Shown: piece after piece, positions 1 through 64,000 of the stretch
How the letters are laid out: the number at the start of each line of letters is the position of its first letter
How positions within the stretch are numbered: position 1 is the stretch's first letter
Origin: Verrucomicrobiia bacterium
GTDB taxonomy: Bacteria; Verrucomicrobiota; Verrucomicrobiia; Opitutales; Cerasicoccaceae
Direction: 5' to 3'
Length of the DNA: 64,000 nucleotides
Assembly (NCBI GenBank): GCA_030425485.1
Contig: JAUIAM010000012.1
Location: 1-64,000, forward strand
The notes under the pieces: model-generated
What the model was told of the DNA's origin: nothing
Seen by the model: the letters and a program-made list of their open reading frames with translations, nothing else
Databases searched by the model: none
Program-made: the position numbers and the translations under genes

Positions 1-1148
1 TTCTTCTTCGGGGAGCGCCCAGGGAAGGTCAGCTCGGCTACGCCGGACTTGTCCAGCTCGCCCAGCCCGTGCTGCACGAGTTTGGCGTACTGGTCGCGGG
101 TCGCTTTGGCTACGGGGAGCTTAAGCTTCTTTTTCTTGGCCATGTCCAGCGCAATGCCAGAGTCCTTGGCCGCGTGGGCGGCAGAGAAGAAGCAGTCGTG
201 GTCGCGCTGAATCATGTCTTCGGCGTCGGTTTCGAGCACGCGGCTATTGGCACCGGTCTGCGAGAAGACTTGGCAGAGCATCTTCAGGTCCAGGCCGAGG
301 GCCTTGCCCAGACCGAGACCTTCGGCCAAGGCAGCGGTGTTGCTGTTCATGACCATGTTGACCAGTGCCTTGACCTCGGCGGCCTTGCCCGCCTGGCCGA
401 CATAGGTCAGGTCTTTGCTGAGGTCGCTGAGCAAGGGCTTTACCTGCGAAAAGACCGCTTCGTCGCCGCCAACCATGAGGTAGAGCGTACCGCTGCGGGC
501 CTGGGGAATAGACGATGCCATGCAACCCTCGAGCGTCTTGGCTCCGGCCTTGCGGGCCAGCTTCTCGATGTCGCGGTGGACGCCCGGGGCGACCGTGGCG
601 CAGTTGATGAAGATTTTGCCTTCGGCCTTCTGCAGGAGGTTGTCCTTCTTGGCAGAGAAAATCTTTTTCATTGCCGCATCGTTAGTGACGACGGTCACGA
701 TGATATCAGCCGCAGCCGTGACGGCGGTCAGCTTCGTCTCGGCCTGGCAGCCAAGCTCCTTGGCCAAGGCTTTTGCGCCCGGGCGGTACTTGTCGTAAAC
801 GGCTGTAATCTCGTACCCGCAGTCCTTGAGGCGGCGGGCCATGTTTGCTCCCATGCGCCCCACACCGACAACGGCCACGCTCGGCCTGGTGGAACGACGA
901 GTCGCGGTCTTCTTGATTGCCTTGCGGGTTGCCTTCTTGGCTGTGCGCTTGCGGGCTACCTTCTTCGTTGCGGCCTTACGAGCGGTTTTTTTAACCGCCT
1001 GTTTGCGGGCGACTTTCTTCGCTACGGCCTTCTTGGCTGCGCGCTTTGTAGCTGTTTTTTTTGTAGCAGCTTTTTTGGCGGTATGGGAAGTTTTCTTGGC
1101 GCTGCGCTTACGGGCAACTTTCTTGGCGGAGGTCTTCTTGGCTGGCAT
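1..1148 (-). CDS. NAD(P)-dependent 6-PGDH/3-hydroxyisobutyrate dehydrogenase-family enzyme with histone H1-like N-terminal tail (3' end cut off)
   Basis: Reading the minus strand from the ATG at 1148 gives 382 codons that stay open to the window edge, so the C-terminus is missing. Residues 1-88 are almost entirely Ala, Lys, Arg and Thr, with repeated AKK and ARK units like the tail of histone H1 or chlamydial Hc1. The enzyme then begins: a Rossmann dinucleotide site VGVGRMG (94-100), a region matching the family's substrate-binding segment, and the conserved lysine context AAEVKALVNM, the usual catalytic Lys. The family reduces or oxidises beta-hydroxyacids (glyoxylate/succinic semialdehyde reductase, 3-hydroxyisobutyrate dehydrogenase); the substrate cannot be told here. 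It lies 19 bp downstream of the MBL hydrolase on the same strand, so co-transcription is likely. The family is normally about 290 residues without a tail. Confidence 0.85.
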   Translation of the reverse strand, partial: MPAKKTSAKKVARKRSAKKTSHTAKKAATKKTATKRAAKKAVAKKVARKQAVKKTARKAATKKVARKRTAKKATRKAIKKTATRRSTRPSVAVVGVGRMGANMARRLKDCGYEITAVYDKYRPGAKALAKELGCQAETKLTAVTAAADIIVTVVTNDAAMKKIFSAKKDNLLQKAEGKIFINCATVAPGVHRDIEKLARKAGAKTLEGCMASSIPQARSGTLYLMVGGDEAVFSQVKPLLSDLSKDLTYVGQAGKAAEVKALVNMVMNSNTAALAEGLGLGKALGLDLKMLCQVFSQTGANSRVLETDAEDMIQRDHDCFFSAAHAAKDSGIALDMAKKKKLKLPVAKATRDQYAKLVQHGLGELDKSGVAELTFPGRSPKK

Positions 1149-1167
1149 AGGAGGGAATGCGTTGAGG

Positions 1168-1998
1168 TTAGCTGGCAAACAGGGGGTTGTGCTGGCGTTC
1201 TTCCGCCACGGTGGTCAGGGGGCCGTGCCCGGGGCAGAGGATGGTCTCTGGGGGCAGGGTGAGAATTTTATCGCGGATAGCGCCGAGGGCGTGGTCCCAG
1301 GCGTCGGCTGCGCCGCCAGCAGAACCGGCAAAGATGGCGTCGCCCACGATGGCCACGGGCTGCTTGAGCCCCTGGATAAAGTAGGTCGTGCCGCCAGGGG
1401 AGTGCCCGGAGGTCTCCAGCTCCTGGATGGCAAGTTGCCCGATCTGTATCGTCTGGCAACTGGCGAGCGGCTCGGCTCCCGCGGTGGGCTCCTTGCCCGA
1501 GACAAAAGCAGGCGGCTGGCCGGTTTGATTTTTCAGCACATGAAGGTCTTTGATGTGATCGCCGTGCGTGTGGGTGAGTAAAATGAGGTGCAGCTCTAGC
1601 CCGTGCTGACGGATTGCGTTAATCATGGGCGAGGCGTCGGCTCCGGTATCAAAGGCAACGGCGTGCTTGGTGGCGGGGTCATAGACGAGGTAGGAGTTGA
1701 CCGTCATCTCCTCGTAGCCGGGAACCGGGTAGGGGGTGTTGAAGCACAGGAGCCCCTCGACGCTGTGGTCGGCGGGTTTGTAATCACCCTTGGCCAGGGC
1801 TACGAGGGCGTCTGCGCCGAGGTGGAGGAAGGGGGCGACGGCGCGCAGGGCAGCTTCGTCGGTTTCGCCTTCGAGGAGGGCTTCGAGCTTGGCTTCAGGG
1901 ATGCCTGCTTTTTCGCAAAGGGCCGCGCTATTCAGACCCAAACCCTTTTGTGCCTTGCCAAGCACGTCTTCTGCGTTGTCTTCAAGAGGGATTGGCAT
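1168..1998 (-). CDS. MBL-fold metallo-hydrolase, glyoxalase II-like, with N-terminal helical domain
   Basis: 276 residues from the ATG at 1998; an ATG three codons upstream (2007) is also possible. The metal-binding signature THTHGDH is at residues 142-148, followed by a GHSPGG motif, VGDAIF and PGHGP, which together supply the His/Asp ligands of a dinuclear metal site as in hydroxyacylglutathione hydrolases. Residues 1-70 are a predicted helical segment with spacing reminiscent of an XRE-like helix-turn-helix, not part of the hydrolase fold. The substrate is unknown; a thioester such as a glutathione or lactoyl adduct is typical for the subfamily. The start codon overlaps the start of the divergent lipoprotein gene by two bases. 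It probably heads a short operon with the dehydrogenase that follows. Confidence 0.85.
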   Translation of the reverse strand: MPIPLEDNAEDVLGKAQKGLGLNSAALCEKAGIPEAKLEALLEGETDEAALRAVAPFLHLGADALVALAKGDYKPADHSVEGLLCFNTPYPVPGYEEMTVNSYLVYDPATKHAVAFDTGADASPMINAIRQHGLELHLILLTHTHGDHIKDLHVLKNQTGQPPAFVSGKEPTAGAEPLASCQTIQIGQLAIQELETSGHSPGGTTYFIQGLKQPVAIVGDAIFAGSAGGAADAWDHALGAIRDKILTLPPETILCPGHGPLTTVAEERQHNPLFAS

Positions 1999-3064
1999 GA
2001 AGAGCAAAGTACACGAAGCGCGTGCCCTGACAAGGCTTTCCGTTATATCGTTGGGACTATTCCTGACGCTGCTCGCCGGCTGTGTGTCGAGTGGCGTCGA
2101 TCACCGCGAGGTCAGTGTGCCCCGTATGGGCCCTCGCAAGCTCGCCCCGACGGGCTACCTCGTTTCCCGTGAGATACAGGAGGCGTCCGGCATCGCGAAA
2201 AGTGATCTCTACGACGATGTGTACTGGGTACATAACGACAGCGGCGACGCGCCCCGGGTTTTTCCCGTTACCCCCAGCGGCGAAAACATCGGGCCCACCG
2301 CGGGCAGGGGAATCGCGATCAAGGGAGCCGTCAACCGCGATTGGGAAGACATCGCCAGCGACCATGACGGCAACCTCCTCATCGGGGCTTTTGGCAACAA
2401 CGCCAATAAGCGCAAGGATCTCAGCGTATACGTGGTGCCAGAGCCGAACCCCTTCCACGATACCGAGGCGCAGGTTTCGCGGCGCGTGCCGTTTCACTTT
2501 CCCGAGCAGAAAGCCTTTCCGCCCGAGGACAGGAACTTCGATGTCGAGGCGCTCTTTGTCGCAGCGGGTGACTGGTACGTACTGACCAAGCACCGCGCGG
2601 ATACCTATACGCGCCTGTATCGATTTGATGGATACAGCGAAACCGAGTCCAACCCGCTGACGTTGCTCGGGAGCTTTGGGGCGCGCGGGATGGTGACGGC
2701 GGCGGATTCCCTGCCCAGCGGCGAGCGCGTGGCAGTCCTTGTTTATCAAACCCTCTGGGTCTTTGAGCCACCCGAAACACCATTTAGCCAGAAGAAAGCC
2801 CAGCCCCCGATTAAGTTCGGTGCGAACGGACGGCCCGGTGCTAGCAAGGTAGCCATCCAGCCCCGTTATGACCTGCGGCGTTTATTCGCAGGAAAAATCT
2901 ACTGGCTCCCCATCCACGCGGGGCAGTGCGAGGGCGTGTGCTTTATCGACAAGCGCACGCTCTTGATCGTGAACGAAGCACCGGACCCCAAGGGCATCTT
3001 TGGCGGAGAGTCTCGCGGGCGGCTCTTCGAGGTAAAGGTCGAAGATATGCAGCGTGTGCAATAG
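1997..3064 (+). CDS. Predicted lipoprotein with beta-propeller-like repeats
   Basis: 355 residues. The chosen ATG at 1997 puts a signal peptide with lipobox LLAGC at residues about 24-28, so the protein is expected to be lipid-anchored outside the cytoplasmic membrane; longer upstream frames lack this fit. The mature part contains WVHNDSGD, followed further on by RDWEDIA, a pair I associate with uncharacterised beta-propeller proteins of bacteria that resemble SMP-30 or phytase-like folds. No catalytic residues can be assigned. It is transcribed away from the MBL hydrolase gene, and the two ATG codons share two bases, so both promoters must lie inside the opposite coding sequence. Confidence 0.75.
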   Translation: MKSKVHEARALTRLSVISLGLFLTLLAGCVSSGVDHREVSVPRMGPRKLAPTGYLVSREIQEASGIAKSDLYDDVYWVHNDSGDAPRVFPVTPSGENIGPTAGRGIAIKGAVNRDWEDIASDHDGNLLIGAFGNNANKRKDLSVYVVPEPNPFHDTEAQVSRRVPFHFPEQKAFPPEDRNFDVEALFVAAGDWYVLTKHRADTYTRLYRFDGYSETESNPLTLLGSFGARGMVTAADSLPSGERVAVLVYQTLWVFEPPETPFSQKKAQPPIKFGANGRPGASKVAIQPRYDLRRLFAGKIYWLPIHAGQCEGVCFIDKRTLLIVNEAPDPKGIFGGESRGRLFEVKVEDMQRVQ

Positions 3065-3069
3065 CGGGA

Positions 3070-3585
3070 TCACTGTTCCTGTTGATTACTCAGGAATTCT
3101 TTCGTAAACGACTCCGGGTCGGTATAGTTTCGTGGCCCGTAGTTTTCATGTGCCCCCTCTTTTGTCCAGGCACAGTACATGGTTTTGATATCGTCATCAT
3201 CGGAGCCGAAGGTCTTCTCGAGCGTGTAGTAGGCGTAACCCTCCGGGGTGCGGGTAATGATGGCGCAGTAGCATAAGGTTATGCCCAATGGCTCCTCAAA
3301 CGTAATCAGGTAGGATTGCCCCTCCTCGATGGTTTCTATGCTCAGCGCGTCGGCGAACGGCTTGTCCACCATATCCTGAGCGACTGTTTTTAGCTGCTTC
3401 TCACCGCCCTGCGAGATAGACTCGAAGAAAGTACTATTGTCCTGGAATAACCAATACGGTATGGCCTTGTGCTCAAACTGGTAGATGGACTGCTCGCGCT
3501 CACTGCTTGCAAATTGCGCGAGCAAGGAGCTCTGGAAGCAGAACAAAAGGCATGCGATGAGGGGGATGGCGATGCGTGGTTTCAT
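3070..3585 (-). CDS. Hypothetical exported protein
   Basis: 171 residues beginning with a clear Sec signal peptide (basic MKPR, then a hydrophobic stretch ending near LLAQFASS, with a plausible signal peptidase I site after LAQ-FA). The mature protein is acidic and has two adjacent cysteines separated by one residue (CYC, near residue 101) plus one more Cys, so a disulfide is possible. I recognise no family. It is convergent with the lipoprotein gene (5 bp between stops), and 67 bp separate its start from the end of the PPK2 gene upstream on the same strand. Confidence 0.65.
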   Translation of the reverse strand: MKPRIAIPLIACLLFCFQSSLLAQFASSEREQSIYQFEHKAIPYWLFQDNSTFFESISQGGEKQLKTVAQDMVDKPFADALSIETIEEGQSYLITFEEPLGITLCYCAIITRTPEGYAYYTLEKTFGSDDDDIKTMYCAWTKEGAHENYGPRNYTDPESFTKEFLSNQQEQ

Positions 3586-3652
3586 GCCTTGAGATTACAT
3601 CGCTGAGTCTACGCCATTGCAATGTAATTGTGGGACAGAGGGACCGTTGCTA

Positions 3653-4747
3653 TCAGTAGTACTGCCGTACCTTCATGTCCTGCGGGGTGGGGATGCGGTG
3701 GTATTCCTCGTGGTGGACGCGTTCGGGAAGGACGATATCGTCCTTCTCAACTTCCCTATAGGGTATCTGCTCAAGCAGGTGGTGGATGCAGTTCAGGCGG
3801 GCGTGTTTCTTGTCGTTGCCCTCGACGACGTGCCAGGGCGCGTAGGGGAAGTTCGTGCGCTCAAAGTTGTCCTCCTTGGCCTTGGTGTAGTCCTCCCAGC
3901 GTACGCGTGACTGCAAGTCCATCGGGCTGAGCTTCCACTGCTTGAGCGGGTCGTGGATGCGGCACTGGAAGCGGAACTCCTGCTCCTCGTCGGTGATGGA
4001 AAACCAGTACTTGATGAGCGTAATGCCGCTGTTGACCAGCATCTGCTCAAACATGGGCACGTCGCGGTAAAACTCCTCGACCTGCTCCTCGGTGCAAAAG
4101 CCCATCACGCGCTCGACGCCGGCGCGGTTGTACCAACTGCGGTCAAAGAGGGCGATCTCGCCTCCGGCGGGCAGGTGGGGGACGTAGCGCTGGAAGTACC
4201 ACTGGGTCTTTTCGCGATCGGTCGGGGCGGGCAGGGCGGTAACGCGGCACACGCGGGGGTTCAGGCGTTGGGTGATGCGCTTGATGACGCCTCCCTTGCC
4301 CGCGGCGTCGCGCCCTTCGAAGATAACGAGGACCTTGGCCTTCGTTTCGACCACCCAGTCCTGCATCTTGACCAGCTCGATCTGGAGGCGGCGCAGCTCC
4401 TGAAAGTAAAAGCGTCGGAAGTCGCGGCGCTCCTGCTCGTCCGGCGTTTCCTTGAGACCAATCTTGCGCGCGAGGTGCTCCTCGAAGAGGTCCTCCATGT
4501 CGTGCTCAAGCTCCTCTACGAGGTCGTCGAGAAGCTCCTCGTGCAGGCTCTCGTATGCGCTTGGCTCCTTTTGTGGTGCCAGCTCGGACATGATCGCCTT
4601 GCGCCTGCTCGAACGCTTGGGCGCGGTCTTTTTCTTGGGCGTGCTGCGCGCGGTTTTCCTGGCGTGCGCGGCAGGCTTGGCAGCCTTCTTGGGCGTGGTC
4701 GTTACGGTTGGTTTACGGGAGACGGCTTTTTTGCGTGCTGCGCTCAT
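3653..4747 (-). CDS. ppk2: PPK2-family polyphosphate kinase with Lys-rich N-terminal tail
   Basis: 364 residues. PPK2 enzymes transfer phosphate between inorganic polyphosphate and nucleotides. The P-loop GRDAAGKGG is at 145-153 and the lid/Walker B region FDRSWYNRAG at 201-210, followed by YWFSIT and the conserved RWEDYTKA stretch, all typical of class I PPK2. Residues 1-52 are a Lys/Ala/Thr/Arg-rich, probably disordered tail (KKAVSRKP, PKKKTAPKR) unrelated to the kinase fold and similar in composition to the tail on the dehydrogenase at the left edge. An internal ATG (4591, MSELAPQ) would give a tail-less form, so the tail depends on the start choice; the open, compositionally consistent frame favours the long form. 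Confidence 0.9.
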   Translation of the reverse strand: MSAARKKAVSRKPTVTTTPKKAAKPAAHARKTARSTPKKKTAPKRSSRRKAIMSELAPQKEPSAYESLHEELLDDLVEELEHDMEDLFEEHLARKIGLKETPDEQERRDFRRFYFQELRRLQIELVKMQDWVVETKAKVLVIFEGRDAAGKGGVIKRITQRLNPRVCRVTALPAPTDREKTQWYFQRYVPHLPAGGEIALFDRSWYNRAGVERVMGFCTEEQVEEFYRDVPMFEQMLVNSGITLIKYWFSITDEEQEFRFQCRIHDPLKQWKLSPMDLQSRVRWEDYTKAKEDNFERTNFPYAPWHVVEGNDKKHARLNCIHHLLEQIPYREVEKDDIVLPERVHHEEYHRIPTPQDMKVRQYY

Positions 4748-4928
4748 GGTCTGGCGTTTTTAGGTAAGTGGATAGCTGGACTGGAGTCTGGTTTAAGTTA
4801 AAGTGCGTAAGCTCGGCTCGTCAAAGCCCGGATTGTGGCAGTATTGTAACACGAATCCGGGCTCCAAGCGGGCCAAAAGGATTGATTTACAGCGGAATAA
4901 GCGTAACTTACGGGCTTTCTCCTCCAAC

Positions 4929-5372
4929 ATGCTGCAACCGCGTCAACAGGAAGAAACCGCCACCCCGCCGATCGATACCGTTCGCGAGGACAAGTCAACT
5001 GGCGGCTTGAAGCGCATCTATAACGCCTTTCGCTACAGCCTGCAAGGTATCGGCTCGGCGCTAAAGCAGGAGTCGGCTTTCCGCCAGGAGATGATGCTCT
5101 TCATCCTGCTGGTGCCTGTGGCGGTACTGCTGCCCGTTAGCTGGATGGGCACGGCCATCATGCTCAGCAGCCTGTTTCTGGTCCTGGTCGTTGAGCTGCT
5201 CAACAGCGCGATCGAGTGGACGGTGGACTACGTGAGCCAGGAGACGCACCCCTTTGCCCGTCGGGCCAAGGACATGGGGAGCGCGGCGGTCTTCTTCTCC
5301 CTGCTCAACGTGCTCATCACCTGGGTGCTGGTCATTTTCCACGCCTGGCAAGAAGGCCGATTCGGCGGGTAG
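4929..5372 (+). CDS. dgkA: Diacylglycerol kinase (prokaryotic DgkA type)
   Basis: 147 residues from the ATG at 4929; an upstream in-frame start at 4803 would add 42 residues of unlikely composition. DgkA is an integral membrane enzyme that phosphorylates diacylglycerol to phosphatidate, recycling lipid. After a polar N-terminus of about 30 residues there is the conserved N-terminal amphipathic segment with FRQE, then three transmembrane helices, the NSAIEW motif and RAKDMGSAAV, the family's active-site signatures. No Shine-Dalgarno sequence is visible before the start. It is divergent from the PPK2 gene. Confidence 0.9.
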   Translation: MLQPRQQEETATPPIDTVREDKSTGGLKRIYNAFRYSLQGIGSALKQESAFRQEMMLFILLVPVAVLLPVSWMGTAIMLSSLFLVLVVELLNSAIEWTVDYVSQETHPFARRAKDMGSAAVFFSLLNVLITWVLVIFHAWQEGRFGG

Positions 5373-5390
5373 GCATTTAGCAGTTTTGAT

Positions 5391-5541
5391 TTTTGAACCG
5401 CAGAGACGCAGGCGCAGAGAGCTTCAGATTTTTTTATGCCTTTTTGCGGCCCGAAGAACTTGTCTAGCGTTACTATTGGCAGTGGCTTAAGCTTCGCACG
5501 CCCCTGCGAGACTGCGTTGCGTTCTTTGCGTGAGAAAAAAT
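5391..5541. repeat. Intergenic repeat remnants (CTCTGCG/TTTGCG family)
   Basis: The 291 bp between dgkA and the permease gene hold no gene I can support. Bases 5391-5428, read on the minus strand, give CTGAAGCTCTCTGCG, then GCGTCTCTGCGGTTC. Bases 5511-5540 carry GTTCTTTGCGTGAGA. Bases 5456-5473 carry GAACTTGTCTAGCGTTAC. The same modules recur at 13124-13181, and shorter versions at 10048-10066 and 43191-43222. Confidence 0.6.
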
Positions 5542-5663
5542 GCCTCTCTCGCCAAGACCTCTATGTTTTTGAGGCAGAATAAAGTGCCCCAGAGCTAAAC
5601 GGGTCCGGGCATTTTGGCGGTCTTGCGATGGTTCCGCACTCAGCGCTCATCATTCATTCCTTA

Positions 5664-6659
5664 TTAGGCTCCCGCACTCCACTCGGGCCAGTTGGCTAAA
5701 ATGTCGTCGATGACGGCGGTGGCGCAGCGGTAGCCGTTTTCCAGGGCGGCGTCGAAGGCGGGGAAGGTGTTTTCGTCGCTAAAGTGCTGCGAGGCGCATT
5801 CGCCGGGAGGCGGTTCGGTAAAATTGCTGGCGGTGCGCAGGAGCAGGGCACGGTGGCGGTTGGCTCGCCCGAGCTTTGAGAGGTGGTCGATAGCGTGGAG
5901 GGTGCCGCTGTCCTCCATGCCACAGATGGTAAAGGTGCCTGAGTTCTTGGTCCAGTGTTTGGTCCACTTGCGGGCCCACTCAGTGGCGATTTTTCCATGA
6001 AAATAGCGTGCGCTGGACATGCAGGCGCCTCGGGTGACGACGGGCGCGTGCGCCGTGGGCAAGTCGGAGGGGAAATGGTTGAGGTAGGCGGCCTTGGCCT
6101 CTGCTTCCACCAGTGGCACATTCTGGCAGAGGGACAGAGCTTTTTGCACAAGGCCGCCATTCAACTCAAAGACTTGATAATCGCGCACGAGATCCTCGGC
6201 CCCGTACTTGGGCTGTCCGTAGGGCTCCTGTGCACCGAGGGGGAGGATGCCCGTTTCCCAATTTTCGGGGATTTCCCGCGCATCGATTTCAAAGCCAAAA
6301 TCACCGTCAACGCACCAGTCTGCCCACACGGGTGTACCGAGCGTGGCGGTGGTGGGGTCGGCTCCACCGATGCCGCAAATGAGCCAGACACTTTCGCTGG
6401 CATCGACTTCGGGGCACAGGCCGAGAGCCATGATGGAGATGGCGGTGTTTGCCGTGCCGACGCCTGCGATGAGCGCGAGGATGTCGCCCTCCTGGCCGAG
6501 ATAGACCTCGTCGAGCCCAGTGGCGGCGAGCTCGACCTTTTCCAGCTCCATGCGTTCGCGAAAAAGGGTCAACTCGCCCGCCCGGTCCTGGGGCTCAAAC
6601 ATGGTGACGAGAATGACTTTCGGACAAACCGGCATAGGTTTAGAATGAGAGCGAATCAC
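5664..6659 (-). CDS. Purine nucleoside permease (NUP family)
   Basis: 331 residues (a start at M9, 6635, is equally possible). The sequence matches the NUP family, first described in yeast nucleoside uptake and common in proteobacteria: PKVILVTMFEP near the start, VWLICGIGGADP, DYQVFELN, RGACMSSARYFHG and GTFTICGMEDSGTLHAI. The fold is related to nucleoside phosphorylases, so despite the permease name a cytosolic or periplasmic purine nucleoside-binding or cleaving role is possible. No membrane-spanning segments are evident. It stands alone, divergent from trkA. Confidence 0.85.
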   Translation of the reverse strand: MIRSHSKPMPVCPKVILVTMFEPQDRAGELTLFRERMELEKVELAATGLDEVYLGQEGDILALIAGVGTANTAISIMALGLCPEVDASESVWLICGIGGADPTTATLGTPVWADWCVDGDFGFEIDAREIPENWETGILPLGAQEPYGQPKYGAEDLVRDYQVFELNGGLVQKALSLCQNVPLVEAEAKAAYLNHFPSDLPTAHAPVVTRGACMSSARYFHGKIATEWARKWTKHWTKNSGTFTICGMEDSGTLHAIDHLSKLGRANRHRALLLRTASNFTEPPPGECASQHFSDENTFPAFDAALENGYRCATAVIDDILANWPEWSAGA

Positions 6660-6839
6660 GCACTTGTAAACAGAATCCTTGGGGAATTGTGCAGGGGGTT
6701 GACCCCCGAAAAAAGGCTTTCATTGGCGCGCGGCTTGAGTGATGATACCCGCAATATGCTTACGGCGGGGATACGTACGGGGGGAAAGCCATGCAACGGG
6801 TATGGCGCTTGAGCACGTGTTGCCTGCAAACGCTTGATT

Positions 6840-8189
6840 ATGAAGATACTGGTAGTAGGCGCGGGGGATGTTGGCCGCTTTTTGAGTCAGACCCTCAGTG
6901 AAAAGGGTCATGATGTGACCGTAATTGAAACGTCGGAGACCACCGCGCAGGACGTGGACGAATCCGCTAACGTGCGCGTGGTGGAGGGCAATGGTGCCTC
7001 GGCCGAGTGCCTGCAAAAGGCGGGCATCAGCGATATGGACTTCTGCATCGCTATGACCAGTGACGACCGCACGAACCTCATCGCTTGTTCACTGGCTAAA
7101 GCCCTGGGCGCGGGGGCGACGATTGCCCGTGTGCACGATCAGACCTACAGTGACAATTCGATCGTGAACTACCAACTGCACTTCGGGATCGACTTCTTGC
7201 TCAACCCCGAGGCGCTCAGCGCGGTCGAGCTGGCCAAGTCCATCCGTCACCCCGGACGCGTGGCGGTGGAGAATTTTGCCCGCGGTGAGATCGAGGTGCA
7301 GCAACTGCGCCTGGCCCAAAAGTCGCGTTACGTGGGTAAACCCTTGCGCGAAGTACGCCTCCCCGCAGGGGTGCGCATCGGTATCGTCCAGCGAGAGGGG
7401 AAGCTCGTCATTCCCGATGCGGGATCGACGCTTGAGCCCGGCGACCTCGTAACCCTGGTCGGCTTGACCAGTGCGCTGATGGAGGCCCGCCCGTACTTTG
7501 AGCCGGACAAGAGCTCAGACCGCATTCGTGTCGTGCTGTTCGGTGGGTCGGAGACGGCCATTGCGCTCATTCGCCTGCTGAAAAACCCGCGCTTTAAAAT
7601 CCGCGTCATCGAGGGCGATGCCAAAGTCTGCCGCCACCTGGCCGAGCGTTTTCCCCATGTGACCGTGATTCACGGTTCGGCTACGTCGCTGCGGCTGATG
7701 GAGGAAGAGCAGATCGGGAGCGCCGACTACTTTGTCGCCTGCACCAAGGACGACGAGGACAACATCATGACCTGCCTGCAGGCCAACAAGCTGGGCGCGG
7801 GTCACGTGCAACTGGTTATCAATAAGCCTGACTATGAGGACGTGCTGGACCAGCTCAAGGATACGCTCGGGGTGGAGCTGGCCGTTGCGCCGCGCATTGC
7901 CACCATGCAGGAGCTCCTGCGCTATATCAGCCTCGACCGCTATACCGAGCTTTCCACCATGCCCGATAACACGGGTAAGATCATCGAGCTTCAAGTCGCT
8001 TCAGACAGCCCCTGCGTGAACAAGAAAATCCGCGAGGTTTCCATGCCGCCTGGGGCGATCATTGTGGTGCTTTTGCACAAGTTCCAAGCCAAGGTGCCGG
8101 GGGCTGACGACGTTATCCTGCCCGGCGATCGCCTTGTCATCATCGTCCGTGAGGACAGCCTCAAGCCGCTCATCAAGCTCTTTGGCTAG
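6840..8189 (+). CDS. trkA: Trk potassium uptake system NAD-binding regulator TrkA
   Basis: 449 residues from the ATG at 6840. TrkA is the peripheral cytoplasmic subunit that binds NAD(H)/ATP and gates the TrkH channel. Two tandem RCK units are visible: the first Rossmann motif VVGAGDVGRF at about residues 5-14 with TrkA-C after residue 140, the second starting at VVLFGGSETA near residue 229 with its own TrkA-C ending at the C-terminus. Length is close to the E. coli protein (458). trkH follows after 24 bp, so the pair is an operon. Confidence 0.95.
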   Translation: MKILVVGAGDVGRFLSQTLSEKGHDVTVIETSETTAQDVDESANVRVVEGNGASAECLQKAGISDMDFCIAMTSDDRTNLIACSLAKALGAGATIARVHDQTYSDNSIVNYQLHFGIDFLLNPEALSAVELAKSIRHPGRVAVENFARGEIEVQQLRLAQKSRYVGKPLREVRLPAGVRIGIVQREGKLVIPDAGSTLEPGDLVTLVGLTSALMEARPYFEPDKSSDRIRVVLFGGSETAIALIRLLKNPRFKIRVIEGDAKVCRHLAERFPHVTVIHGSATSLRLMEEEQIGSADYFVACTKDDEDNIMTCLQANKLGAGHVQLVINKPDYEDVLDQLKDTLGVELAVAPRIATMQELLRYISLDRYTELSTMPDNTGKIIELQVASDSPCVNKKIREVSMPPGAIIVVLLHKFQAKVPGADDVILPGDRLVIIVREDSLKPLIKLFG

Positions 8190-8213
8190 GCCAAGAATGC
8201 CAACTTTCCAGGT

Positions 8214-9689
8214 ATGAACTACCGCATTATTTTTAAGCTGATGAGCGTCATCATGGCGACTCTCGCACTGGCCTTTCTCATCTGCCTCGGGTTGGGGCAG
8301 GCATTTGACACCTCACTGCGCGAAGACGGGGTCTTTCAGGAGTGGTTGATTAGCACGGGGATCGCCCTCGGCCTGGCGGTCATCTTTCTGCTCCTCGGGC
8401 GGGGCGCGGGGAACCGACTCTTGCGCAAGGAAGCCCTGACCGTGATCGGGCTTGGCTGGTTAACGGCCAGTTTTGTCGGCGCGGTGCCCTATTACCTGAT
8501 TTTAGACGAAGCCTCCCTGGGGGACAGTGTATTTGAGTCGGCCTCGGGGCTGACTACAACCGGGGCCACGGTCTTCAGCAACCTTGAGACCCTGCCCACA
8601 AGCCTGCTGTTTTGGCGTTGCCTGAGCCAGTGGATTGGGGGCCTCGGGGTGGTTGTGTTCTTCGTGGCGCTGCTGTCTTCGCTGGGCGCGGGTGCGAAAA
8701 TTCTGTTCTCGCACGAATCCTCGGGTAACTCGGCCGATATCGAGTCGGGGCGCATCCAAAGCGGGGTGCTTCAGATCATGTACTTCTATCTGGGACTCTC
8801 GGCGGCTTGCGCGATCAGTTTTCACCTTGCGGGCATGGACTGGTTTGACTCGCTGTGCCACATGTTCACCACGGTATCCACGGGGGGATTTGGCACCTAT
8901 AATGCCAGCGCAGCGGCCTTTAACAGCCCCACCATCGAGTGGTTGATGATTCTATTTATGGCCCTGGGGGGAACGAGCTTCTTCGTGCTCTTGCGGGTCA
9001 TGCGGGGCGACTGGAAGGCTTTTACCAAGAACACCGAGGTCGTCTGGTACTATCTCATTCTGGGGATGGTCAGCCTGCTACTGGGCATCATGCTGGTCGG
9101 TGAAATGGGCTGGAACCAGTGGTCAACCGCCCTGCGAGACAGTACTTTTCAAGTCGTTTCCATCATGACCACGACCGGGTTTACCACTGTGGACTATCAG
9201 GTCTGGCCCCCGGTGGGACACACCATGCTGCTTCTGCTGATGATAATCGGGGGCTGTTCGGGGTCGACTTCCGGTGGCATGAAGGTCGTACGTCTGGCGG
9301 TGATCCTCAAGGTCTGCCGCTTGCAGATCGAGCGCGCCTACCGCACGCGAGTTGTCCGCCCACTGTACATGAATGGCCGGGTGCTGGACAAACAGGACCA
9401 GGAAGGGGTGATTAACTTCGTGCTGGTGCTCGGCGTGGTCAGCTTTAGCGCGATCTTTATCTTGTCGCTTTTTGAGCAGCAGCTCAGTTACGAGGGCGGC
9501 TTTTCCGCCGTACTATCTTGTCTGTTCAATATCGGGCCCGGCTTTAACGAAGTGGGGCCGACCCTCAACTACAGCTACTTTACCGAAAAGAGTAAGTTGT
9601 TCCTCTCGCTGCTGATGGTCATGGGCCGCCTGGAGCTCTATGCCATCCTCGTGCTGTTCTCTCCCTCGCTGTGGAAGCGCTTTACCTGA
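8214..9689 (+). CDS. trkH: Trk potassium uptake channel subunit TrkH
   Basis: 491 residues, hydrophobic throughout, with the four-fold M1-P-M2 repeat of SKT-family K+ transporters. Filter-region glycines are visible in SASGLTTTGATVF, TVSTGGFGTYN, MTTTGFTTVDY and NIGPGFNEVGP, each following a pore helix. Length matches E. coli TrkH (483). It lies directly downstream of trkA, its regulatory partner. No clear terminator follows before the MITE-like element at 9758. Confidence 0.95.
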   Translation: MNYRIIFKLMSVIMATLALAFLICLGLGQAFDTSLREDGVFQEWLISTGIALGLAVIFLLLGRGAGNRLLRKEALTVIGLGWLTASFVGAVPYYLILDEASLGDSVFESASGLTTTGATVFSNLETLPTSLLFWRCLSQWIGGLGVVVFFVALLSSLGAGAKILFSHESSGNSADIESGRIQSGVLQIMYFYLGLSAACAISFHLAGMDWFDSLCHMFTTVSTGGFGTYNASAAAFNSPTIEWLMILFMALGGTSFFVLLRVMRGDWKAFTKNTEVVWYYLILGMVSLLLGIMLVGEMGWNQWSTALRDSTFQVVSIMTTTGFTTVDYQVWPPVGHTMLLLLMIIGGCSGSTSGGMKVVRLAVILKVCRLQIERAYRTRVVRPLYMNGRVLDKQDQEGVINFVLVLGVVSFSAIFILSLFEQQLSYEGGFSAVLSCLFNIGPGFNEVGPTLNYSYFTEKSKLFLSLLMVMGRLELYAILVLFSPSLWKRFT

Positions 9690-9753
9690 TCGTAGCAGGT
9701 GTTAAGCAGGTTTTCTTTTTCCAGAATAGCTTGGAGGTAAAACCACAAGACGT

Positions 9754-9918
9754 CTAGGCCGTGTCTTCAAAATCATCAAGGTCGGTAGAAAAGGGTCTTT
9801 TCGCGTCTTTTTCCGTTTTCTCAGTTCATGAATCTGGATTCACACCACTTCGAAAGCCGAAAAAAGCCTCAAAATTACCTCTTTTTCCCTCGTTTCTTAA
9901 TTTGAAGACACAGCCTAG
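9754..9918. mobile_element. MITE-like element with 14-bp inverted ends and CTAG target duplication
   Basis: Bases 9758-9771 (GCCGTGTCTTCAAA) and 9901-9914 (TTTGAAGACACAGC) form terminal inverted repeats with one mismatch. They bound a 157-bp segment with no coding capacity. Both ends are flanked by CTAG (9754-9757 and 9915-9918), as expected for a 4-bp target duplication. CTAG fits the YTAR target known for IS5-group elements, so a non-autonomous derivative of an IS5-like element is a reasonable guess. Confidence 0.65.
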
Positions 9919-10132
9919 GTCCTGTGCTGCGCCTGTGCCCCCTCTGCGGGGTGGCGTGAGTTTGACCGGGATGGTGTTGCGTGCTTTGCGCGGGGACAAC
10001 TTATCTCGGGCCAAGGGCTTATCTGGCTTCGCGGGGCGCGGATGGGGCGTCTCTGCGGTTAAAAAAGAGAGTACATTGGGCGTGGTACTGCGCGGGCAAG
10101 GGCCGATCTCACGACATCCCGCAGAGGGGCGC
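9919..10132. other. Intergenic region without a supported gene
   Basis: Together with the MITE-like element this fills the 520 bp between trkH and the PVC signature gene. Open frames here have no recognisable protein features and poor codon structure. The only recognisable item is GCGTCTCTGCGGTT at 10048-10060, a short copy of the repeat family also seen near 5400, 13130 and 43200. Confidence 0.5.
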
Positions 10133-10161
10133 AAAAAAAGCCCTTCCGCGAGGGAAGGGCT
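10133..10161 (-). terminator. Rho-independent terminator of the PVC signature gene
   Basis: On the minus strand a 9-bp perfect stem (AGCCCTTCC with GGAAGGGCT, loop of 5) is followed by a run of seven T. It lies 49 bp past the stop codon of the small basic protein gene, in the right orientation to end that transcript. Confidence 0.85.
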
Positions 10162-10209
10162 GTAAAGTCTTTGCCAGAAAAGGCTCCTGAACTATGCCGC
10201 GCGTGCGGT

Positions 10210-10368
10210 TTAGTCTTCGGGCTTGGTCTTCTTCAGGCCGACGACGCGGTCGCCCTGGTTCCACTCGCCGCGCTTGCGCAGGAGGTCGACGCGTTCGAAG
10301 CGCTTGAGAACGGAGCGTTTTTGGCGGGCAGCTGCGGTGCCCTTCATGAAGCTTGGGTGCTGGGACAT
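10210..10368 (-). CDS. Small basic PVC-superphylum signature protein
   Basis: 52 residues from the ATG at 10368; the longer open frame upstream is not supported. The core SVLKRFERVDLL, followed by GEWNQGD and GLKKTKPED, matches the roughly 50-residue, strongly basic protein described as a signature of Planctomycetes, Verrucomicrobia and Chlamydiae (TIGR04137-type). It has been proposed to bind nucleic acids and to act with the translation apparatus; its exact role is unknown. It has its own terminator (10133-10161) and sits 65 bp downstream of cutA on the same strand. This gene is one of the best pointers to the taxonomic origin of the window. Confidence 0.85.
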   Translation of the reverse strand: MSQHPSFMKGTAAARQKRSVLKRFERVDLLRKRGEWNQGDRVVGLKKTKPED

Positions 10369-10433
10369 GTTGAAATCTTTCGTTGGGAAAAGCGGGTTAG
10401 AAAAGCAGTTTTCCGGTGTGATGCAACCCTTTT

Positions 10434-10757
10434 TTACTTCATCTGGGTGACTTCGCGGGCCCAATCGAGGTATTCCGGGGAAATGACCGGCACGGGGATG
10501 GCGACCCACTGGAAAACCTGGTAGGGGTGGTGTTGGCGTAGCCAGTCGAGGACGGCCTGCCCCTTTTCCTCGGGGTATTTGATGGTGAGCTTAAATTCCG
10601 GCGAGACCTCGTTGGAACCTTCCCAGTGGTAGTGGGCCATGATCGGGCCCTCCACGTGGACGCAGGCGGCGAGTTTGCTCATGGTTAAGCCTTCGGCCAG
10701 TCGGCGCGCATCGATGTCGTTTGGGGCCGTGGTCCAGCCCATCATGAGTTGATTCAT
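10434..10757 (-). CDS. cutA: Divalent cation tolerance protein CutA
   Basis: 107 residues from the ATG at 10757; the open frame continues upstream but that part has no homology and overlaps rpoZ. CutA1 proteins form very stable trimers with a ferredoxin-like fold. They were named for copper tolerance, but their cellular role is unsettled. The sequence has the family pattern: N-terminal beta strand, the ARRLAEGLTMSKLAACVHV helix-strand, the central YHWEG, EFKLTIKYPEEK, and the C-terminal PVISPEYLDWAREV. Length is standard. Confidence 0.88.
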   Translation of the reverse strand: MNQLMMGWTTAPNDIDARRLAEGLTMSKLAACVHVEGPIMAHYHWEGSNEVSPEFKLTIKYPEEKGQAVLDWLRQHHPYQVFQWVAIPVPVISPEYLDWAREVTQMK

Positions 10758-10896
10758 GGGCAGCGGTATAGCGGGCTCTTGGCTAAAACTCACGCAAAAA
10801 AGCTGCGCGCACGGCCGCAGATTTAGCTTGCGCTGGGGGCATGGGTGGTGCAACTTGTCCCATTTTTTCCAACCCGCTTCTGACAGGAGGACCAGT

Positions 10897-11103
10897 TTGA
10901 GAGACGAATACTTACAAGAGGCCCAGAAGGTCATCGACGATCCCAACATCTTAATCAACGTGGTTTCACGCCGCGTTAAGCAGTTGAAATACGGGATGAA
11001 GCCGCTGGTGGAGTCCCTCGAAAAGCTCGAGCCCGAAGACATCGCCCTGCGCGAAGTCATCGAGGGCAAGATCGATTACGAGCTCTACCGCCCCGAGGCG
11101 TAG
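10897..11103 (+). CDS. rpoZ: RNA polymerase omega subunit, TTG start
   Basis: 68 residues. The TTG at 10897 is preceded by a strong Shine-Dalgarno AGGAGG (10885-10890) at 6 bp, which decides the start; the longer frame upstream reads through cutA's start region. The protein fits short omega subunits: VVSRRVKQLKYGMKPL corresponds to the conserved segment that wraps the beta-prime C-terminus, and EVIEGKIDYEL to the family's C-terminal helix. Omega helps assemble and stabilise RNA polymerase. The gene is divergent from cutA and 123 bp upstream of smpB. Confidence 0.8.
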   Translation: MRDEYLQEAQKVIDDPNILINVVSRRVKQLKYGMKPLVESLEKLEPEDIALREVIEGKIDYELYRPEA

Positions 11104-11226
11104 GAGCCTTTACGGAAGGGGGTGGCTTGGCCGCCCCACACCGTTCTGTGACTTACCGGATGGGAGCTTGGCCCGGTAATCTGAACGCACCGCTGTGTCC
11201 CGAGCACGGCAACACTCCCCCGACTA

Positions 11227-11703
11227 ATGGCCGCCAAAAAGAAAGATACCGAACGTTACCGCGAGATCCGCAACAGCAAGGCCGGGCGGAATTTCTTTAT
11301 CGGGGAAAAGTTCGAAGCCGGGGTCAAGCTGACCGGGACAGAGGTTAAGTCCATCCGCGCGGGTAAGGGGCAGATCAACGACGCTTTTGTCCGTATCGAT
11401 CAGGGTGACCTGCCCACGCTTTACCACTCGCACATCGACGAATACGCCTTCGGCAACCGCGAGAACCACAACCCGACGCGTCCCCGCGTGCTCCTGCTGC
11501 ACAAGAAGCAGATCGACCATATCAAGCTGGAGATGGAGGCCGGAGGGCAGGCTTTGATCCCGTTGCGCATGTATTTCAAGGGCGGCTTGGTTAAGGTGGA
11601 GATCGCTCTGTGCAAGGGCAAGAAGCTCTTCGATAAGCGGGAGGACATTAAGAAAAAGGACCAGATGCGCGAAGCCGAGCGTGCCATGAGCTACCGCCGT
11701 TGA
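11227..11703 (+). CDS. smpB: SsrA-binding protein SmpB
   Basis: 158 residues, standard length. SmpB binds tmRNA and brings it to stalled ribosomes for trans-translation. Conserved features: RNSKAGRNFFI near the start, the GVKLTGTEVKSIRAGK loop that contacts tmRNA, DEYAFGN, and the basic C-terminal tail KLFDKREDIKKKD that enters the ribosomal A site and mRNA channel. I looked for tmRNA in the flanking spacers and did not find it. Confidence 0.97.
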   Translation: MAAKKKDTERYREIRNSKAGRNFFIGEKFEAGVKLTGTEVKSIRAGKGQINDAFVRIDQGDLPTLYHSHIDEYAFGNRENHNPTRPRVLLLHKKQIDHIKLEMEAGGQALIPLRMYFKGGLVKVEIALCKGKKLFDKREDIKKKDQMREAERAMSYRR

Positions 11704-11725
11704 GTGGCTGACCAACGTAGTGCCC

Positions 11726-12457
11726 ATGTCGCAAAACATTTACGATGACGCCGACTTCTTCAGCGGGTACATGGAGCTGAGAAAGAACGAGTCCGGGCTC
11801 AACGCCGTCCTGGAGGAGCCTGCGCTCTGTGGTCTCTTGCCGCCGCTCGAAGGCCTGGACGTGCTCGAACTTGGCTGTGGGTTTGGCAAATTTGCCCAGT
11901 ACTGTCTGTCACAGGGAGTGGCGTCGGTCCATGGCGTGGATGTTTCTGAGAATATGCTGGCTGAGGCAAGGCGGCGGGTGGATGACCCTCGGGCCCGCTT
12001 TTCCCGTCTGCCACTGGAGGAATTGAGTTTGCCGCTGGGCAGCGTTGATCTCGTGACGGCTTCGCTCTGCCTGCACTACATCCGTGATCTGTTCCCCGTG
12101 GTCTCAGCTGTGGCGGGGGCGCTCAGAGCGGGTGGTACCTTTGTCTTCTCGGTTGAGCACCCGATGTGTACCTGTAATGCCAGACAGGATTGGGAGCGAG
12201 ATGCGGAGGGGCATCCGCTGCACTGGCCGGTTGATTTCTATCGTATGGAATCGATACGGGCGACTTCGTGGTTCATCGACGGCGTGCTCAAATACCACCG
12301 TACGGTCGAAACTTATGTCAACACGGTGCTGGATGCCGGGCTGAGGCTGCGTCGCCTGCTGGAGCCGGTGCCCGCCCCTGAGCACATTGAGATACGCCCC
12401 GATCTGGCCAGCCAGCTCCGTCGGCCACCGTTTCTGCTCATCGCGGCAGACAAGTAG
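11726..12457 (+). CDS. SAM-dependent class I methyltransferase
   Basis: 243 residues from the ATG at 11726 (a GTG at 11720 is less likely). The AdoMet site is plain: VLELGCGFGKFAQYC (motif I, about 47-61), then HGVDVSENMLAEARRR (motif II) and LVTASLCLHYI (motif IV). The fold resembles small-molecule methyltransferases of the UbiE/Methyltransf_11 group; the substrate cannot be predicted. It begins 22 bp after smpB and is followed after 16 bp by trmL, so the three may be transcribed together. Confidence 0.85.
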   Translation: MSQNIYDDADFFSGYMELRKNESGLNAVLEEPALCGLLPPLEGLDVLELGCGFGKFAQYCLSQGVASVHGVDVSENMLAEARRRVDDPRARFSRLPLEELSLPLGSVDLVTASLCLHYIRDLFPVVSAVAGALRAGGTFVFSVEHPMCTCNARQDWERDAEGHPLHWPVDFYRMESIRATSWFIDGVLKYHRTVETYVNTVLDAGLRLRRLLEPVPAPEHIEIRPDLASQLRRPPFLLIAADK

Positions 12458-12473
12458 TAAGCCCCTTTCTCCC

Positions 12474-12944
12474 ATGCTGCACCTCGTCCTATTTCAGCCG
12501 GAAATCCCGCAAAACACGGGAAACATCGGGCGTTTGTGCGCGATCACCCATTGCCGCTTGCACCTGATCCACCCGCTGGGTTTCATTATCACGGATAAGC
12601 AGCTCCGCCGTAGCGGGATGGACTACTGGCAGGCGCTCGACGTCCACCACCACGCAGACTGGCAGGCCTTTCGTCAGAGTGAGGCCGCGCCCAAGCGACT
12701 GTGGCTCCTTACGACCAAAGCCACGCGAGCCCACTGGGATGCCACGTTTGTCGATGGGGATGGGCTCGTTTTTGGCAACGAAGGGCATGGCGCGCCCGAG
12801 TGGCTGCACGAAGAAATTGGAGACGCCCACCGCGTGACCATTCCGCAGTACAATCCCGAGTTGCGCTCGCTCAACCTCTCGACTGCCGCGGGCATCGCCA
12901 CCTACGAGGCCCTCCGTCAAGTGCGTGTCCGCACAGGACATTAA
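12474..12944 (+). CDS. trmL: tRNA (cytidine/uridine-34-2'-O)-methyltransferase TrmL
   Basis: 156 residues from the ATG at 12474, the family length. TrmL methylates the 2'-O of the wobble base in tRNA-Leu isoacceptors. It is a SPOUT enzyme: the N-terminal LFQPEIPQNTGNIGRLC, the central LVFGNEGHGAPEWL and the C-terminal RSLNLSTAAGIATYEALRQ form the trefoil-knot AdoMet site. The start lies 16 bp after the methyltransferase stop. Confidence 0.95.
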   Translation: MLHLVLFQPEIPQNTGNIGRLCAITHCRLHLIHPLGFIITDKQLRRSGMDYWQALDVHHHADWQAFRQSEAAPKRLWLLTTKATRAHWDATFVDGDGLVFGNEGHGAPEWLHEEIGDAHRVTIPQYNPELRSLNLSTAAGIATYEALRQVRVRTGH

Positions 12945-12963
12945 GGGGCTTCGTCCAAACGCA

Positions 12964-13181
12964 CGGCGTTTGATCCGGTTCATGGGGGCGTTGCCCCCAT
13001 CGCTCCCGATGGTCGCTGCCCCCCGGTGCGGCGTTTGATCCGCAGGAATCTGCGGACATAACATTTCTTAATCCGCTCTAGCCACAAAAGGGCATCAGGT
13101 ATTGTCTGGGATAAAGATAAAACCTGAAGCTCTCTGCGTCTTTGCGTGAGATATTTTAGACAGGAACTTGTCTAACGCTAC
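12964..13181. repeat. Intergenic repeats and hairpin between trmL and the monooxygenase
   Basis: CGGCGTTTGATCCG occurs twice (about 12963-12976 and 13031-13044). Between the copies is a perfect 8-bp hairpin, ATGGGGGC-GTT-GCCCCCAT (12980-12998), that could stop transcription from trmL although no T run follows. Bases 13124-13157 and 13164-13181 carry the CTCTGCGTCTTTGCG and GAACTTGTCTAACGCTAC modules also present at 5391-5541. No gene is seen in these 252 bp. Confidence 0.55.
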
Positions 13182-13196
13182 CTGGGACCGTTTCGA

Positions 13197-14840
13197 TTAG
13201 ACCTTAAACAGCTGCTCGAGGTAGCGCTCCAGGGCTTGGGTATTCGCGGGTAGGCTGCGGAAGCCGATGTACACGTCGGGGCGGATGAGTACCATCGCGC
13301 TGGTCTGGGTCACGCCATAGGTATCGTGTACGGTATTGCGTACATCGAGGTAGGTGCAGTTAGCGTAGTTTGCAAAGGTGCTATTCGCTTGCCGCCCAGT
13401 AATGAGGAGGGGGCGTATGAGCTCGCTGTAAGTGCTCTGGACGCGCTCCAGGGCGTTGAGTATCTCCTGCTGTTCGTCTGCCTGGCTCTGGGGGTGGAGA
13501 AAGAGCATGAGCGTGTGGCGGCGGGTTTGGAAAATATCGATCAGGCGTATGGGCGAGCCGCTGTTGGCATCGGTCAAGACGCCGTCATGGGCACGCATGC
13601 CGATGGGGGCTGCTTTGAGGAAGGCGTGGCGTACGTCGCTCTTGAGCTTGGGGGAGATGACCTCGTCGGTGATCGGGCTGTCGGCGTACGCAATGTCCAT
13701 TTCCTCCATCTTGTCGCGCATCTTCTGGCGAATAAAGTCCACGCTGGAAAGCACGGGCAGGATGCGGTCGCGCATGGCAGTGGCTAGCGGGTGCTTGAGG
13801 CTGGCCAACTGGGTCAGGCGGTCGGTGTAAGTGAGGACTTCGCGTCCGATGGGCTCACGCTCGGCGTTATAGCTGTCGAGGAGGTCAGCTTTTCCCTTGA
13901 GCTTGAGGGCGAGCTTCCAAGCCAGGTTGTAGGCGTCCTGCATACCGGTGTTCATGCCCTGTCCGCCCATGGGGCTGTGGATGTGGGCGGCGTCGCCAGC
14001 GAGAAAACCACGGCCCACGCGGTAGCGGGGCACCTTGCGGTGGTGGATTTTAAAGTGGGAAAACCAGACGGGGTCGTAGAGCCGGGCGGTGGGGATGTCG
14101 CGTTCGACCAAGAGCCGCTCGAAGTAGGCCTGATCGAGCTCGGGTTCTGTTTTTCCATCGACAGTGGCCACAATGCGGAAGCGGGAGTTCTTCATGGGGA
14201 ACATGAGGAACATGCCGTCCGGAGAAAGGAAGAGGTACAGCTCGTCGACAGGCAGTTCCCAGTCCACATGGATGTCGGCCAACACAAAGTGCTCGTCGTA
14301 GGCTTCCCCTACAAAGGGCAGGTCGAGCTGTTTGCGCACGCGGCTGTGCCCGCCATCGCAGCCGACAATGTACTGGGTGGTGAGTTGCTCTTCGCCCGCA
14401 CTGCTGCGGAGCGAAGCCTGTACACCGCTCTCGTCCTGAGTAAAGCCCAGCAGCTCACATTCACGCTCGACTGCTTGTCCGCGCTGGGCCAGGGCGTCGA
14501 TGAGGAGGGCTTCGGTTTCGTTCTGCGGGATGTTGAGCACGAAGTTATACGGGCTGTCCACCTCGGTGATGTCGACGTGTTGCAGGCGTTTTTTGCCCGC
14601 GTACATGTTAATCGCCCCCACACGGAGCCCCTGTTTGACGAAGGTTTCGGCCAGGCCCATGTCGTGCAGCATTTCCAGCGTGCGGGCATGGATAGCGAGT
14701 GCCTTGGACGTGGTGGAGGGCTCGGGCGCCTTGTCCACGAGGCGGAACGCTACCCCATAGCGTGCCAGCTCGTTGGCCAAGGTCAGGCCGACGGGGCCGG
14801 CACCGACGATCAAAACGTCTGTCGAGGAATTTGAACTCAC
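13197..14840 (-). CDS. FAD-dependent aromatic-ring hydroxylase family monooxygenase
   Basis: 547 residues. Three FAD fingerprints are in order: the Rossmann motif VGAGPVGLTLANELA (about 12-26), the DG motif YIVGCDGGHSRVRK (about 157-170) and the GD motif GFLAGDAAHIHSPMGGQG (about 278-295), followed by a thioredoxin-like C-terminal region as in the phenol or pentachlorophenol hydroxylase group. Such enzymes use NAD(P)H and O2 to hydroxylate phenolic rings. No other aromatic degradation gene is nearby, so the substrate is open. It stands as a single minus-strand gene 42 bp upstream of the oppC stop. Confidence 0.88.
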   Translation of the reverse strand: MSSNSSTDVLIVGAGPVGLTLANELARYGVAFRLVDKAPEPSTTSKALAIHARTLEMLHDMGLAETFVKQGLRVGAINMYAGKKRLQHVDITEVDSPYNFVLNIPQNETEALLIDALAQRGQAVERECELLGFTQDESGVQASLRSSAGEEQLTTQYIVGCDGGHSRVRKQLDLPFVGEAYDEHFVLADIHVDWELPVDELYLFLSPDGMFLMFPMKNSRFRIVATVDGKTEPELDQAYFERLLVERDIPTARLYDPVWFSHFKIHHRKVPRYRVGRGFLAGDAAHIHSPMGGQGMNTGMQDAYNLAWKLALKLKGKADLLDSYNAEREPIGREVLTYTDRLTQLASLKHPLATAMRDRILPVLSSVDFIRQKMRDKMEEMDIAYADSPITDEVISPKLKSDVRHAFLKAAPIGMRAHDGVLTDANSGSPIRLIDIFQTRRHTLMLFLHPQSQADEQQEILNALERVQSTYSELIRPLLITGRQANSTFANYANCTYLDVRNTVHDTYGVTQTSAMVLIRPDVYIGFRSLPANTQALERYLEQLFKV

Positions 14841-14882
14841 AAAGGCGATCGGTGTAAAGGATTCGTGGACAATAGCATTACA

Positions 14883-15785
14883 TCACTTTCCGCGTTTGGG
14901 GTCAAGCGCGTCGCGCAGGCCGTCGCCTAGAAAGTTGAGCGAAAACAGGGTCAGGGCAAAGAACAGGCTGGGGAAAAGCAGCATCCAGGGATACTCCTCC
15001 ATGCTCTCGGCCCCCGAACGAATGAGGTCGCCCCAACTGGTTTGCGGGGGCTGCACGCCGAGCCCGAGAAAGCTGATGAAGGCCTCAAGCAGCATGACGC
15101 CGGGTACGGTCAGGGTGGCGTACACGATGATGATGCCTGCGACGTTGGGCAGGAAGTGCTTGCGCATGATGCCGACTGGACCTTGCCCGAGGCAGCGCGC
15201 TGCCTGGACGAAGGATTGCTCCTTTAGGCCCAGGACTTGACCCCGGATGATGCGGGCCATGGTCAGCCACTCCACCGCTCCGATAGCCACGAAGATGAGC
15301 CACAGCTGCCGCCCGAAGAAGACCATGAGCAAGATGACGAAAACCGTAAAGGGCATGGAGTAGAGCACCTCGACCAGGCGCATCATAGCCCGGTCAACGC
15401 GTCCTCCGGCATAGCCGGAAATCATCCCATAGACAACCCCGATGCACACCGCGACCGTGGTGGCCACGGCGCCGACCATGAGCGAGATGCGTCCACCGCT
15501 CAAGATGCGGGCCAGCAAGTCGCGACCCAGGATGTCTGTCCCCAGCCAGTGGGTTGCGCTGGGGCCGCTTGCCCCACGGGCGAGATTTTGCGACTCTGCG
15601 TCATGGGGGAGTAGCCATGGCCCCACGATGCAGGCCAGCACGATTAGCGTTACAATGACCAGCCCGCCCACGGCCATCGGGTTTTGCCGGAAGCGCCGCC
15701 AGGCCTCACGCCCCGGGGAGCGCGAGTGGGCGGATGCGCGCGGAGCAACGGCTTCGCTTTGAGAATGGGCTGAATGTGCGCTCAT
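14883..15785 (-). CDS. oppC: Oligopeptide ABC transporter permease OppC
   Basis: 300 residues from the ATG at 15785, which overlaps the oppB stop as ATGA and is preferred over an ATG 27 bp upstream. A polar N-terminal segment precedes the first membrane helix, as usual for OppC/DppC. The coupling loop EQSFVQAARCLGQGPVGIM carries the EAA-type motif that docks to the ATPase, and the GLGVQPPQTSWG segment near the C-terminus is typical. Third gene of the oppA-oppB-oppC operon; no OppD or OppF ATPase is encoded beside it. Confidence 0.93.
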   Translation of the reverse strand: MSAHSAHSQSEAVAPRASAHSRSPGREAWRRFRQNPMAVGGLVIVTLIVLACIVGPWLLPHDAESQNLARGASGPSATHWLGTDILGRDLLARILSGGRISLMVGAVATTVAVCIGVVYGMISGYAGGRVDRAMMRLVEVLYSMPFTVFVILLMVFFGRQLWLIFVAIGAVEWLTMARIIRGQVLGLKEQSFVQAARCLGQGPVGIMRKHFLPNVAGIIIVYATLTVPGVMLLEAFISFLGLGVQPPQTSWGDLIRSGAESMEEYPWMLLFPSLFFALTLFSLNFLGDGLRDALDPKRGK

Positions 15786-16699
15786 GCCTTCCTCCGCTTG
15801 GGGTTGAGCCACACGAGCAGGATGTCCGAGAGCAGGTTAAAGACGATGATGAGGCTGGCGTAAAAGAGAACCAGACCGCAGACCATTTGGTAGTCGTTGT
15901 CGATGGCTGCCTGGACGAAAAATTGCCCGATGCCCGGGATGCCAAAAATGGTTTCCACCACGAAGGAGCCGCTGATTAACCCCGCGGCTGCGGGGCCGAG
16001 GTACGAAACCACCGGGGTGATGCCGTTGCGCAGGCCGTGGACGAGGTAGGTGCGCAGGGCGGAGACGCCCTTGGCCCGGGCCGTGCGCAGGTAGTCCTCA
16101 CTGCGGACATCGAGCATGCTGCTGCGGGTGAGCCGTGCGATGTAGGCCGCGTAAAACAGACCCAGAGTCAGGGCGGGCAGGATGCGGTCCTGAGGCAGGT
16201 TCCAGCCCATGACGTTGACCCACTGCAGGTCGAGGGCAAAGACCAGGATGAGCAATGGGCCTAGCACAAAGGTGGGCAGGCAGATGCCGATCATGGCCAG
16301 GCTCATGGGGAGGTTATCCGTGAGCTTACCCGGTTGCCAGGCGGCGAGGACGCCGATGCCGATGCCCAGCGTGAGGGCGATTCCCAGAGCGAGTGCGCCC
16401 AGCTCAAGCGAGACGGGCAGCTTGCTGGCGATGATCTCGTTCACCGTCCAGCCCTGATAGACAAAGGTCGGGCCGAGGTCCCCCTGCAGGAGATTGCCGA
16501 GGTAGTCGAGGTACTGGATGTAAACGGGCTGATCGAGTCCGTAGTAGGCTTCGAGCTGCTTTAGCGTCGCTTCGGGGATATCCTTCTCACGGCTGAAGGG
16601 GCCACCGGGTACGGCGCGCAGCATGAAGAACGTCACCGTCAATATGACAAAGAGGACGGCGAGGGCTTCGAGGAAACGCTTGAGGACGGTGGCGAACAC
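15782..16699 (-). CDS. oppB: Oligopeptide ABC transporter permease OppB
   Basis: 305 residues with the DppB/OppB pattern: a first membrane helix, PGGPFSRE after it, LDQPVYIQYLDYLGNLLQGDLG, and the EAA-type loop RTARAKGVSALRTYLVHGLRN about 90 residues from the end. It forms the translocation pore with OppC. Its stop overlaps the oppC start by 4 bp, and 62 bp separate its start from oppA. Confidence 0.93.
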   Translation of the reverse strand: MFATVLKRFLEALAVLFVILTVTFFMLRAVPGGPFSREKDIPEATLKQLEAYYGLDQPVYIQYLDYLGNLLQGDLGPTFVYQGWTVNEIIASKLPVSLELGALALGIALTLGIGIGVLAAWQPGKLTDNLPMSLAMIGICLPTFVLGPLLILVFALDLQWVNVMGWNLPQDRILPALTLGLFYAAYIARLTRSSMLDVRSEDYLRTARAKGVSALRTYLVHGLRNGITPVVSYLGPAAAGLISGSFVVETIFGIPGIGQFFVQAAIDNDYQMVCGLVLFYASLIIVFNLLSDILLVWLNPKRRKA

Positions 16700-16761
16700 G
16701 GGTGACAGTTATGAGCTATGGGTTCTGCATGATGAATGAAAACCTATCATTGTTGTGTTTC

Positions 16762-18390
16762 TCATTCATGGCTGGCATCGAGCCAGATGTACTTGTAGGG
16801 GTGGTCGTCGAGGATGTTGGGGTACCAGCCTTTTACCTCCGGGCGGATGAGGTAGATGCGGTTGTAAAAATAAATGGGCATGATGGGGGTCTCATCGAGG
16901 AAAATCAGCTCCGCCTCGCGCAAGACCTGCTGACGCTTAGCCGGGTCGCCCGTTTGCTCGGCTTGCAGGATGAGGCGGTCAAACTCCGGGTTGCTCCAGC
17001 CGGTGTGGTTGAGCCCCGAGTCGCCCGTCCACATGGTGAGAAAGGTGCTGGCGTCGTTGAAGTCGCCAAACCAGCCCGCACGGGCCACGGCGTAGTCACC
17101 GCTCTTGCGGCGGTCCAGGTACACGGGCCAGGACTGGTTAACCAGCTCGACGGAGACGCCGAGGTGCTGCTGCCACATTTCCTGAATGGCCTCCGCGATG
17201 GGGCGGTGGGATTCGGAGGTATTGTAGAGCAGCTCAATGGCGGGAAAGCCCTTGCCCTCGGGGTAGCCTGCCTCGGCCATGAGTTTACGAGCCGCGGTGA
17301 CGTCCTCGTGGATCGGGCTGTCGGGTGCGTTGTAGGCGTTGGTGGCGGGAGGCACGATGCTGTAGGCGGGGGCTTCGCCGCCGCGGGTGACGGTGTCGAT
17401 GATGGCCTGTCGGTCGATGGCCATGCTAAAGGCTCGGCGCACGCGGGGGTCGTCAAAGGGGGGCTTGCGGGTGTTGAAGATGTAGAAGTAGGTGGCGAGC
17501 GAGGGCTCCATGCGCAGGTAGGGCGAGTCCTCCTGCTGGTAACGCTCGCGCTTGCTCATGGGCACGGAGTCGGTGATGTGGATCTGCCCGGCGCGGAAGG
17601 CCCGCTCCTCGGTGTTCTGGGCGATGGGGAGAAAGGTGATGCCGTTGAGCCGGACGTGTTCCGCGTCCCAGTAGTGCGGGTTTTTGCTCAGGAAAACATG
17701 CTGGCGGAGGTTCCAGTCCGTCAGGGTAAAGGGGCCGTTGCTCACGAGCTGCCCGGGCTTGCTCCAGCCGGTGTGGCGATCGGTCATGGTGCCGTGGGCG
17801 AGGATGGTGGGCGGATGGACCGGAAAGTAGGCGTTGTGCCCGAGGAGGGTGGGGAAGTGCGGCATGGGGCCAACGAGGGAAAGCTCCAGCGTGTGGTCGT
17901 CGAGGGCTTTTACCCCGACTTGGGAAAAGTCCTTCAGCTCGCCGCTGTTGAACTCGCGCGCGCCTTTGATGGGAAAGAGCATGCTGGCGTACTCGGCGGC
18001 GTAGGCCGGGCTGAGGATGCGCTCGTAGGAAAAGACGAAGTCGTGCGCGGTGACGGGGTCGCCGTTGGACCATTTGGCGTCTTTGCGCAGGTAAAAGGTG
18101 TAGACGGAGGCGTCGTGGTTGGACTCCCAACGTTCGGCGGTGCCGGGCTCGGGCTCGGCCGTCTCGGGGTTGGCCAGGGTGAGCCCCTCAAAGAGCGCGG
18201 TCAGGATTTTAAACTCAACCAGCCCGGTGGTCAGTTGGGGGTCGAGAGCTTTGGGGTCGGCCCCATTGCCCACGAGCAGGATGCCCTCCTGGTTCGCTTT
18301 TTCCACCGGGGTGACCCGATCTCCGCAGCCAGCGAGCAAGAGCGTGGCGAGGCAGCAGAGGGTGGATAGCAGGGAAGCAGGTGAAAACAT
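16762..18390 (-). CDS. oppA: Oligopeptide ABC transporter substrate-binding lipoprotein OppA
   Basis: 542 residues. The signal peptide ends in the lipobox LLLAGCGD (about 19-26), so it is a lipid-anchored solute receptor. The SBP_bac_5 fold is clear: KALDPQLTTGLVEFKIL near the N-terminus, the WSNGDPVTAHDFVFSYERI signature and the FDDPRVRRAFSMAIDRQAI segment. The family binds di- and oligopeptides, though some members bind sugars or nickel. First gene of the importer operon. Confidence 0.93.
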   Translation of the reverse strand: MFSPASLLSTLCCLATLLLAGCGDRVTPVEKANQEGILLVGNGADPKALDPQLTTGLVEFKILTALFEGLTLANPETAEPEPGTAERWESNHDASVYTFYLRKDAKWSNGDPVTAHDFVFSYERILSPAYAAEYASMLFPIKGAREFNSGELKDFSQVGVKALDDHTLELSLVGPMPHFPTLLGHNAYFPVHPPTILAHGTMTDRHTGWSKPGQLVSNGPFTLTDWNLRQHVFLSKNPHYWDAEHVRLNGITFLPIAQNTEERAFRAGQIHITDSVPMSKRERYQQEDSPYLRMEPSLATYFYIFNTRKPPFDDPRVRRAFSMAIDRQAIIDTVTRGGEAPAYSIVPPATNAYNAPDSPIHEDVTAARKLMAEAGYPEGKGFPAIELLYNTSESHRPIAEAIQEMWQQHLGVSVELVNQSWPVYLDRRKSGDYAVARAGWFGDFNDASTFLTMWTGDSGLNHTGWSNPEFDRLILQAEQTGDPAKRQQVLREAELIFLDETPIMPIYFYNRIYLIRPEVKGWYPNILDDHPYKYIWLDASHE

Positions 18391-18471
18391 GAACGGTTAG
18401 CTTAGCAGGAGATGGTGGCGTGAACAGCGTCAATTCGAGGCATCCGAAAACTTTGGTCTTTGCACGTGCTT

Positions 18472-20562
18472 TCAGGCGTGTTGGCGCAGGTCGAGGGTGA
18501 GCTTCATTTCGGGCGAAAGGTGGGGCTTGATCGGCTCGGGCGCGGACTCTCTGGCCGGGAGCTTGCGCCAGCGTTCGCGTGAGCGCATGGCAGCCTCTTC
18601 GAGGGTCTGCGGGCGGCCATCGTAGATGGGGCCGTGAGGGTTCCAGTAAAAGTACTTCGCTCCGGTGGTGACGACCTGCTCGTGCTTATCAACCCAGTGG
18701 AAGGAGAGCGGGGCCTGAATGGGCACATGGGGGTGCAGCGCGGGGTAGCCGCTGGCGCACTTGTAGCGGATGCCCGCCACGGGTTTACCCCCGATGTTGG
18801 TAAAGGGCACTTCGACGCCGTTGCAAAGCAGCGTGCCTTCATCGAGGAGCGATTTGTCGCTGAGGGTGACTTCGAGGCGATCGGTGGAGTTGTCCACCAT
18901 GCGCACGGTGGGGCCACCGCTGGAGTCCTCCGCCATGAGGGGAAAGGCTTCCAGTGCCTGCCGCAGGCTGAGCGTGTGCTCGCCGATGGCCAGCTCCCCG
19001 CGCACAGGAAAACGGAAGTCAAAGATGGGGCGCAGCCACTCGACGTCGAAGGGGAAGCCGTACTGCTTCAGCTCGCGGCAGATGCCCTTCAGGTCCTGCC
19101 AGAGGGCAGAGGGCAGGAAGAACTTGTCGTGCAGGGTGGTGCCAAAGCGCGTCATTGGCTGGCTAAAGGGGGCCTTGATCAGGCGCGCGATGATGGTGCG
19201 GATAAACAGGCCGGTGAGCGAGAGCTGCTCGGCGGTGGGGAGGGCCTCGAAAGCCCGGAGCTCGATGATGCCGGTCTTGCCATTGGGGGCGGCGTAATTG
19301 TGAAACTTGTCCATGCAGACCTCGGCCCGGTGGGTGTTGCCGCTGCTGTCGGTGAGAAGGTTGCGCAGGAGGCCGTCGATCATGTCCGGCGCGGGCTTGT
19401 GGGCCGACTCCAGAGCGCGGCAGGCCATCTCCAGTTCATAAACGCCGTGCGGGCTACTCTCGTCAATACGCGGTGCCTGGCAGCCAGAGCCCACGTACTG
19501 CCCGGTGAAGACGTAGCTCAGGGCGGGGTGGTGCTGCCAGTAGCGCAGAATGCTGGCCAGGATGGCCGGGTCGCGGTGAAAGGGGTTGCGCTCGGCGTCC
19601 GGGCCGCCAAAGGCCAGGTGCGAGCCGCCGCCGGAGGCCTGAATGGTGCCGTTGAGGTGGAGCTTGATCGCCCGCATGCCCTCAAGCTCGGCCTTGTCGT
19701 AAATCTCGCGGAGGCATTGATCGTAGTGGGTCCAGGTATGGCATACGGGGAGGTTAGCTTCGAGTACGCCGGGGTCGGCCGCGAGGGAAAACTTCTCCAC
19801 CGCGCTGCCACAGCCCTCGGGAGCATAGCCGCAGAAAACGAGGTCGCGCAGGTCGTGCTTGTCGGCCAGCTCGGCCATGGTGCCCACCAGTTCGCGGAAG
19901 TGCGGCCAGTCCAGTGGCGGGAAGAACACCTCCAGCGCGCCGTTTCTTACTTCGACGGTCAGGGCGAGCTTGAGATGCTTATCGGGAATCTCGCTCAGGG
20001 GCAGGCGCAGTCCGGCGGGGCTGTCTCCTCCAATGAGCTTGATCGGGCGGTTGGCCGTGTAGGGCCATTGGTCGGAAATCCATTGACCGTCTGCGATGGC
20101 CAGCGGGAGAATCCAGGCCGTGGTCTGGCGACCTTCCTGCTCGCGGGCGTTCTGCACCTTGTCTTGAAAGCCGAGGCTCTTGGCCAACCGCTTGATAAAT
20201 TTTCCCGCTGCTTCGTGGGTATTTCCGCCCTTGACGTCGTCGAGCAGGAGGCGCTCGGGGGCCGGCCAGAGGGGGTCGGCAGACTTGGGGTGGAGCGTGA
20301 GGATGTTCCAGCGCGGGAGGGGTTCGCCGGGGTACCACTTGCCAAAGACCTGCATAGCGAGTGCGCCGGGGTAGGTGGACTCAAGCAGGCGTGCGGTCAT
20401 GCGCCGGGCATAGCCGAGCTTTTCCTCGCCCATGGCGGCGTTGTTCCACTCGGGGGCGTGGGGCTGGTCGGGGACAAAGGTGGGCTCGCCTCCCATCGTG
20501 AGGTGGATATCCCGCTCGCACAAAAAGGATTCAACGCGCTCGGCCAGGTCTTGGTAGGTCAT
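18472..20562 (-). CDS. DUF2126 putative amidoligase
   Basis: 696 residues. The sequence matches the glutamine-synthetase-like amidoligase family DUF2126 (PF09899): an N-terminal region with LTMGGEPTFV, the IKLHLNGTIQASGGGSHLAFGG core, and FHRDPAILASILRYW. In most bacteria I recall, this region is fused behind a transglutaminase domain in one protein of about 1100 residues; here it is a separate gene whose ATG overlaps the transglutaminase stop by 4 bp. It is predicted to form amide bonds on an unknown peptide or protein. Last gene of a four-gene overlapping operon. Confidence 0.88.
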   Translation of the reverse strand: MTYQDLAERVESFLCERDIHLTMGGEPTFVPDQPHAPEWNNAAMGEEKLGYARRMTARLLESTYPGALAMQVFGKWYPGEPLPRWNILTLHPKSADPLWPAPERLLLDDVKGGNTHEAAGKFIKRLAKSLGFQDKVQNAREQEGRQTTAWILPLAIADGQWISDQWPYTANRPIKLIGGDSPAGLRLPLSEIPDKHLKLALTVEVRNGALEVFFPPLDWPHFRELVGTMAELADKHDLRDLVFCGYAPEGCGSAVEKFSLAADPGVLEANLPVCHTWTHYDQCLREIYDKAELEGMRAIKLHLNGTIQASGGGSHLAFGGPDAERNPFHRDPAILASILRYWQHHPALSYVFTGQYVGSGCQAPRIDESSPHGVYELEMACRALESAHKPAPDMIDGLLRNLLTDSSGNTHRAEVCMDKFHNYAAPNGKTGIIELRAFEALPTAEQLSLTGLFIRTIIARLIKAPFSQPMTRFGTTLHDKFFLPSALWQDLKGICRELKQYGFPFDVEWLRPIFDFRFPVRGELAIGEHTLSLRQALEAFPLMAEDSSGGPTVRMVDNSTDRLEVTLSDKSLLDEGTLLCNGVEVPFTNIGGKPVAGIRYKCASGYPALHPHVPIQAPLSFHWVDKHEQVVTTGAKYFYWNPHGPIYDGRPQTLEEAAMRSRERWRKLPARESAPEPIKPHLSPEMKLTLDLRQHA

Positions 20563-21449
20563 GTGATTTCCTCCATTTTGAGTTCGATTTCCATGTGCGA
20601 GGGGACTTGCACGTCGTGGTAGTAGCGGCCCTGAACGGGGTTGGCCTGGGCGGGGTTACCGGCAACTGCCGTGGGGATAAAAAAGTGGTTGGCCAGGATG
20701 CCATTGGTCGGGTCAAAACCCTTCCAGCCTGCGCCGGGGAGGTAAATCTCCAGCCACGCGTGCATGGAGCCGTGGGCGCGGTTAAAGATGCGCTCGCCGT
20801 CTTCGCCACCGGGCGGGTCGTAGAGATAGCCGCTGACGAAGCGTGCGGCCAGGCCGAGCTGGCGGGCGATGGCGATCATGAGCACGGCCATGTCGCGGCA
20901 CGAGCCCGAGCCTTTGGCCAGGGTTTCGTCAGGCGTCTGGATGCCTTCTTCGTCGCGTCGCTGGTAGGCGATTTTTTCAAAAACGGCCTGATTGATCTCG
21001 GCCAGAAAAGAAACGATATTGTCGGACTGATTGGGGTTTTTAACGGCGGTGTAAAACCAGTCGAGCACCTTGGATGCGCCGGGCTGCGGGGTGGGGCAAA
21101 GGTAGGGACTCAGGGCCTGGGTCTCGTGCGGCAGGTAACGCATGGGATAGCCCAGGGCATGCGTATCGAGGATGAAGTCGAAGGGGTTGGTATCGCGCAG
21201 GCGAACGTGGATCGTGGCCTTAAACTCCAGCAGATCGGTTTTGGTCAGCCCGTAGTCCACCCGCAGGACGATGTTCTCGAAGCAGTCACGGACCCAGCGG
21301 GTGTTGGCCTCGGGCTGGGTTTCTATTTCAAAGCTGTCGGCCCGTATCACCTGACTCTCGCGCGGGTACAAAAACAATTGGTGAGGGCTGAAGGTGACAG
21401 CCTGTTCGTAGCGGTAGCGCGTGGTGTGGTGGATGGCCAGATGTGTCAT
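20559..21449 (-). CDS. Transglutaminase-family protein (fused to DUF2126 in other bacteria)
   Basis: 296 residues. An N-terminal beta domain with IHHTTRYRYEQAV (Bact_transglu_N type) precedes the transglutaminase-like core. The papain-type triad is present: Cys in GSGSCRDMAVL (about 184), His in GSMHAWLEIYLPGAGW (about 227) and Asp in FDPTNG (about 242). These enzymes may cleave or cross-link peptides. Both ends overlap neighbours by 4 bp (ATGA), which indicates translational coupling with the second transglutaminase upstream and the amidoligase downstream. Confidence 0.9.
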   Translation of the reverse strand: MTHLAIHHTTRYRYEQAVTFSPHQLFLYPRESQVIRADSFEIETQPEANTRWVRDCFENIVLRVDYGLTKTDLLEFKATIHVRLRDTNPFDFILDTHALGYPMRYLPHETQALSPYLCPTPQPGASKVLDWFYTAVKNPNQSDNIVSFLAEINQAVFEKIAYQRRDEEGIQTPDETLAKGSGSCRDMAVLMIAIARQLGLAARFVSGYLYDPPGGEDGERIFNRAHGSMHAWLEIYLPGAGWKGFDPTNGILANHFFIPTAVAGNPAQANPVQGRYYHDVQVPSHMEIELKMEEIT

Positions 21450-22345
21450 TCGTCAGTGTCTTCGGGTGTTTCCTCGTTGCGCGGGCGGCGGCGTTTCAGC
21501 GTCACGATAACTTGTAGGCGTTGGTCCTGTGCCCCTTTGTAGGCGCCGCGCATGGGGGCCACGTCGTTGTAATCGCGTCCGGCAGCCACGCGGACGTGTC
21601 GCACACCTGCGGCTTGGTTGTTGGTGGGGTCGAGCCCGTACCAATGCCCGCCGGGCAGGTAGACCTCGACCCAGGCGTGACTGGCGGCAGCTCCGGTCAG
21701 CTCCGCTCCGGGCTTGTCCGGGTCGTAGGGCTCGATGTAGCCGCTGACGTAGCGCGCCGGAATATTATGAATACGCAGGATGGCCAGCATGAGGTGGGCA
21801 AAGTCCTGGCAAACGCCCTGCTTGGTCTTGAGCACGGTGGGCAGCGGGGTGCCGATGTCCGTGCTGCCGGGCGAGTAGGCAAAGTTCTCGTAGATCCAGG
21901 TATTGAGCCCGTGCAGGGCGCTCTTGAGCGTGGCTGCGTCGCGAAAGTGCTTCCTGCGGATGAGGCTGCGCAGGCGGGTGTAGGGGACCAGTTCGGTGTC
22001 CTGCAGGAAGTCGTAGAGCATGGGCTCGCGCGAGCCGAGGATCTGGCGGGCGTCCCCGACGGGGGTTTCCAGGATGCGGCTCAGGTCCGGCCCCTTGCAG
22101 GTTTCGACTTCGCCCACGGCATCGACGGAGAGCTCGTTGTGGCGAAAGGGAATGGAAAAATACTCCACCTTGTTGCCAAAATAGTCCGTGTAGTGGGAGA
22201 CGGGTACGCTGGGGGTGATGGTCAGCGTGTGGCTGAGAATCTTTTGGGTGGGGCCATCCTGCGGCCAGACGCGCAGCTCGGCGTAAGACTCCGATGCGGG
22301 GGTCTTGTAGCGATAGCGGGTGGTGTGGGTGACCTTGAATCTCAT
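21446..22345 (-). CDS. Second transglutaminase-family protein
   Basis: 299 residues with the same plan as its neighbour: beta domain starting VTHTTRYRYKTP, then the core with Cys in TKQGVCQDFAHLML (about 182), His in ASHAWVEVYLPGGHW and Asp in GLDPTNN. The C-terminal residues KRRRPRNEETPEDTDE look disordered. The two transglutaminases share only the family framework, so they are old paralogues, as in other copies of this gene cluster. Start and stop both overlap neighbouring genes by 4 bp. Confidence 0.9.
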   Translation of the reverse strand: MRFKVTHTTRYRYKTPASESYAELRVWPQDGPTQKILSHTLTITPSVPVSHYTDYFGNKVEYFSIPFRHNELSVDAVGEVETCKGPDLSRILETPVGDARQILGSREPMLYDFLQDTELVPYTRLRSLIRRKHFRDAATLKSALHGLNTWIYENFAYSPGSTDIGTPLPTVLKTKQGVCQDFAHLMLAILRIHNIPARYVSGYIEPYDPDKPGAELTGAAASHAWVEVYLPGGHWYGLDPTNNQAAGVRHVRVAAGRDYNDVAPMRGAYKGAQDQRLQVIVTLKRRRPRNEETPEDTDE

Positions 22346-24918
22346 GCTCCGGGCTGCAATTCGATGGAGAGCTGGTTCTCGCTGTAAAATTCGCTCTGGT
22401 GACTGAAGTAGGCGTCCTCGATCAGTTCGTGGAGCTGGTCGAGTTCGCTGGTGATGTGGGAGAGGATTTTTGAAAGCTCGGGCCGGGGCGGTGTCGGCGT
22501 GGTATCCGGTTCGCCACGGTCAAACTCTTTTACGGAGTTGGGCACTAGCTGGAACAATGCCAGCGTCTCGACATCTTTGATCGCCGTTTCGATGCCCTTG
22601 TTCAGCTCTGCGGTGTTAGTGGGCAGGCCGTTGATGGAAAGCGTGCCCAGGGCGTAACGCACCTGGCGCAGACAGTGGCTGACCGAGCTGGGGTTTGCCG
22701 GGTGCTGGAGGAGCAGGTGGGCGACGCGGTCAAGGTAGGCGCGGGAGCGGAACTCGCGGCGGTAGGCGTCGAGTGAACTGAGCAGGCGCAGCAGGGCGGT
22801 CAGGTCGGCCTCGTCTTCCTGGTTATCGGCGGAGTACTGGAGGGTCCAGTTGAGTACCTCGCGCACCATGATAGCGGTGCCCTGGGAACGCTCCACAAAC
22901 GAACCGATGCGGAAAAACTGCCAGCCGTCATCGTGGAGCATGGTGCGTTCGGCCGTGCCGGAGAGGCGGGCGGCATCGTCCACCACGCGCTGACAGGTTT
23001 CACGCAGGCGACCGCGTGGGGAACGGGTGCGCTTGGCTTCGTCCTTGATGTAAAAGTACAGGTCGCTGAGGACTTGCCAGACTTCGGGGCTGATAAAATC
23101 GCGGATCTGCCGCGCCCCGAAGTAGGCCGCGGTGATGCTGGCGTTGATCGAGGCGGGCTCGTCGGCCTTCAGGATGAGGGCGCGGGTGATGCTCAGGGTG
23201 TCCTTGGGCGGGCTCTTGCGCTTGGACCAGTCACTCTGGCCGTTGGCAGTGGCCACGGCCTTCCAGAGCGGCCAGAAGCTCCGTTGCGCGCTCTTGCCGA
23301 GTTGATCCCAGCGCAGGGTCTCAAGGATGTTGAGCTGGCGGGCGGTGTTCTCGAAGCGTTGCAGGTAGCGGCCCGTCCAGTAGAGGGCCTCGGCCACCCG
23401 GCTGCTGATGGAGAAGTCCTCCGGGTCGAGGGTGATGGTGTTGCGGGCGGAGTTAAACTCGTAGGGCTGGGCCGGAACCCAAGTGTCCTTCATGCCGTCG
23501 GACATGATGGTGAGCGGGTTTTGCCGTGCGCGACCCCAGCTCTGGCGGGTCAGGCCGCCGGGGAGGACGGTGGGCTTTGCCCCGAGTTGGAAAAACACGC
23601 GCAGAAACACGCTCCCGGTCTGGAAGGTGTTGTCTTTAAAACACGGCATCTGCGAGGGATGCTGGTAGGGCTGCGCCACAAAGAGGTGGGGCCACTTTTG
23701 GGCCAGGCGCAGGAGCTGCTCGCGGCTCTCGGGGAGCTTTTGCCCGCCGAGGTACTTGTGCAGCGTGTAGCTGTCCTGAATGGGCTTGATGACCATCTCC
23801 TCCTCGTGGCTCATGACGTAGTCAAACTGGTCAATGTCGCCGCAGTTGTAGGTCGTGACGGTGTCGAGGATGGCGTTTTCGCGCAGGTAATAGCCGATCA
23901 GTGCCTTGGAGTGACGGAGGAGGGCGCGGTTGTCCGCTACGCCGCAGCCCAGCGCGTTGATGAACTTCACGGTGCCGTCGCGGACGCAATTCACGATCCC
24001 CGGAATGCCGAGATAACCGCTTTCGGCGAAGGCGATCGGGTCGATGGCTGAGCTGGCCAGGCGGCGGTAAATGACGTCCACCTGCTCCAGCCCGCGGATG
24101 GTCTTCAGGTAAACTTTGCCCTGGCGAATGAGCAGGTCAGCCGGGCGCACCATGGCGATACCGAGCTGGCGGGCGAGGAAGCTTTCGTCAAAGTAGGCTT
24201 GGTTGGTCTCGCCACGGGTGAGCAGCACGATGTGCGGGTTGTCCTTGTGCGAGGCCAGGCGGAGGTTTTCCGAGAGTTGAGAAATGAAGGGCGCGACGGG
24301 GCTGACGTCCATCGGCTGGAAGACCTCGGGAAAACCCTGGGCCAGCATGCGCCTGTTCTGCATGACAAAGGACAAGCCGAAGGGGGTGGCCATGTGGTGC
24401 TCGAGCACGCGCCACTGCCCGTCGCCTTGGCGCTGGAGGTCGAAGGCACCGAGGTGGCAGTATTGGCTATCGGGCACGCCGACGGTGGTCAAGGGCCGCT
24501 GAAAGGCCGGGTCACTCAGGGCAACCTCGGGCGGGATCATGCGCTGCTTAAGGATGCCCTGCTCGTTGTAAAGGTCGTTGATGTAGGCATTGAGCGCCTT
24601 GGCCCGCTGGAGGATGCCGGCGGAGAGATACTCCCACTCCTCGCGCGGGATGACGCGGGGAAAGAGGTCCAGCCGCCAGTCGGCTTCGCGGGGCTTGGCC
24701 TCGTCCACGACATTAAAGTGTACGCCCAGATCGCGCGCGCCGCGGTCGAGCCGTTCCTGTCGGTTCTTCAGGTGAGCGGGGCTCATCGTCTCGATGACGT
24801 CGAGCACCGGAGCATAGGGCGATGCCTCCCCGGAGCCGTAGAAGTTGAGCTCGTTGCGGGGGTCCTGGCTCAGCTTAAAGTGCTGGTAGCGGCGTTTTGG
24901 TCTGGCGGCTGCGGTCAT
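22342..24918 (-). CDS. Circularly permuted ATP-grasp protein fused to alpha-E domain
   Basis: 858 residues from the ATG at 24918 (an ATG at 24990 would add 24 residues of doubtful value). Residues about 60-500 are a circularly permuted ATP-grasp type 2 domain (NAYINDLYNEQGI, LLTRGETNQAYFDESFLAR, DVIYRRL, FVAQPYQHPSQMPCF). From about 515 (ISSRVAEALYWTGRYLQRFENTARQ) begins the all-helical alpha-E domain (DUF403). In many genomes these are two genes; here they are fused. ATP-grasp enzymes join carboxylates to amines, so with the amidoligase and transglutaminases it fits a peptide-forming or protein-tagging system, a role proposed from comparative genomics but not shown biochemically as far as I know. 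First gene of the operon. Confidence 0.9.
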   Translation of the reverse strand: MTAAARPKRRYQHFKLSQDPRNELNFYGSGEASPYAPVLDVIETMSPAHLKNRQERLDRGARDLGVHFNVVDEAKPREADWRLDLFPRVIPREEWEYLSAGILQRAKALNAYINDLYNEQGILKQRMIPPEVALSDPAFQRPLTTVGVPDSQYCHLGAFDLQRQGDGQWRVLEHHMATPFGLSFVMQNRRMLAQGFPEVFQPMDVSPVAPFISQLSENLRLASHKDNPHIVLLTRGETNQAYFDESFLARQLGIAMVRPADLLIRQGKVYLKTIRGLEQVDVIYRRLASSAIDPIAFAESGYLGIPGIVNCVRDGTVKFINALGCGVADNRALLRHSKALIGYYLRENAILDTVTTYNCGDIDQFDYVMSHEEEMVIKPIQDSYTLHKYLGGQKLPESREQLLRLAQKWPHLFVAQPYQHPSQMPCFKDNTFQTGSVFLRVFFQLGAKPTVLPGGLTRQSWGRARQNPLTIMSDGMKDTWVPAQPYEFNSARNTITLDPEDFSISSRVAEALYWTGRYLQRFENTARQLNILETLRWDQLGKSAQRSFWPLWKAVATANGQSDWSKRKSPPKDTLSITRALILKADEPASINASITAAYFGARQIRDFISPEVWQVLSDLYFYIKDEAKRTRSPRGRLRETCQRVVDDAARLSGTAERTMLHDDGWQFFRIGSFVERSQGTAIMVREVLNWTLQYSADNQEDEADLTALLRLLSSLDAYRREFRSRAYLDRVAHLLLQHPANPSSVSHCLRQVRYALGTLSINGLPTNTAELNKGIETAIKDVETLALFQLVPNSVKEFDRGEPDTTPTPPRPELSKILSHITSELDQLHELIEDAYFSHQSEFYSENQLSIELQPGA

Positions 24919-25338
24919 AACCCGTTGAAGGTGGCGTACATTGTTTCGCCGCGGTGACGGCGCGCAACTCATAAAACAGAGTTTCTGCACAAGCTATACA
25001 ACCGCCAACCGCACCAAGCGACTAACAACACGGCTGCTTCTGCACGGCGGTGTCGGCAAACTCTCGAAGTGTTCCTTCGCATGTTGTCATCCTGAGCGAG
25101 CACCGCGAGTCGAAGGATCTCCCGGTGTGCAGTCAAAAAAACGAAGATGCTCTAGATGGGGGAACGCGGAGATCCTTCGATGCGTCCGCATGGCGGACTT
25201 ACTCAGGCTGACAACTGTTAATGTTAAGGGTACTCGACGAATGTGATGGGTTATCGAAGTACTTGTAAGGCTCTCGTCAGTGATGTTACACCCACATCCC
25301 ACCCACCTTACTGTGAAAAAAAGCTTTCCCGCGAGCGG
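24919..25338. other. Intergenic region, 420 bp, with inverted repeat element
   Basis: This region separates the divergent ATP-grasp operon and tgt and should hold both promoters, but I cannot place a convincing -35/-10 pair. The centre is occupied by the inverted repeat described separately. No protein-coding gene is supported. Confidence 0.5.
25083..25215. repeat. Inverted repeat of the GTCATCCTGAGCG/GAAGGATCT type
   Basis: Outer arms GTTGTCATCCTGAG (25083-25096) and CTCAGGCTGACAAC (25202-25215) are complementary with one mismatch. Inner arms CGAAGGATCT (25111-25120) and AGATCCTTCG (25170-25179) are a perfect inverted pair. The 133-bp unit has no coding capacity. I recall closely similar CATCCTGAGCG...GAAGGATCT units scattered between genes of many unrelated environmental bacteria, so this is probably a non-autonomous mobile repeat. 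Confidence 0.7.
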
Positions 25339-26496
25339 ATGTCTTCACACGCTGCCGAGGTGGATAAACACTTTCAGTTGCATGCCGGACAGGGCGGGGG
25401 AGCGCGTCGCGGCACCCTCAAGACCCGTCACGGAGAGATACAGACGCCGATCTTTATGCCTGTGGGCACCCAGGGCACGGTCAAGACCCTGACTCCGGCT
25501 CAGCTCTCGGAAATCGGCTCGCAGATCATCCTCGGCAACACCTACCACCTGAACTTGCGTCCTGGTCCGGAACTGATCGAAAAGTTTGGCGGCCTGCATA
25601 AGTTCATGGCCTGGGACGGCCCCATCCTGACCGATAGCGGCGGCTTCCAGGTCTTCAGTCTGGCCAAGATGCGCAAGATCACCGAGGAGGGCATCCGCTT
25701 TCAGTCCCACCTCGACGGGGCCAAAATTTTTCTCTCACCGGACAGTTGCTACCGCATCCAGAAATCCCTTGGTACGGACATTGCCATGGTGCTCGATGAG
25801 TGTCCGCCCTTTCCCTGTGAGGAAAAGGACAGCCAGCTCGCGGTCGATCGCACCCTGCGCTGGGCCCAGCAGTTTTACGACATCGCCTCGGGGGACGGTT
25901 TTTTCGAGCGCGGCCACCACGTTTTCGGCATTGTGCAGGGCTCGGTTTTTGAGGACCAACGCGCGGCTTGCGCCCAGGCTCTCGCGGCGATGAACTTCCC
26001 CGGCTACGCCATCGGGGGCGTTAGCGTAGGGGAGCCGGAGGAGGAGATGCTCAAGCAGGTTGCTGCAGCCATTCCCCACCTGCCCACGGACAAGCCCCGC
26101 TACGTCATGGGTGTAGGCACGCCCCCGCAGTTGCTTAAAATGATCGCCCTCGGCGCGGATATGTTCGACTGCGTGATGCCGACCCGCCTGGCGCGCCACG
26201 GCAGCGCGTTCACCCCGGACGGGCTGATTAACCTGCGCAACGAGCGTTTCAAGGAAGACCCCGCACCGCTGGTCGAGGGCTTAGACAACTACACCTGCCG
26301 GAACTTCTCCCGCGCCTACCTGCGCCACCTCAATATGGCCAACGAGATCACCGGCCACACGCTCCTGACGCTCCACAATTGCCACTTCTTCCTCGACCTC
26401 ATGCGCCAGGCCCGCGAGCACATCGAAGCGGGCGACTTCGAAAGCTGGTCCAGAGCGTGGATTGCTCGGTATGAGGAGGGGAGCGGCAATAAATGA
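25339..26496 (+). CDS. tgt: tRNA-guanine transglycosylase, bacterial type, with altered zinc site
   Basis: 385 residues from the ATG at 25339; longer frames upstream are unlikely. Tgt exchanges G34 for preQ1 in tRNAs with GUN anticodons, the key step of queuosine formation. Conserved regions are present: TYHLNLRPG, DSGGFQVFSL with the general-base Asp, GGVSVGEPEEEM, VGTPPQLL and the nucleophile region MFDCVMPTRLARHG. The usual zinc motif CxCxxC is LDNYTC here (residues 315-320): two of three Cys ligands are replaced by Leu and Asn, while C320 and the distal His (H346, LTLHNCH) remain. See findings. Confidence 0.93.
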   Translation: MSSHAAEVDKHFQLHAGQGGGARRGTLKTRHGEIQTPIFMPVGTQGTVKTLTPAQLSEIGSQIILGNTYHLNLRPGPELIEKFGGLHKFMAWDGPILTDSGGFQVFSLAKMRKITEEGIRFQSHLDGAKIFLSPDSCYRIQKSLGTDIAMVLDECPPFPCEEKDSQLAVDRTLRWAQQFYDIASGDGFFERGHHVFGIVQGSVFEDQRAACAQALAAMNFPGYAIGGVSVGEPEEEMLKQVAAAIPHLPTDKPRYVMGVGTPPQLLKMIALGADMFDCVMPTRLARHGSAFTPDGLINLRNERFKEDPAPLVEGLDNYTCRNFSRAYLRHLNMANEITGHTLLTLHNCHFFLDLMRQAREHIEAGDFESWSRAWIARYEEGSGNK

Positions 26497-26690
26497 CAGC
26501 AAGGGAAATTGAATTTTTAATCAACCTGTCTATCGGGCTCTATTGCTTGGCTTTTGCAACGGGCTGGCTTCCTGCTGGCACTAATTCTCCAAAGAATGAA
26601 AGGCTGAGGAAGAGATGGGGCCGCTCTATTGTTAACTGTAGTTGCTTCATGATATTTTACGCTTTCTTTAGGTATTTTACTTATGGCTAA
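26493..26690 (+). CDS. Small hypothetical membrane protein
   Basis: 65 residues; the ATG overlaps the tgt stop by 4 bp (ATGA), which suggests translational coupling. Two hydrophobic segments (about residues 8-26 and 46-62) flank a basic loop KNERLRKRWGR, so it is probably a two-helix membrane protein with the loop in the cytoplasm. The region is visibly richer in A and T than tgt. I recognise no family. The gene is supported mainly by overlap and hydropathy. Confidence 0.5.
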   Translation: MTAREIEFLINLSIGLYCLAFATGWLPAGTNSPKNERLRKRWGRSIVNCSCFMIFYAFFRYFTYG

Positions 26691-26807
26691 GCCTTGCGCT
26701 CCGTAGAGGTATTGTTCGGATCAAACATCGCTCTCAGCTATTTTTGCCAGCGGAGGCACTCCGCACTTAAGGCTAGCCATGGGGTGCCGATGGGTTATCC
26801 CAACGTT

Positions 26808-27782
26808 ATGCGAATTCTTGTTACTGGTGGGGCGGGCTTTCTTGGGAGCCACTTGTGTGAACGACTCCTGAAGGCGGGACACGAGGTTGTCTGCCTCGAT
26901 AACCTCTTCACGGGGCGCAAGGGCAATGTCTCCCATCTGCTCGATAACAAGAACTTCGAGTTTGTGCGGCACGACGTGGTCGACCCCTTCAAGGCCGAGG
27001 TGGACCAGATCTACAACCTCGCCTGCCCGGCTTCGCCCGTGCATTACCAGTTTAACTCCATCAAGACGGTCAAGACCTCCGTCATGGGCGCGATCAACGT
27101 CCTCGGCCTGGCCAAGCGGGTCAAGGCCCGCGTCCTGCAGGCCTCGACCTCTGAGGTCTACGGGGACCCGAGCGTCCACCCGCAGCCCGAGAGCTACTGG
27201 GGCAACGTCAACTGCATCGGCATCCGTTCCTGCTATGACGAGGGCAAACGCGTGGCCGAAACGCTGTTTTTCGACTACAACCGCCAGCACAATCTGGACA
27301 TCCGCATCATGCGGATTTTCAACACCTACGGCCCGCGCATGCACCCTAACGATGGCCGCGTGGTGTCCAACTTTATCGTTCAAGCCCTCAAGGGTGTGCC
27401 GATCACCATCTACGGCGAGGGGCAGCAGACGCGCTCTTTCTGCTACTGCGACGATTTGCTCGAAGGCATGGTTCGCCTGATGGAAAACGATAAGGGCTTT
27501 ATTGGCCCGTGCAACATCGGCAACCCCGGCGAGTTCACTATCCGCGAGCTGGCGGAAAAGGTCATCGCGTTGACAGGCAGCACGTCCAAGCTGGTTTTTG
27601 AGCCATTGCCCTCGGACGACCCGAAGCAGCGCCGGCCCGACATTACCCTGGCCAAGGAAAAGCTGGGCTGGGAGCCTACTATAGAGCTTGAAGAGGGACT
27701 GAAAAAAACCATTGCCTACTTTGACGAGCTCCTGAGCAAGGGTGCATCCGGCTATGCCGATCCAGCCAAAGTCGATGGTTAG
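26808..27782 (+). CDS. UDP-glucuronate decarboxylase-like NAD-dependent epimerase/dehydratase
   Basis: 324 residues from the ATG at 26808 (26790 is also possible). Extended SDR enzyme: the NAD motif [11 protein letters not shown] is at the start, followed by [20 protein letters not shown], the active-site STSEVYGDP and YDEGKR (Tyr-x3-Lys), and [21 protein letters not shown]. The set is typical of UDP-xylose synthase (UXS), which makes UDP-xylose from UDP-glucuronate for cell-surface polysaccharides. Related UDP-sugar epimerases are a less likely alternative. It is not next to other sugar genes. Confidence 0.85.
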
Positions 27783-27845
27783 GCGATATTATTGAGCGAG
27801 CGCAAGACGGGGGCTTTCCCCGGTTGTCAAGCCATTGTCCGCGCT

Positions 27846-28196
27846 TCAGCGCAGGGGCTTGCACATCATCATGTAGCTATAGGTCATGATGCCAGCTCCG
27901 GGTAGCAGCAGAGCGGCGGTTTTCAGGAGAAATCCCGGATCGATGTCGCCTCCGTTTACCATCGTACAGATGAAGACGGTAAATGGGGCCAGGAACGCGA
28001 CCGCTCCGAGGATAAACCACGGGAGCGCCTTACGGATGCAGTTCAGGCGATGGCTGTGCTCTTCCGCCTCCAGCTCTTCATCCGTTTTGTTCAGGTGTTG
28101 CTGGCGACAGTGGTCAGAACAGAAAATATGGCCGTCGAGATGGATTTCCGGATCATCTTCCTCAATCCTCCGATGGCAGGTACAACAGGTTTTCAT
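27846..28196 (-). CDS. Hypothetical zinc-ribbon-like membrane protein
   Basis: 116 residues. The N-terminus has CCTCHRRIEEDD, followed by IFCSDHCRQQH: two Cys pairs plus His, looking like a small treble-clef or zinc ribbon. Two hydrophobic helices follow (about 57-80 and 90-110). The arrangement suggests a cytoplasmic metal-binding head on a membrane anchor. No named family recognised. It is convergent with the epimerase gene and divergent from secA. Confidence 0.6.
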   Translation of the reverse strand: MKTCCTCHRRIEEDDPEIHLDGHIFCSDHCRQQHLNKTDEELEAEEHSHRLNCIRKALPWFILGAVAFLAPFTVFICTMVNGGDIDPGFLLKTAALLLPGAGIMTYSYMMMCKPLR

Positions 28197-28366
28197 ACTA
28201 GAGAGACGACCCTATGTTTAGGGTGGTTATTCCCAAAAATAAAACCTAATTTCAAAAAAGTTACTACTTTGGGACATGCTTCGGGGTGGGGTTCCGTCCT
28301 TGCATCGTGTCAGAATTGTTGGCAACTTTGTGGGCTTTTCCTTTTCTCAGACGGATAGGTTCCGAA

Positions 28367-31468
<3,102 letters not shown>

Positions 31469-31495
31469 CGCGCCGGATTCTTTTGCCTCGGCCCT

Positions 31496-33328
31496 ATGAG
31501 CACCACAACCAGCGAGGCAATTCCCCGTAAGCCCCGGCTTGAGCTGGCCTTGGCTGTGCTGGCGGTGGTGGCTTACACGATTTTGTCCATCGTGGCTTTT
31601 CCGCCCTTCAATGTGGCGGAGGCGGGCTACGTGCTGGCCGTGCCGCTCCTGCTCTGGGCCATGCGCCAGCCCCGGGTGAAGTCCTTTGCGCTCGGCGTAC
31701 AGCTTGGCAGTTGGGTGGCCTGGATGGCTATCCTGATCTGGCTGCGCCACCTGCACCCGCCGATGGGGATGGTGGCCGACGTTATTTTATCCTTCCTCCT
31801 CGCGCTCTTCATGACGGGGTGGTTCGTGACTGCGCGCTGGCTCTTTAATAAAGCCCAACGCCAGCCCTTTCGCCTGCGCCTGATCGCGCTGCTTGGGTTG
31901 AGCGGCATGTGGGTCGTGCTGGAGTGGATGCGTACCTGGGTGCTGTTTGGGTTCCCCTGGACGGGGCTCGGGGTCAGTCAGTGGGACCGTCCACCGCTGC
32001 TCCAGGTGGCCGAGTATGCGGGCGTCTATGGCGTGTCCTTTATCCTGATCTTTTTCAACCTCGCGCTCGCGGGTTACGTGTGGCGACTCTTCCACGGGGA
32101 GGATAAAACCGCTGCCGAGCCTACGGTGGATTCAGGTGCGGAGGCGGAATCTTTGGACGATGCCGACGAAGCAGACGAAGGCCGCTCGCTGCCGTACCGC
32201 AGCCTGGGGCGTTCGCTCATGCACAGGAAGGTCAGCCAGGCCCGCCCGGTGTCCAACGCTATGTCGCTCAGCGGTTCGCTCTTCTCCGGCGGCTCGATGT
32301 TCAAGGGGGCAGGGCGGTTTCTCAAAATCAGCCCGGAGCTCTACCTCGCGCTGGCCATGGTTTTCGGCAGCCTGTGGTTTTATGTAAAGTCCGTGCCCGG
32401 CCTGCTCTCCGACCCGCTGGCCCAGGCGACCTATACCGAGCCGATGTTCAGTGCCTCGGTCGTGCAGCCGTGGACGAATCCCTACAAGAAGTGGGACAAG
32501 GAATATTTTGCCGAAAACATCAACGACCTCAAGGTGTTGACCGAGCGCGCGGCGGTCGAAGACCCCGACCTCATCGTCTGGCCTGAGGCGGCCACACCGG
32601 GCCTGCTCTTTCGCCCTAACGACGACTCCATGCGCCGCTGGGTGGAGAACCTCGTGAGCGAGACGGGTATCCCACTCATTTCCGGCAACCTCGCGATCAA
32701 GGACGGCATCCTCTATAACGGTATCTTTCTGACCTATCCGGGGACGGGCGTTATCGACGAGTACTACGCCAAGCAAAAGCGCGTACCCTTTGGCGAATTC
32801 GTGCCCTTCCGCACGATTTTCCCCTTCCTCGGCAAGGTAGTGCCCATCGACGACATCCACGCCGGCACCGGCTCATACGTCATCCCGCTGGTGGTGAACG
32901 GGCGGGACTTCACCGTGGGGCCGCTGGTCTGCTACGAGGATATTTTTCCCAAAATCTCCCGCCAACTCGTGCGGGGTGGGGCGGATTTTCTCCTCGTGGT
33001 GACAAATGACGCCTGGTATGGCCAGGAAGCAGGCGCTACCCAGCACATGGCTCACTCCGTCCTGCGTGCGGTGGAGACACGCCGCCCCGTCCTGCGCTGC
33101 GGCAACCACGGCTGGAGCGGCTGGATTGACGAGTATGGGCGCGTGCGCGATGTACTCACCGGCCTCGACGGCTCAATCCACTTTCAGGGCACGGGCAAGT
33201 TCGACCTGCGCCGCTATACGAAATGGGTTGGGCGTGAGACGACCTATGTGCGCTACGGTGACTGGTTCGTTGGCCTGAGCGCGGTCCTGTTCGCCTGGGC
33301 AGTTGTGCACAACCGCCGCTGTGCGTAG
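31496..33328 (+). CDS. lnt: Apolipoprotein N-acyltransferase with a charged insertion
   Basis: 610 residues, compared with about 510 in E. coli. Lnt adds the third acyl chain to lipoproteins at the membrane. Hydrophobic helices precede residue 200; the nitrilase-like domain follows from about 315 with the triad E364 (VWPEAATP), K426 (YYAKQKRVPFGEFVP) and C479 (PLVCYEDIFP). Residues 201-276 form an insert rich in Asp/Glu then Ser/Arg, at the junction between the membrane and nitrilase parts. It should process the window's many predicted lipoproteins. It probably shares a transcript with secA. Confidence 0.93.
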   Translation: MSTTTSEAIPRKPRLELALAVLAVVAYTILSIVAFPPFNVAEAGYVLAVPLLLWAMRQPRVKSFALGVQLGSWVAWMAILIWLRHLHPPMGMVADVILSFLLALFMTGWFVTARWLFNKAQRQPFRLRLIALLGLSGMWVVLEWMRTWVLFGFPWTGLGVSQWDRPPLLQVAEYAGVYGVSFILIFFNLALAGYVWRLFHGEDKTAAEPTVDSGAEAESLDDADEADEGRSLPYRSLGRSLMHRKVSQARPVSNAMSLSGSLFSGGSMFKGAGRFLKISPELYLALAMVFGSLWFYVKSVPGLLSDPLAQATYTEPMFSASVVQPWTNPYKKWDKEYFAENINDLKVLTERAAVEDPDLIVWPEAATPGLLFRPNDDSMRRWVENLVSETGIPLISGNLAIKDGILYNGIFLTYPGTGVIDEYYAKQKRVPFGEFVPFRTIFPFLGKVVPIDDIHAGTGSYVIPLVVNGRDFTVGPLVCYEDIFPKISRQLVRGGADFLLVVTNDAWYGQEAGATQHMAHSVLRAVETRRPVLRCGNHGWSGWIDEYGRVRDVLTGLDGSIHFQGTGKFDLRRYTKWVGRETTYVRYGDWFVGLSAVLFAWAVVHNRRCA

Positions 33329-33431
33329 TTTTGTGCCTGTTATACAGGAGGCGTGGCGCTTTAAGTCTCTAGTTAGTGACAATGGGGCGGGCACACTGCG
33401 CTTTTTTTCGCATTTGGATAAGAAATAGCCA

Positions 33432-33459
33432 TTGACAGGCTTGGAAGATTTTGAATGAT
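33432..33459 (+). promoter_or_regulatory. Candidate promoter of the BMC operon
   Basis: TTGACA (33432-33437) is a perfect -35 consensus. AATGAT (33454-33459) is a moderate -10 match at 16-bp spacing, 44 bp before the pduL start. Confidence 0.55.
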
Positions 33460-33475
33460 TTTGAGCATAATCTTC
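33444..33475. promoter_or_regulatory. Candidate operator overlapping the BMC promoter
   Basis: GAAGATT (33444-33450) and AATCTTC (33469-33475) are perfect inverted arms with an 18-bp spacer. Within it GATTTTGA occurs twice (33447-33454 and 33457-33464), exactly one helical turn apart. The block covers the putative -10 region, where a repressor would act. No regulator gene is adjacent. Confidence 0.45.
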
Positions 33476-33502
33476 TAAAAACCTCCAAAGTTTACAGATT
33501 GT

Positions 33503-34183
33503 ATGTCTCAAAACCCCGGCCCCGTGTTGACCCGTTCCGCGATCGAAAAGCTCGTTCGCGCGAGCTTGCAGAAGCAGCTCGGGACGTCGGTCAGCGCGCC
33601 GAAGGCAGGCCCAAATCCGCTGGTGGTTAACTCCAGCGCACGCCACTGCCACCTTTCCCCCGAAGCCGTCGAAATCCTCTTTGGCAAGGGCCACGAGCTC
33701 ACGCCCATGAAGTGGCTGTATCAGGAGGGGCAATACGCCGCCGAGGAGTCCGTCACGATGGTGGGCCCGCGTAGCCGCGTCATTTCCAACCTCCGCATCC
33801 TGGGGCCCTGCCGCCCGCTCAATCAGGTGGAGCTTTCCTTTACTGACGCGATTTCGATGGGCTACGACATCCCGGTTCGCCAGTCCGGTAACATCGAGGG
33901 CACACCCGGCTGCATGCTGATGGGCCCCAACGGCTTCCTTGAGCTGGACAAGGGCGTGATCCGGGCCGCACCACACGTGCACATGGCTCCCGAGGACGCC
34001 GCGTACTATGGCGTCAAGCAGGGCGACTTTATGAAGATGCGCGTCGGCGGCGAACTCGGCGTTACGTTTGACCGCATCTTTGTCCGGGTGGACAAGAGCT
34101 TCAAGCTCGAGGTCCATATCGATACCGACGAGGCCAACGCCTGCCGTCTCGGTCCCGACAGCCACATCGAGCTGGTCAAATAA
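33503..34183 (+). CDS. pduL: PduL-type phosphate acyltransferase of the microcompartment
   Basis: 226 residues. PduL converts acyl-CoA plus phosphate to acyl-phosphate and CoA inside BMCs, recycling CoA. The zinc-binding motifs of the two PduL domains are visible: SSARHCHLS near residue 45, and APHVHMAPEDA with HIDTDEANAC in the C-terminal half. Residues about 8-26 (VLTRSAIEKLVRASLQKQLG region) form an amphipathic helix of the kind that targets cargo to the shell, followed by a short Pro/Gly linker. First gene of the BMC operon. Confidence 0.95.
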   Translation: MSQNPGPVLTRSAIEKLVRASLQKQLGTSVSAPKAGPNPLVVNSSARHCHLSPEAVEILFGKGHELTPMKWLYQEGQYAAEESVTMVGPRSRVISNLRILGPCRPLNQVELSFTDAISMGYDIPVRQSGNIEGTPGCMLMGPNGFLELDKGVIRAAPHVHMAPEDAAYYGVKQGDFMKMRVGGELGVTFDRIFVRVDKSFKLEVHIDTDEANACRLGPDSHIELVK

Positions 34184-34229
34184 ACAACTCTCAACTCATC
34201 ACTCAATTTAACCACAACCCAATCATCAC

Positions 34230-34499
34230 ATGAGCGAATCAATAGGCATGGTCGAAACCAAGGGCTACGTTGGCAGCGTTGAAGCCAGCGACGCTATGGT
34301 CAAGGCAGCGGGCGTCACACTGGCCCCGAGCGTATCCATCGGCGGCGGCTTCATCACCGTCCTGGTCAAGGGCGACGTCGGCAGCGTAAAGGCAGCCGTC
34401 GACGCAGGCGCAGCAGCCGCAGACCGCGTGGGCGAGCTTGTCTCCTCCCACGTTATTCCCCGTCCGCACGCGGACCTACTCAAACAGTTTAACATTTAA
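34230..34499 (+). CDS. BMC-H shell protein 1
   Basis: 89 residues, a single BMC (PF00936) domain that forms hexagonal shell tiles. [17 protein letters not shown], then [17 protein letters not shown] and [10 protein letters not shown] are the conserved face and edge segments; the antiparallel edge Lys is in DAMVKAAGV. The pore loop reads SIGGGF, the common Gly-rich form. The 46 bases between pduL and this ATG contain no G at all and no Shine-Dalgarno sequence. Confidence 0.95.
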
Positions 34500-34519
34500 A
34501 CTCCCAACTCATTCCTACT

Positions 34520-34798
34520 ATGGCAAAGCAAGCAATCGGCATGATTGAAACCAAGGGCCTCATCAGCCTGCTCGAAGCCACCGACGCCGCCCTCAAGGCC
34601 GCCGACGTGACCCTCGCTGGCTGGGAAAAGATCGGTAGCGGCATCGTTACCGGATTCTTCGCAGGCGACGTAGCCGCCGTTAAGGCTGCTGTTGACGCTG
34701 GCGCGGAAGCCGCCTCCTCCGTGGGCGAAGTCCTCGGCGTGCAGGTGATCCCGCGTCCCCACGACGACCTGAGCAAGCTCGGTCCCTGGATCGGCTAG
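34520..34798 (+). CDS. BMC-H shell protein 2
   Basis: 92 residues, single BMC domain: [47 protein letters not shown]. The pore loop is KIGSGI, with Ser in place of the second Gly of paralogue 1, which changes the polarity of the central pore. The 20-base spacer from the first shell gene again lacks G. Confidence 0.95.
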
Positions 34799-34882
34799 CA
34801 CTCATTCATAAATTCGCAGATTCGTAGATTTGTATCAGGCATTCCCTACACATTTACCAATTTTGAATTTATAAATTCCCTT
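34799..34882 (+). other. AT-rich spacer before the acetate kinase gene
   Basis: 84 bp much richer in A/T than the flanking genes. GCAGATTCGTAGATTTGTA (34817-34835) resembles GCAGATATGTAGATTCATA (36414-36432), 15 of 19 bases, in the spacer after the third shell gene. No Shine-Dalgarno sequence precedes ackA. Confidence 0.4.
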
Positions 34883-36076
34883 ATGAAAATCCTCATCGCC
34901 AACCTCGGCTCCACCTCCTACAAGTACCGGCTCTTTGAGCTGGACGGTAGCGCGGAGCGTCTCCTCGCCAAGGGGGGCTATGAGCGCGTAGACGACTACG
35001 GCGCGGTGATTGAGGATTGTTTAAAAAATCTCAAAGAGCAGGGGCATCTCGCCAGCGAGGACGACCTCGACGCCGTCGGCTTCAAGACCGTTTTGGGTAA
35101 AGACCTGAGCGGCTGCGTCGAGGCGGACGAGAAAGTACTGGCTGCGTTGGAAGGCTTTGAAGCCATCGCTCCGGCCCACAACCCGGCCTACGCCAGCGGC
35201 ATCAAGATGTTCGCCAAGGTGCTGCCGGGGGTGTCCCGGGTGGCACTCTTTGAGACCGCTTTTTATCAATGGGTGGAAGATTCCGCCAGCAGGTACGCTG
35301 TGCCCGAGTCGTGGTACGAAGCGGGCGTGCGGCGTTACAGCTTCCACGGTGCCAGCCACAAGTTTGTGGCCGAGCGCAGTGCGCAGCTCCTGGGGCGTGA
35401 CGATGTCGCAGCCAAGGTCCAAGCGCTGTATCAGAAAGGCAATACACCCATTGATAAGCCTTTCCGCGTCATCTCCTGTCATCTCGGTGGCAGCAGTTCC
35501 ATTACGGGGATTCTCAACGGCGTAGCCATCGGCTCGTCGATGGGCTTTTCCCCGCAGGGTGGGCTGCCGCAAAACAACCGCGTGGGTGACCTCGATTCGA
35601 TGGCCATCCCTTACATGATGAAGCAGCAGGGGCTTTCGCTGGAAGCATGCGAGCACCAGCTCACCAAAGAGGGCGGCCTGTTGGGCCTTTCCGGCGTGAG
35701 TAACGACCTGCGCGACGTCTGCGAGGCGGCTGAGAACGGCAACACGCGCGCCCGGACTGCGATCAATGTTTTCCTGCACAGCATCCGGCATTGGGCGGGC
35801 TCGTTCTACTGGCAGATGGGCGGCATCGACGCCATCGCCTTCACGGGCGGCATCGGCGAGCACAACCCCTGGCTGCGTACGGCGGTTTGCCAGAGCATGC
35901 AGGGGCAGGGCATCGTGCTCGACGAGGCGGTCAACGGCAGCCTGCACGACGAGGGCGTTATCACGACAAAGGATTCCCCCATCCAGGCACTGGTCATCCC
36001 GGCTAACGAAGAACTCGTCATCGCACGCGAAGTTTACCGCTACCAACTGGCGGCGCAAAAGCCCGCCGCTACCTGA
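34883..36076 (+). CDS. ackA: Divergent acetate kinase of the BMC operon
   Basis: 397 residues. Acetate/propionate kinases make ATP from acyl-phosphate, the last step after PduL. The ASKHA fold is clear: NLGSTSYKY (N7, S10, S12, K14), AHNP (H99), FHGASH (H155), HLGGSSS (H200), NRVGDLD (R233) and NEELVIAR at the end. Against the well-studied Methanosarcina enzyme, three active-site positions differ: R91 is K68 (VGFKTVLG), D148 is E124 (LFETAF) and N211 is G203. The phosphotransfer core looks intact, but acyl-substrate preference may have shifted. I see no encapsulation peptide, so it may act outside the shell, as is usual for these operons. Confidence 0.88.
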   Translation: MKILIANLGSTSYKYRLFELDGSAERLLAKGGYERVDDYGAVIEDCLKNLKEQGHLASEDDLDAVGFKTVLGKDLSGCVEADEKVLAALEGFEAIAPAHNPAYASGIKMFAKVLPGVSRVALFETAFYQWVEDSASRYAVPESWYEAGVRRYSFHGASHKFVAERSAQLLGRDDVAAKVQALYQKGNTPIDKPFRVISCHLGGSSSITGILNGVAIGSSMGFSPQGGLPQNNRVGDLDSMAIPYMMKQQGLSLEACEHQLTKEGGLLGLSGVSNDLRDVCEAAENGNTRARTAINVFLHSIRHWAGSFYWQMGGIDAIAFTGGIGEHNPWLRTAVCQSMQGQGIVLDEAVNGSLHDEGVITTKDSPIQALVIPANEELVIAREVYRYQLAAQKPAAT

Positions 36077-36123
36077 TTTTCAAACAACAACCTTTAACGA
36101 TTAACCATCAACGAATACACATC

Positions 36124-36408
36124 ATGTCCCAAGCACTCGGACTCCTCGAAACCAAAGGTCTCATTTCGCTCGTACAGGGCGTAGACGCCATGCTCAAGTC
36201 AGCCAACGTTGAACTCGTCGGCCCGATGAAGAGCGTCGGCAGCGCGTTGGTCAGTGCCACCGTGGTCGGCGACGTCGCCGCGGTTAAGGCCGCCATCGAC
36301 GCAGGTGCCCAGTCTGCTTCTGCCTTCGGCGAAGTGGTCAGCGCCCACGTTATCGCCCGTCCGCACGACGAGCTCGCCAAGTCGATCAAGCCCGCCGCCA
36401 AGAAGTAA
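36124..36408 (+). CDS. BMC-H shell protein 3
   Basis: 94 residues, single BMC domain: [37 protein letters not shown] and HVIARPHDEL. The pore loop is SVGSAL, losing two of the three glycines found in paralogue 1. The C-terminus is extended by a basic SIKPAAKK. The 47-base leader from ackA has only two G. Spacers on both sides are AT-rich. Confidence 0.95.
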   Translation: MSQALGLLETKGLISLVQGVDAMLKSANVELVGPMKSVGSALVSATVVGDVAAVKAAIDAGAQSASAFGEVVSAHVIARPHDELAKSIKPAAKK

Positions 36409-36533
36409 ATTTGCAGATATGTAGATTCATAAATTGTCGTTTTGGAAAACGCCTGCCTATGAAGTCGGCATCCTTCGCAAAGCACAAATTTACGAACCCT
36501 GCACATTCTCAAATTTTCAAATTAAGATAATCC

Positions 36534-36845
36534 ATGTTTCTCGCCAAAGTCATCGGCAAGGTCGTTTCGACCAAGAAGGATCCCGTCATGACGGGGCAGC
36601 GGCTCCTGCTGTTGCGCCCGCAGTTGGTCGATCCCAATGATCCGAGCAAGTTCCGCGACGGATCGAATACGATTGTCGCCGTGGACAAGCTCGGGGCTGG
36701 CGAGGGCGAGATGGTGCTCTTCTGTCAGGGCAGTTCTGCCCGTCAGGCCGAGGGCTTGAAGCCGCTACCGATCGATGCCGCCGTCATCGGTATCATCGAT
36801 TCGGTCGAGGTGCTCGGCCAGAACGTCTACAAAGACAACGCTTAA
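36534..36845 (+). CDS. EutN/CcmL-type BMC vertex protein 1
   Basis: 103 residues. BMC-P proteins form pentamers that cap the shell vertices. The family start MFLAKVIGKVVSTKKDP is followed by MTGQRLLLLRPQL, FRDGSNTIVAVDKLGAGEGEMVLFCQGSSARQ, and ends IDAAVIGIIDSVEV plus a short tail. The 125-bp spacer before it is AT-rich. Followed after 24 bp by the aldehyde dehydrogenase gene. Confidence 0.95.
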   Translation: MFLAKVIGKVVSTKKDPVMTGQRLLLLRPQLVDPNDPSKFRDGSNTIVAVDKLGAGEGEMVLFCQGSSARQAEGLKPLPIDAAVIGIIDSVEVLGQNVYKDNA

Positions 36846-36869
36846 TCACTCTACACGAACCCAGCATCC

Positions 36870-38330
36870 ATGAGCCTGCAAATTGACGAAGCCACGCTAA
36901 AGAACGTGGTCGAAGATGTCCTCAAGCAACTGAGCCAGAGCGGTGGCAGTGCCCCTGTTGCCAAGTCAACCGACTGTGGCTGCAAGAAAAAGAGCAAGGG
37001 CCGTGATGGCGTCTTTCAGGACGCGGGCGAGGCCGCCGAGGCTGCATCCTATGCGCAAAAGGAATTGCGCAAACAGGGGATTGCCGGGCGAGCCAAGGTT
37101 ATCGACATCGTCAAGCGCACCTGTGCGGAAAAGGCCGACGAGTGGGGTCTGCTCGAGTTTAACGAGACCAAGATCGGCCGTCTCGAACATAAGGTGGCCA
37201 AGCTCCAGGGTATCCCCAGTGTGCCGGGTGTTGAGTGGCTTATGCCCCGCGGTATGAGCGGCGATCACGGCATCACCATGGAGGAAAACACCCCCTTCGG
37301 CGTTGTTGGTGGTATCACGCCAGTTACGCACTCCATCCCCACGCTGAGCTGCAACATCATCAGCATGGTGGCCGCGGGGAATTCCGTTGTTTTTAATGCT
37401 CACCCCGGTGGAGCCAAGTGTGCCGCTGAAGCCGTACGTTACTACAATCGGCTGATCAAGGCCGAGCTCGGTATCGAAAATCTCGTGACAATCATCGAGA
37501 CGCCGACGCTGGAATCCTTTGACGCGTTGTGCAAATCCCCCCACGTGGACATCCTCTGTGTGACGGGTGGCCCCGGTGTGGTCAACGCGGCCATGAAGAG
37601 CGGTAAACGCTCCATCTGTGCCGGTCCGGGTAACCCGCCTGTGGTCATCGACGAGTCGGCTAACCTCCGTAAGGCAGCCCGCGATATCCTCTTTGGGGCA
37701 GCCTTTGATAACAACCTCCTCTGCATCGGGGAAAAGCAAATCTTTGTTTTGGACAAGGTTTACGGCGCGTTTCTGCAAGCCTTTAAGGAAGCGGGCGCAG
37801 TCCAGATTAGCGACAATCAGCTCTCACGCCTGAGCGAGTCCGTCTTTACCTACAAGCAGGACGGCGGCGGCTGCTCGCACCCCGTTCTCAACCGCGACCT
37901 TGTTGGTGCCGATGCTACTCGTCTGGCCGAGGTCGCAGGCGCGACTTGTCCCAGCGGCACGGAGCTGCTCTTTGCCGAGACCGACGTGGATAACCCCTTT
38001 GTCATGGAAGAGCAGATGATGCCCATGCTCCCGATCGTCCGCGTGAGCGACATCGAGGAAGCCATCGAGCTGTCGGTAAAGTCCGAGCACGGCTACAAGC
38101 ACTCGTCCATGATTCACACACTCAACGTCGAGCACATGGGCATGATGGCCCGCGCGCTGGACTCCACCCTTTTTGTTAAAAATGGCTCCTGCCTCGCTGG
38201 CCTCGGTAATGGCGGTGAGGGCTACGGTAGCTACTCTATCGCCACCACGACAGGCGAGGGCATCACCACACCGGACACTTTTACCCGCCGCCGCCGCTGT
38301 GTACTGGTGGACAACCTGCAGATGTACTAG
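36870..38330 (+). CDS. CoA-acylating aldehyde dehydrogenase of the microcompartment
   Basis: 486 residues, like PduP/EutE. It oxidises an aldehyde (expected L-lactaldehyde or propionaldehyde) to acyl-CoA with NAD+. Residues about 4-22 (IDEATLKNVVEDVLKQL) are an amphipathic helix that fits a shell-targeting peptide, followed by a linker with CGC (36-38) and a Lys-rich patch, comparable to the Cys motif reported for some PduP enzymes. The nucleophile is C285 in NNLLCIGEK; FNAHPGG and GNPPVVIDESA are cofactor-region signatures. Confidence 0.93.
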   Translation: MSLQIDEATLKNVVEDVLKQLSQSGGSAPVAKSTDCGCKKKSKGRDGVFQDAGEAAEAASYAQKELRKQGIAGRAKVIDIVKRTCAEKADEWGLLEFNETKIGRLEHKVAKLQGIPSVPGVEWLMPRGMSGDHGITMEENTPFGVVGGITPVTHSIPTLSCNIISMVAAGNSVVFNAHPGGAKCAAEAVRYYNRLIKAELGIENLVTIIETPTLESFDALCKSPHVDILCVTGGPGVVNAAMKSGKRSICAGPGNPPVVIDESANLRKAARDILFGAAFDNNLLCIGEKQIFVLDKVYGAFLQAFKEAGAVQISDNQLSRLSESVFTYKQDGGGCSHPVLNRDLVGADATRLAEVAGATCPSGTELLFAETDVDNPFVMEEQMMPMLPIVRVSDIEEAIELSVKSEHGYKHSSMIHTLNVEHMGMMARALDSTLFVKNGSCLAGLGNGGEGYGSYSIATTTGEGITTPDTFTRRRRCVLVDNLQMY

Positions 38331-38455
38331 CGTCGCTGAGTTCGTAGCCGTTGAGTCATAAGTCAAAGAATCGTATCGAAAATTTCATGACAGCTCGTGG
38401 TAGCACGCTTCTTGTTTTATTCAGCACTCATCACTCTTAACTCAAAACTTCCCCC

Positions 38456-38710
38456 ATGATTCTCGCACGCGTAGACGGAAACATTACCAGCACGGTCTGT
38501 CATGAGACCCTGCGGGGATGGCGTCTGCTCATCTTGCAGGGGATTGACGAGCAGGGTAAGGATTGCGGCGATCCGGTCATAGCCATCGATGAGCACGGCG
38601 CCGGGATTGGTGACCGCGTGTTTTACACCACAGATGGCAGCAGCACGCGTGAGCACGTCGGCGACGAGCACTCGCCACTGCGCAACATGATTATGGGGGT
38701 CATTGATTAG
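38456..38710 (+). CDS. EutN/CcmL-type BMC vertex protein 2
   Basis: 84 residues. MILARVDGNITSTVCHETLR is the BMC-P start; GWRLLILQGID, CGDPVIAIDEHGAGIGDRVFYTTDGSSTRE and the end MIMGVID complete the short form of the fold. The preceding 35 bases contain one G and share ACTCATCACTC with the leader of shell protein 1. The next vertex gene starts 1 bp after its stop. Confidence 0.93.
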   Translation: MILARVDGNITSTVCHETLRGWRLLILQGIDEQGKDCGDPVIAIDEHGAGIGDRVFYTTDGSSTREHVGDEHSPLRNMIMGVID

Positions 38711-38711
38711 T

Positions 38712-39008
38712 ATGCGACTCGGACGCGTCATAGGGAGGGTAACCCTCAGCCGCCAGGACCCCGCCTTTCGCGGAGCGCGCTGGCTGGTGGTTAGCCCCAT
38801 GTCTCGCCCCCAGCTCAGCAAACTCGACGACGAGCTCGTTTCCGAGTCGCCCTCGTGTGTTGTGTACGACGATCTTGGTGCCACCCTCGGCGACATCATC
38901 GGTTTTGTCGAGGGGGCCGAGGCCACTGCTCCCTTTGAAAACCCGACGCCGATCGACGCCTATAACGCCGCCATCGTGCAGAACGTGAATTACCAACCCG
39001 CTTCCTGA
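38712..39008 (+). CDS. EutN/CcmL-type BMC vertex protein 3
   Basis: 98 residues from the ATG at 38712 (a TTG nine bases upstream would overlap the previous gene). MRLGRVIGRVTLSRQDP, ARWLVVSPMS, VVYDDLGATLGDIIGFVEG and ATAPFENPTPIDAYNAAIV mark the long BMC-P variant typical of the Planctomycetes-Verrucomicrobia type locus. Followed after 10 bp by the aldolase gene. Confidence 0.92.
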   Translation: MRLGRVIGRVTLSRQDPAFRGARWLVVSPMSRPQLSKLDDELVSESPSCVVYDDLGATLGDIIGFVEGAEATAPFENPTPIDAYNAAIVQNVNYQPAS

Positions 39009-39018
39009 AAATTTCGCT

Positions 39019-40107
39019 ATGAAGAAAGTCTATACAGCCAACGACATCACTTCACTCCTCGCCTCGGGCGGAGACCTAAGCAGCATCCCGGCCAACGCCA
39101 TCATCACGCCCGCCGCGCACGATGCGATCCGCGATGCCAAGAAGAAGATGCCGACCAAGGCCTTCGCTGGTGCACCTGCTGCCAGTGCCGCGGCCCCGGA
39201 GCCCATCGTGCCCGACTACGAGTTTAAGTGGACACCCGGCGGTGACCCGACTGGCGCAGCGGCGATTCAGGCTTACTTTAACTCACCCGAGCTCCAGGTC
39301 ATCAAGGAGCGTATGTGTGAGATGGGGCGCCGCATATGGGCCCGCAACTACTGCGACGGTAACGGCGGCAACATCACCGTTCGTGTGGGCGACAACCTCG
39401 TCCTTTGCACCCCGACACTTATTTCCAAGGGCTCAATCCAGCCGAGCGAAATCTGTATGGTGGACCTTGATGGTAATCAGGTAGCCGGCACGCGCAAGCG
39501 CACCAGCGAGGTGAATACGCACCTGGCCATCATGAAGGCTACGCCCGATGCCAAGTCCTGCGTGCACGCGCACCCCGTCCACGGCACGGCCTTCGCTGTC
39601 GCGGGCATCAAGCCGCCGACCTGCCTTATCCCTGAGCCAGAGGTATTCCTCGGCGAGATCGGGCTGGCTCGCTACGAGACGCCTGGTACGCCCGAAAACG
39701 CCAAGGCCGTGGGTGAGATCGCAGCTGAGCATCAGGCCATTATCATGCAAAACCACGGCGTCATCGTCTGGGGTAAGGAAGTCGAGGACGCCTACTGGAA
39801 GATGGAAAACGTCGAGGCCTACTGCCAGACTATTTACATCGCCTCCCAACTCGGAGGCATGAAGTCCTACGGGCCGGACAAGCTCAAGGACCTGATCGGC
39901 ATTCGCAAGCAACTCGGCATGCCTGAGAAGCGCGCCGACTGGAAGGAGTGCGAGCTGTGCGACAACGTGGAGTTTCGCCCTGGTGTGGTCTGTGGCACCG
40001 ACGGTGCACCCATCGCCCCGGCAAACTACAAGCCCAAGGCCAATGACGAGACCGAAGCCCTCGTGCAAAAAGTCACCGACATGATCATGAAGCAGCTTGG
40101 AAGCTGA
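39019..40107 (+). CDS. Class II aldolase (fuculose/rhamnulose-1-phosphate type) of the microcompartment
   Basis: 362 residues, longer than the roughly 215-residue FucA core. Core motifs: GNGGNITVRVGDN, HAHPVHGTAFA with the zinc histidines, and QNHGVIVWG with the third. It should split L-fuculose- or L-rhamnulose-1-phosphate into DHAP and L-lactaldehyde, feeding the aldehyde dehydrogenase. An N-terminal extension of about 85 residues ends in an Ala/Pro linker. The C-terminus (ETEALVQKVTDMIMKQLG) is an amphipathic helix separated by a linker, a good candidate encapsulation peptide. Cys pair CELC occurs near residue 313. Last gene of the BMC operon. Confidence 0.92.
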   Translation: MKKVYTANDITSLLASGGDLSSIPANAIITPAAHDAIRDAKKKMPTKAFAGAPAASAAAPEPIVPDYEFKWTPGGDPTGAAAIQAYFNSPELQVIKERMCEMGRRIWARNYCDGNGGNITVRVGDNLVLCTPTLISKGSIQPSEICMVDLDGNQVAGTRKRTSEVNTHLAIMKATPDAKSCVHAHPVHGTAFAVAGIKPPTCLIPEPEVFLGEIGLARYETPGTPENAKAVGEIAAEHQAIIMQNHGVIVWGKEVEDAYWKMENVEAYCQTIYIASQLGGMKSYGPDKLKDLIGIRKQLGMPEKRADWKECELCDNVEFRPGVVCGTDGAPIAPANYKPKANDETEALVQKVTDMIMKQLGS

Positions 40108-40110
40108 GCC

Positions 40111-40142
40111 AGCTTCACCGCATTGAAGGGGCTACGCCCCTT
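40111..40142. terminator. Repeat hairpin after the BMC operon
   Basis: Perfect 7-bp stem AAGGGGC-TAC-GCCCCTT (40126-40142) followed by only three T. The preceding ACCGCATTGAA is shared with the element at 44924-44953. It probably ends or stabilises the BMC transcript. Confidence 0.5.
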
Positions 40143-40234
40143 TGATATTCTCCGGGCAAATCGAAGATGCTCTCATGCACAGTTTGTAAAAGCAACGGTT
40201 TGCTTTGTTTGAATGGTTGGATATGTGGTCTGGC

Positions 40235-41365
40235 TTACAGTTCCCCGAAGAGAGCATCTGCCTCGTCCACGGGTGCTTCTTCGTTTTCGCCCTCTACTAG
40301 CAGGGTGAAGTGGCCCATCTTGCGCCCGGGGTGTGGATCACCCTTGTCGTAAAGGTGGAACTTGGCCCGTGGGTTTTGCAGGATCGGAGACCAGTCGCGG
40401 GTGGCCTCGCCGTGCCAGACATCACCGAGGAGGTTAACCATCACGGCGGGCGTGTGCAGCGAGGTGCCGCCTAGCGGCAGTCCGCAGACGGCGCGGATGT
40501 GCTGCTCAAATTGGCTGGTTACGCAGGCGTCAATCGTGTGGTGGCCGCTGTTGTGCGGGCGGGGCGCGGTCTCATTGACCAGTAGCTCGCCTTCCTGGGT
40601 GAGAAAAAATTCGACTGCAATGAGGCCGACGACGTCGAGCTTCTCCGCGATCTGCCGCGCGATGTACTCGCCATTTACCTGTATGGCTTTGTCGATACGT
40701 GCTGGCGCGATGGACCTGTGCAGGATGTGGTTGCGGTGGTCGTTCTCCGCCATCGGGAAACAGTGGAGCTCACCGCTGGAAGAACGGGCTGCGATGACGG
40801 AGCACTCGGCCGAAAAAGGTATCCATTTTTCCAATACGCCAAGCGGGGCGTCAAAGGCCGACCACAGCTTGGCCCAGTCCTGGGCTTCGGTGATCTTGAC
40901 CTGTCCTTTGCCGTCATAGCCAAAGTCGGCCGTCTTGAGCACGCAGGGCATGCCGAGTTCGTCGACCGCAGCGGCGAGGGTATCAGGTCCGTCCACGACG
41001 CGGAAGTCGGCACAGGGGATGTCGTTGTCGCGGAGAAATTCCTTTTCGCGCCGTCGGTTCTGGCAGATGTGCAGGACCTCCGGGCGCGGGTGCACGGGCA
41101 GCTTTTCGGCCAGTTTGGCCAGTGGCTCGGCGGCGACGTTTTCAAACTCAAAGGTAATGGCGTCGAGTCCCTCGGCGAAGCGCAGGAGGGCATCTACGTC
41201 GTCGTAGTTTGCCGTAACGACCTCGTCGGCCACCATGCCTGCGCAGCAGTCTGCCTTGGGGTCGAAGACGCGGAAGCGGTAGCCGAGCGCGCGCCCGGCG
41301 AGGATGGACATGCGGCCGAGTTGCCCGCCGCCGAGGATACCAATGGTCGCTCCGGGGGCTATCAT
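40235..41365 (-). CDS. purK: N5-carboxyaminoimidazole ribonucleotide synthase PurK
   Basis: 376 residues. PurK uses ATP and bicarbonate to carboxylate AIR to N5-CAIR in purine synthesis. It is an ATP-grasp enzyme: [11 protein letters not shown] at the start, [33 protein letters not shown] and [17 protein letters not shown]. Its ATG overlaps the purE stop by 4 bp, giving a purE-purK operon. Confidence 0.96.
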
Positions 41366-41871
41366 GCGTCGGGGAGTTCGGCGGCCAGGACGGTGGCGGT
41401 CTGCTTTTCGCGGAAAGCTTTTAAGGCGGTGCGAACGGCCTCGTCGTGCAGGGCGATGACGGCGGCTGCGCTCAGGGCGGCGTTGGTCGCTCCGGCCTTG
41501 CCGATGGCCAGCGTGGGCACGGGGATGCCGGCTGGCATCTGCACGATGGAGAGCAGGGAGTCCATGCCGTTGAGAGCCTTGGACTGGACGGGCACGCCAA
41601 AGACGGGGAGGGTGGTCATGGAGGCGACCATGCCGGGCAGGTGAGCGGCGCCGCCTGCGCCGGCGATGATGACGTTCAGGCCCCGGCCTTCGGCGCTCTT
41701 GGCGTAGTCGCAGAGCTTATCCGGTGTGCGGTGCGCGCTGACAACCTGCGTCTCAAAGGGAACGCCGAGTTCACGGAGTTTTTCGGCAGCGTGCTGCATG
41801 GTCTCCCAATCGGAGGTGCTGCCCATGATGATGCCGACCACGGGTGAGGTTTCTGAGGCCTGATTCGCCAT
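41362..41871 (-). CDS. purE: N5-carboxyaminoimidazole ribonucleotide mutase PurE
   Basis: 169 residues from the ATG at 41871. PurE converts N5-CAIR to [42 protein letters not shown] and [27 protein letters not shown] are the class I signatures, including the active-site His of SAHRTP. Translationally coupled to purK. Confidence 0.96.
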
Positions 41872-41938
41872 GCGCGTAAACTTGTCCCGGCTCCGGAGAT
41901 TAGGCAAGTCTCTAGCGACGCTAATCTTGCGCGTTTAA

Positions 41939-42835
41939 CTAGACCGCTGTCTTGGCAGCCTTGCGGCGTTCGAGGAGCTTGAACATGTCGCTCTGCTCGT
42001 CCGCGTGGTAGGAGGAGCGCACCAGCGGGCCGCTTTCGACAAAGTCAAAGCCGAGCTTGAGGCCGAACGCTTTCCAGTGAGCGAATTCCTCCGGCGTGAC
42101 CCAGCGGTCAATGGGCTCATGCTTTTTGCTCGGTTGGAGGTACTGGCCGATGGTCAAAATATTGGTATCGATGGCGCGGAGATCGCGCATGAGCTGCTCG
42201 ACTTCCTCTTCGCGCTCGCCAATGCCGAGCATCAAGCCCGTTTTGGTCACAAAACCGCGTGACTTAGCGTGTTCGAGCACCCAGAGGGAACGCTCGTAAT
42301 TGGCCGTCTTGCGGATGGGGCGCTGGAGGCGTTCGACCGTCTCCATGTTGTGGTTCAGGATGTCGGGCTCGGCGTCGAGCAGGATGTCAAGGTGCTCAGC
42401 CTTGCCACGGAAGTCAGCCGGGAGGACTTCGACGGCGGTCTCGGGACAGCGGTAGCGCACGGCGCGGATGGTGGCTGCCCAAACGCTGGCGCCGCCGTCC
42501 TTGAGGTCGTCGCGCGCAACAGAGGTGATGACCACGTGCTTGAGATTCATCTTGGCAATGCTATCGGCCACGCGGGCGGGTTCGGCCAGGTCGAGCTCGG
42601 TCGGACGTCCGGTGTGGATGGCGCAAAAGGTGCAACTGCGGGTGCAGGTGTTGCCCAGGATCATGACCGTTGCGGTGCCACGGCTCCAGCATTCGCCCAT
42701 GTTGGGGCACTGCGCGCTCTGGCAGACGGTGTGCAACTGGTGCTCGTCTACATTGCGTCGTGTTTCCATGTAGCCGGGGCCGCTCGGGAGCTTGGCCCGG
42801 AGCCACGACGGTTTCCGCTGGGAATCAACTGCCAT
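41939..42835 (-). CDS. lipA: Lipoyl synthase LipA
   Basis: 298 residues. LipA inserts two sulfurs into protein-bound octanoate. The auxiliary-cluster cysteines CQSAQCPNMGEC, the radical-SAM motif CTRSCTFC and the C-terminal VRSSYHADEQ with the RSSY ligand are all present. No octanoyltransferase gene (lipB) is adjacent. A perfect TTGTC-A-GACAA palindrome lies just upstream (42841-42851). Confidence 0.96.
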   Translation of the reverse strand: MAVDSQRKPSWLRAKLPSGPGYMETRRNVDEHQLHTVCQSAQCPNMGECWSRGTATVMILGNTCTRSCTFCAIHTGRPTELDLAEPARVADSIAKMNLKHVVITSVARDDLKDGGASVWAATIRAVRYRCPETAVEVLPADFRGKAEHLDILLDAEPDILNHNMETVERLQRPIRKTANYERSLWVLEHAKSRGFVTKTGLMLGIGEREEEVEQLMRDLRAIDTNILTIGQYLQPSKKHEPIDRWVTPEEFAHWKAFGLKLGFDFVESGPLVRSSYHADEQSDMFKLLERRKAAKTAV

Positions 42836-42950
42836 AATGATTGTCAGACAATGTGCGCACTCGCGGCGGCTTTGTCAAAGGTTGAGCGCAGGAAAGGTGA
42901 AAGCGGGCAACGATATCCGCTGATTAAGCGATTCATTGTTAGTTGCCGCC

Positions 42951-43139
42951 CTACGCCACCACCAGTGTACCCGCACGCCGCACATGTGGGATTTCACCGC
43001 TGCTCAGGTCTTTGTGCAGGTCGAGGAGGTGAGCCTTGAGGTCTTCAAGGCTTTCGCCCTGTGTCCAGTAGTCCGGAAACTCCTCAAGGTAGCCGAGGAA
43101 ATGCGTGTCTTCCTGCCAGTAGATGTATTTCAGTTCCAT
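42951..43139 (-). CDS. HicB-like antitoxin-family protein (no partner toxin seen)
   Basis: 62 residues. MELKYIYWQEDTHFLGYLEE, then FPDYWTQGESLEDLKAHLLDL fit the partial RNase H fold of HicB-like proteins (HicB_lk_antitox). Downstream on the same strand only a 30-codon frame is present and it does not look like HicA, nor does the 85 bp upstream encode one. It is either a solitary HicB-like regulator or a remnant of a toxin-antitoxin pair. Confidence 0.6.
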   Translation of the reverse strand: MELKYIYWQEDTHFLGYLEEFPDYWTQGESLEDLKAHLLDLHKDLSSGEIPHVRRAGTLVVA

Positions 43140-43190
43140 CTTCAGTTTCTTAAGATGACAGCATTTGGCGTGCGCTTCAACTCCGAATCG

Positions 43191-43222
43191 TCCTCTGCTT
43201 TGCGCCTTTTGCGTTGAAAATT
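43191..43222 (+). repeat. Copy of the CTCTGCG/TTTGCG intergenic repeat
   Basis: CTCTGCTTTGCGCC, then TTTTGCGTTGAAAATT, resembles the modules at 5391-5541, 10048-10066 and 13124-13157. It lies in the 85-bp gap between the HicB-like and DUF456 genes. Confidence 0.45.
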
Positions 43223-43224
43223 CC

Positions 43225-43734
43225 CTAGACGAGTGCTTCCCAGTAGAACCAAGTGGCCATGGTGATGGTGATGGCGATTTTGATGACGAATGAAGCCAGG
43301 CCGCCGAGGAAGGTGCCGAGACCGGATTTGCCCGATTCGAGGAGGTTGCGGCGGGCGGAGAGTTCGCCGAGGATGGCCCCGATGGCGGGCCCGAGGAAGA
43401 TCCCGATCAGCGGGGTAAAGATGAACGGTCCGATGATCCCCCCCAGGATCGCGCCAAGCGCCCCCCGGCCCGAACCGCCGAACTTTTTCGTTCCGTAGTA
43501 ACCGGCGATAAAGTCCAGCACCTGGCACAGTGCGGCCAAGCCAAAGGTGATGCCCACGAATTTCCAGCTCAGCCCATCGGGCACCCAGAGTTTATAGAGG
43601 CAGATGCCGGCCCAGGTGATGACCGCCCCCGGCAGGACGGGGATGAGCGAGCCGAGCACGCCGACCACGATGATGAGCGTCGTGACAATGAGCGGAATCC
43701 AGTGGATGGCCTCGGTACCTTCGTGCATGGGCAT
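43225..43734 (-). CDS. DUF456-family membrane protein
   Basis: 169 residues from the ATG at 43734; the longer open frame overlaps the divergent gene. The pattern VGVLGSLIPVLPGAVITWAG, then GLAALCQVLDFIAGYYGTKKFGGS and GPFIFTPLIGIFLGPAIGAILGE matches DUF456, an integral membrane family rich in glycine helices with unknown function. Four to five hydrophobic segments are predicted. Confidence 0.85.
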   Translation of the reverse strand: MPMHEGTEAIHWIPLIVTTLIIVVGVLGSLIPVLPGAVITWAGICLYKLWVPDGLSWKFVGITFGLAALCQVLDFIAGYYGTKKFGGSGRGALGAILGGIIGPFIFTPLIGIFLGPAIGAILGELSARRNLLESGKSGLGTFLGGLASFVIKIAITITMATWFYWEALV

Positions 43735-43783
43735 ATTTCGATCGGCTTGTGGCTGGCTGTCGAGCCCAGTTTTACCCGCGTAT

Positions 43784-44398
43784 GTGGATAAGCCGCACTT
43801 TGTGCTAGTCAAATCCGGTCAACGTGATACCTATAGGAAACTCTATTCTATTGTGAGCGACTATCTCCCCAATCCCGACGTCCAGCAGGAACTGAACGAC
43901 TTCTTCTCCCACGAGCAGTTTCTGGCCTTCTTTGACTTTCACCATCCCGGCAGCACGGGCAAGACGCTGAATGGCCTTTGTAAGGTCGCGCGGCCCGGTA
44001 AATCCGGTAAAATCAACTACTTGTGTCTGACCTTCATTGTGGATACGCCCAATGCCGAGGCGACCTCGCAGATCGAGAAGCTCTTTGCCAAGCTCGACGT
44101 TAAGGCCTTCCGGGAGCAGCTCCCCACGCTCCAGACCATGACTTCGGTCCCGGTCAGCATGCGCGGCGCGGAAAACTTTATCCACCAGATGGACCTCGTG
44201 TTCCCGCCTGAACGTAGCCTCGACCTGCGCGAAGTCGTGCCGATGATCCTCTTCACCGTGCGCAAGGCAACCGGCCTCAAGACCGAGAGCCCGCAGTGGT
44301 GGGACGATGACGCCATTGCCGCCCCTCAGGCCTCCGCCGCGGAAAAGTCCAACTGGGGCAACCGCGTCAAGGCGCTGTTCAAGGCCTTGGGTAAGTAA
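43784..44398 (+). CDS. Hypothetical protein, GTG start likely
   Basis: 204 residues if the GTG at 43784 is used; no ATG fits without entering the divergent DUF456 gene's start region. The protein is soluble and mixed alpha/beta, with HHPGSTGKTLNGLCK near residue 52, WWDDDAI near 174 and a basic C-terminal helix NRVKALFKALGK. I do not recognise a family. Codon use resembles the neighbouring housekeeping genes, so I believe it is real. Confidence 0.65.
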   Translation: MDKPHFVLVKSGQRDTYRKLYSIVSDYLPNPDVQQELNDFFSHEQFLAFFDFHHPGSTGKTLNGLCKVARPGKSGKINYLCLTFIVDTPNAEATSQIEKLFAKLDVKAFREQLPTLQTMTSVPVSMRGAENFIHQMDLVFPPERSLDLREVVPMILFTVRKATGLKTESPQWWDDDAIAAPQASAAEKSNWGNRVKALFKALGK

Positions 44399-44561
44399 GT
44401 TTCGTCTGGCTTGCTGCGTTTTAAGTGGGCTGTCCCGGTACATTGCTCGACTCTCCTGTTGGGCGTGGGTACGCTCCGTAGGCCATTGCTTTCAACTTAT
44501 ACTTTAGCCGGATAGCGGTTATCCGTGACATTCCTTCCATCCGTGGTTTAAGTAATAGACC

Positions 44562-44921
44562 ATGATCGCACCCAGGGAGATTTTTAACAAAGGTCCTAAG
44601 CCGCGCTTTGCGGTTGGGCAACTGGTGCGTCATGTTCGCTACGGTTACCGCGGGGTGATTGTAGCCTTGGATAAGACCTGTCAGGCTTCGGATGGCTGGT
44701 ACCAGAACAACCAGACGAAACCCGAGCGCAAGCAGCCCTGGTACCACGTGCTGGTCGATGGGGTGGGGTACTCGACCTACGCCGCCCAGAGCAACCTCGT
44801 GGCCGACGACTCGGGCGGCTGTATCATGCACCCTTGGGTGGAGGAGTACTTTTCCAGCTTTGAGGGCGACCGCTACGTCCGCAACGACCAGGCCTGGCCC
44901 CACGGCCCGCCCCAAGCTTAG
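44562..44921 (+). CDS. HspQ/YccV-like domain protein
   Basis: 119 residues. RFAVGQLVRHVRYGYRGVIV, DKTCQASDGWYQNNQTKP, QPWYHVLVDG and STYAAQSNLV match the YccV-like/HspQ domain (PF08755), once described as binding hemimethylated DNA and now linked to Lon-type proteolysis in enterobacteria. It has a short C-terminal extension with HPWVEEYF. No operon partner. Confidence 0.85.
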   Translation: MIAPREIFNKGPKPRFAVGQLVRHVRYGYRGVIVALDKTCQASDGWYQNNQTKPERKQPWYHVLVDGVGYSTYAAQSNLVADDSGGCIMHPWVEEYFSSFEGDRYVRNDQAWPHGPPQA

Positions 44922-45258
44922 CAAGCTTGACCGCATTGAAGGGCTCTGCCCTTACGGCACTACGTGCCTATCCCGTTTGAGGCTGGCAAGGGAGCTCTGG
45001 GGTACGGAGCGTATAGCTCAGTGCATTTAGAAATATGATGTCCGCAGATTATACCGATGCGCACAAGTTTCGCCGCGCTAATCAGTGTAATCAGTGGTTT
45101 AAAAAATAAAGCTATCTCCGCTACTTTTTTGTTTAAACTGCTCTGAAATCGCTGTCTGAAGCTGAGTGCTTTCAAGGTAATCCATGTTAATCCGAGCAAA
45201 CGCCGCGCGTTTGTCTTGCCATCGTGCGGGTCGTTTCACAGCCTTGTCCGCTTTTCCC
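44922..45258. other. Intergenic region with hairpins and repeat remnants
   Basis: AGCTTGACCGCATTGAAGGG (from 44924) and hairpin AAGGGC-TCT-GCCCTT repeat the element found at 40111-40142; a second hairpin GGCAC-TAC-GTGCC is at 44956-44968. TAATCAGTG occurs twice in tandem (45079-45097), like remnants of the AATCTGTG repeats common in environmental genomes. No gene seen in these 337 bp; the lysS promoter should be near the right end. Confidence 0.45.
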
Positions 45259-46902
45259 ATGAGCGATACACCCGTAGATACGAGCGACCTGATTGCAGTG
45301 CGTCGGCAGAAGCTGGCGGACATGCGCGCACGCGGCATCGATCCTTTTCGTGCCAACTGGGACCAGACGCATACCTCTAAATCCGCCCTGACCCAATTCG
45401 AGGCCGAAGAGGGCGCGTTTTTTGAAAAAAATCCCGAGGTCAAAGCCCAGCTCGAAACCTACGAAGCCGCCGATGCCAAGCTTTCCGCGGCCAAGCAGGA
45501 GCGCCGGGCCAAAATCGAGGCGGGCGAGCTCACCGCCGAAGACCCCTACGAGCTGCCCGAAGTGCCGGAAAAGCCCGAGATCCCCGAAGGCTCCGTCGTC
45601 TCCGTAGCCGGACGCATCGTGACCTTCCGTGTCATGGGCAAGGCGACGTTTGTCAAAATCCTCGACCGCGACGGCGTCGTCCAGCTCTACGTGCAGCGCG
45701 ACGCCCTGCCGGAAGGGGTTTATAATACCGACTTTAAGAAGCTCGACCTGGGCGACATCATCGGCGTACGCGGTCCGCTCTTTCGGACCAAGACGGGCGA
45801 AATTACCATCCGTGTGCAGGAGTACGCCCTGGTTTCCAAGGCCTTGCGCCCGTTGCCGGAGAAGTTTCACGGCCTCACGGACAGCGACACCATTTACCGC
45901 CAGCGCCACCTCGACCTGATTACCAACATGGAGTCACGCGGGCGCTTCATCACGCGCAGCCGTATTATTCAGGAGATTCGGAAGTTTCTCTGGAACCGCG
46001 ATTTCCTCGAAGTCGAGACACCCTGCCTGCACGGCGTTGCCGGTGGCGCTGCGGCCCGCCCGTTCCAGACGCACTTCAACGCGCTGGACTGCGACTTTAA
46101 CCTCCGCATCGCCCTGGAGCTCCACCTCAAGCGCATGCTCGTGGGTGGTTTCGACCGTGTATTCGAGCTCGGCCGCGTCTTCCGCAACGAGGGGCTATCC
46201 CGCCGCCATAACCCGGAGTTTACCATGCTGGAGGTCTATCAGGCCTATAGCGACCACCGTGGCATGATGGAACTCATCAAGGGCATGGTCCACCACCTGT
46301 GCGAAAATGTGCTCGGCACCTACCAGATCAAGCGGGCCGACGATGGCACCGTGATCGACCTTTCCGGCGACTGGCGCGAAGTCGAGTACAGCGACCTTGT
46401 TAAAGAGGCTACCGGCGACAGCGACTGGTTTAGCCGCTCCAAGGAGGAAAAGCTCGCCGCCTGCGCCAAGCTGGGCATCGAGGTCAACCCCGAGCTGGAA
46501 GACTACGAGGTCACACAGGACGTTTACGAGAAACTGGTCGAGGTAAAGCTCATTCAGCCGACCTTCGTCACCCGCATCCCCAAGGAGCTGATCCCGCTGG
46601 CCAAGCTCAATGAATCGGGTGATGGCACGCTGGACATCTTCGAGCTGGCCATTAACGGGCAGGAAATCGCCCCGGCGTACTCCGAGCAGAACGACCCCGA
46701 CGTGCAGCGCGAGATGTTTATGGAGCAGGTAGGGGAGGAGACCCAGAACCTCGACGAGGAGTTCCTCCAGGCCCTCGAGCACGGCATGCCTCCGGCTGGC
46801 GGCATGGGCGTGGGCATCGACCGCCTCGTCATTCTCCTGACCGAAGCGTCCAATATTCGCGACACGATTTTGTTCCCGGCGCTGCGCCCGGAGCAGGGGT
46901 GA
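45259..46902 (+). CDS. lysS: Lysyl-tRNA synthetase, class II, with N-terminal insertion
   Basis: 547 residues from the ATG at 45259. LysRS charges tRNA-Lys. The OB-fold anticodon domain runs from VVSVAGRIVTFRVMGKATF (about 113), and class II motifs 2 and 3 are visible in RVFRNEGLSRRHNPEFTMLE and GMGVGIDRLVILLTEA. Between the N-terminal helix and the OB fold (about 45-112) lies a charged, helical stretch (AADAKLSAAKQERRAKIEAG) some 40 residues longer than usual. Confidence 0.95.
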   Translation: MSDTPVDTSDLIAVRRQKLADMRARGIDPFRANWDQTHTSKSALTQFEAEEGAFFEKNPEVKAQLETYEAADAKLSAAKQERRAKIEAGELTAEDPYELPEVPEKPEIPEGSVVSVAGRIVTFRVMGKATFVKILDRDGVVQLYVQRDALPEGVYNTDFKKLDLGDIIGVRGPLFRTKTGEITIRVQEYALVSKALRPLPEKFHGLTDSDTIYRQRHLDLITNMESRGRFITRSRIIQEIRKFLWNRDFLEVETPCLHGVAGGAAARPFQTHFNALDCDFNLRIALELHLKRMLVGGFDRVFELGRVFRNEGLSRRHNPEFTMLEVYQAYSDHRGMMELIKGMVHHLCENVLGTYQIKRADDGTVIDLSGDWREVEYSDLVKEATGDSDWFSRSKEEKLAACAKLGIEVNPELEDYEVTQDVYEKLVEVKLIQPTFVTRIPKELIPLAKLNESGDGTLDIFELAINGQEIAPAYSEQNDPDVQREMFMEQVGEETQNLDEEFLQALEHGMPPAGGMGVGIDRLVILLTEASNIRDTILFPALRPEQG

Positions 46903-46945
46903 AATGTAAAAATACGCCTTGATGCAAAAAAACGTTGAAAAGGTA

Positions 46946-46974
46946 TTGACGGGCGGAAAAACGCTGCCCATTGT
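46946..46974 (+). promoter_or_regulatory. Candidate promoter for tRNA-Thr and tuf
   Basis: TTGACG (46946-46951) followed at 17 bp by CATTGT (46969-46974), about 30 bp before the tRNA. The -10 match is weak. Confidence 0.35.
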
Positions 46975-47004
46975 CGCACGCTTTCCTTTACATCTCATGT
47001 GCGG

Positions 47005-47080
47005 GCCCCGGTAGCTCAGTCGGCAGAGCGCGTCCTTGGTAAGGACGAGGTCGGCGGTTCAAATCCGCTCTGGGGCTCCA
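47005..47080 (+). tRNA. tRNA-Thr (anticodon GGT)
   Basis: 76 nt with encoded CCA. Acceptor stem GCCCCGG pairs with CTGGGGC (one G-U); the anticodon stem CGTCC/GGACG closes the loop TTGGTAA with anticodon GGT; the T-arm contains GGTTCAAATCC. It lies 30 bp upstream of tuf, the conserved tRNA-tuf arrangement. Confidence 0.95.
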
Positions 47081-47110
47081 GTACAATCTCAATCACTCAA
47101 TCACTAACCA

Positions 47111-48301
<1,191 letters not shown>

Positions 48302-48302
48302 C

Positions 48303-48357
48303 CCGCTAGCGGTTTATTTTTCACGCCGGGGCCCTCCAAGCAGGGTTCCCGGCTTCT
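48303..48357 (+). terminator. Hairpin region after tuf
   Basis: A strong stem with arms GCCGGG (48325-48330) and CCCGGC (48348-48353), extended inward by CCCT/AGGG, is followed by a pyrimidine-rich TTCTCTATT. Probably ends or attenuates the tuf transcript before tRNA-Trp. Confidence 0.6.
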
Positions 48358-48390
48358 CTATTCAGCAATAAGCAGTTCACATTTTAGCGT

Positions 48391-48466
48391 AGGGCGGTAG
48401 TTCAATTGGTAGAGCAGCGGTCTCCAAAACCGCAAGTTGGGGGTTCGAATCCCTCCCGCCCTGCCA
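48391..48466 (+). tRNA. tRNA-Trp (anticodon CCA)
   Basis: 76 nt with encoded CCA. Acceptor AGGGCGG/CCGCCCT is perfect; the anticodon stem GCGGT/ACCGC encloses CTCCAAA with anticodon CCA; the T-arm contains GGTTCGAATCC. The tuf-trnW-secE-nusG order is conserved in many bacteria. Confidence 0.96.
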
Positions 48467-48565
48467 CTTGTGGCGCCCAACAACAGTCCAAGAGAAAAGA
48501 ACAGGTTGCAGAATCCAGAAAGTGTGTTACGTTTTCCGGTTCGCGACATTTCACTCTGCACAATC

Positions 48566-48784
48566 ATGGCAAACCCCTTTTCCAAAATCAGACTCTTCGC
48601 AATGGAAACCTGGATCGAGGTTTTCAAGAAAGCGGTCTGGCCGAACTTCAAGGAACTCAAGGAGATGACCTTCGTCGTCATCATCGCGATTGCCATCCTC
48701 GGGGTTTACCTGGCTGTTGTGGACTTCGCTAATTTCAATTTCGTTTCCCTTTTTACCGATCTCGTTAGCGGCTCTTCCAAGTAA
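48566..48784 (+). CDS. secE: Preprotein translocase subunit SecE
   Basis: 72 residues from the ATG at 48566. SecE is the essential clamp of the SecYEG channel. An amphipathic ETWIEVFKKAVWPNFKELKE helix precedes one transmembrane segment (about 36-58), as in short SecE proteins. The rpmG gene often found just before secE is not here. nusG follows after 21 bp. Confidence 0.93.
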   Translation: MANPFSKIRLFAMETWIEVFKKAVWPNFKELKEMTFVVIIAIAILGVYLAVVDFANFNFVSLFTDLVSGSSK

Positions 48785-48805
48785 GCTGCTCCACCAGAAA
48801 GCCTT

Positions 48806-49390
48806 ATGACCAGTACTTCTTCATTGGCCGGTTTGCACTGGTATGCTGTCCACACCCTCTCCAACATGGAGGGCAAGGTTAAGCGCTACCTCGACAAGTT
48901 CATCGAAGTCGAGGAAATGGGCGAGTTTATCGAAGAGGTGCTCATGCCGACTGAGGTCGTGACCGAAGTCAAGAACGGCAAGAAGTCCCAGAAGACTCGC
49001 AAACTCTATCCCGGTTACCTCTACATCCGCATGCGCATGTATGACGAATACGGCAAGCTCCTGCAAAAGCCGTGGTACTTCGTCAAAAGCATCCAGGGTG
49101 TTATCGGATTTCTCGGCGGCGAAGACGACCGCCCCACACCGCTCAAGCAGAGCGAAGTTGACACCATCCTCGACCAGATCAAGGCTGCCGAAGGTGTTGA
49201 AAAGCCCAAGGTTACCTACAGCGTGGGCGAAGAGGTCAAAATCACCGACGGTCCGTTCCAGAACCTCATCGGTCGCATCGACGAAGCCGATCCCGAACGT
49301 GGCCGCCTCAAAGTTTCCGTCTCCATTTTCGGCCGTTTCACCCCGGTCGATCTGGAATACTGGCAAGTCGAACGCGCGGAAGAGTCCTAA
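48806..49390 (+). CDS. nusG: Transcription antitermination factor NusG
   Basis: 194 residues. NusG binds the RNA polymerase clamp and couples to ribosome or Rho. The NGN domain starts HWYAVHTLSNMEGKVKRYL and holds the LYPGYLYIRM strand; the KOW domain is VGEEVKITDGPFQNLIGRI. The linker and NGN segments are slightly longer than in E. coli (181). Confidence 0.97.
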   Translation: MTSTSSLAGLHWYAVHTLSNMEGKVKRYLDKFIEVEEMGEFIEEVLMPTEVVTEVKNGKKSQKTRKLYPGYLYIRMRMYDEYGKLLQKPWYFVKSIQGVIGFLGGEDDRPTPLKQSEVDTILDQIKAAEGVEKPKVTYSVGEEVKITDGPFQNLIGRIDEADPERGRLKVSVSIFGRFTPVDLEYWQVERAEES

Positions 49391-49420
49391 ACACTGGCTC
49401 GTTAATACCGCATACATACC

Positions 49421-49846
49421 ATGGCTAAAAAAATAACAGGATACGTACGCTTACAGCTGCCTGCTGGTGCGGCCAACCCGGCACCGCCGGTCGGCCCCGC
49501 ACTTGGTGCGGCAGGGGTCAACATCATGGCCTTCTGTAAGGAGTTTAACGCAAAGACCAAGGGCGAGGCTGGCATGATTCTGCCGGTCGTCATCACCGTT
49601 TACGCCGACAAGTCTTTTACCTTCATCACGAAGAGCCCGCCCGCTCCCGTTCTGCTCAAGAAAGCAGCCGGTATTGCCAAGGCCTCCGGCGTCCCCAATA
49701 AGGACAAGGTTGGCAAGGTCACCCGCAAGCAGATCCTGGAGATCGTAGAAATCAAGAAAAAGGACCTCAACGCAAGCGATCCCGAGCGCGCCGCCCTCAT
49801 GATTGAAGGCACCGCCCGCTCCATGGGTATCGAAGTCGTTGACTAA
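49421..49846 (+). CDS. rplK: 50S ribosomal protein L11
   Basis: 141 residues, standard. [20 protein letters not shown] and [17 protein letters not shown] are the N-terminal domain that contacts the GTPase centre; the C-terminal rRNA-binding domain ends [10 protein letters not shown]. First of the rplK-rplA-rplJ-rplL set; rplA starts 17 bp later. Confidence 0.98.
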
Positions 49847-49863
49847 ACCGGAAGGAGGAACAG

Positions 49864-50562
49864 ATGAGTAAAACAAGCAAACGTTACGAATCCGCCCGCC
49901 AGGCCGGTAACCTCGAAGCCGTTTACGGCCTCTCAGAAGCCATTGAGCTTCTGCAAAAAATGCCGACGGCCAAGTTCGACGAGACCGTAGAAATTTACGC
50001 CCGTCTCGGCGTTGACCCAAAGCAGTCCGACCAGATGGTTCGCGGCACCGTGTCCCTGCCCAACGGCAGTGGCCGCAAGGTGACCGTCGCCGTCTTCACG
50101 GCCAATGCACAGGAAGCCCTCGACGCAGGTGCTGACCACGCTGGCCTCGACGACCTGATCAAGAAGATTGTTGAAGACAACTGGATGGACTTCGACGTGG
50201 CCATCGCCACCCCGGACGCCATGAAGGAAGTCCGCAAGGCTGCGCGCGTCCTCGGTCCCCGTGGCCTCATGCCAAACCCGAAGTCCGGCACCGTCACCGA
50301 CGACATCGCCAAGGGCATTCAGGAGGTCAAGGCAGGCCGCGTTGAGTACAAGATGGACAAGACAGCCAACCTCGCCGTTGTCGTGGGCAAGCGCTCCTTC
50401 ACCGCCGAGCAGTTGGTTGAAAATGCTACCACCGCGCTCAACACCATCGTCAAGGCACGTCCGGAATCCTTCAAGGGCGGTGCATTCATCAAGAGTGTCA
50501 CCATCAGCTCCACGATGAGCCCCGGTGTAAAGGTCGATCCGAAAACCCTCAGCCAGAACTAA
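49864..50562 (+). CDS. rplA: 50S ribosomal protein L1
   Basis: 232 residues. L1 forms the mobile stalk that moves E-site tRNA and represses its own operon in many bacteria. KFDETVEIYARLGVDPKQSD, GPRGLMPNPKSGTV and the C-terminal KSVTISSTMSPGVKVD are conserved. A strong Shine-Dalgarno AAGGAGG lies just before the start, unlike the G-poor leaders of tuf and the shell genes. Confidence 0.98.
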   Translation: MSKTSKRYESARQAGNLEAVYGLSEAIELLQKMPTAKFDETVEIYARLGVDPKQSDQMVRGTVSLPNGSGRKVTVAVFTANAQEALDAGADHAGLDDLIKKIVEDNWMDFDVAIATPDAMKEVRKAARVLGPRGLMPNPKSGTVTDDIAKGIQEVKAGRVEYKMDKTANLAVVVGKRSFTAEQLVENATTALNTIVKARPESFKGGAFIKSVTISSTMSPGVKVDPKTLSQN

Positions 50563-50567
50563 GCGAC

Positions 50568-51089
50568 ATGAGAGCCGAAAAACAATTTCTCGTCGACGAG
50601 GTTAACCAGCACCTCGACAAGTCGGAGTACGTCTTCCTGACGGACTTCAGCCGTCTCAACATTGAGGACACAGCCGAACTTCGCGGTCTTTTGGCCGAGA
50701 AGGAAGCCGAGTTTCACGTTGTTAAGAACAACATCTTCAAGGTAGCTTCCCGCGAGCGCAACCTGCCGGTGGACGAAGAAGTCCTCAACGGGCAGACTGC
50801 TATCGTGGTCGGCGGGCCCAACCCGTCCGAAGTGGCCAAGGTCCTGTTCAAGTTCTTCAAGGACAAGGAAAAAGTCGAAGTTAAGACCGGTGTCCTCGGG
50901 GACAAGAGCCTGAGCCGCGACGAAGTCGAAGCCCTCTCGAAGCTCCCGAGCCTGGAAGCCCTCCGCAGCCAGTTGCTGGGTCTGTTCTCGCAGCCGGGCA
51001 CTTCGATGGTCCGCGTCCTCATCGCTGGTCCGCAGGACTTCGTCAACGTTCTGCAGGCCAAGGTCCGCGCCGAAGGCGGCGAAGCATAA
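50568..51089 (+). CDS. rplJ: 50S ribosomal protein L10
   Basis: 173 residues. L10 anchors the L7/L12 dimers in the ribosomal stalk. VDEVNQHLDKSEYVFLTDFS, FHVVKNNIFKVASRE and the C-terminal L12-binding helix are in place. It starts only 5 bp after rplA, so any L10-type autogenous leader would have to sit within rplA. Confidence 0.96.
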   Translation: MRAEKQFLVDEVNQHLDKSEYVFLTDFSRLNIEDTAELRGLLAEKEAEFHVVKNNIFKVASRERNLPVDEEVLNGQTAIVVGGPNPSEVAKVLFKFFKDKEKVEVKTGVLGDKSLSRDEVEALSKLPSLEALRSQLLGLFSQPGTSMVRVLIAGPQDFVNVLQAKVRAEGGEA

Positions 51090-51208
51090 TTCACTTTCCA
51101 TTACGGAAAACAACCAACTAACGAATAGATACACACATCATTGTATCCAAAGAACCGCGCAGGGGGGCAGACGCTCCTTAAACCACCACCTGTCATTCAA
51201 GGAATATC

Positions 51209-51595
51209 ATGAGCGACATCACAAAAGATCAAGTTATCGATTGGCTCTCTGGCCAGTCCGTTCTCGAAATCGCTGGCCTCGTCAAGGACCTGGAAGAAAA
51301 GTGGGGCGTAAGCGCCGCTGCTCCGGTCGCTGTCGCTGCTGGTCCGGCTGCTGGTGGCGAAGCCGCTGCTGCCGCTGAAGAAAAGACCGAGTTCGACGTC
51401 ATCCTCAAGGCTGCCGGTGGCAACAAGATTGCCGTCATTAAGGAAGTCCGTGGCATCACCGGTCTCGGCCTGAAGGAAGCCAAGGAACTCGTCGAAGGCG
51501 CACCGAAGCCCATCAAGGAAGCCGTTTCCAAGGAAGAGGCTGCCGAGCTCGAAAAGAAGCTCAAGGACGCCGGCGCCGAAGTCGAAGTCAAGTAA
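51209..51595 (+). CDS. rplL: 50S ribosomal protein L7/L12
   Basis: 128 residues. The N-terminal dimerisation helix ([20 protein letters not shown]), the Ala/Gly-rich hinge (about 36-58) and the C-terminal domain [40 protein letters not shown] recruit translation GTPases. A 119-bp spacer precedes it, G-poor in its middle part. Confidence 0.98.
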
Positions 51596-51615
51596 CCAGA
51601 CTGATTGCCGATAAC

Positions 51616-51675
51616 GAAATTGCACAATTTCAATTTCATTCCGTGGATAAGCGGGCTCGCCTTGGGCGGGTCCGC
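51616..51675 (+). promoter_or_regulatory. Hairpins in the rplL-rpoB spacer, possible attenuator
   Basis: A palindrome GAAATTG-CA-CAATTTC (51616-51631) is followed by a GC-rich stem GCGGGCTCGCC (51651-51661) / GGCGGGTCCGC (51665-51675). No T run follows, so partial termination or an RNA-processing site, as known between rplL and rpoB in E. coli, is more likely than full termination. Confidence 0.5.
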
Positions 51676-51799
51676 TATCTGCGTTTTCAACCATATGACT
51701 CTTCGCTGATCCTCACCGGGAGTTTCCAGCCGCAGGGCAGGGGACTTCCGGTGGCGATTGAGCAAGCCACCCCTATCTTAACAGCATCCAGGCAGCATC

Positions 51800-55579
<3,780 letters not shown>

Positions 55580-55596
55580 AGAGGGGAGACACAACA

Positions 55597-58500
55597 ATGA
55601 GTACCAGCAATACATCCGATATGCGCGAGGCCCTCGGTCTCGAAAAGGACCAGTCCTTCGACACCGTTTCTATCTCCGTAGCCAGCCCGGACACGATCCG
55701 CTCGTGGTCCCGCGGCGAGGTGAAGAACCCGGAGACGATCAACTACCGTACCTTCAAGCCCGAGCCGGGCGGACTCTTCTGCCAGAAGATTTTCGGGCCG
55801 GTCCGCGACTACGAGTGTGCTTGTGGTAAGTACAAGCGCATCAAGTTCAAGGGCGTGGTTTGCGACCGTTGCGGCGTTGAGGTGACCGTTGCCCGCGTGC
55901 GCCGCGAGCGCATGGGCCACATCGAACTCGCCGTTCCCGTGAGCCATATCTGGTTCCTCAAGTCCATGCCCAGCCGCCTCGGTTTGCTCATGGACATGAC
56001 CGCCCGTAACCTTGAGCGCGTCATCTACTACGAGAACTACATGGTAATCGATCCGGGTAAGACGCCGCTTGAAAAAAAGCAGCTCTTGACCGAGCAGGAG
56101 TACATCCAGGCTCAGGACGAATACGGTGAAGACGCCTTTGTGGCCAAGATGGGTGCGGAAGCTCTCCGCGACGTCCTGACCGAGCTTAACATGGAGGCCG
56201 AGATCGACGAGCTGCACGAGCAGATGCACGGCACGCGCTCCAAGCAGATCAAGAAGAAACTGGCCAAGCGCCTCAAGGTCATCCAGGGCTTCCTCGAATC
56301 CGACACGCGTCCCGAGTGGATGGTGCTGGACGTGCTGCCCGTTATCCCGCCGGATCTGCGCCCGCTCGTTCCGCTCGAAGGTGGCCGCTTCGCCACGTCT
56401 GACCTGAACGACCTTTACCGCCGTGTTATCAACCGTAACAACCGCCTGAAGAACCTCCTTCAGCTCAAGACGCCGGACGTTATTATCCACAACGAAAAGC
56501 GCATGCTGCAGGAAGCGGTTGACGCGCTCTTTGACAATGGTCGCCACGGCCGCGCCGTGACTGGTGCGGGTAACCGCCCGCTCAAGTCCCTCTCGGACAT
56601 GCTCAAGGGTAAGCAGGGCCGCTTCCGTCAGAACCTGCTCGGTAAGCGCGTAGACTACTCCGGTCGTTCCGTTATCGTTATCGGCCCCGAGCTGAAGCTG
56701 AACCAGTGTGGTCTTCCCAAGAAGATGGCTCTCGTTCTGTTCGAACCGTTCATCATCCGCCGCCTGAAGGAACTGGGCTTCGTCCACACCGTTCGTGGCG
56801 CGCGCAAGATGATCGAAAAGAAGTCGCCCGAAGTGTGGGACATTCTGGAAGAAGTCACCCAGGGCCACCCGGTGCTGCTCAACCGTGCGCCTACGCTGCA
56901 CCGTCTGTCCATTCAGGCCTTTGAGCCCGTCCTCATTGAGGGTGACGCTATCCGCCTGCACCCGCTCGTCTGTACGCCGTACAACGCGGACTTCGACGGT
57001 GACCAGATGGCCGTTCACGTGCCGCTCTCGGTCGAAGCCATCATGGAGGCCAAGCTCCTCATGCTGGCCACGCACAACATCTTCTCGCCCTCCAGTGGTA
57101 AGCCGATTCTGACCCCGTCGCAGGACGTCGTTCTGGGTTCTTACTACCTGACGGCAGACCCGAAGACCAAGCCCGCCAAGGGCGACCATGTGCCAATGAT
57201 GACCAGCCACGACGAGGTTATCCTCGCCGAGGCCACCCGCGAAGACTTCGGCCTGCACACCTGGATTGATTACGTCAACCCCGACTTCGGTAAGGGTGAG
57301 ACCATTTACGGTAACTCCGACAAGAAGCTTATCCGCACCACCGTTGGCCGCGTACTCTTCAGCGAGATTTGGCCCGACCAGCTCGGCTTCATCAACTTCG
57401 CCGTGTCGAAGAAGAAGCTGGGTGACCTCATCATGAACACCTACAAGACGGTAGGTAAGCGTGACGTTATTCCGGTGCTGGACTCCCTCAAGGAACTCGG
57501 CTTCAAGATCGCGACCCGCGCTGGTATCTCCATTGGTATCGGTGACATGATTATCCCGGAAGAGAAGAAGGGTATCATCAAGGTCGCCCGCAAGAAGATC
57601 GACGAAGTCGAAGGCCAGTACCGTAAGGGTATCATCACCACCGGTGAGCGCTACAATAAGATCATTGACGTTTGGACCGGTGCTACCGACCAGATTGCCA
57701 ATTCCGTTTTCAACGGTTTGAACGAAAACGAAGGCAAGGACAGCATCAACCCGGTCTACCTCATGATGGACTCCGGTGCCCGTGGTAACCGCCAGCAGGT
57801 TCGCCAGCTTTGTGGTACGCGTGGTCTTATGGCCAAGCCGTCCGGTGAAATTATCGAACGCCCGATTCTGTCTTCCTTCCGCGAAGGTCTTTCCGTTCTG
57901 GAGTACTTTATCTCCACGCACGGTGCCCGTAAGGGTCTGGCCGATACCGCGCTCAAGACCGCTGACGCCGGTTACCTCACCCGTAAGCTCTGTGACGTCT
58001 CCATGGACGTTATCATCACAGACCAGGATGACGGCAACCGCGACGGTATCTGGAAGCACGCCATTTACGAAGGTGACGACGAAATCGTCAGCCTGTCCGA
58101 CCGTATCATCGGTCGCTGCCCGAGCGAAGACGTCTTCAATCCGCTCAACCCCGACGAGCTCATCGTTGGCAACGGCGAACTCATCACCGAGGCTATGGCC
58201 GCGAAGATCGAGGAAGTCGGCATCGAGCGCATCAAGATCATGTCCCCGCTTACGCACATGCGTAAGAACAACGTACCGGACAAGGCCTACGGTATCGACC
58301 CCTCCACGGGTAAGATCTGTGACGCCGGTACCGCTGTGGGTATTATCGCTGCGCAGTCCATCGGTGAGCCGGGTACCCAGCTGACCATGCGTACCTTCCA
58401 CATCGGTGGTGTTGCTGGTCGCGTCTTCAAGAACCCGGAAATTAAGGTCCGCAACAAGGGCTTTGTTAAGTACAAGGGCCTGCGCATGGTGCAGACTGCC

Positions 58501-59775
58501 GACGGCGCAAGCATCGTGCTTAACAAGACGGGTGAAGTTCACATCGTGGACGAAGACGGCAAGGTGCTCGAAGACTACGGTATCGTTGCCGGTGCGGTCT
58601 TGACCGTACAGGACGGTGGTGCGATCGAGCCCGATACCGTGCTCGCCATGTGGGACCCGCACAACATTCCGATTCTCTCCGAAAAGGCAGGTAACATCTC
58701 CTTCAAGGACATGATCCCCGGCGTTACCATCAAACGCGAGCTTGACGACTCCACGGGTCGTATCGCCACGGTGGTTATCGAGCACAAGGAAGACCTCAAC
58801 CCGCAGGTCGAAATCCGCGATCCGGAATCGAACAAGGTGCTTGCCACCTACGCGATTCCGACGGGTGCTCAGGTTTCCGTTTCCGACGGCGATGAAATTG
58901 CTCCGGGTGCACTGCTAGCGAAGACCCCGCGTTCGGCGTCCAAGACGCAGGACATTACCGGTGGTCTGCCTCGCGTGGCTGAGCTCTTCGAGGCTCGCCG
59001 CCCGAAGGACGCAACCGAAATGGCCAAGATCGATGGTGTTGTCTCGATGGGCGGCACGGTTCGCAGCAAGAAGAAGCTGATCGTCACCAACGAGCAGACC
59101 GGCCAGGAAGAGGAGCACCTTATCCCGCACGGTAAGCACATCATCGTTCACGTTGGCGACGTCGTCCACAAGGGCCAGCACCTGACCGAGGGTTCCGCCG
59201 ATCCGCACGAGATTCTGGAAATCCTCGGACCGAACGTGGTGCAGGAGTACCTCCTCTCTGAGATTCAGAAGGTTTACCGCCTGCAGGGGGTTACCATTAA
59301 CGACAAGCACATCGAGCTCATCATCTCTCGCATGCTCCGCAAGGTCCGCGTGGCCGATCCGGGCGACTCCGATTTCTTCTGGGGCGAGCAGATCGACAAG
59401 TCCGAGTTCATCTCGCAGAACGAACGCATCGAAGAAGCTGGTGGTAAGCCAGCCGAAGGTGAGCCGATCCTGCTGGGTATTACCAAGGCTTCGCTTGAAA
59501 CTGAGTCGTTTATCTCCGCCGCGTCCTTCCAGGAAACGACCCGCGTCCTCACCGACGCCTCGACTCTGGGTAAGGTTGACCGCCTGACCGGTTTCAAGGA
59601 AAACGTCATCATGGGGCACCTGATCCCGGCTGGTACTGGTCTGCCGACCTACCGTCGCCTGAAGATCAACACCCTCGGCGTACCGGTAGAAAACAGCCCG
59701 ATGGTCGAGCGCGACTACGGCCCCGGCTCCGACGAGGAGTCTGCCGAGGCACCTGCCGCGCCGCAAGCGAGCTAA
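55597..59775 (+). CDS. rpoC: RNA polymerase beta-prime subunit
   Basis: 1392 residues. The N-terminal zinc cysteines ([20 protein letters not shown]), the catalytic NADFDGD (463-469) that holds the active-site Mg2+, the bridge-helix and trigger-loop regions ([37 protein letters not shown]) and the C-terminal [10 protein letters not shown] are all visible. A strong terminator follows at 59800-59832. Confidence 0.98.
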
Positions 59776-59799
59776 GCTCCAGTTGTTTTCATCATTTAC

Positions 59800-59832
59800 A
59801 AAGACCGGTCCAATCAGGGCCGGTCTTTTTTT
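59800..59832 (+). terminator. Rho-independent terminator after rpoC
   Basis: AAAGACCGG (59800-59808) pairs perfectly with CCGGTCTTT (59820-59828), and a T run extends to 59832. It closes the rpl-rpo transcript and separates it from the lipoprotein gene and the rpsL operon. Confidence 0.92.
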
Positions 59833-59876
59833 GTGGTTGCCGAGCGCATTGCATCGGTTATTGCTGCATTCCAGCT

Positions 59877-60458
59877 ATGAAACATATTCTCTCCGCTGCT
59901 TTTTTTCTCGGCCTTGCCTCACTGTTGGGGTGCTATTCCTCCGCGTCAGCCTCCGAGACGGTCGTTTACGGCCAGGACTACCTCCCGGCACCAGGGATCA
60001 CTTTAACTTACGTTGATTTTTCCGATGGTGAGCCGCAGGGAGAGTGGAGCGAGCGTGTTGAGTACAAGCTGCTGACCCGGTACACGATTGTCCATACCGA
60101 TGATGGCGAGCCCCCTGTGCGCTACAAGGTGCGTGATGGTGTGGTATTTGTCGACTGGGCCAGCGAGGGTGAGTGGTACCTGTTTTACCCCAAAGAGTTG
60201 CGTGTCGGTACGACATGGGAGGATTCCGATGGCGGGTCGTTTGAGATTATTGCCGTGGGAGAGCGTCTCGTGCTGGGTAAAGTGGTGAATTGCATTGAAT
60301 CTAAGGCGATCTACCCGGCTGGCTATTACGGTGATGACCAGACCACACCTGAGGTTGAGTATTACATTGATGCGGAGGGAATCGGCCTCGTAGCCAGCTA
60401 TGGCGGGGAATTTAACCGCTACATCATTACACTACTGAAGGCTGTGAGCACGAAATAG
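59877..60458 (+). CDS. Hypothetical lipoprotein between rpoC and rpsL
   Basis: 193 residues. A signal peptide with lipobox LLGC (about residues 16-19) predicts a lipid-anchored envelope protein. The mature part is acidic and rich in beta-type sequence (YGQDYLPAPGITLTYVDFSD, WYLFYPKELRVGTTW). I do not recognise the family. It is an intruder in the otherwise conserved rpoC-rpsL interval and is isolated by the rpoC terminator upstream and a promoter-like region downstream. Confidence 0.7.
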   Translation: MKHILSAAFFLGLASLLGCYSSASASETVVYGQDYLPAPGITLTYVDFSDGEPQGEWSERVEYKLLTRYTIVHTDDGEPPVRYKVRDGVVFVDWASEGEWYLFYPKELRVGTTWEDSDGGSFEIIAVGERLVLGKVVNCIESKAIYPAGYYGDDQTTPEVEYYIDAEGIGLVASYGGEFNRYIITLLKAVSTK

Positions 60459-60522
60459 GGTAGGGGGAAGCCCCTGGTATTGAGCCCTTTTTTGAAAAAA
60501 ACACATTTCTTAAAAAAATCGC

Positions 60523-60550
60523 TTGCATTGGTGGGGGAAAAATCTAATTT
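60523..60550 (+). promoter_or_regulatory. Candidate promoter of the rpsL-rpsG-fusA operon
   Basis: TTGCAT (60523-60528) and TAATTT (60545-60550) at 16-bp spacing, in an A-rich stretch 85 bp before rpsL. Confidence 0.45.
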
Positions 60551-60634
60551 CTCCGCCTTTTCCCGAGATCCGCAGGACCAGGGCAGTTTCTCTGAATCCG
60601 GCGGGTTTCCTGTTTTTAGCTTTCAAGTAATTTC

Positions 60635-61015
60635 ATGCCTACCATCAACCAACTCGTCCGCAAGCCGCGGGTTCTTCAAAAGTCCAAGTCCAAGTCTCCG
60701 GCCTTGGTAAAGAACCCGTTCCGTCGTGGTGTCTGTGTACAGGTCATGACCCGTACGCCGAAGAAGCCGAACTCTGCCGTGCGTAAGGTCGCCAAGGTGC
60801 GCCTCACCAGCGGTTTCGAAGTCATCGCCTACATCCCGGACGAAGGCCACAACCTCCAGGAGCACAGCGTTGTGCTGGTGCGTGGTGGTCGTGTTAAGGA
60901 CCTTCCGGGTGTCCGCTACCACATCGTTCGTGGTACCCTCGACACTCAGGGCGTGGAAAAGCGTCGCCGCAGCCGCTCCAAGTACGGTGTCAAGCGCCCC
61001 AAGGAAAAGAAGTAG
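60635..61015 (+). CDS. rpsL: 30S ribosomal protein S12
   Basis: 126 residues. S12 monitors decoding accuracy. The [11 protein letters not shown] start, [17 protein letters not shown] (Lys of the streptomycin site retained) and [17 protein letters not shown] (second Lys and the methylthiolated Asp position retained) indicate a streptomycin-sensitive type. The C-terminus is strongly basic. First gene of the str operon; rpsG follows after 25 bp. Confidence 0.98.
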
Positions 61016-61040
61016 TATCACCCTTTTATAATAGAACACT

Positions 61041-61514
61041 ATGTCACGTCGCCGCAGAGCCGTAAAACGGGAGCCTATTCCCGATCCCCGTTACAACAGC
61101 CCGCTTGTTGCAGGTCTGGTGAACCTCGTCATGGCCAAGGGTAAGAAGGCCACCGCCCAGCGCATCGTCTACGGTGCCTTTGAACGCGTAAGCGAGAAGC
61201 TCGAAAAGGGCGATCCCGTAGATCTGCTTCTCGGTGCACTTGAGAATGCTCGTCCCAAGCTCGAGGTGAAGAGCCGCCGCGTCGGGGGTGCCACCTATCA
61301 GGTTCCGGTTGAAATCTCCTACGAGCGCCAGCAGAGTCTCGCCTTCCGCTGGATGGTGAACTCCGCCAAGGCACGCAAGGGGACCCCGATGTTCGAAGCT
61401 CTGGCTCAGGAAATCATCGACGCCTACAACAACACTGGCCCCGTCGTGAAGAAGAAGGAAGAAACCCACCGCATGGCCCAGGCCAACCGCGCCTTCGCAC
61501 ACCTCCGCTGGTAA
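61041..61514 (+). CDS. rpsG: 30S ribosomal protein S7
   Basis: 157 residues. S7 nucleates assembly of the 30S head. [52 protein letters not shown] and [20 protein letters not shown] are conserved. fusA starts 46 bp later. Confidence 0.98.
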
Positions 61515-61560
61515 TCCCTTTTATATACGTTCTCTTTTTTAACATTTAGCTATACCGGAC

Positions 61561-63723
<2,163 letters not shown>

Positions 63724-63742
63724 CACTTTTCATTAGCATCAC

Positions 63743-64000
63743 ATGACCGGACAACGCATACGTATTAAGCTCAAAGGATTCGACTTTCGTGTCATCGACC
63801 AGTCGGCTACCGACATTGTCGAAACCGCCAAGCGCTCCGGCGCTCGCGTAAGCGGCCCTGTGCCCCTTCCGACCCGCATCGAAAAGCTTTCCGTTAACCG
63901 CTCCCCGCACGTCAACAAGAAGGCGATGGAGCAGTTCGAGCTGCGCACCCACAAGCGCCTCATCGACATCGTGGAGCCGACCGCTCAGACCGTGGACGAG
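63743..64000 (+). CDS. rpsJ: 30S ribosomal protein S10 (3' end cut off)
   Basis: 86 codons from the ATG at 63743 to the window edge. [39 protein letters not shown] and [19 protein letters not shown] are diagnostic of S10 (NusE). It follows fusA after 19 bp, so tuf is absent from its frequent place here (it lies at 47111). The S10 ribosomal operon presumably continues beyond the window. Confidence 0.97.

Follow-up and report, generated by a model that had tools for sequence, protein, structure and literature searches.

The four-gene operon described here is a real and conserved gene set, an Opitutales split variant of the widespread DUF2126 system, and the ATP-grasp half of its first protein is judged, from the residues at its ATP site, to be a pseudoenzyme. 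An intact ATP-grasp and alpha-E pair, likely the active one, is encoded at an unlinked position of the same genome, outside the window (the whole stretch of DNA analysed, 64,000 nucleotides).

The operon is composed of four open reading frames on the minus strand (Table 1): an ATP-grasp::alpha-E fusion, two transglutaminase (TG)-like proteins and a short DUF2126 amidoligase. The sequence-only reading had proposed these genes, this order and 4-bp ATGA overlaps at all three junctions, and the match in the sequence is exact (computed spacings -4, -4 and -4), the minus strand having been left implicit. The identities it gave are backed by Pfam: gene 1 matches CP_ATPgrasp_2 (E 1e-117) and Alpha-E (E 2e-62), genes 2 and 3 each match Transglut_core and Bact_transglu_N, and gene 4 matches DUF2126 (E 8e-179). 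None of the four proteins was matched by NCBIfam models. The window genome (3.8 Mb, 62 contigs) is 98% complete, and the closest named record, from Verrucomicrobiota/Opitutales/Puniceicoccaceae MAGs, has 69% identity over DUF2126. Inspection brought no signal peptide to light, and so we take the four proteins to be cytoplasmic. Since the gene set is kept in relatives, and the 4-bp overlap between the two TG genes in most of them, the arrangement is not due to chance.

Table 1. Coordinates of the operon, of the degenerate phosphate loop and of the adjoining importer genes in the window.
Feature	Position	Strand	Basis
ATP-grasp::alpha-E fusion, 858 aa, first operon gene	22342..24918	-	PF14403 aa 87-458, PF04168 aa 505-838
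TG-A, transglutaminase-like, 299 aa	21446..22345	-	Pfam and TG tree
TG-B, transglutaminase-like, 296 aa	20559..21449	-	Pfam and TG tree
Short DUF2126 amidoligase, 696 aa, predicted glutamine-synthetase-like fold, two fused-form inserts absent	18472..20562	-	Pfam and model
Degenerate glycine-rich phosphate loop DSYTLHK (x-x-GGYGM in standalone enzymes)	23755..23775	-	alignments
OppA-type peptide-binding protein, 81 bp downstream of operon	16762..18390	-	Pfam, NCBIfam, synteny
OppB-type permease	15782..16699	-	Pfam
OppC-type permease	14883..15812	-	Pfam

The fused protein clearly belongs to its family (393 bits against PF14403, cut-off 32; match to PDB 3n6x with E 1e-78). Invariance was defined on 11 standalone homologues and PDB 3n6x, which gave 144 invariant columns. 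Missing from the window protein and its fused relatives are the GGYGM glycine-rich loop, the Asn of E-x-N and the Arg after that motif, the Asp of DLRP and the Asn/Gln of NSSQGGG; every standalone ATP-grasp retains ExN/R, GGYGM, DLRP and NSSQGGG. The window protein thus does not carry the motifs of a catalytically active circularly permuted ATP-grasp. Degeneracy of the ATP site was found in essentially all fused proteins compared (30-odd, from three phyla). Those of the canonical systems have lost the same sites with other replacements, and those of genomes without DUF2126 are likewise degenerate at these motifs. In the ATP-grasp tree three groups are formed by the standalone, canonical-fused and window-type-fused proteins. 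The lost positions are ones which we take to bind metal and ATP, as in known ATP-grasp enzymes such as glutathionylspermidine synthetase. The possibility raised in the sequence-only reading, that catalytic ATP-binding residues are lost on careful alignment, therefore holds for the ATP-grasp half; DUF2126 keeps the conserved polar residues of its family, and both TGs their catalytic triad. A fused ATP-grasp without residues for ATP use means that the ATP-driven step must fall to another enzyme, in the set or encoded elsewhere. The AlphaFold model of the fusion, built with seven sequences, reached a pLDDT of 39.

Family searches in the window's own genome found a separate ATP-grasp (480 aa) and alpha-E (345 aa), both intact and adjacent on contig C46, with no TG beside them. 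A third TG with Bact_transglu_N is present alone on contig C40; this lone gene (L012, 7825-8691) lies between murA-like and ruvB-like genes and its product is nearest to the TG-B lineage. No PF00227 match was found in this 98% complete genome, which leaves it without a Pfam-detectable proteasome, HslV or Anbu homologue; the window operon is therefore not an Anbu operon and that reading was ruled out.

Of 132 related genomes, 60 carry the standalone ATP-grasp (one more has a partial match only); the fused protein occurs in 40 of the 60, and DUF2126 in 30 of those 40. This nesting of DUF2126 within fused within standalone has no exception among the 132 genomes, and the Fisher tests are far below 1e-15, a statistic which ignores relatedness. 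Such nesting is what a dependence of the fused protein on the intact one, and of DUF2126 on both, would produce.

Neighbourhoods were compared at about 60 loci. The canonical order is ATP-grasp, alpha-E, TG::DUF2126 (about 1,100 aa), ATP-grasp::alpha-E and TG, seen in other Opitutales, in Burkholderia and Caballeronia and on an Enterobacter plasmid; Granulicella, Azospirillum and Shinella have its last three genes. In the window-type order the ATP-grasp::alpha-E fusion is followed by TG-A, TG-B and the short DUF2126. Several Coraliomargarita-like genomes (L050-L052, L117) have a standalone ATP-grasp, alpha-E and an extra TG directly ahead of these, giving seven genes in a row, and further Opitutales carry standalone ATP-grasp, alpha-E, TG-A, TG-B and DUF2126 (L112, L115) or just TG-B and DUF2126. 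The sequence-only reading had described the operon as a rearrangement of familiar parts, with the amidoligase usually fused to a TG and alpha-E often separate elsewhere. The first half of this stands, the split of TG and DUF2126 being unusual. The second half needs revision, since fusion of ATP-grasp to alpha-E is the rule for the DUF2126-linked copy, and the separate alpha-E belongs to the second, standalone pair, which this genome has too.

The TG tree pairs TG-A with the TG that is a gene of its own in the canonical system and puts TG-B with the DUF2126-fused TG domain (SH-aLRT 100), so that the parts are one-to-one orthologous with those of the canonical system. Both window TGs have the Cys-His-Asp triad of PF01841, as do nearly all relatives, and the two window proteins look active from it.

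The window DUF2126 (597 bits against PF09899, cut-off 27) falls within the family, and its alignment places it in a short subfamily: profile regions of about 169-207 and 266-326 are unmatched, and the TG is a separate gene, so that neither the two inserts nor the N-terminal TG of the canonical fused subfamily is present. The two missing stretches, of about 30 and 80 residues, bear residues which are invariant in the fused forms. The split proteins retain a long series of polar residues conserved in the family (E26, K48, K75, E80, R84, D180, R186, D263, E268, N270, H315, H345, Q362, R365, D367, E368, E376, E378, N409, H411, R412, E414, D418, K419, E434, R436 and E439), and by these DUF2126 looks active. 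An AlphaFold2 model of the short form (14 sequences) had a mean pLDDT of 79 and a pTM of 0.85, with several of the most-conserved loops among its low-confidence parts. Searched with Foldseek, this predicted model returned glutamine synthetases (GS) at the top (best E 1.7e-3); VIA-align gave a GS with Z 11.2 over 248 residues (rmsd 4.0), and nearly all of its top 50 matches were GS or relatives. The model thus has a GS-like catalytic fold. A profile-profile (HH) comparison between DUF2126 and GS found no significant similarity (probability 0.4%), so the active site was mapped onto GS by motif only; we infer that GGEPTF, GGGSH and IELR may be the counterparts of GS motifs.

The phylogeny of split versus fused DUF2126, suggested as a check in the sequence-only reading, places the Opitutales short forms in a clade of their own (34 rows, support 100/99), apart from the fused forms. 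With the two inserts also missing, a simple recent fission of TG::DUF2126 is excluded. Within the phylum sample, the short forms are restricted to this order and two genomes of the same class; a single sequence of a different family in the class (L111) attaches to the clade by a very long branch. Three sister-genus genomes (g4; G007-G009) carry both fused (L061-L063) and short (L068-L070) DUF2126 at different places, and the two forms are therefore not simple replacements of each other. Acidithiobacillus caldus also has TG and DUF2126 as separate proteins; these group with the fused ones and go back to an independent split. A TG-B/DUF2126 pair of the gammaproteobacterium Aliiglaciecola lipolytica (L054, 7088-10103) nests inside the Opitutales short clade, suggesting horizontal transfer. 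Broken frames were seen at two loci: DUF2126 in G105 (L074, 8095-10441) is split into two open reading frames, and in Halomonas sp. PA16-9 (L124, 5196-13741) the DUF2126, ATP-grasp and TG frames are in pieces, due to either sequencing errors or decay. A 1,905-aa DUF2126 frame in G201 (L110) was rejected as a giant fusion; the TG and ATP-grasp genes overlap it in different frames, and it is regarded as an over-extended reading frame.

The oligopeptide importer that the sequence-only reading placed directly downstream on the same strand is indeed there (Table 1). The oppA gene is likely to share the transcript of the operon or to be its neighbour by synteny. It comes after DUF2126, with both on one strand, in five genomes: that of the window, the three relatives of its genus and G005, which belongs to another genus. 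In G003 (L075, 14569-19000) a fused OppBC-like permease, oppD and oppF are found directly upstream of the operon and oppA and oppB downstream; with oppD and oppF ahead of it, the cassette lies inside an opp cluster. This association does not extend beyond the window's family, and several relatives and other genera are without it; the opp neighbourhood could be plain synteny. A FAD monooxygenase gene (PF01494; window 13197-14840) starts 42 bp after oppC on the same strand, and is not at that place in the relatives compared. No convincing sigma54-type promoter or nitrogen-control site was seen upstream of the operon. In Burkholderia cenocepacia a cluster of DUF404/407, DUF403, TG-like and large TG-like genes is strongly NtrC/sigma54-dependent under nitrogen limitation (PMC5491218), and, to go by its "large" TG protein, this cluster probably contains DUF2126. 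On the megaplasmid of Acidithiobacillus caldus (L119, 1-20244) the surroundings of the DUF2126 genes include ntrBC (glnL/ntrC) and an aliphatic amidase.

The amidoligase/ATP-grasp/TG class is reported to have been proposed by Iyer et al. 2009. Our literature search found no functional study of DUF2126 and no assigned product for the gene set, in agreement with the sequence-only reading. Useful new points are the putatively dead ATP-grasp, relative to literature other than Iyer et al. 2009, the strict nesting and the short DUF2126 clade. Compared with the canonical five-gene DUF2126 system of the Enterobacter roggenkampii plasmid and of Caballeronia, the window has the same parts, one-to-one TG lineages and the fused pseudo-ATP-grasp::alpha-E, but its TG and DUF2126 are separate, two inserts are missing, the gene order is another and the intact pair is unlinked. 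The Anbu operon (Anbu, ATP-grasp, alpha-E, TG) shares ATP-grasp, alpha-E and TG-like proteins with the window, whereas the window genome has no detected proteasome-family protein and the Anbu operon, by its descriptions, no DUF2126. With glutamine synthetase, GmaS and Dop/PafA, DUF2126 has in common the predicted fold and the motif-like stretches GGEPTF, GGGxH and IELR, but no significant sequence-profile similarity. In the Pseudomonas RimK/RimB and Rlo systems an ATP-grasp is likewise paired with hydrolase-like partners (a peptidase; an inactive TG in Rlo); their ATP-grasp is by description of another family, and the dead partner is the TG in Rlo and, apparently, the fused ATP-grasp in the window.

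The explanation we favour, to which we give about an even chance, is a cytoplasmic pathway that forms and edits peptide amide bonds, with the pseudo-ATP-grasp::alpha-E as a scaffold or regulatory subunit. DUF2126, as a GS-fold carboxylate-amine ligase, would activate a carboxylate with ATP, which would then be joined to the amine of an amino acid or small peptide. A second ligase step would come from the intact ATP-grasp and alpha-E pair on the other contig, and the two TG-fold proteins, as thiol amidases or transamidases, would cleave or transfer amides. The fused protein would hold together or control DUF2126, the intact pair or both, a role suggested by co-occurrence and motif loss. Ligation by DUF2126 and the scaffold role fit the residue evidence, and a link to peptide uptake or nitrogen supply is conceivable. 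In the Yersinia Anbu operon, the ATP-grasp protein frees phosphate from ATP, with no known acceptor (PMC6376114). A wider proposal, which we put forward tentatively and think improbable as a whole, is that all DUF2126 systems depend on an obligate pair of live and dead circularly permuted ATP-grasps, the dead one being fused to alpha-E, and that in Opitutales a distinct split amidoligase has evolved, which would act with the Opp importer on a recycled peptide-derived metabolite.

The main function could instead be breakdown: the TGs would deamidate imported peptides or cut them, and the ligase would reuse the groups set free. The downstream oppABC genes, the NtrC dependence of the Burkholderia cluster (PMC5491218) and the ntrBC and amidase genes near the A. 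caldus locus all point towards such nitrogen salvage; we nevertheless see it as possible but improbable, as it leaves the strict linkage of a ligase to two ATP-grasp paralogues unexplained and as the region upstream of the window operon yielded no nitrogen-control site. Unlikely, too, is protein tagging, where DUF2126 would add a peptide or amino acid to proteins in the manner of the GS-fold Pup ligase PafA, and the TGs would remove or exchange it. Tagging has been proposed for the related Anbu operon (PMC6376114) and would suit the GS fold and the presence of the depupylase Dop, a PafA relative, among the Foldseek matches, but the Pfam search detected neither proteasome nor HslV nor Anbu in the window genome, and a non-systematic look at small open reading frames beside the operon brought up no small tag gene.

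The two remaining readings turn on how the motif loss is understood. That the fused ATP-grasp is still a ligase, binding its nucleotide by a diverged site, is doubtful: most DUF2126-linked fused proteins retain the VxKP lysine and the KD of KDTW, and most window-type proteins the E of E-x-N, but the phosphate loop is gone, as are the E-x-N asparagine, the DLRP aspartate and NSSQ, and the losses differ by lineage. A decaying, functionless operon, to which the degenerate ATP-grasp motifs and the interrupted DUF2126 frame of G105 could be credited, is scarcely believable against intact frames, conserved DUF2126 and TG residues and a gene order kept across several genera.

Bacteria commonly carry this gene set, both chromosomally and on plasmids. 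The dependency running from DUF2126 to the fused pseudo-ATP-grasp and on to the intact ATP-grasp, together with the loss of ATP residues, tells the ligase candidates from the subunit, and the Opitutales split version, with its parts on separate genes, is easier to purify and test part by part. The plasmid of Enterobacter roggenkampii, a 90-kb IncFII plasmid (L121, 5676-14873), has the full canonical five-gene system near IS elements and an arsenate reductase gene. A zinc-ribbon metallopeptidase (PF15887 Peptidase_Mx and PF10005) is found repeatedly beside DUF2126 genes in two phyla (L047, 5289-6335; L048; L058, 11375-12448; L124, 3575-4351; L126, 5881-6942). This metallopeptidase is absent from the window genome and rare in the order, with 12 strong matches in the 132 genomes, all 12 in genomes with the standalone ATP-grasp.
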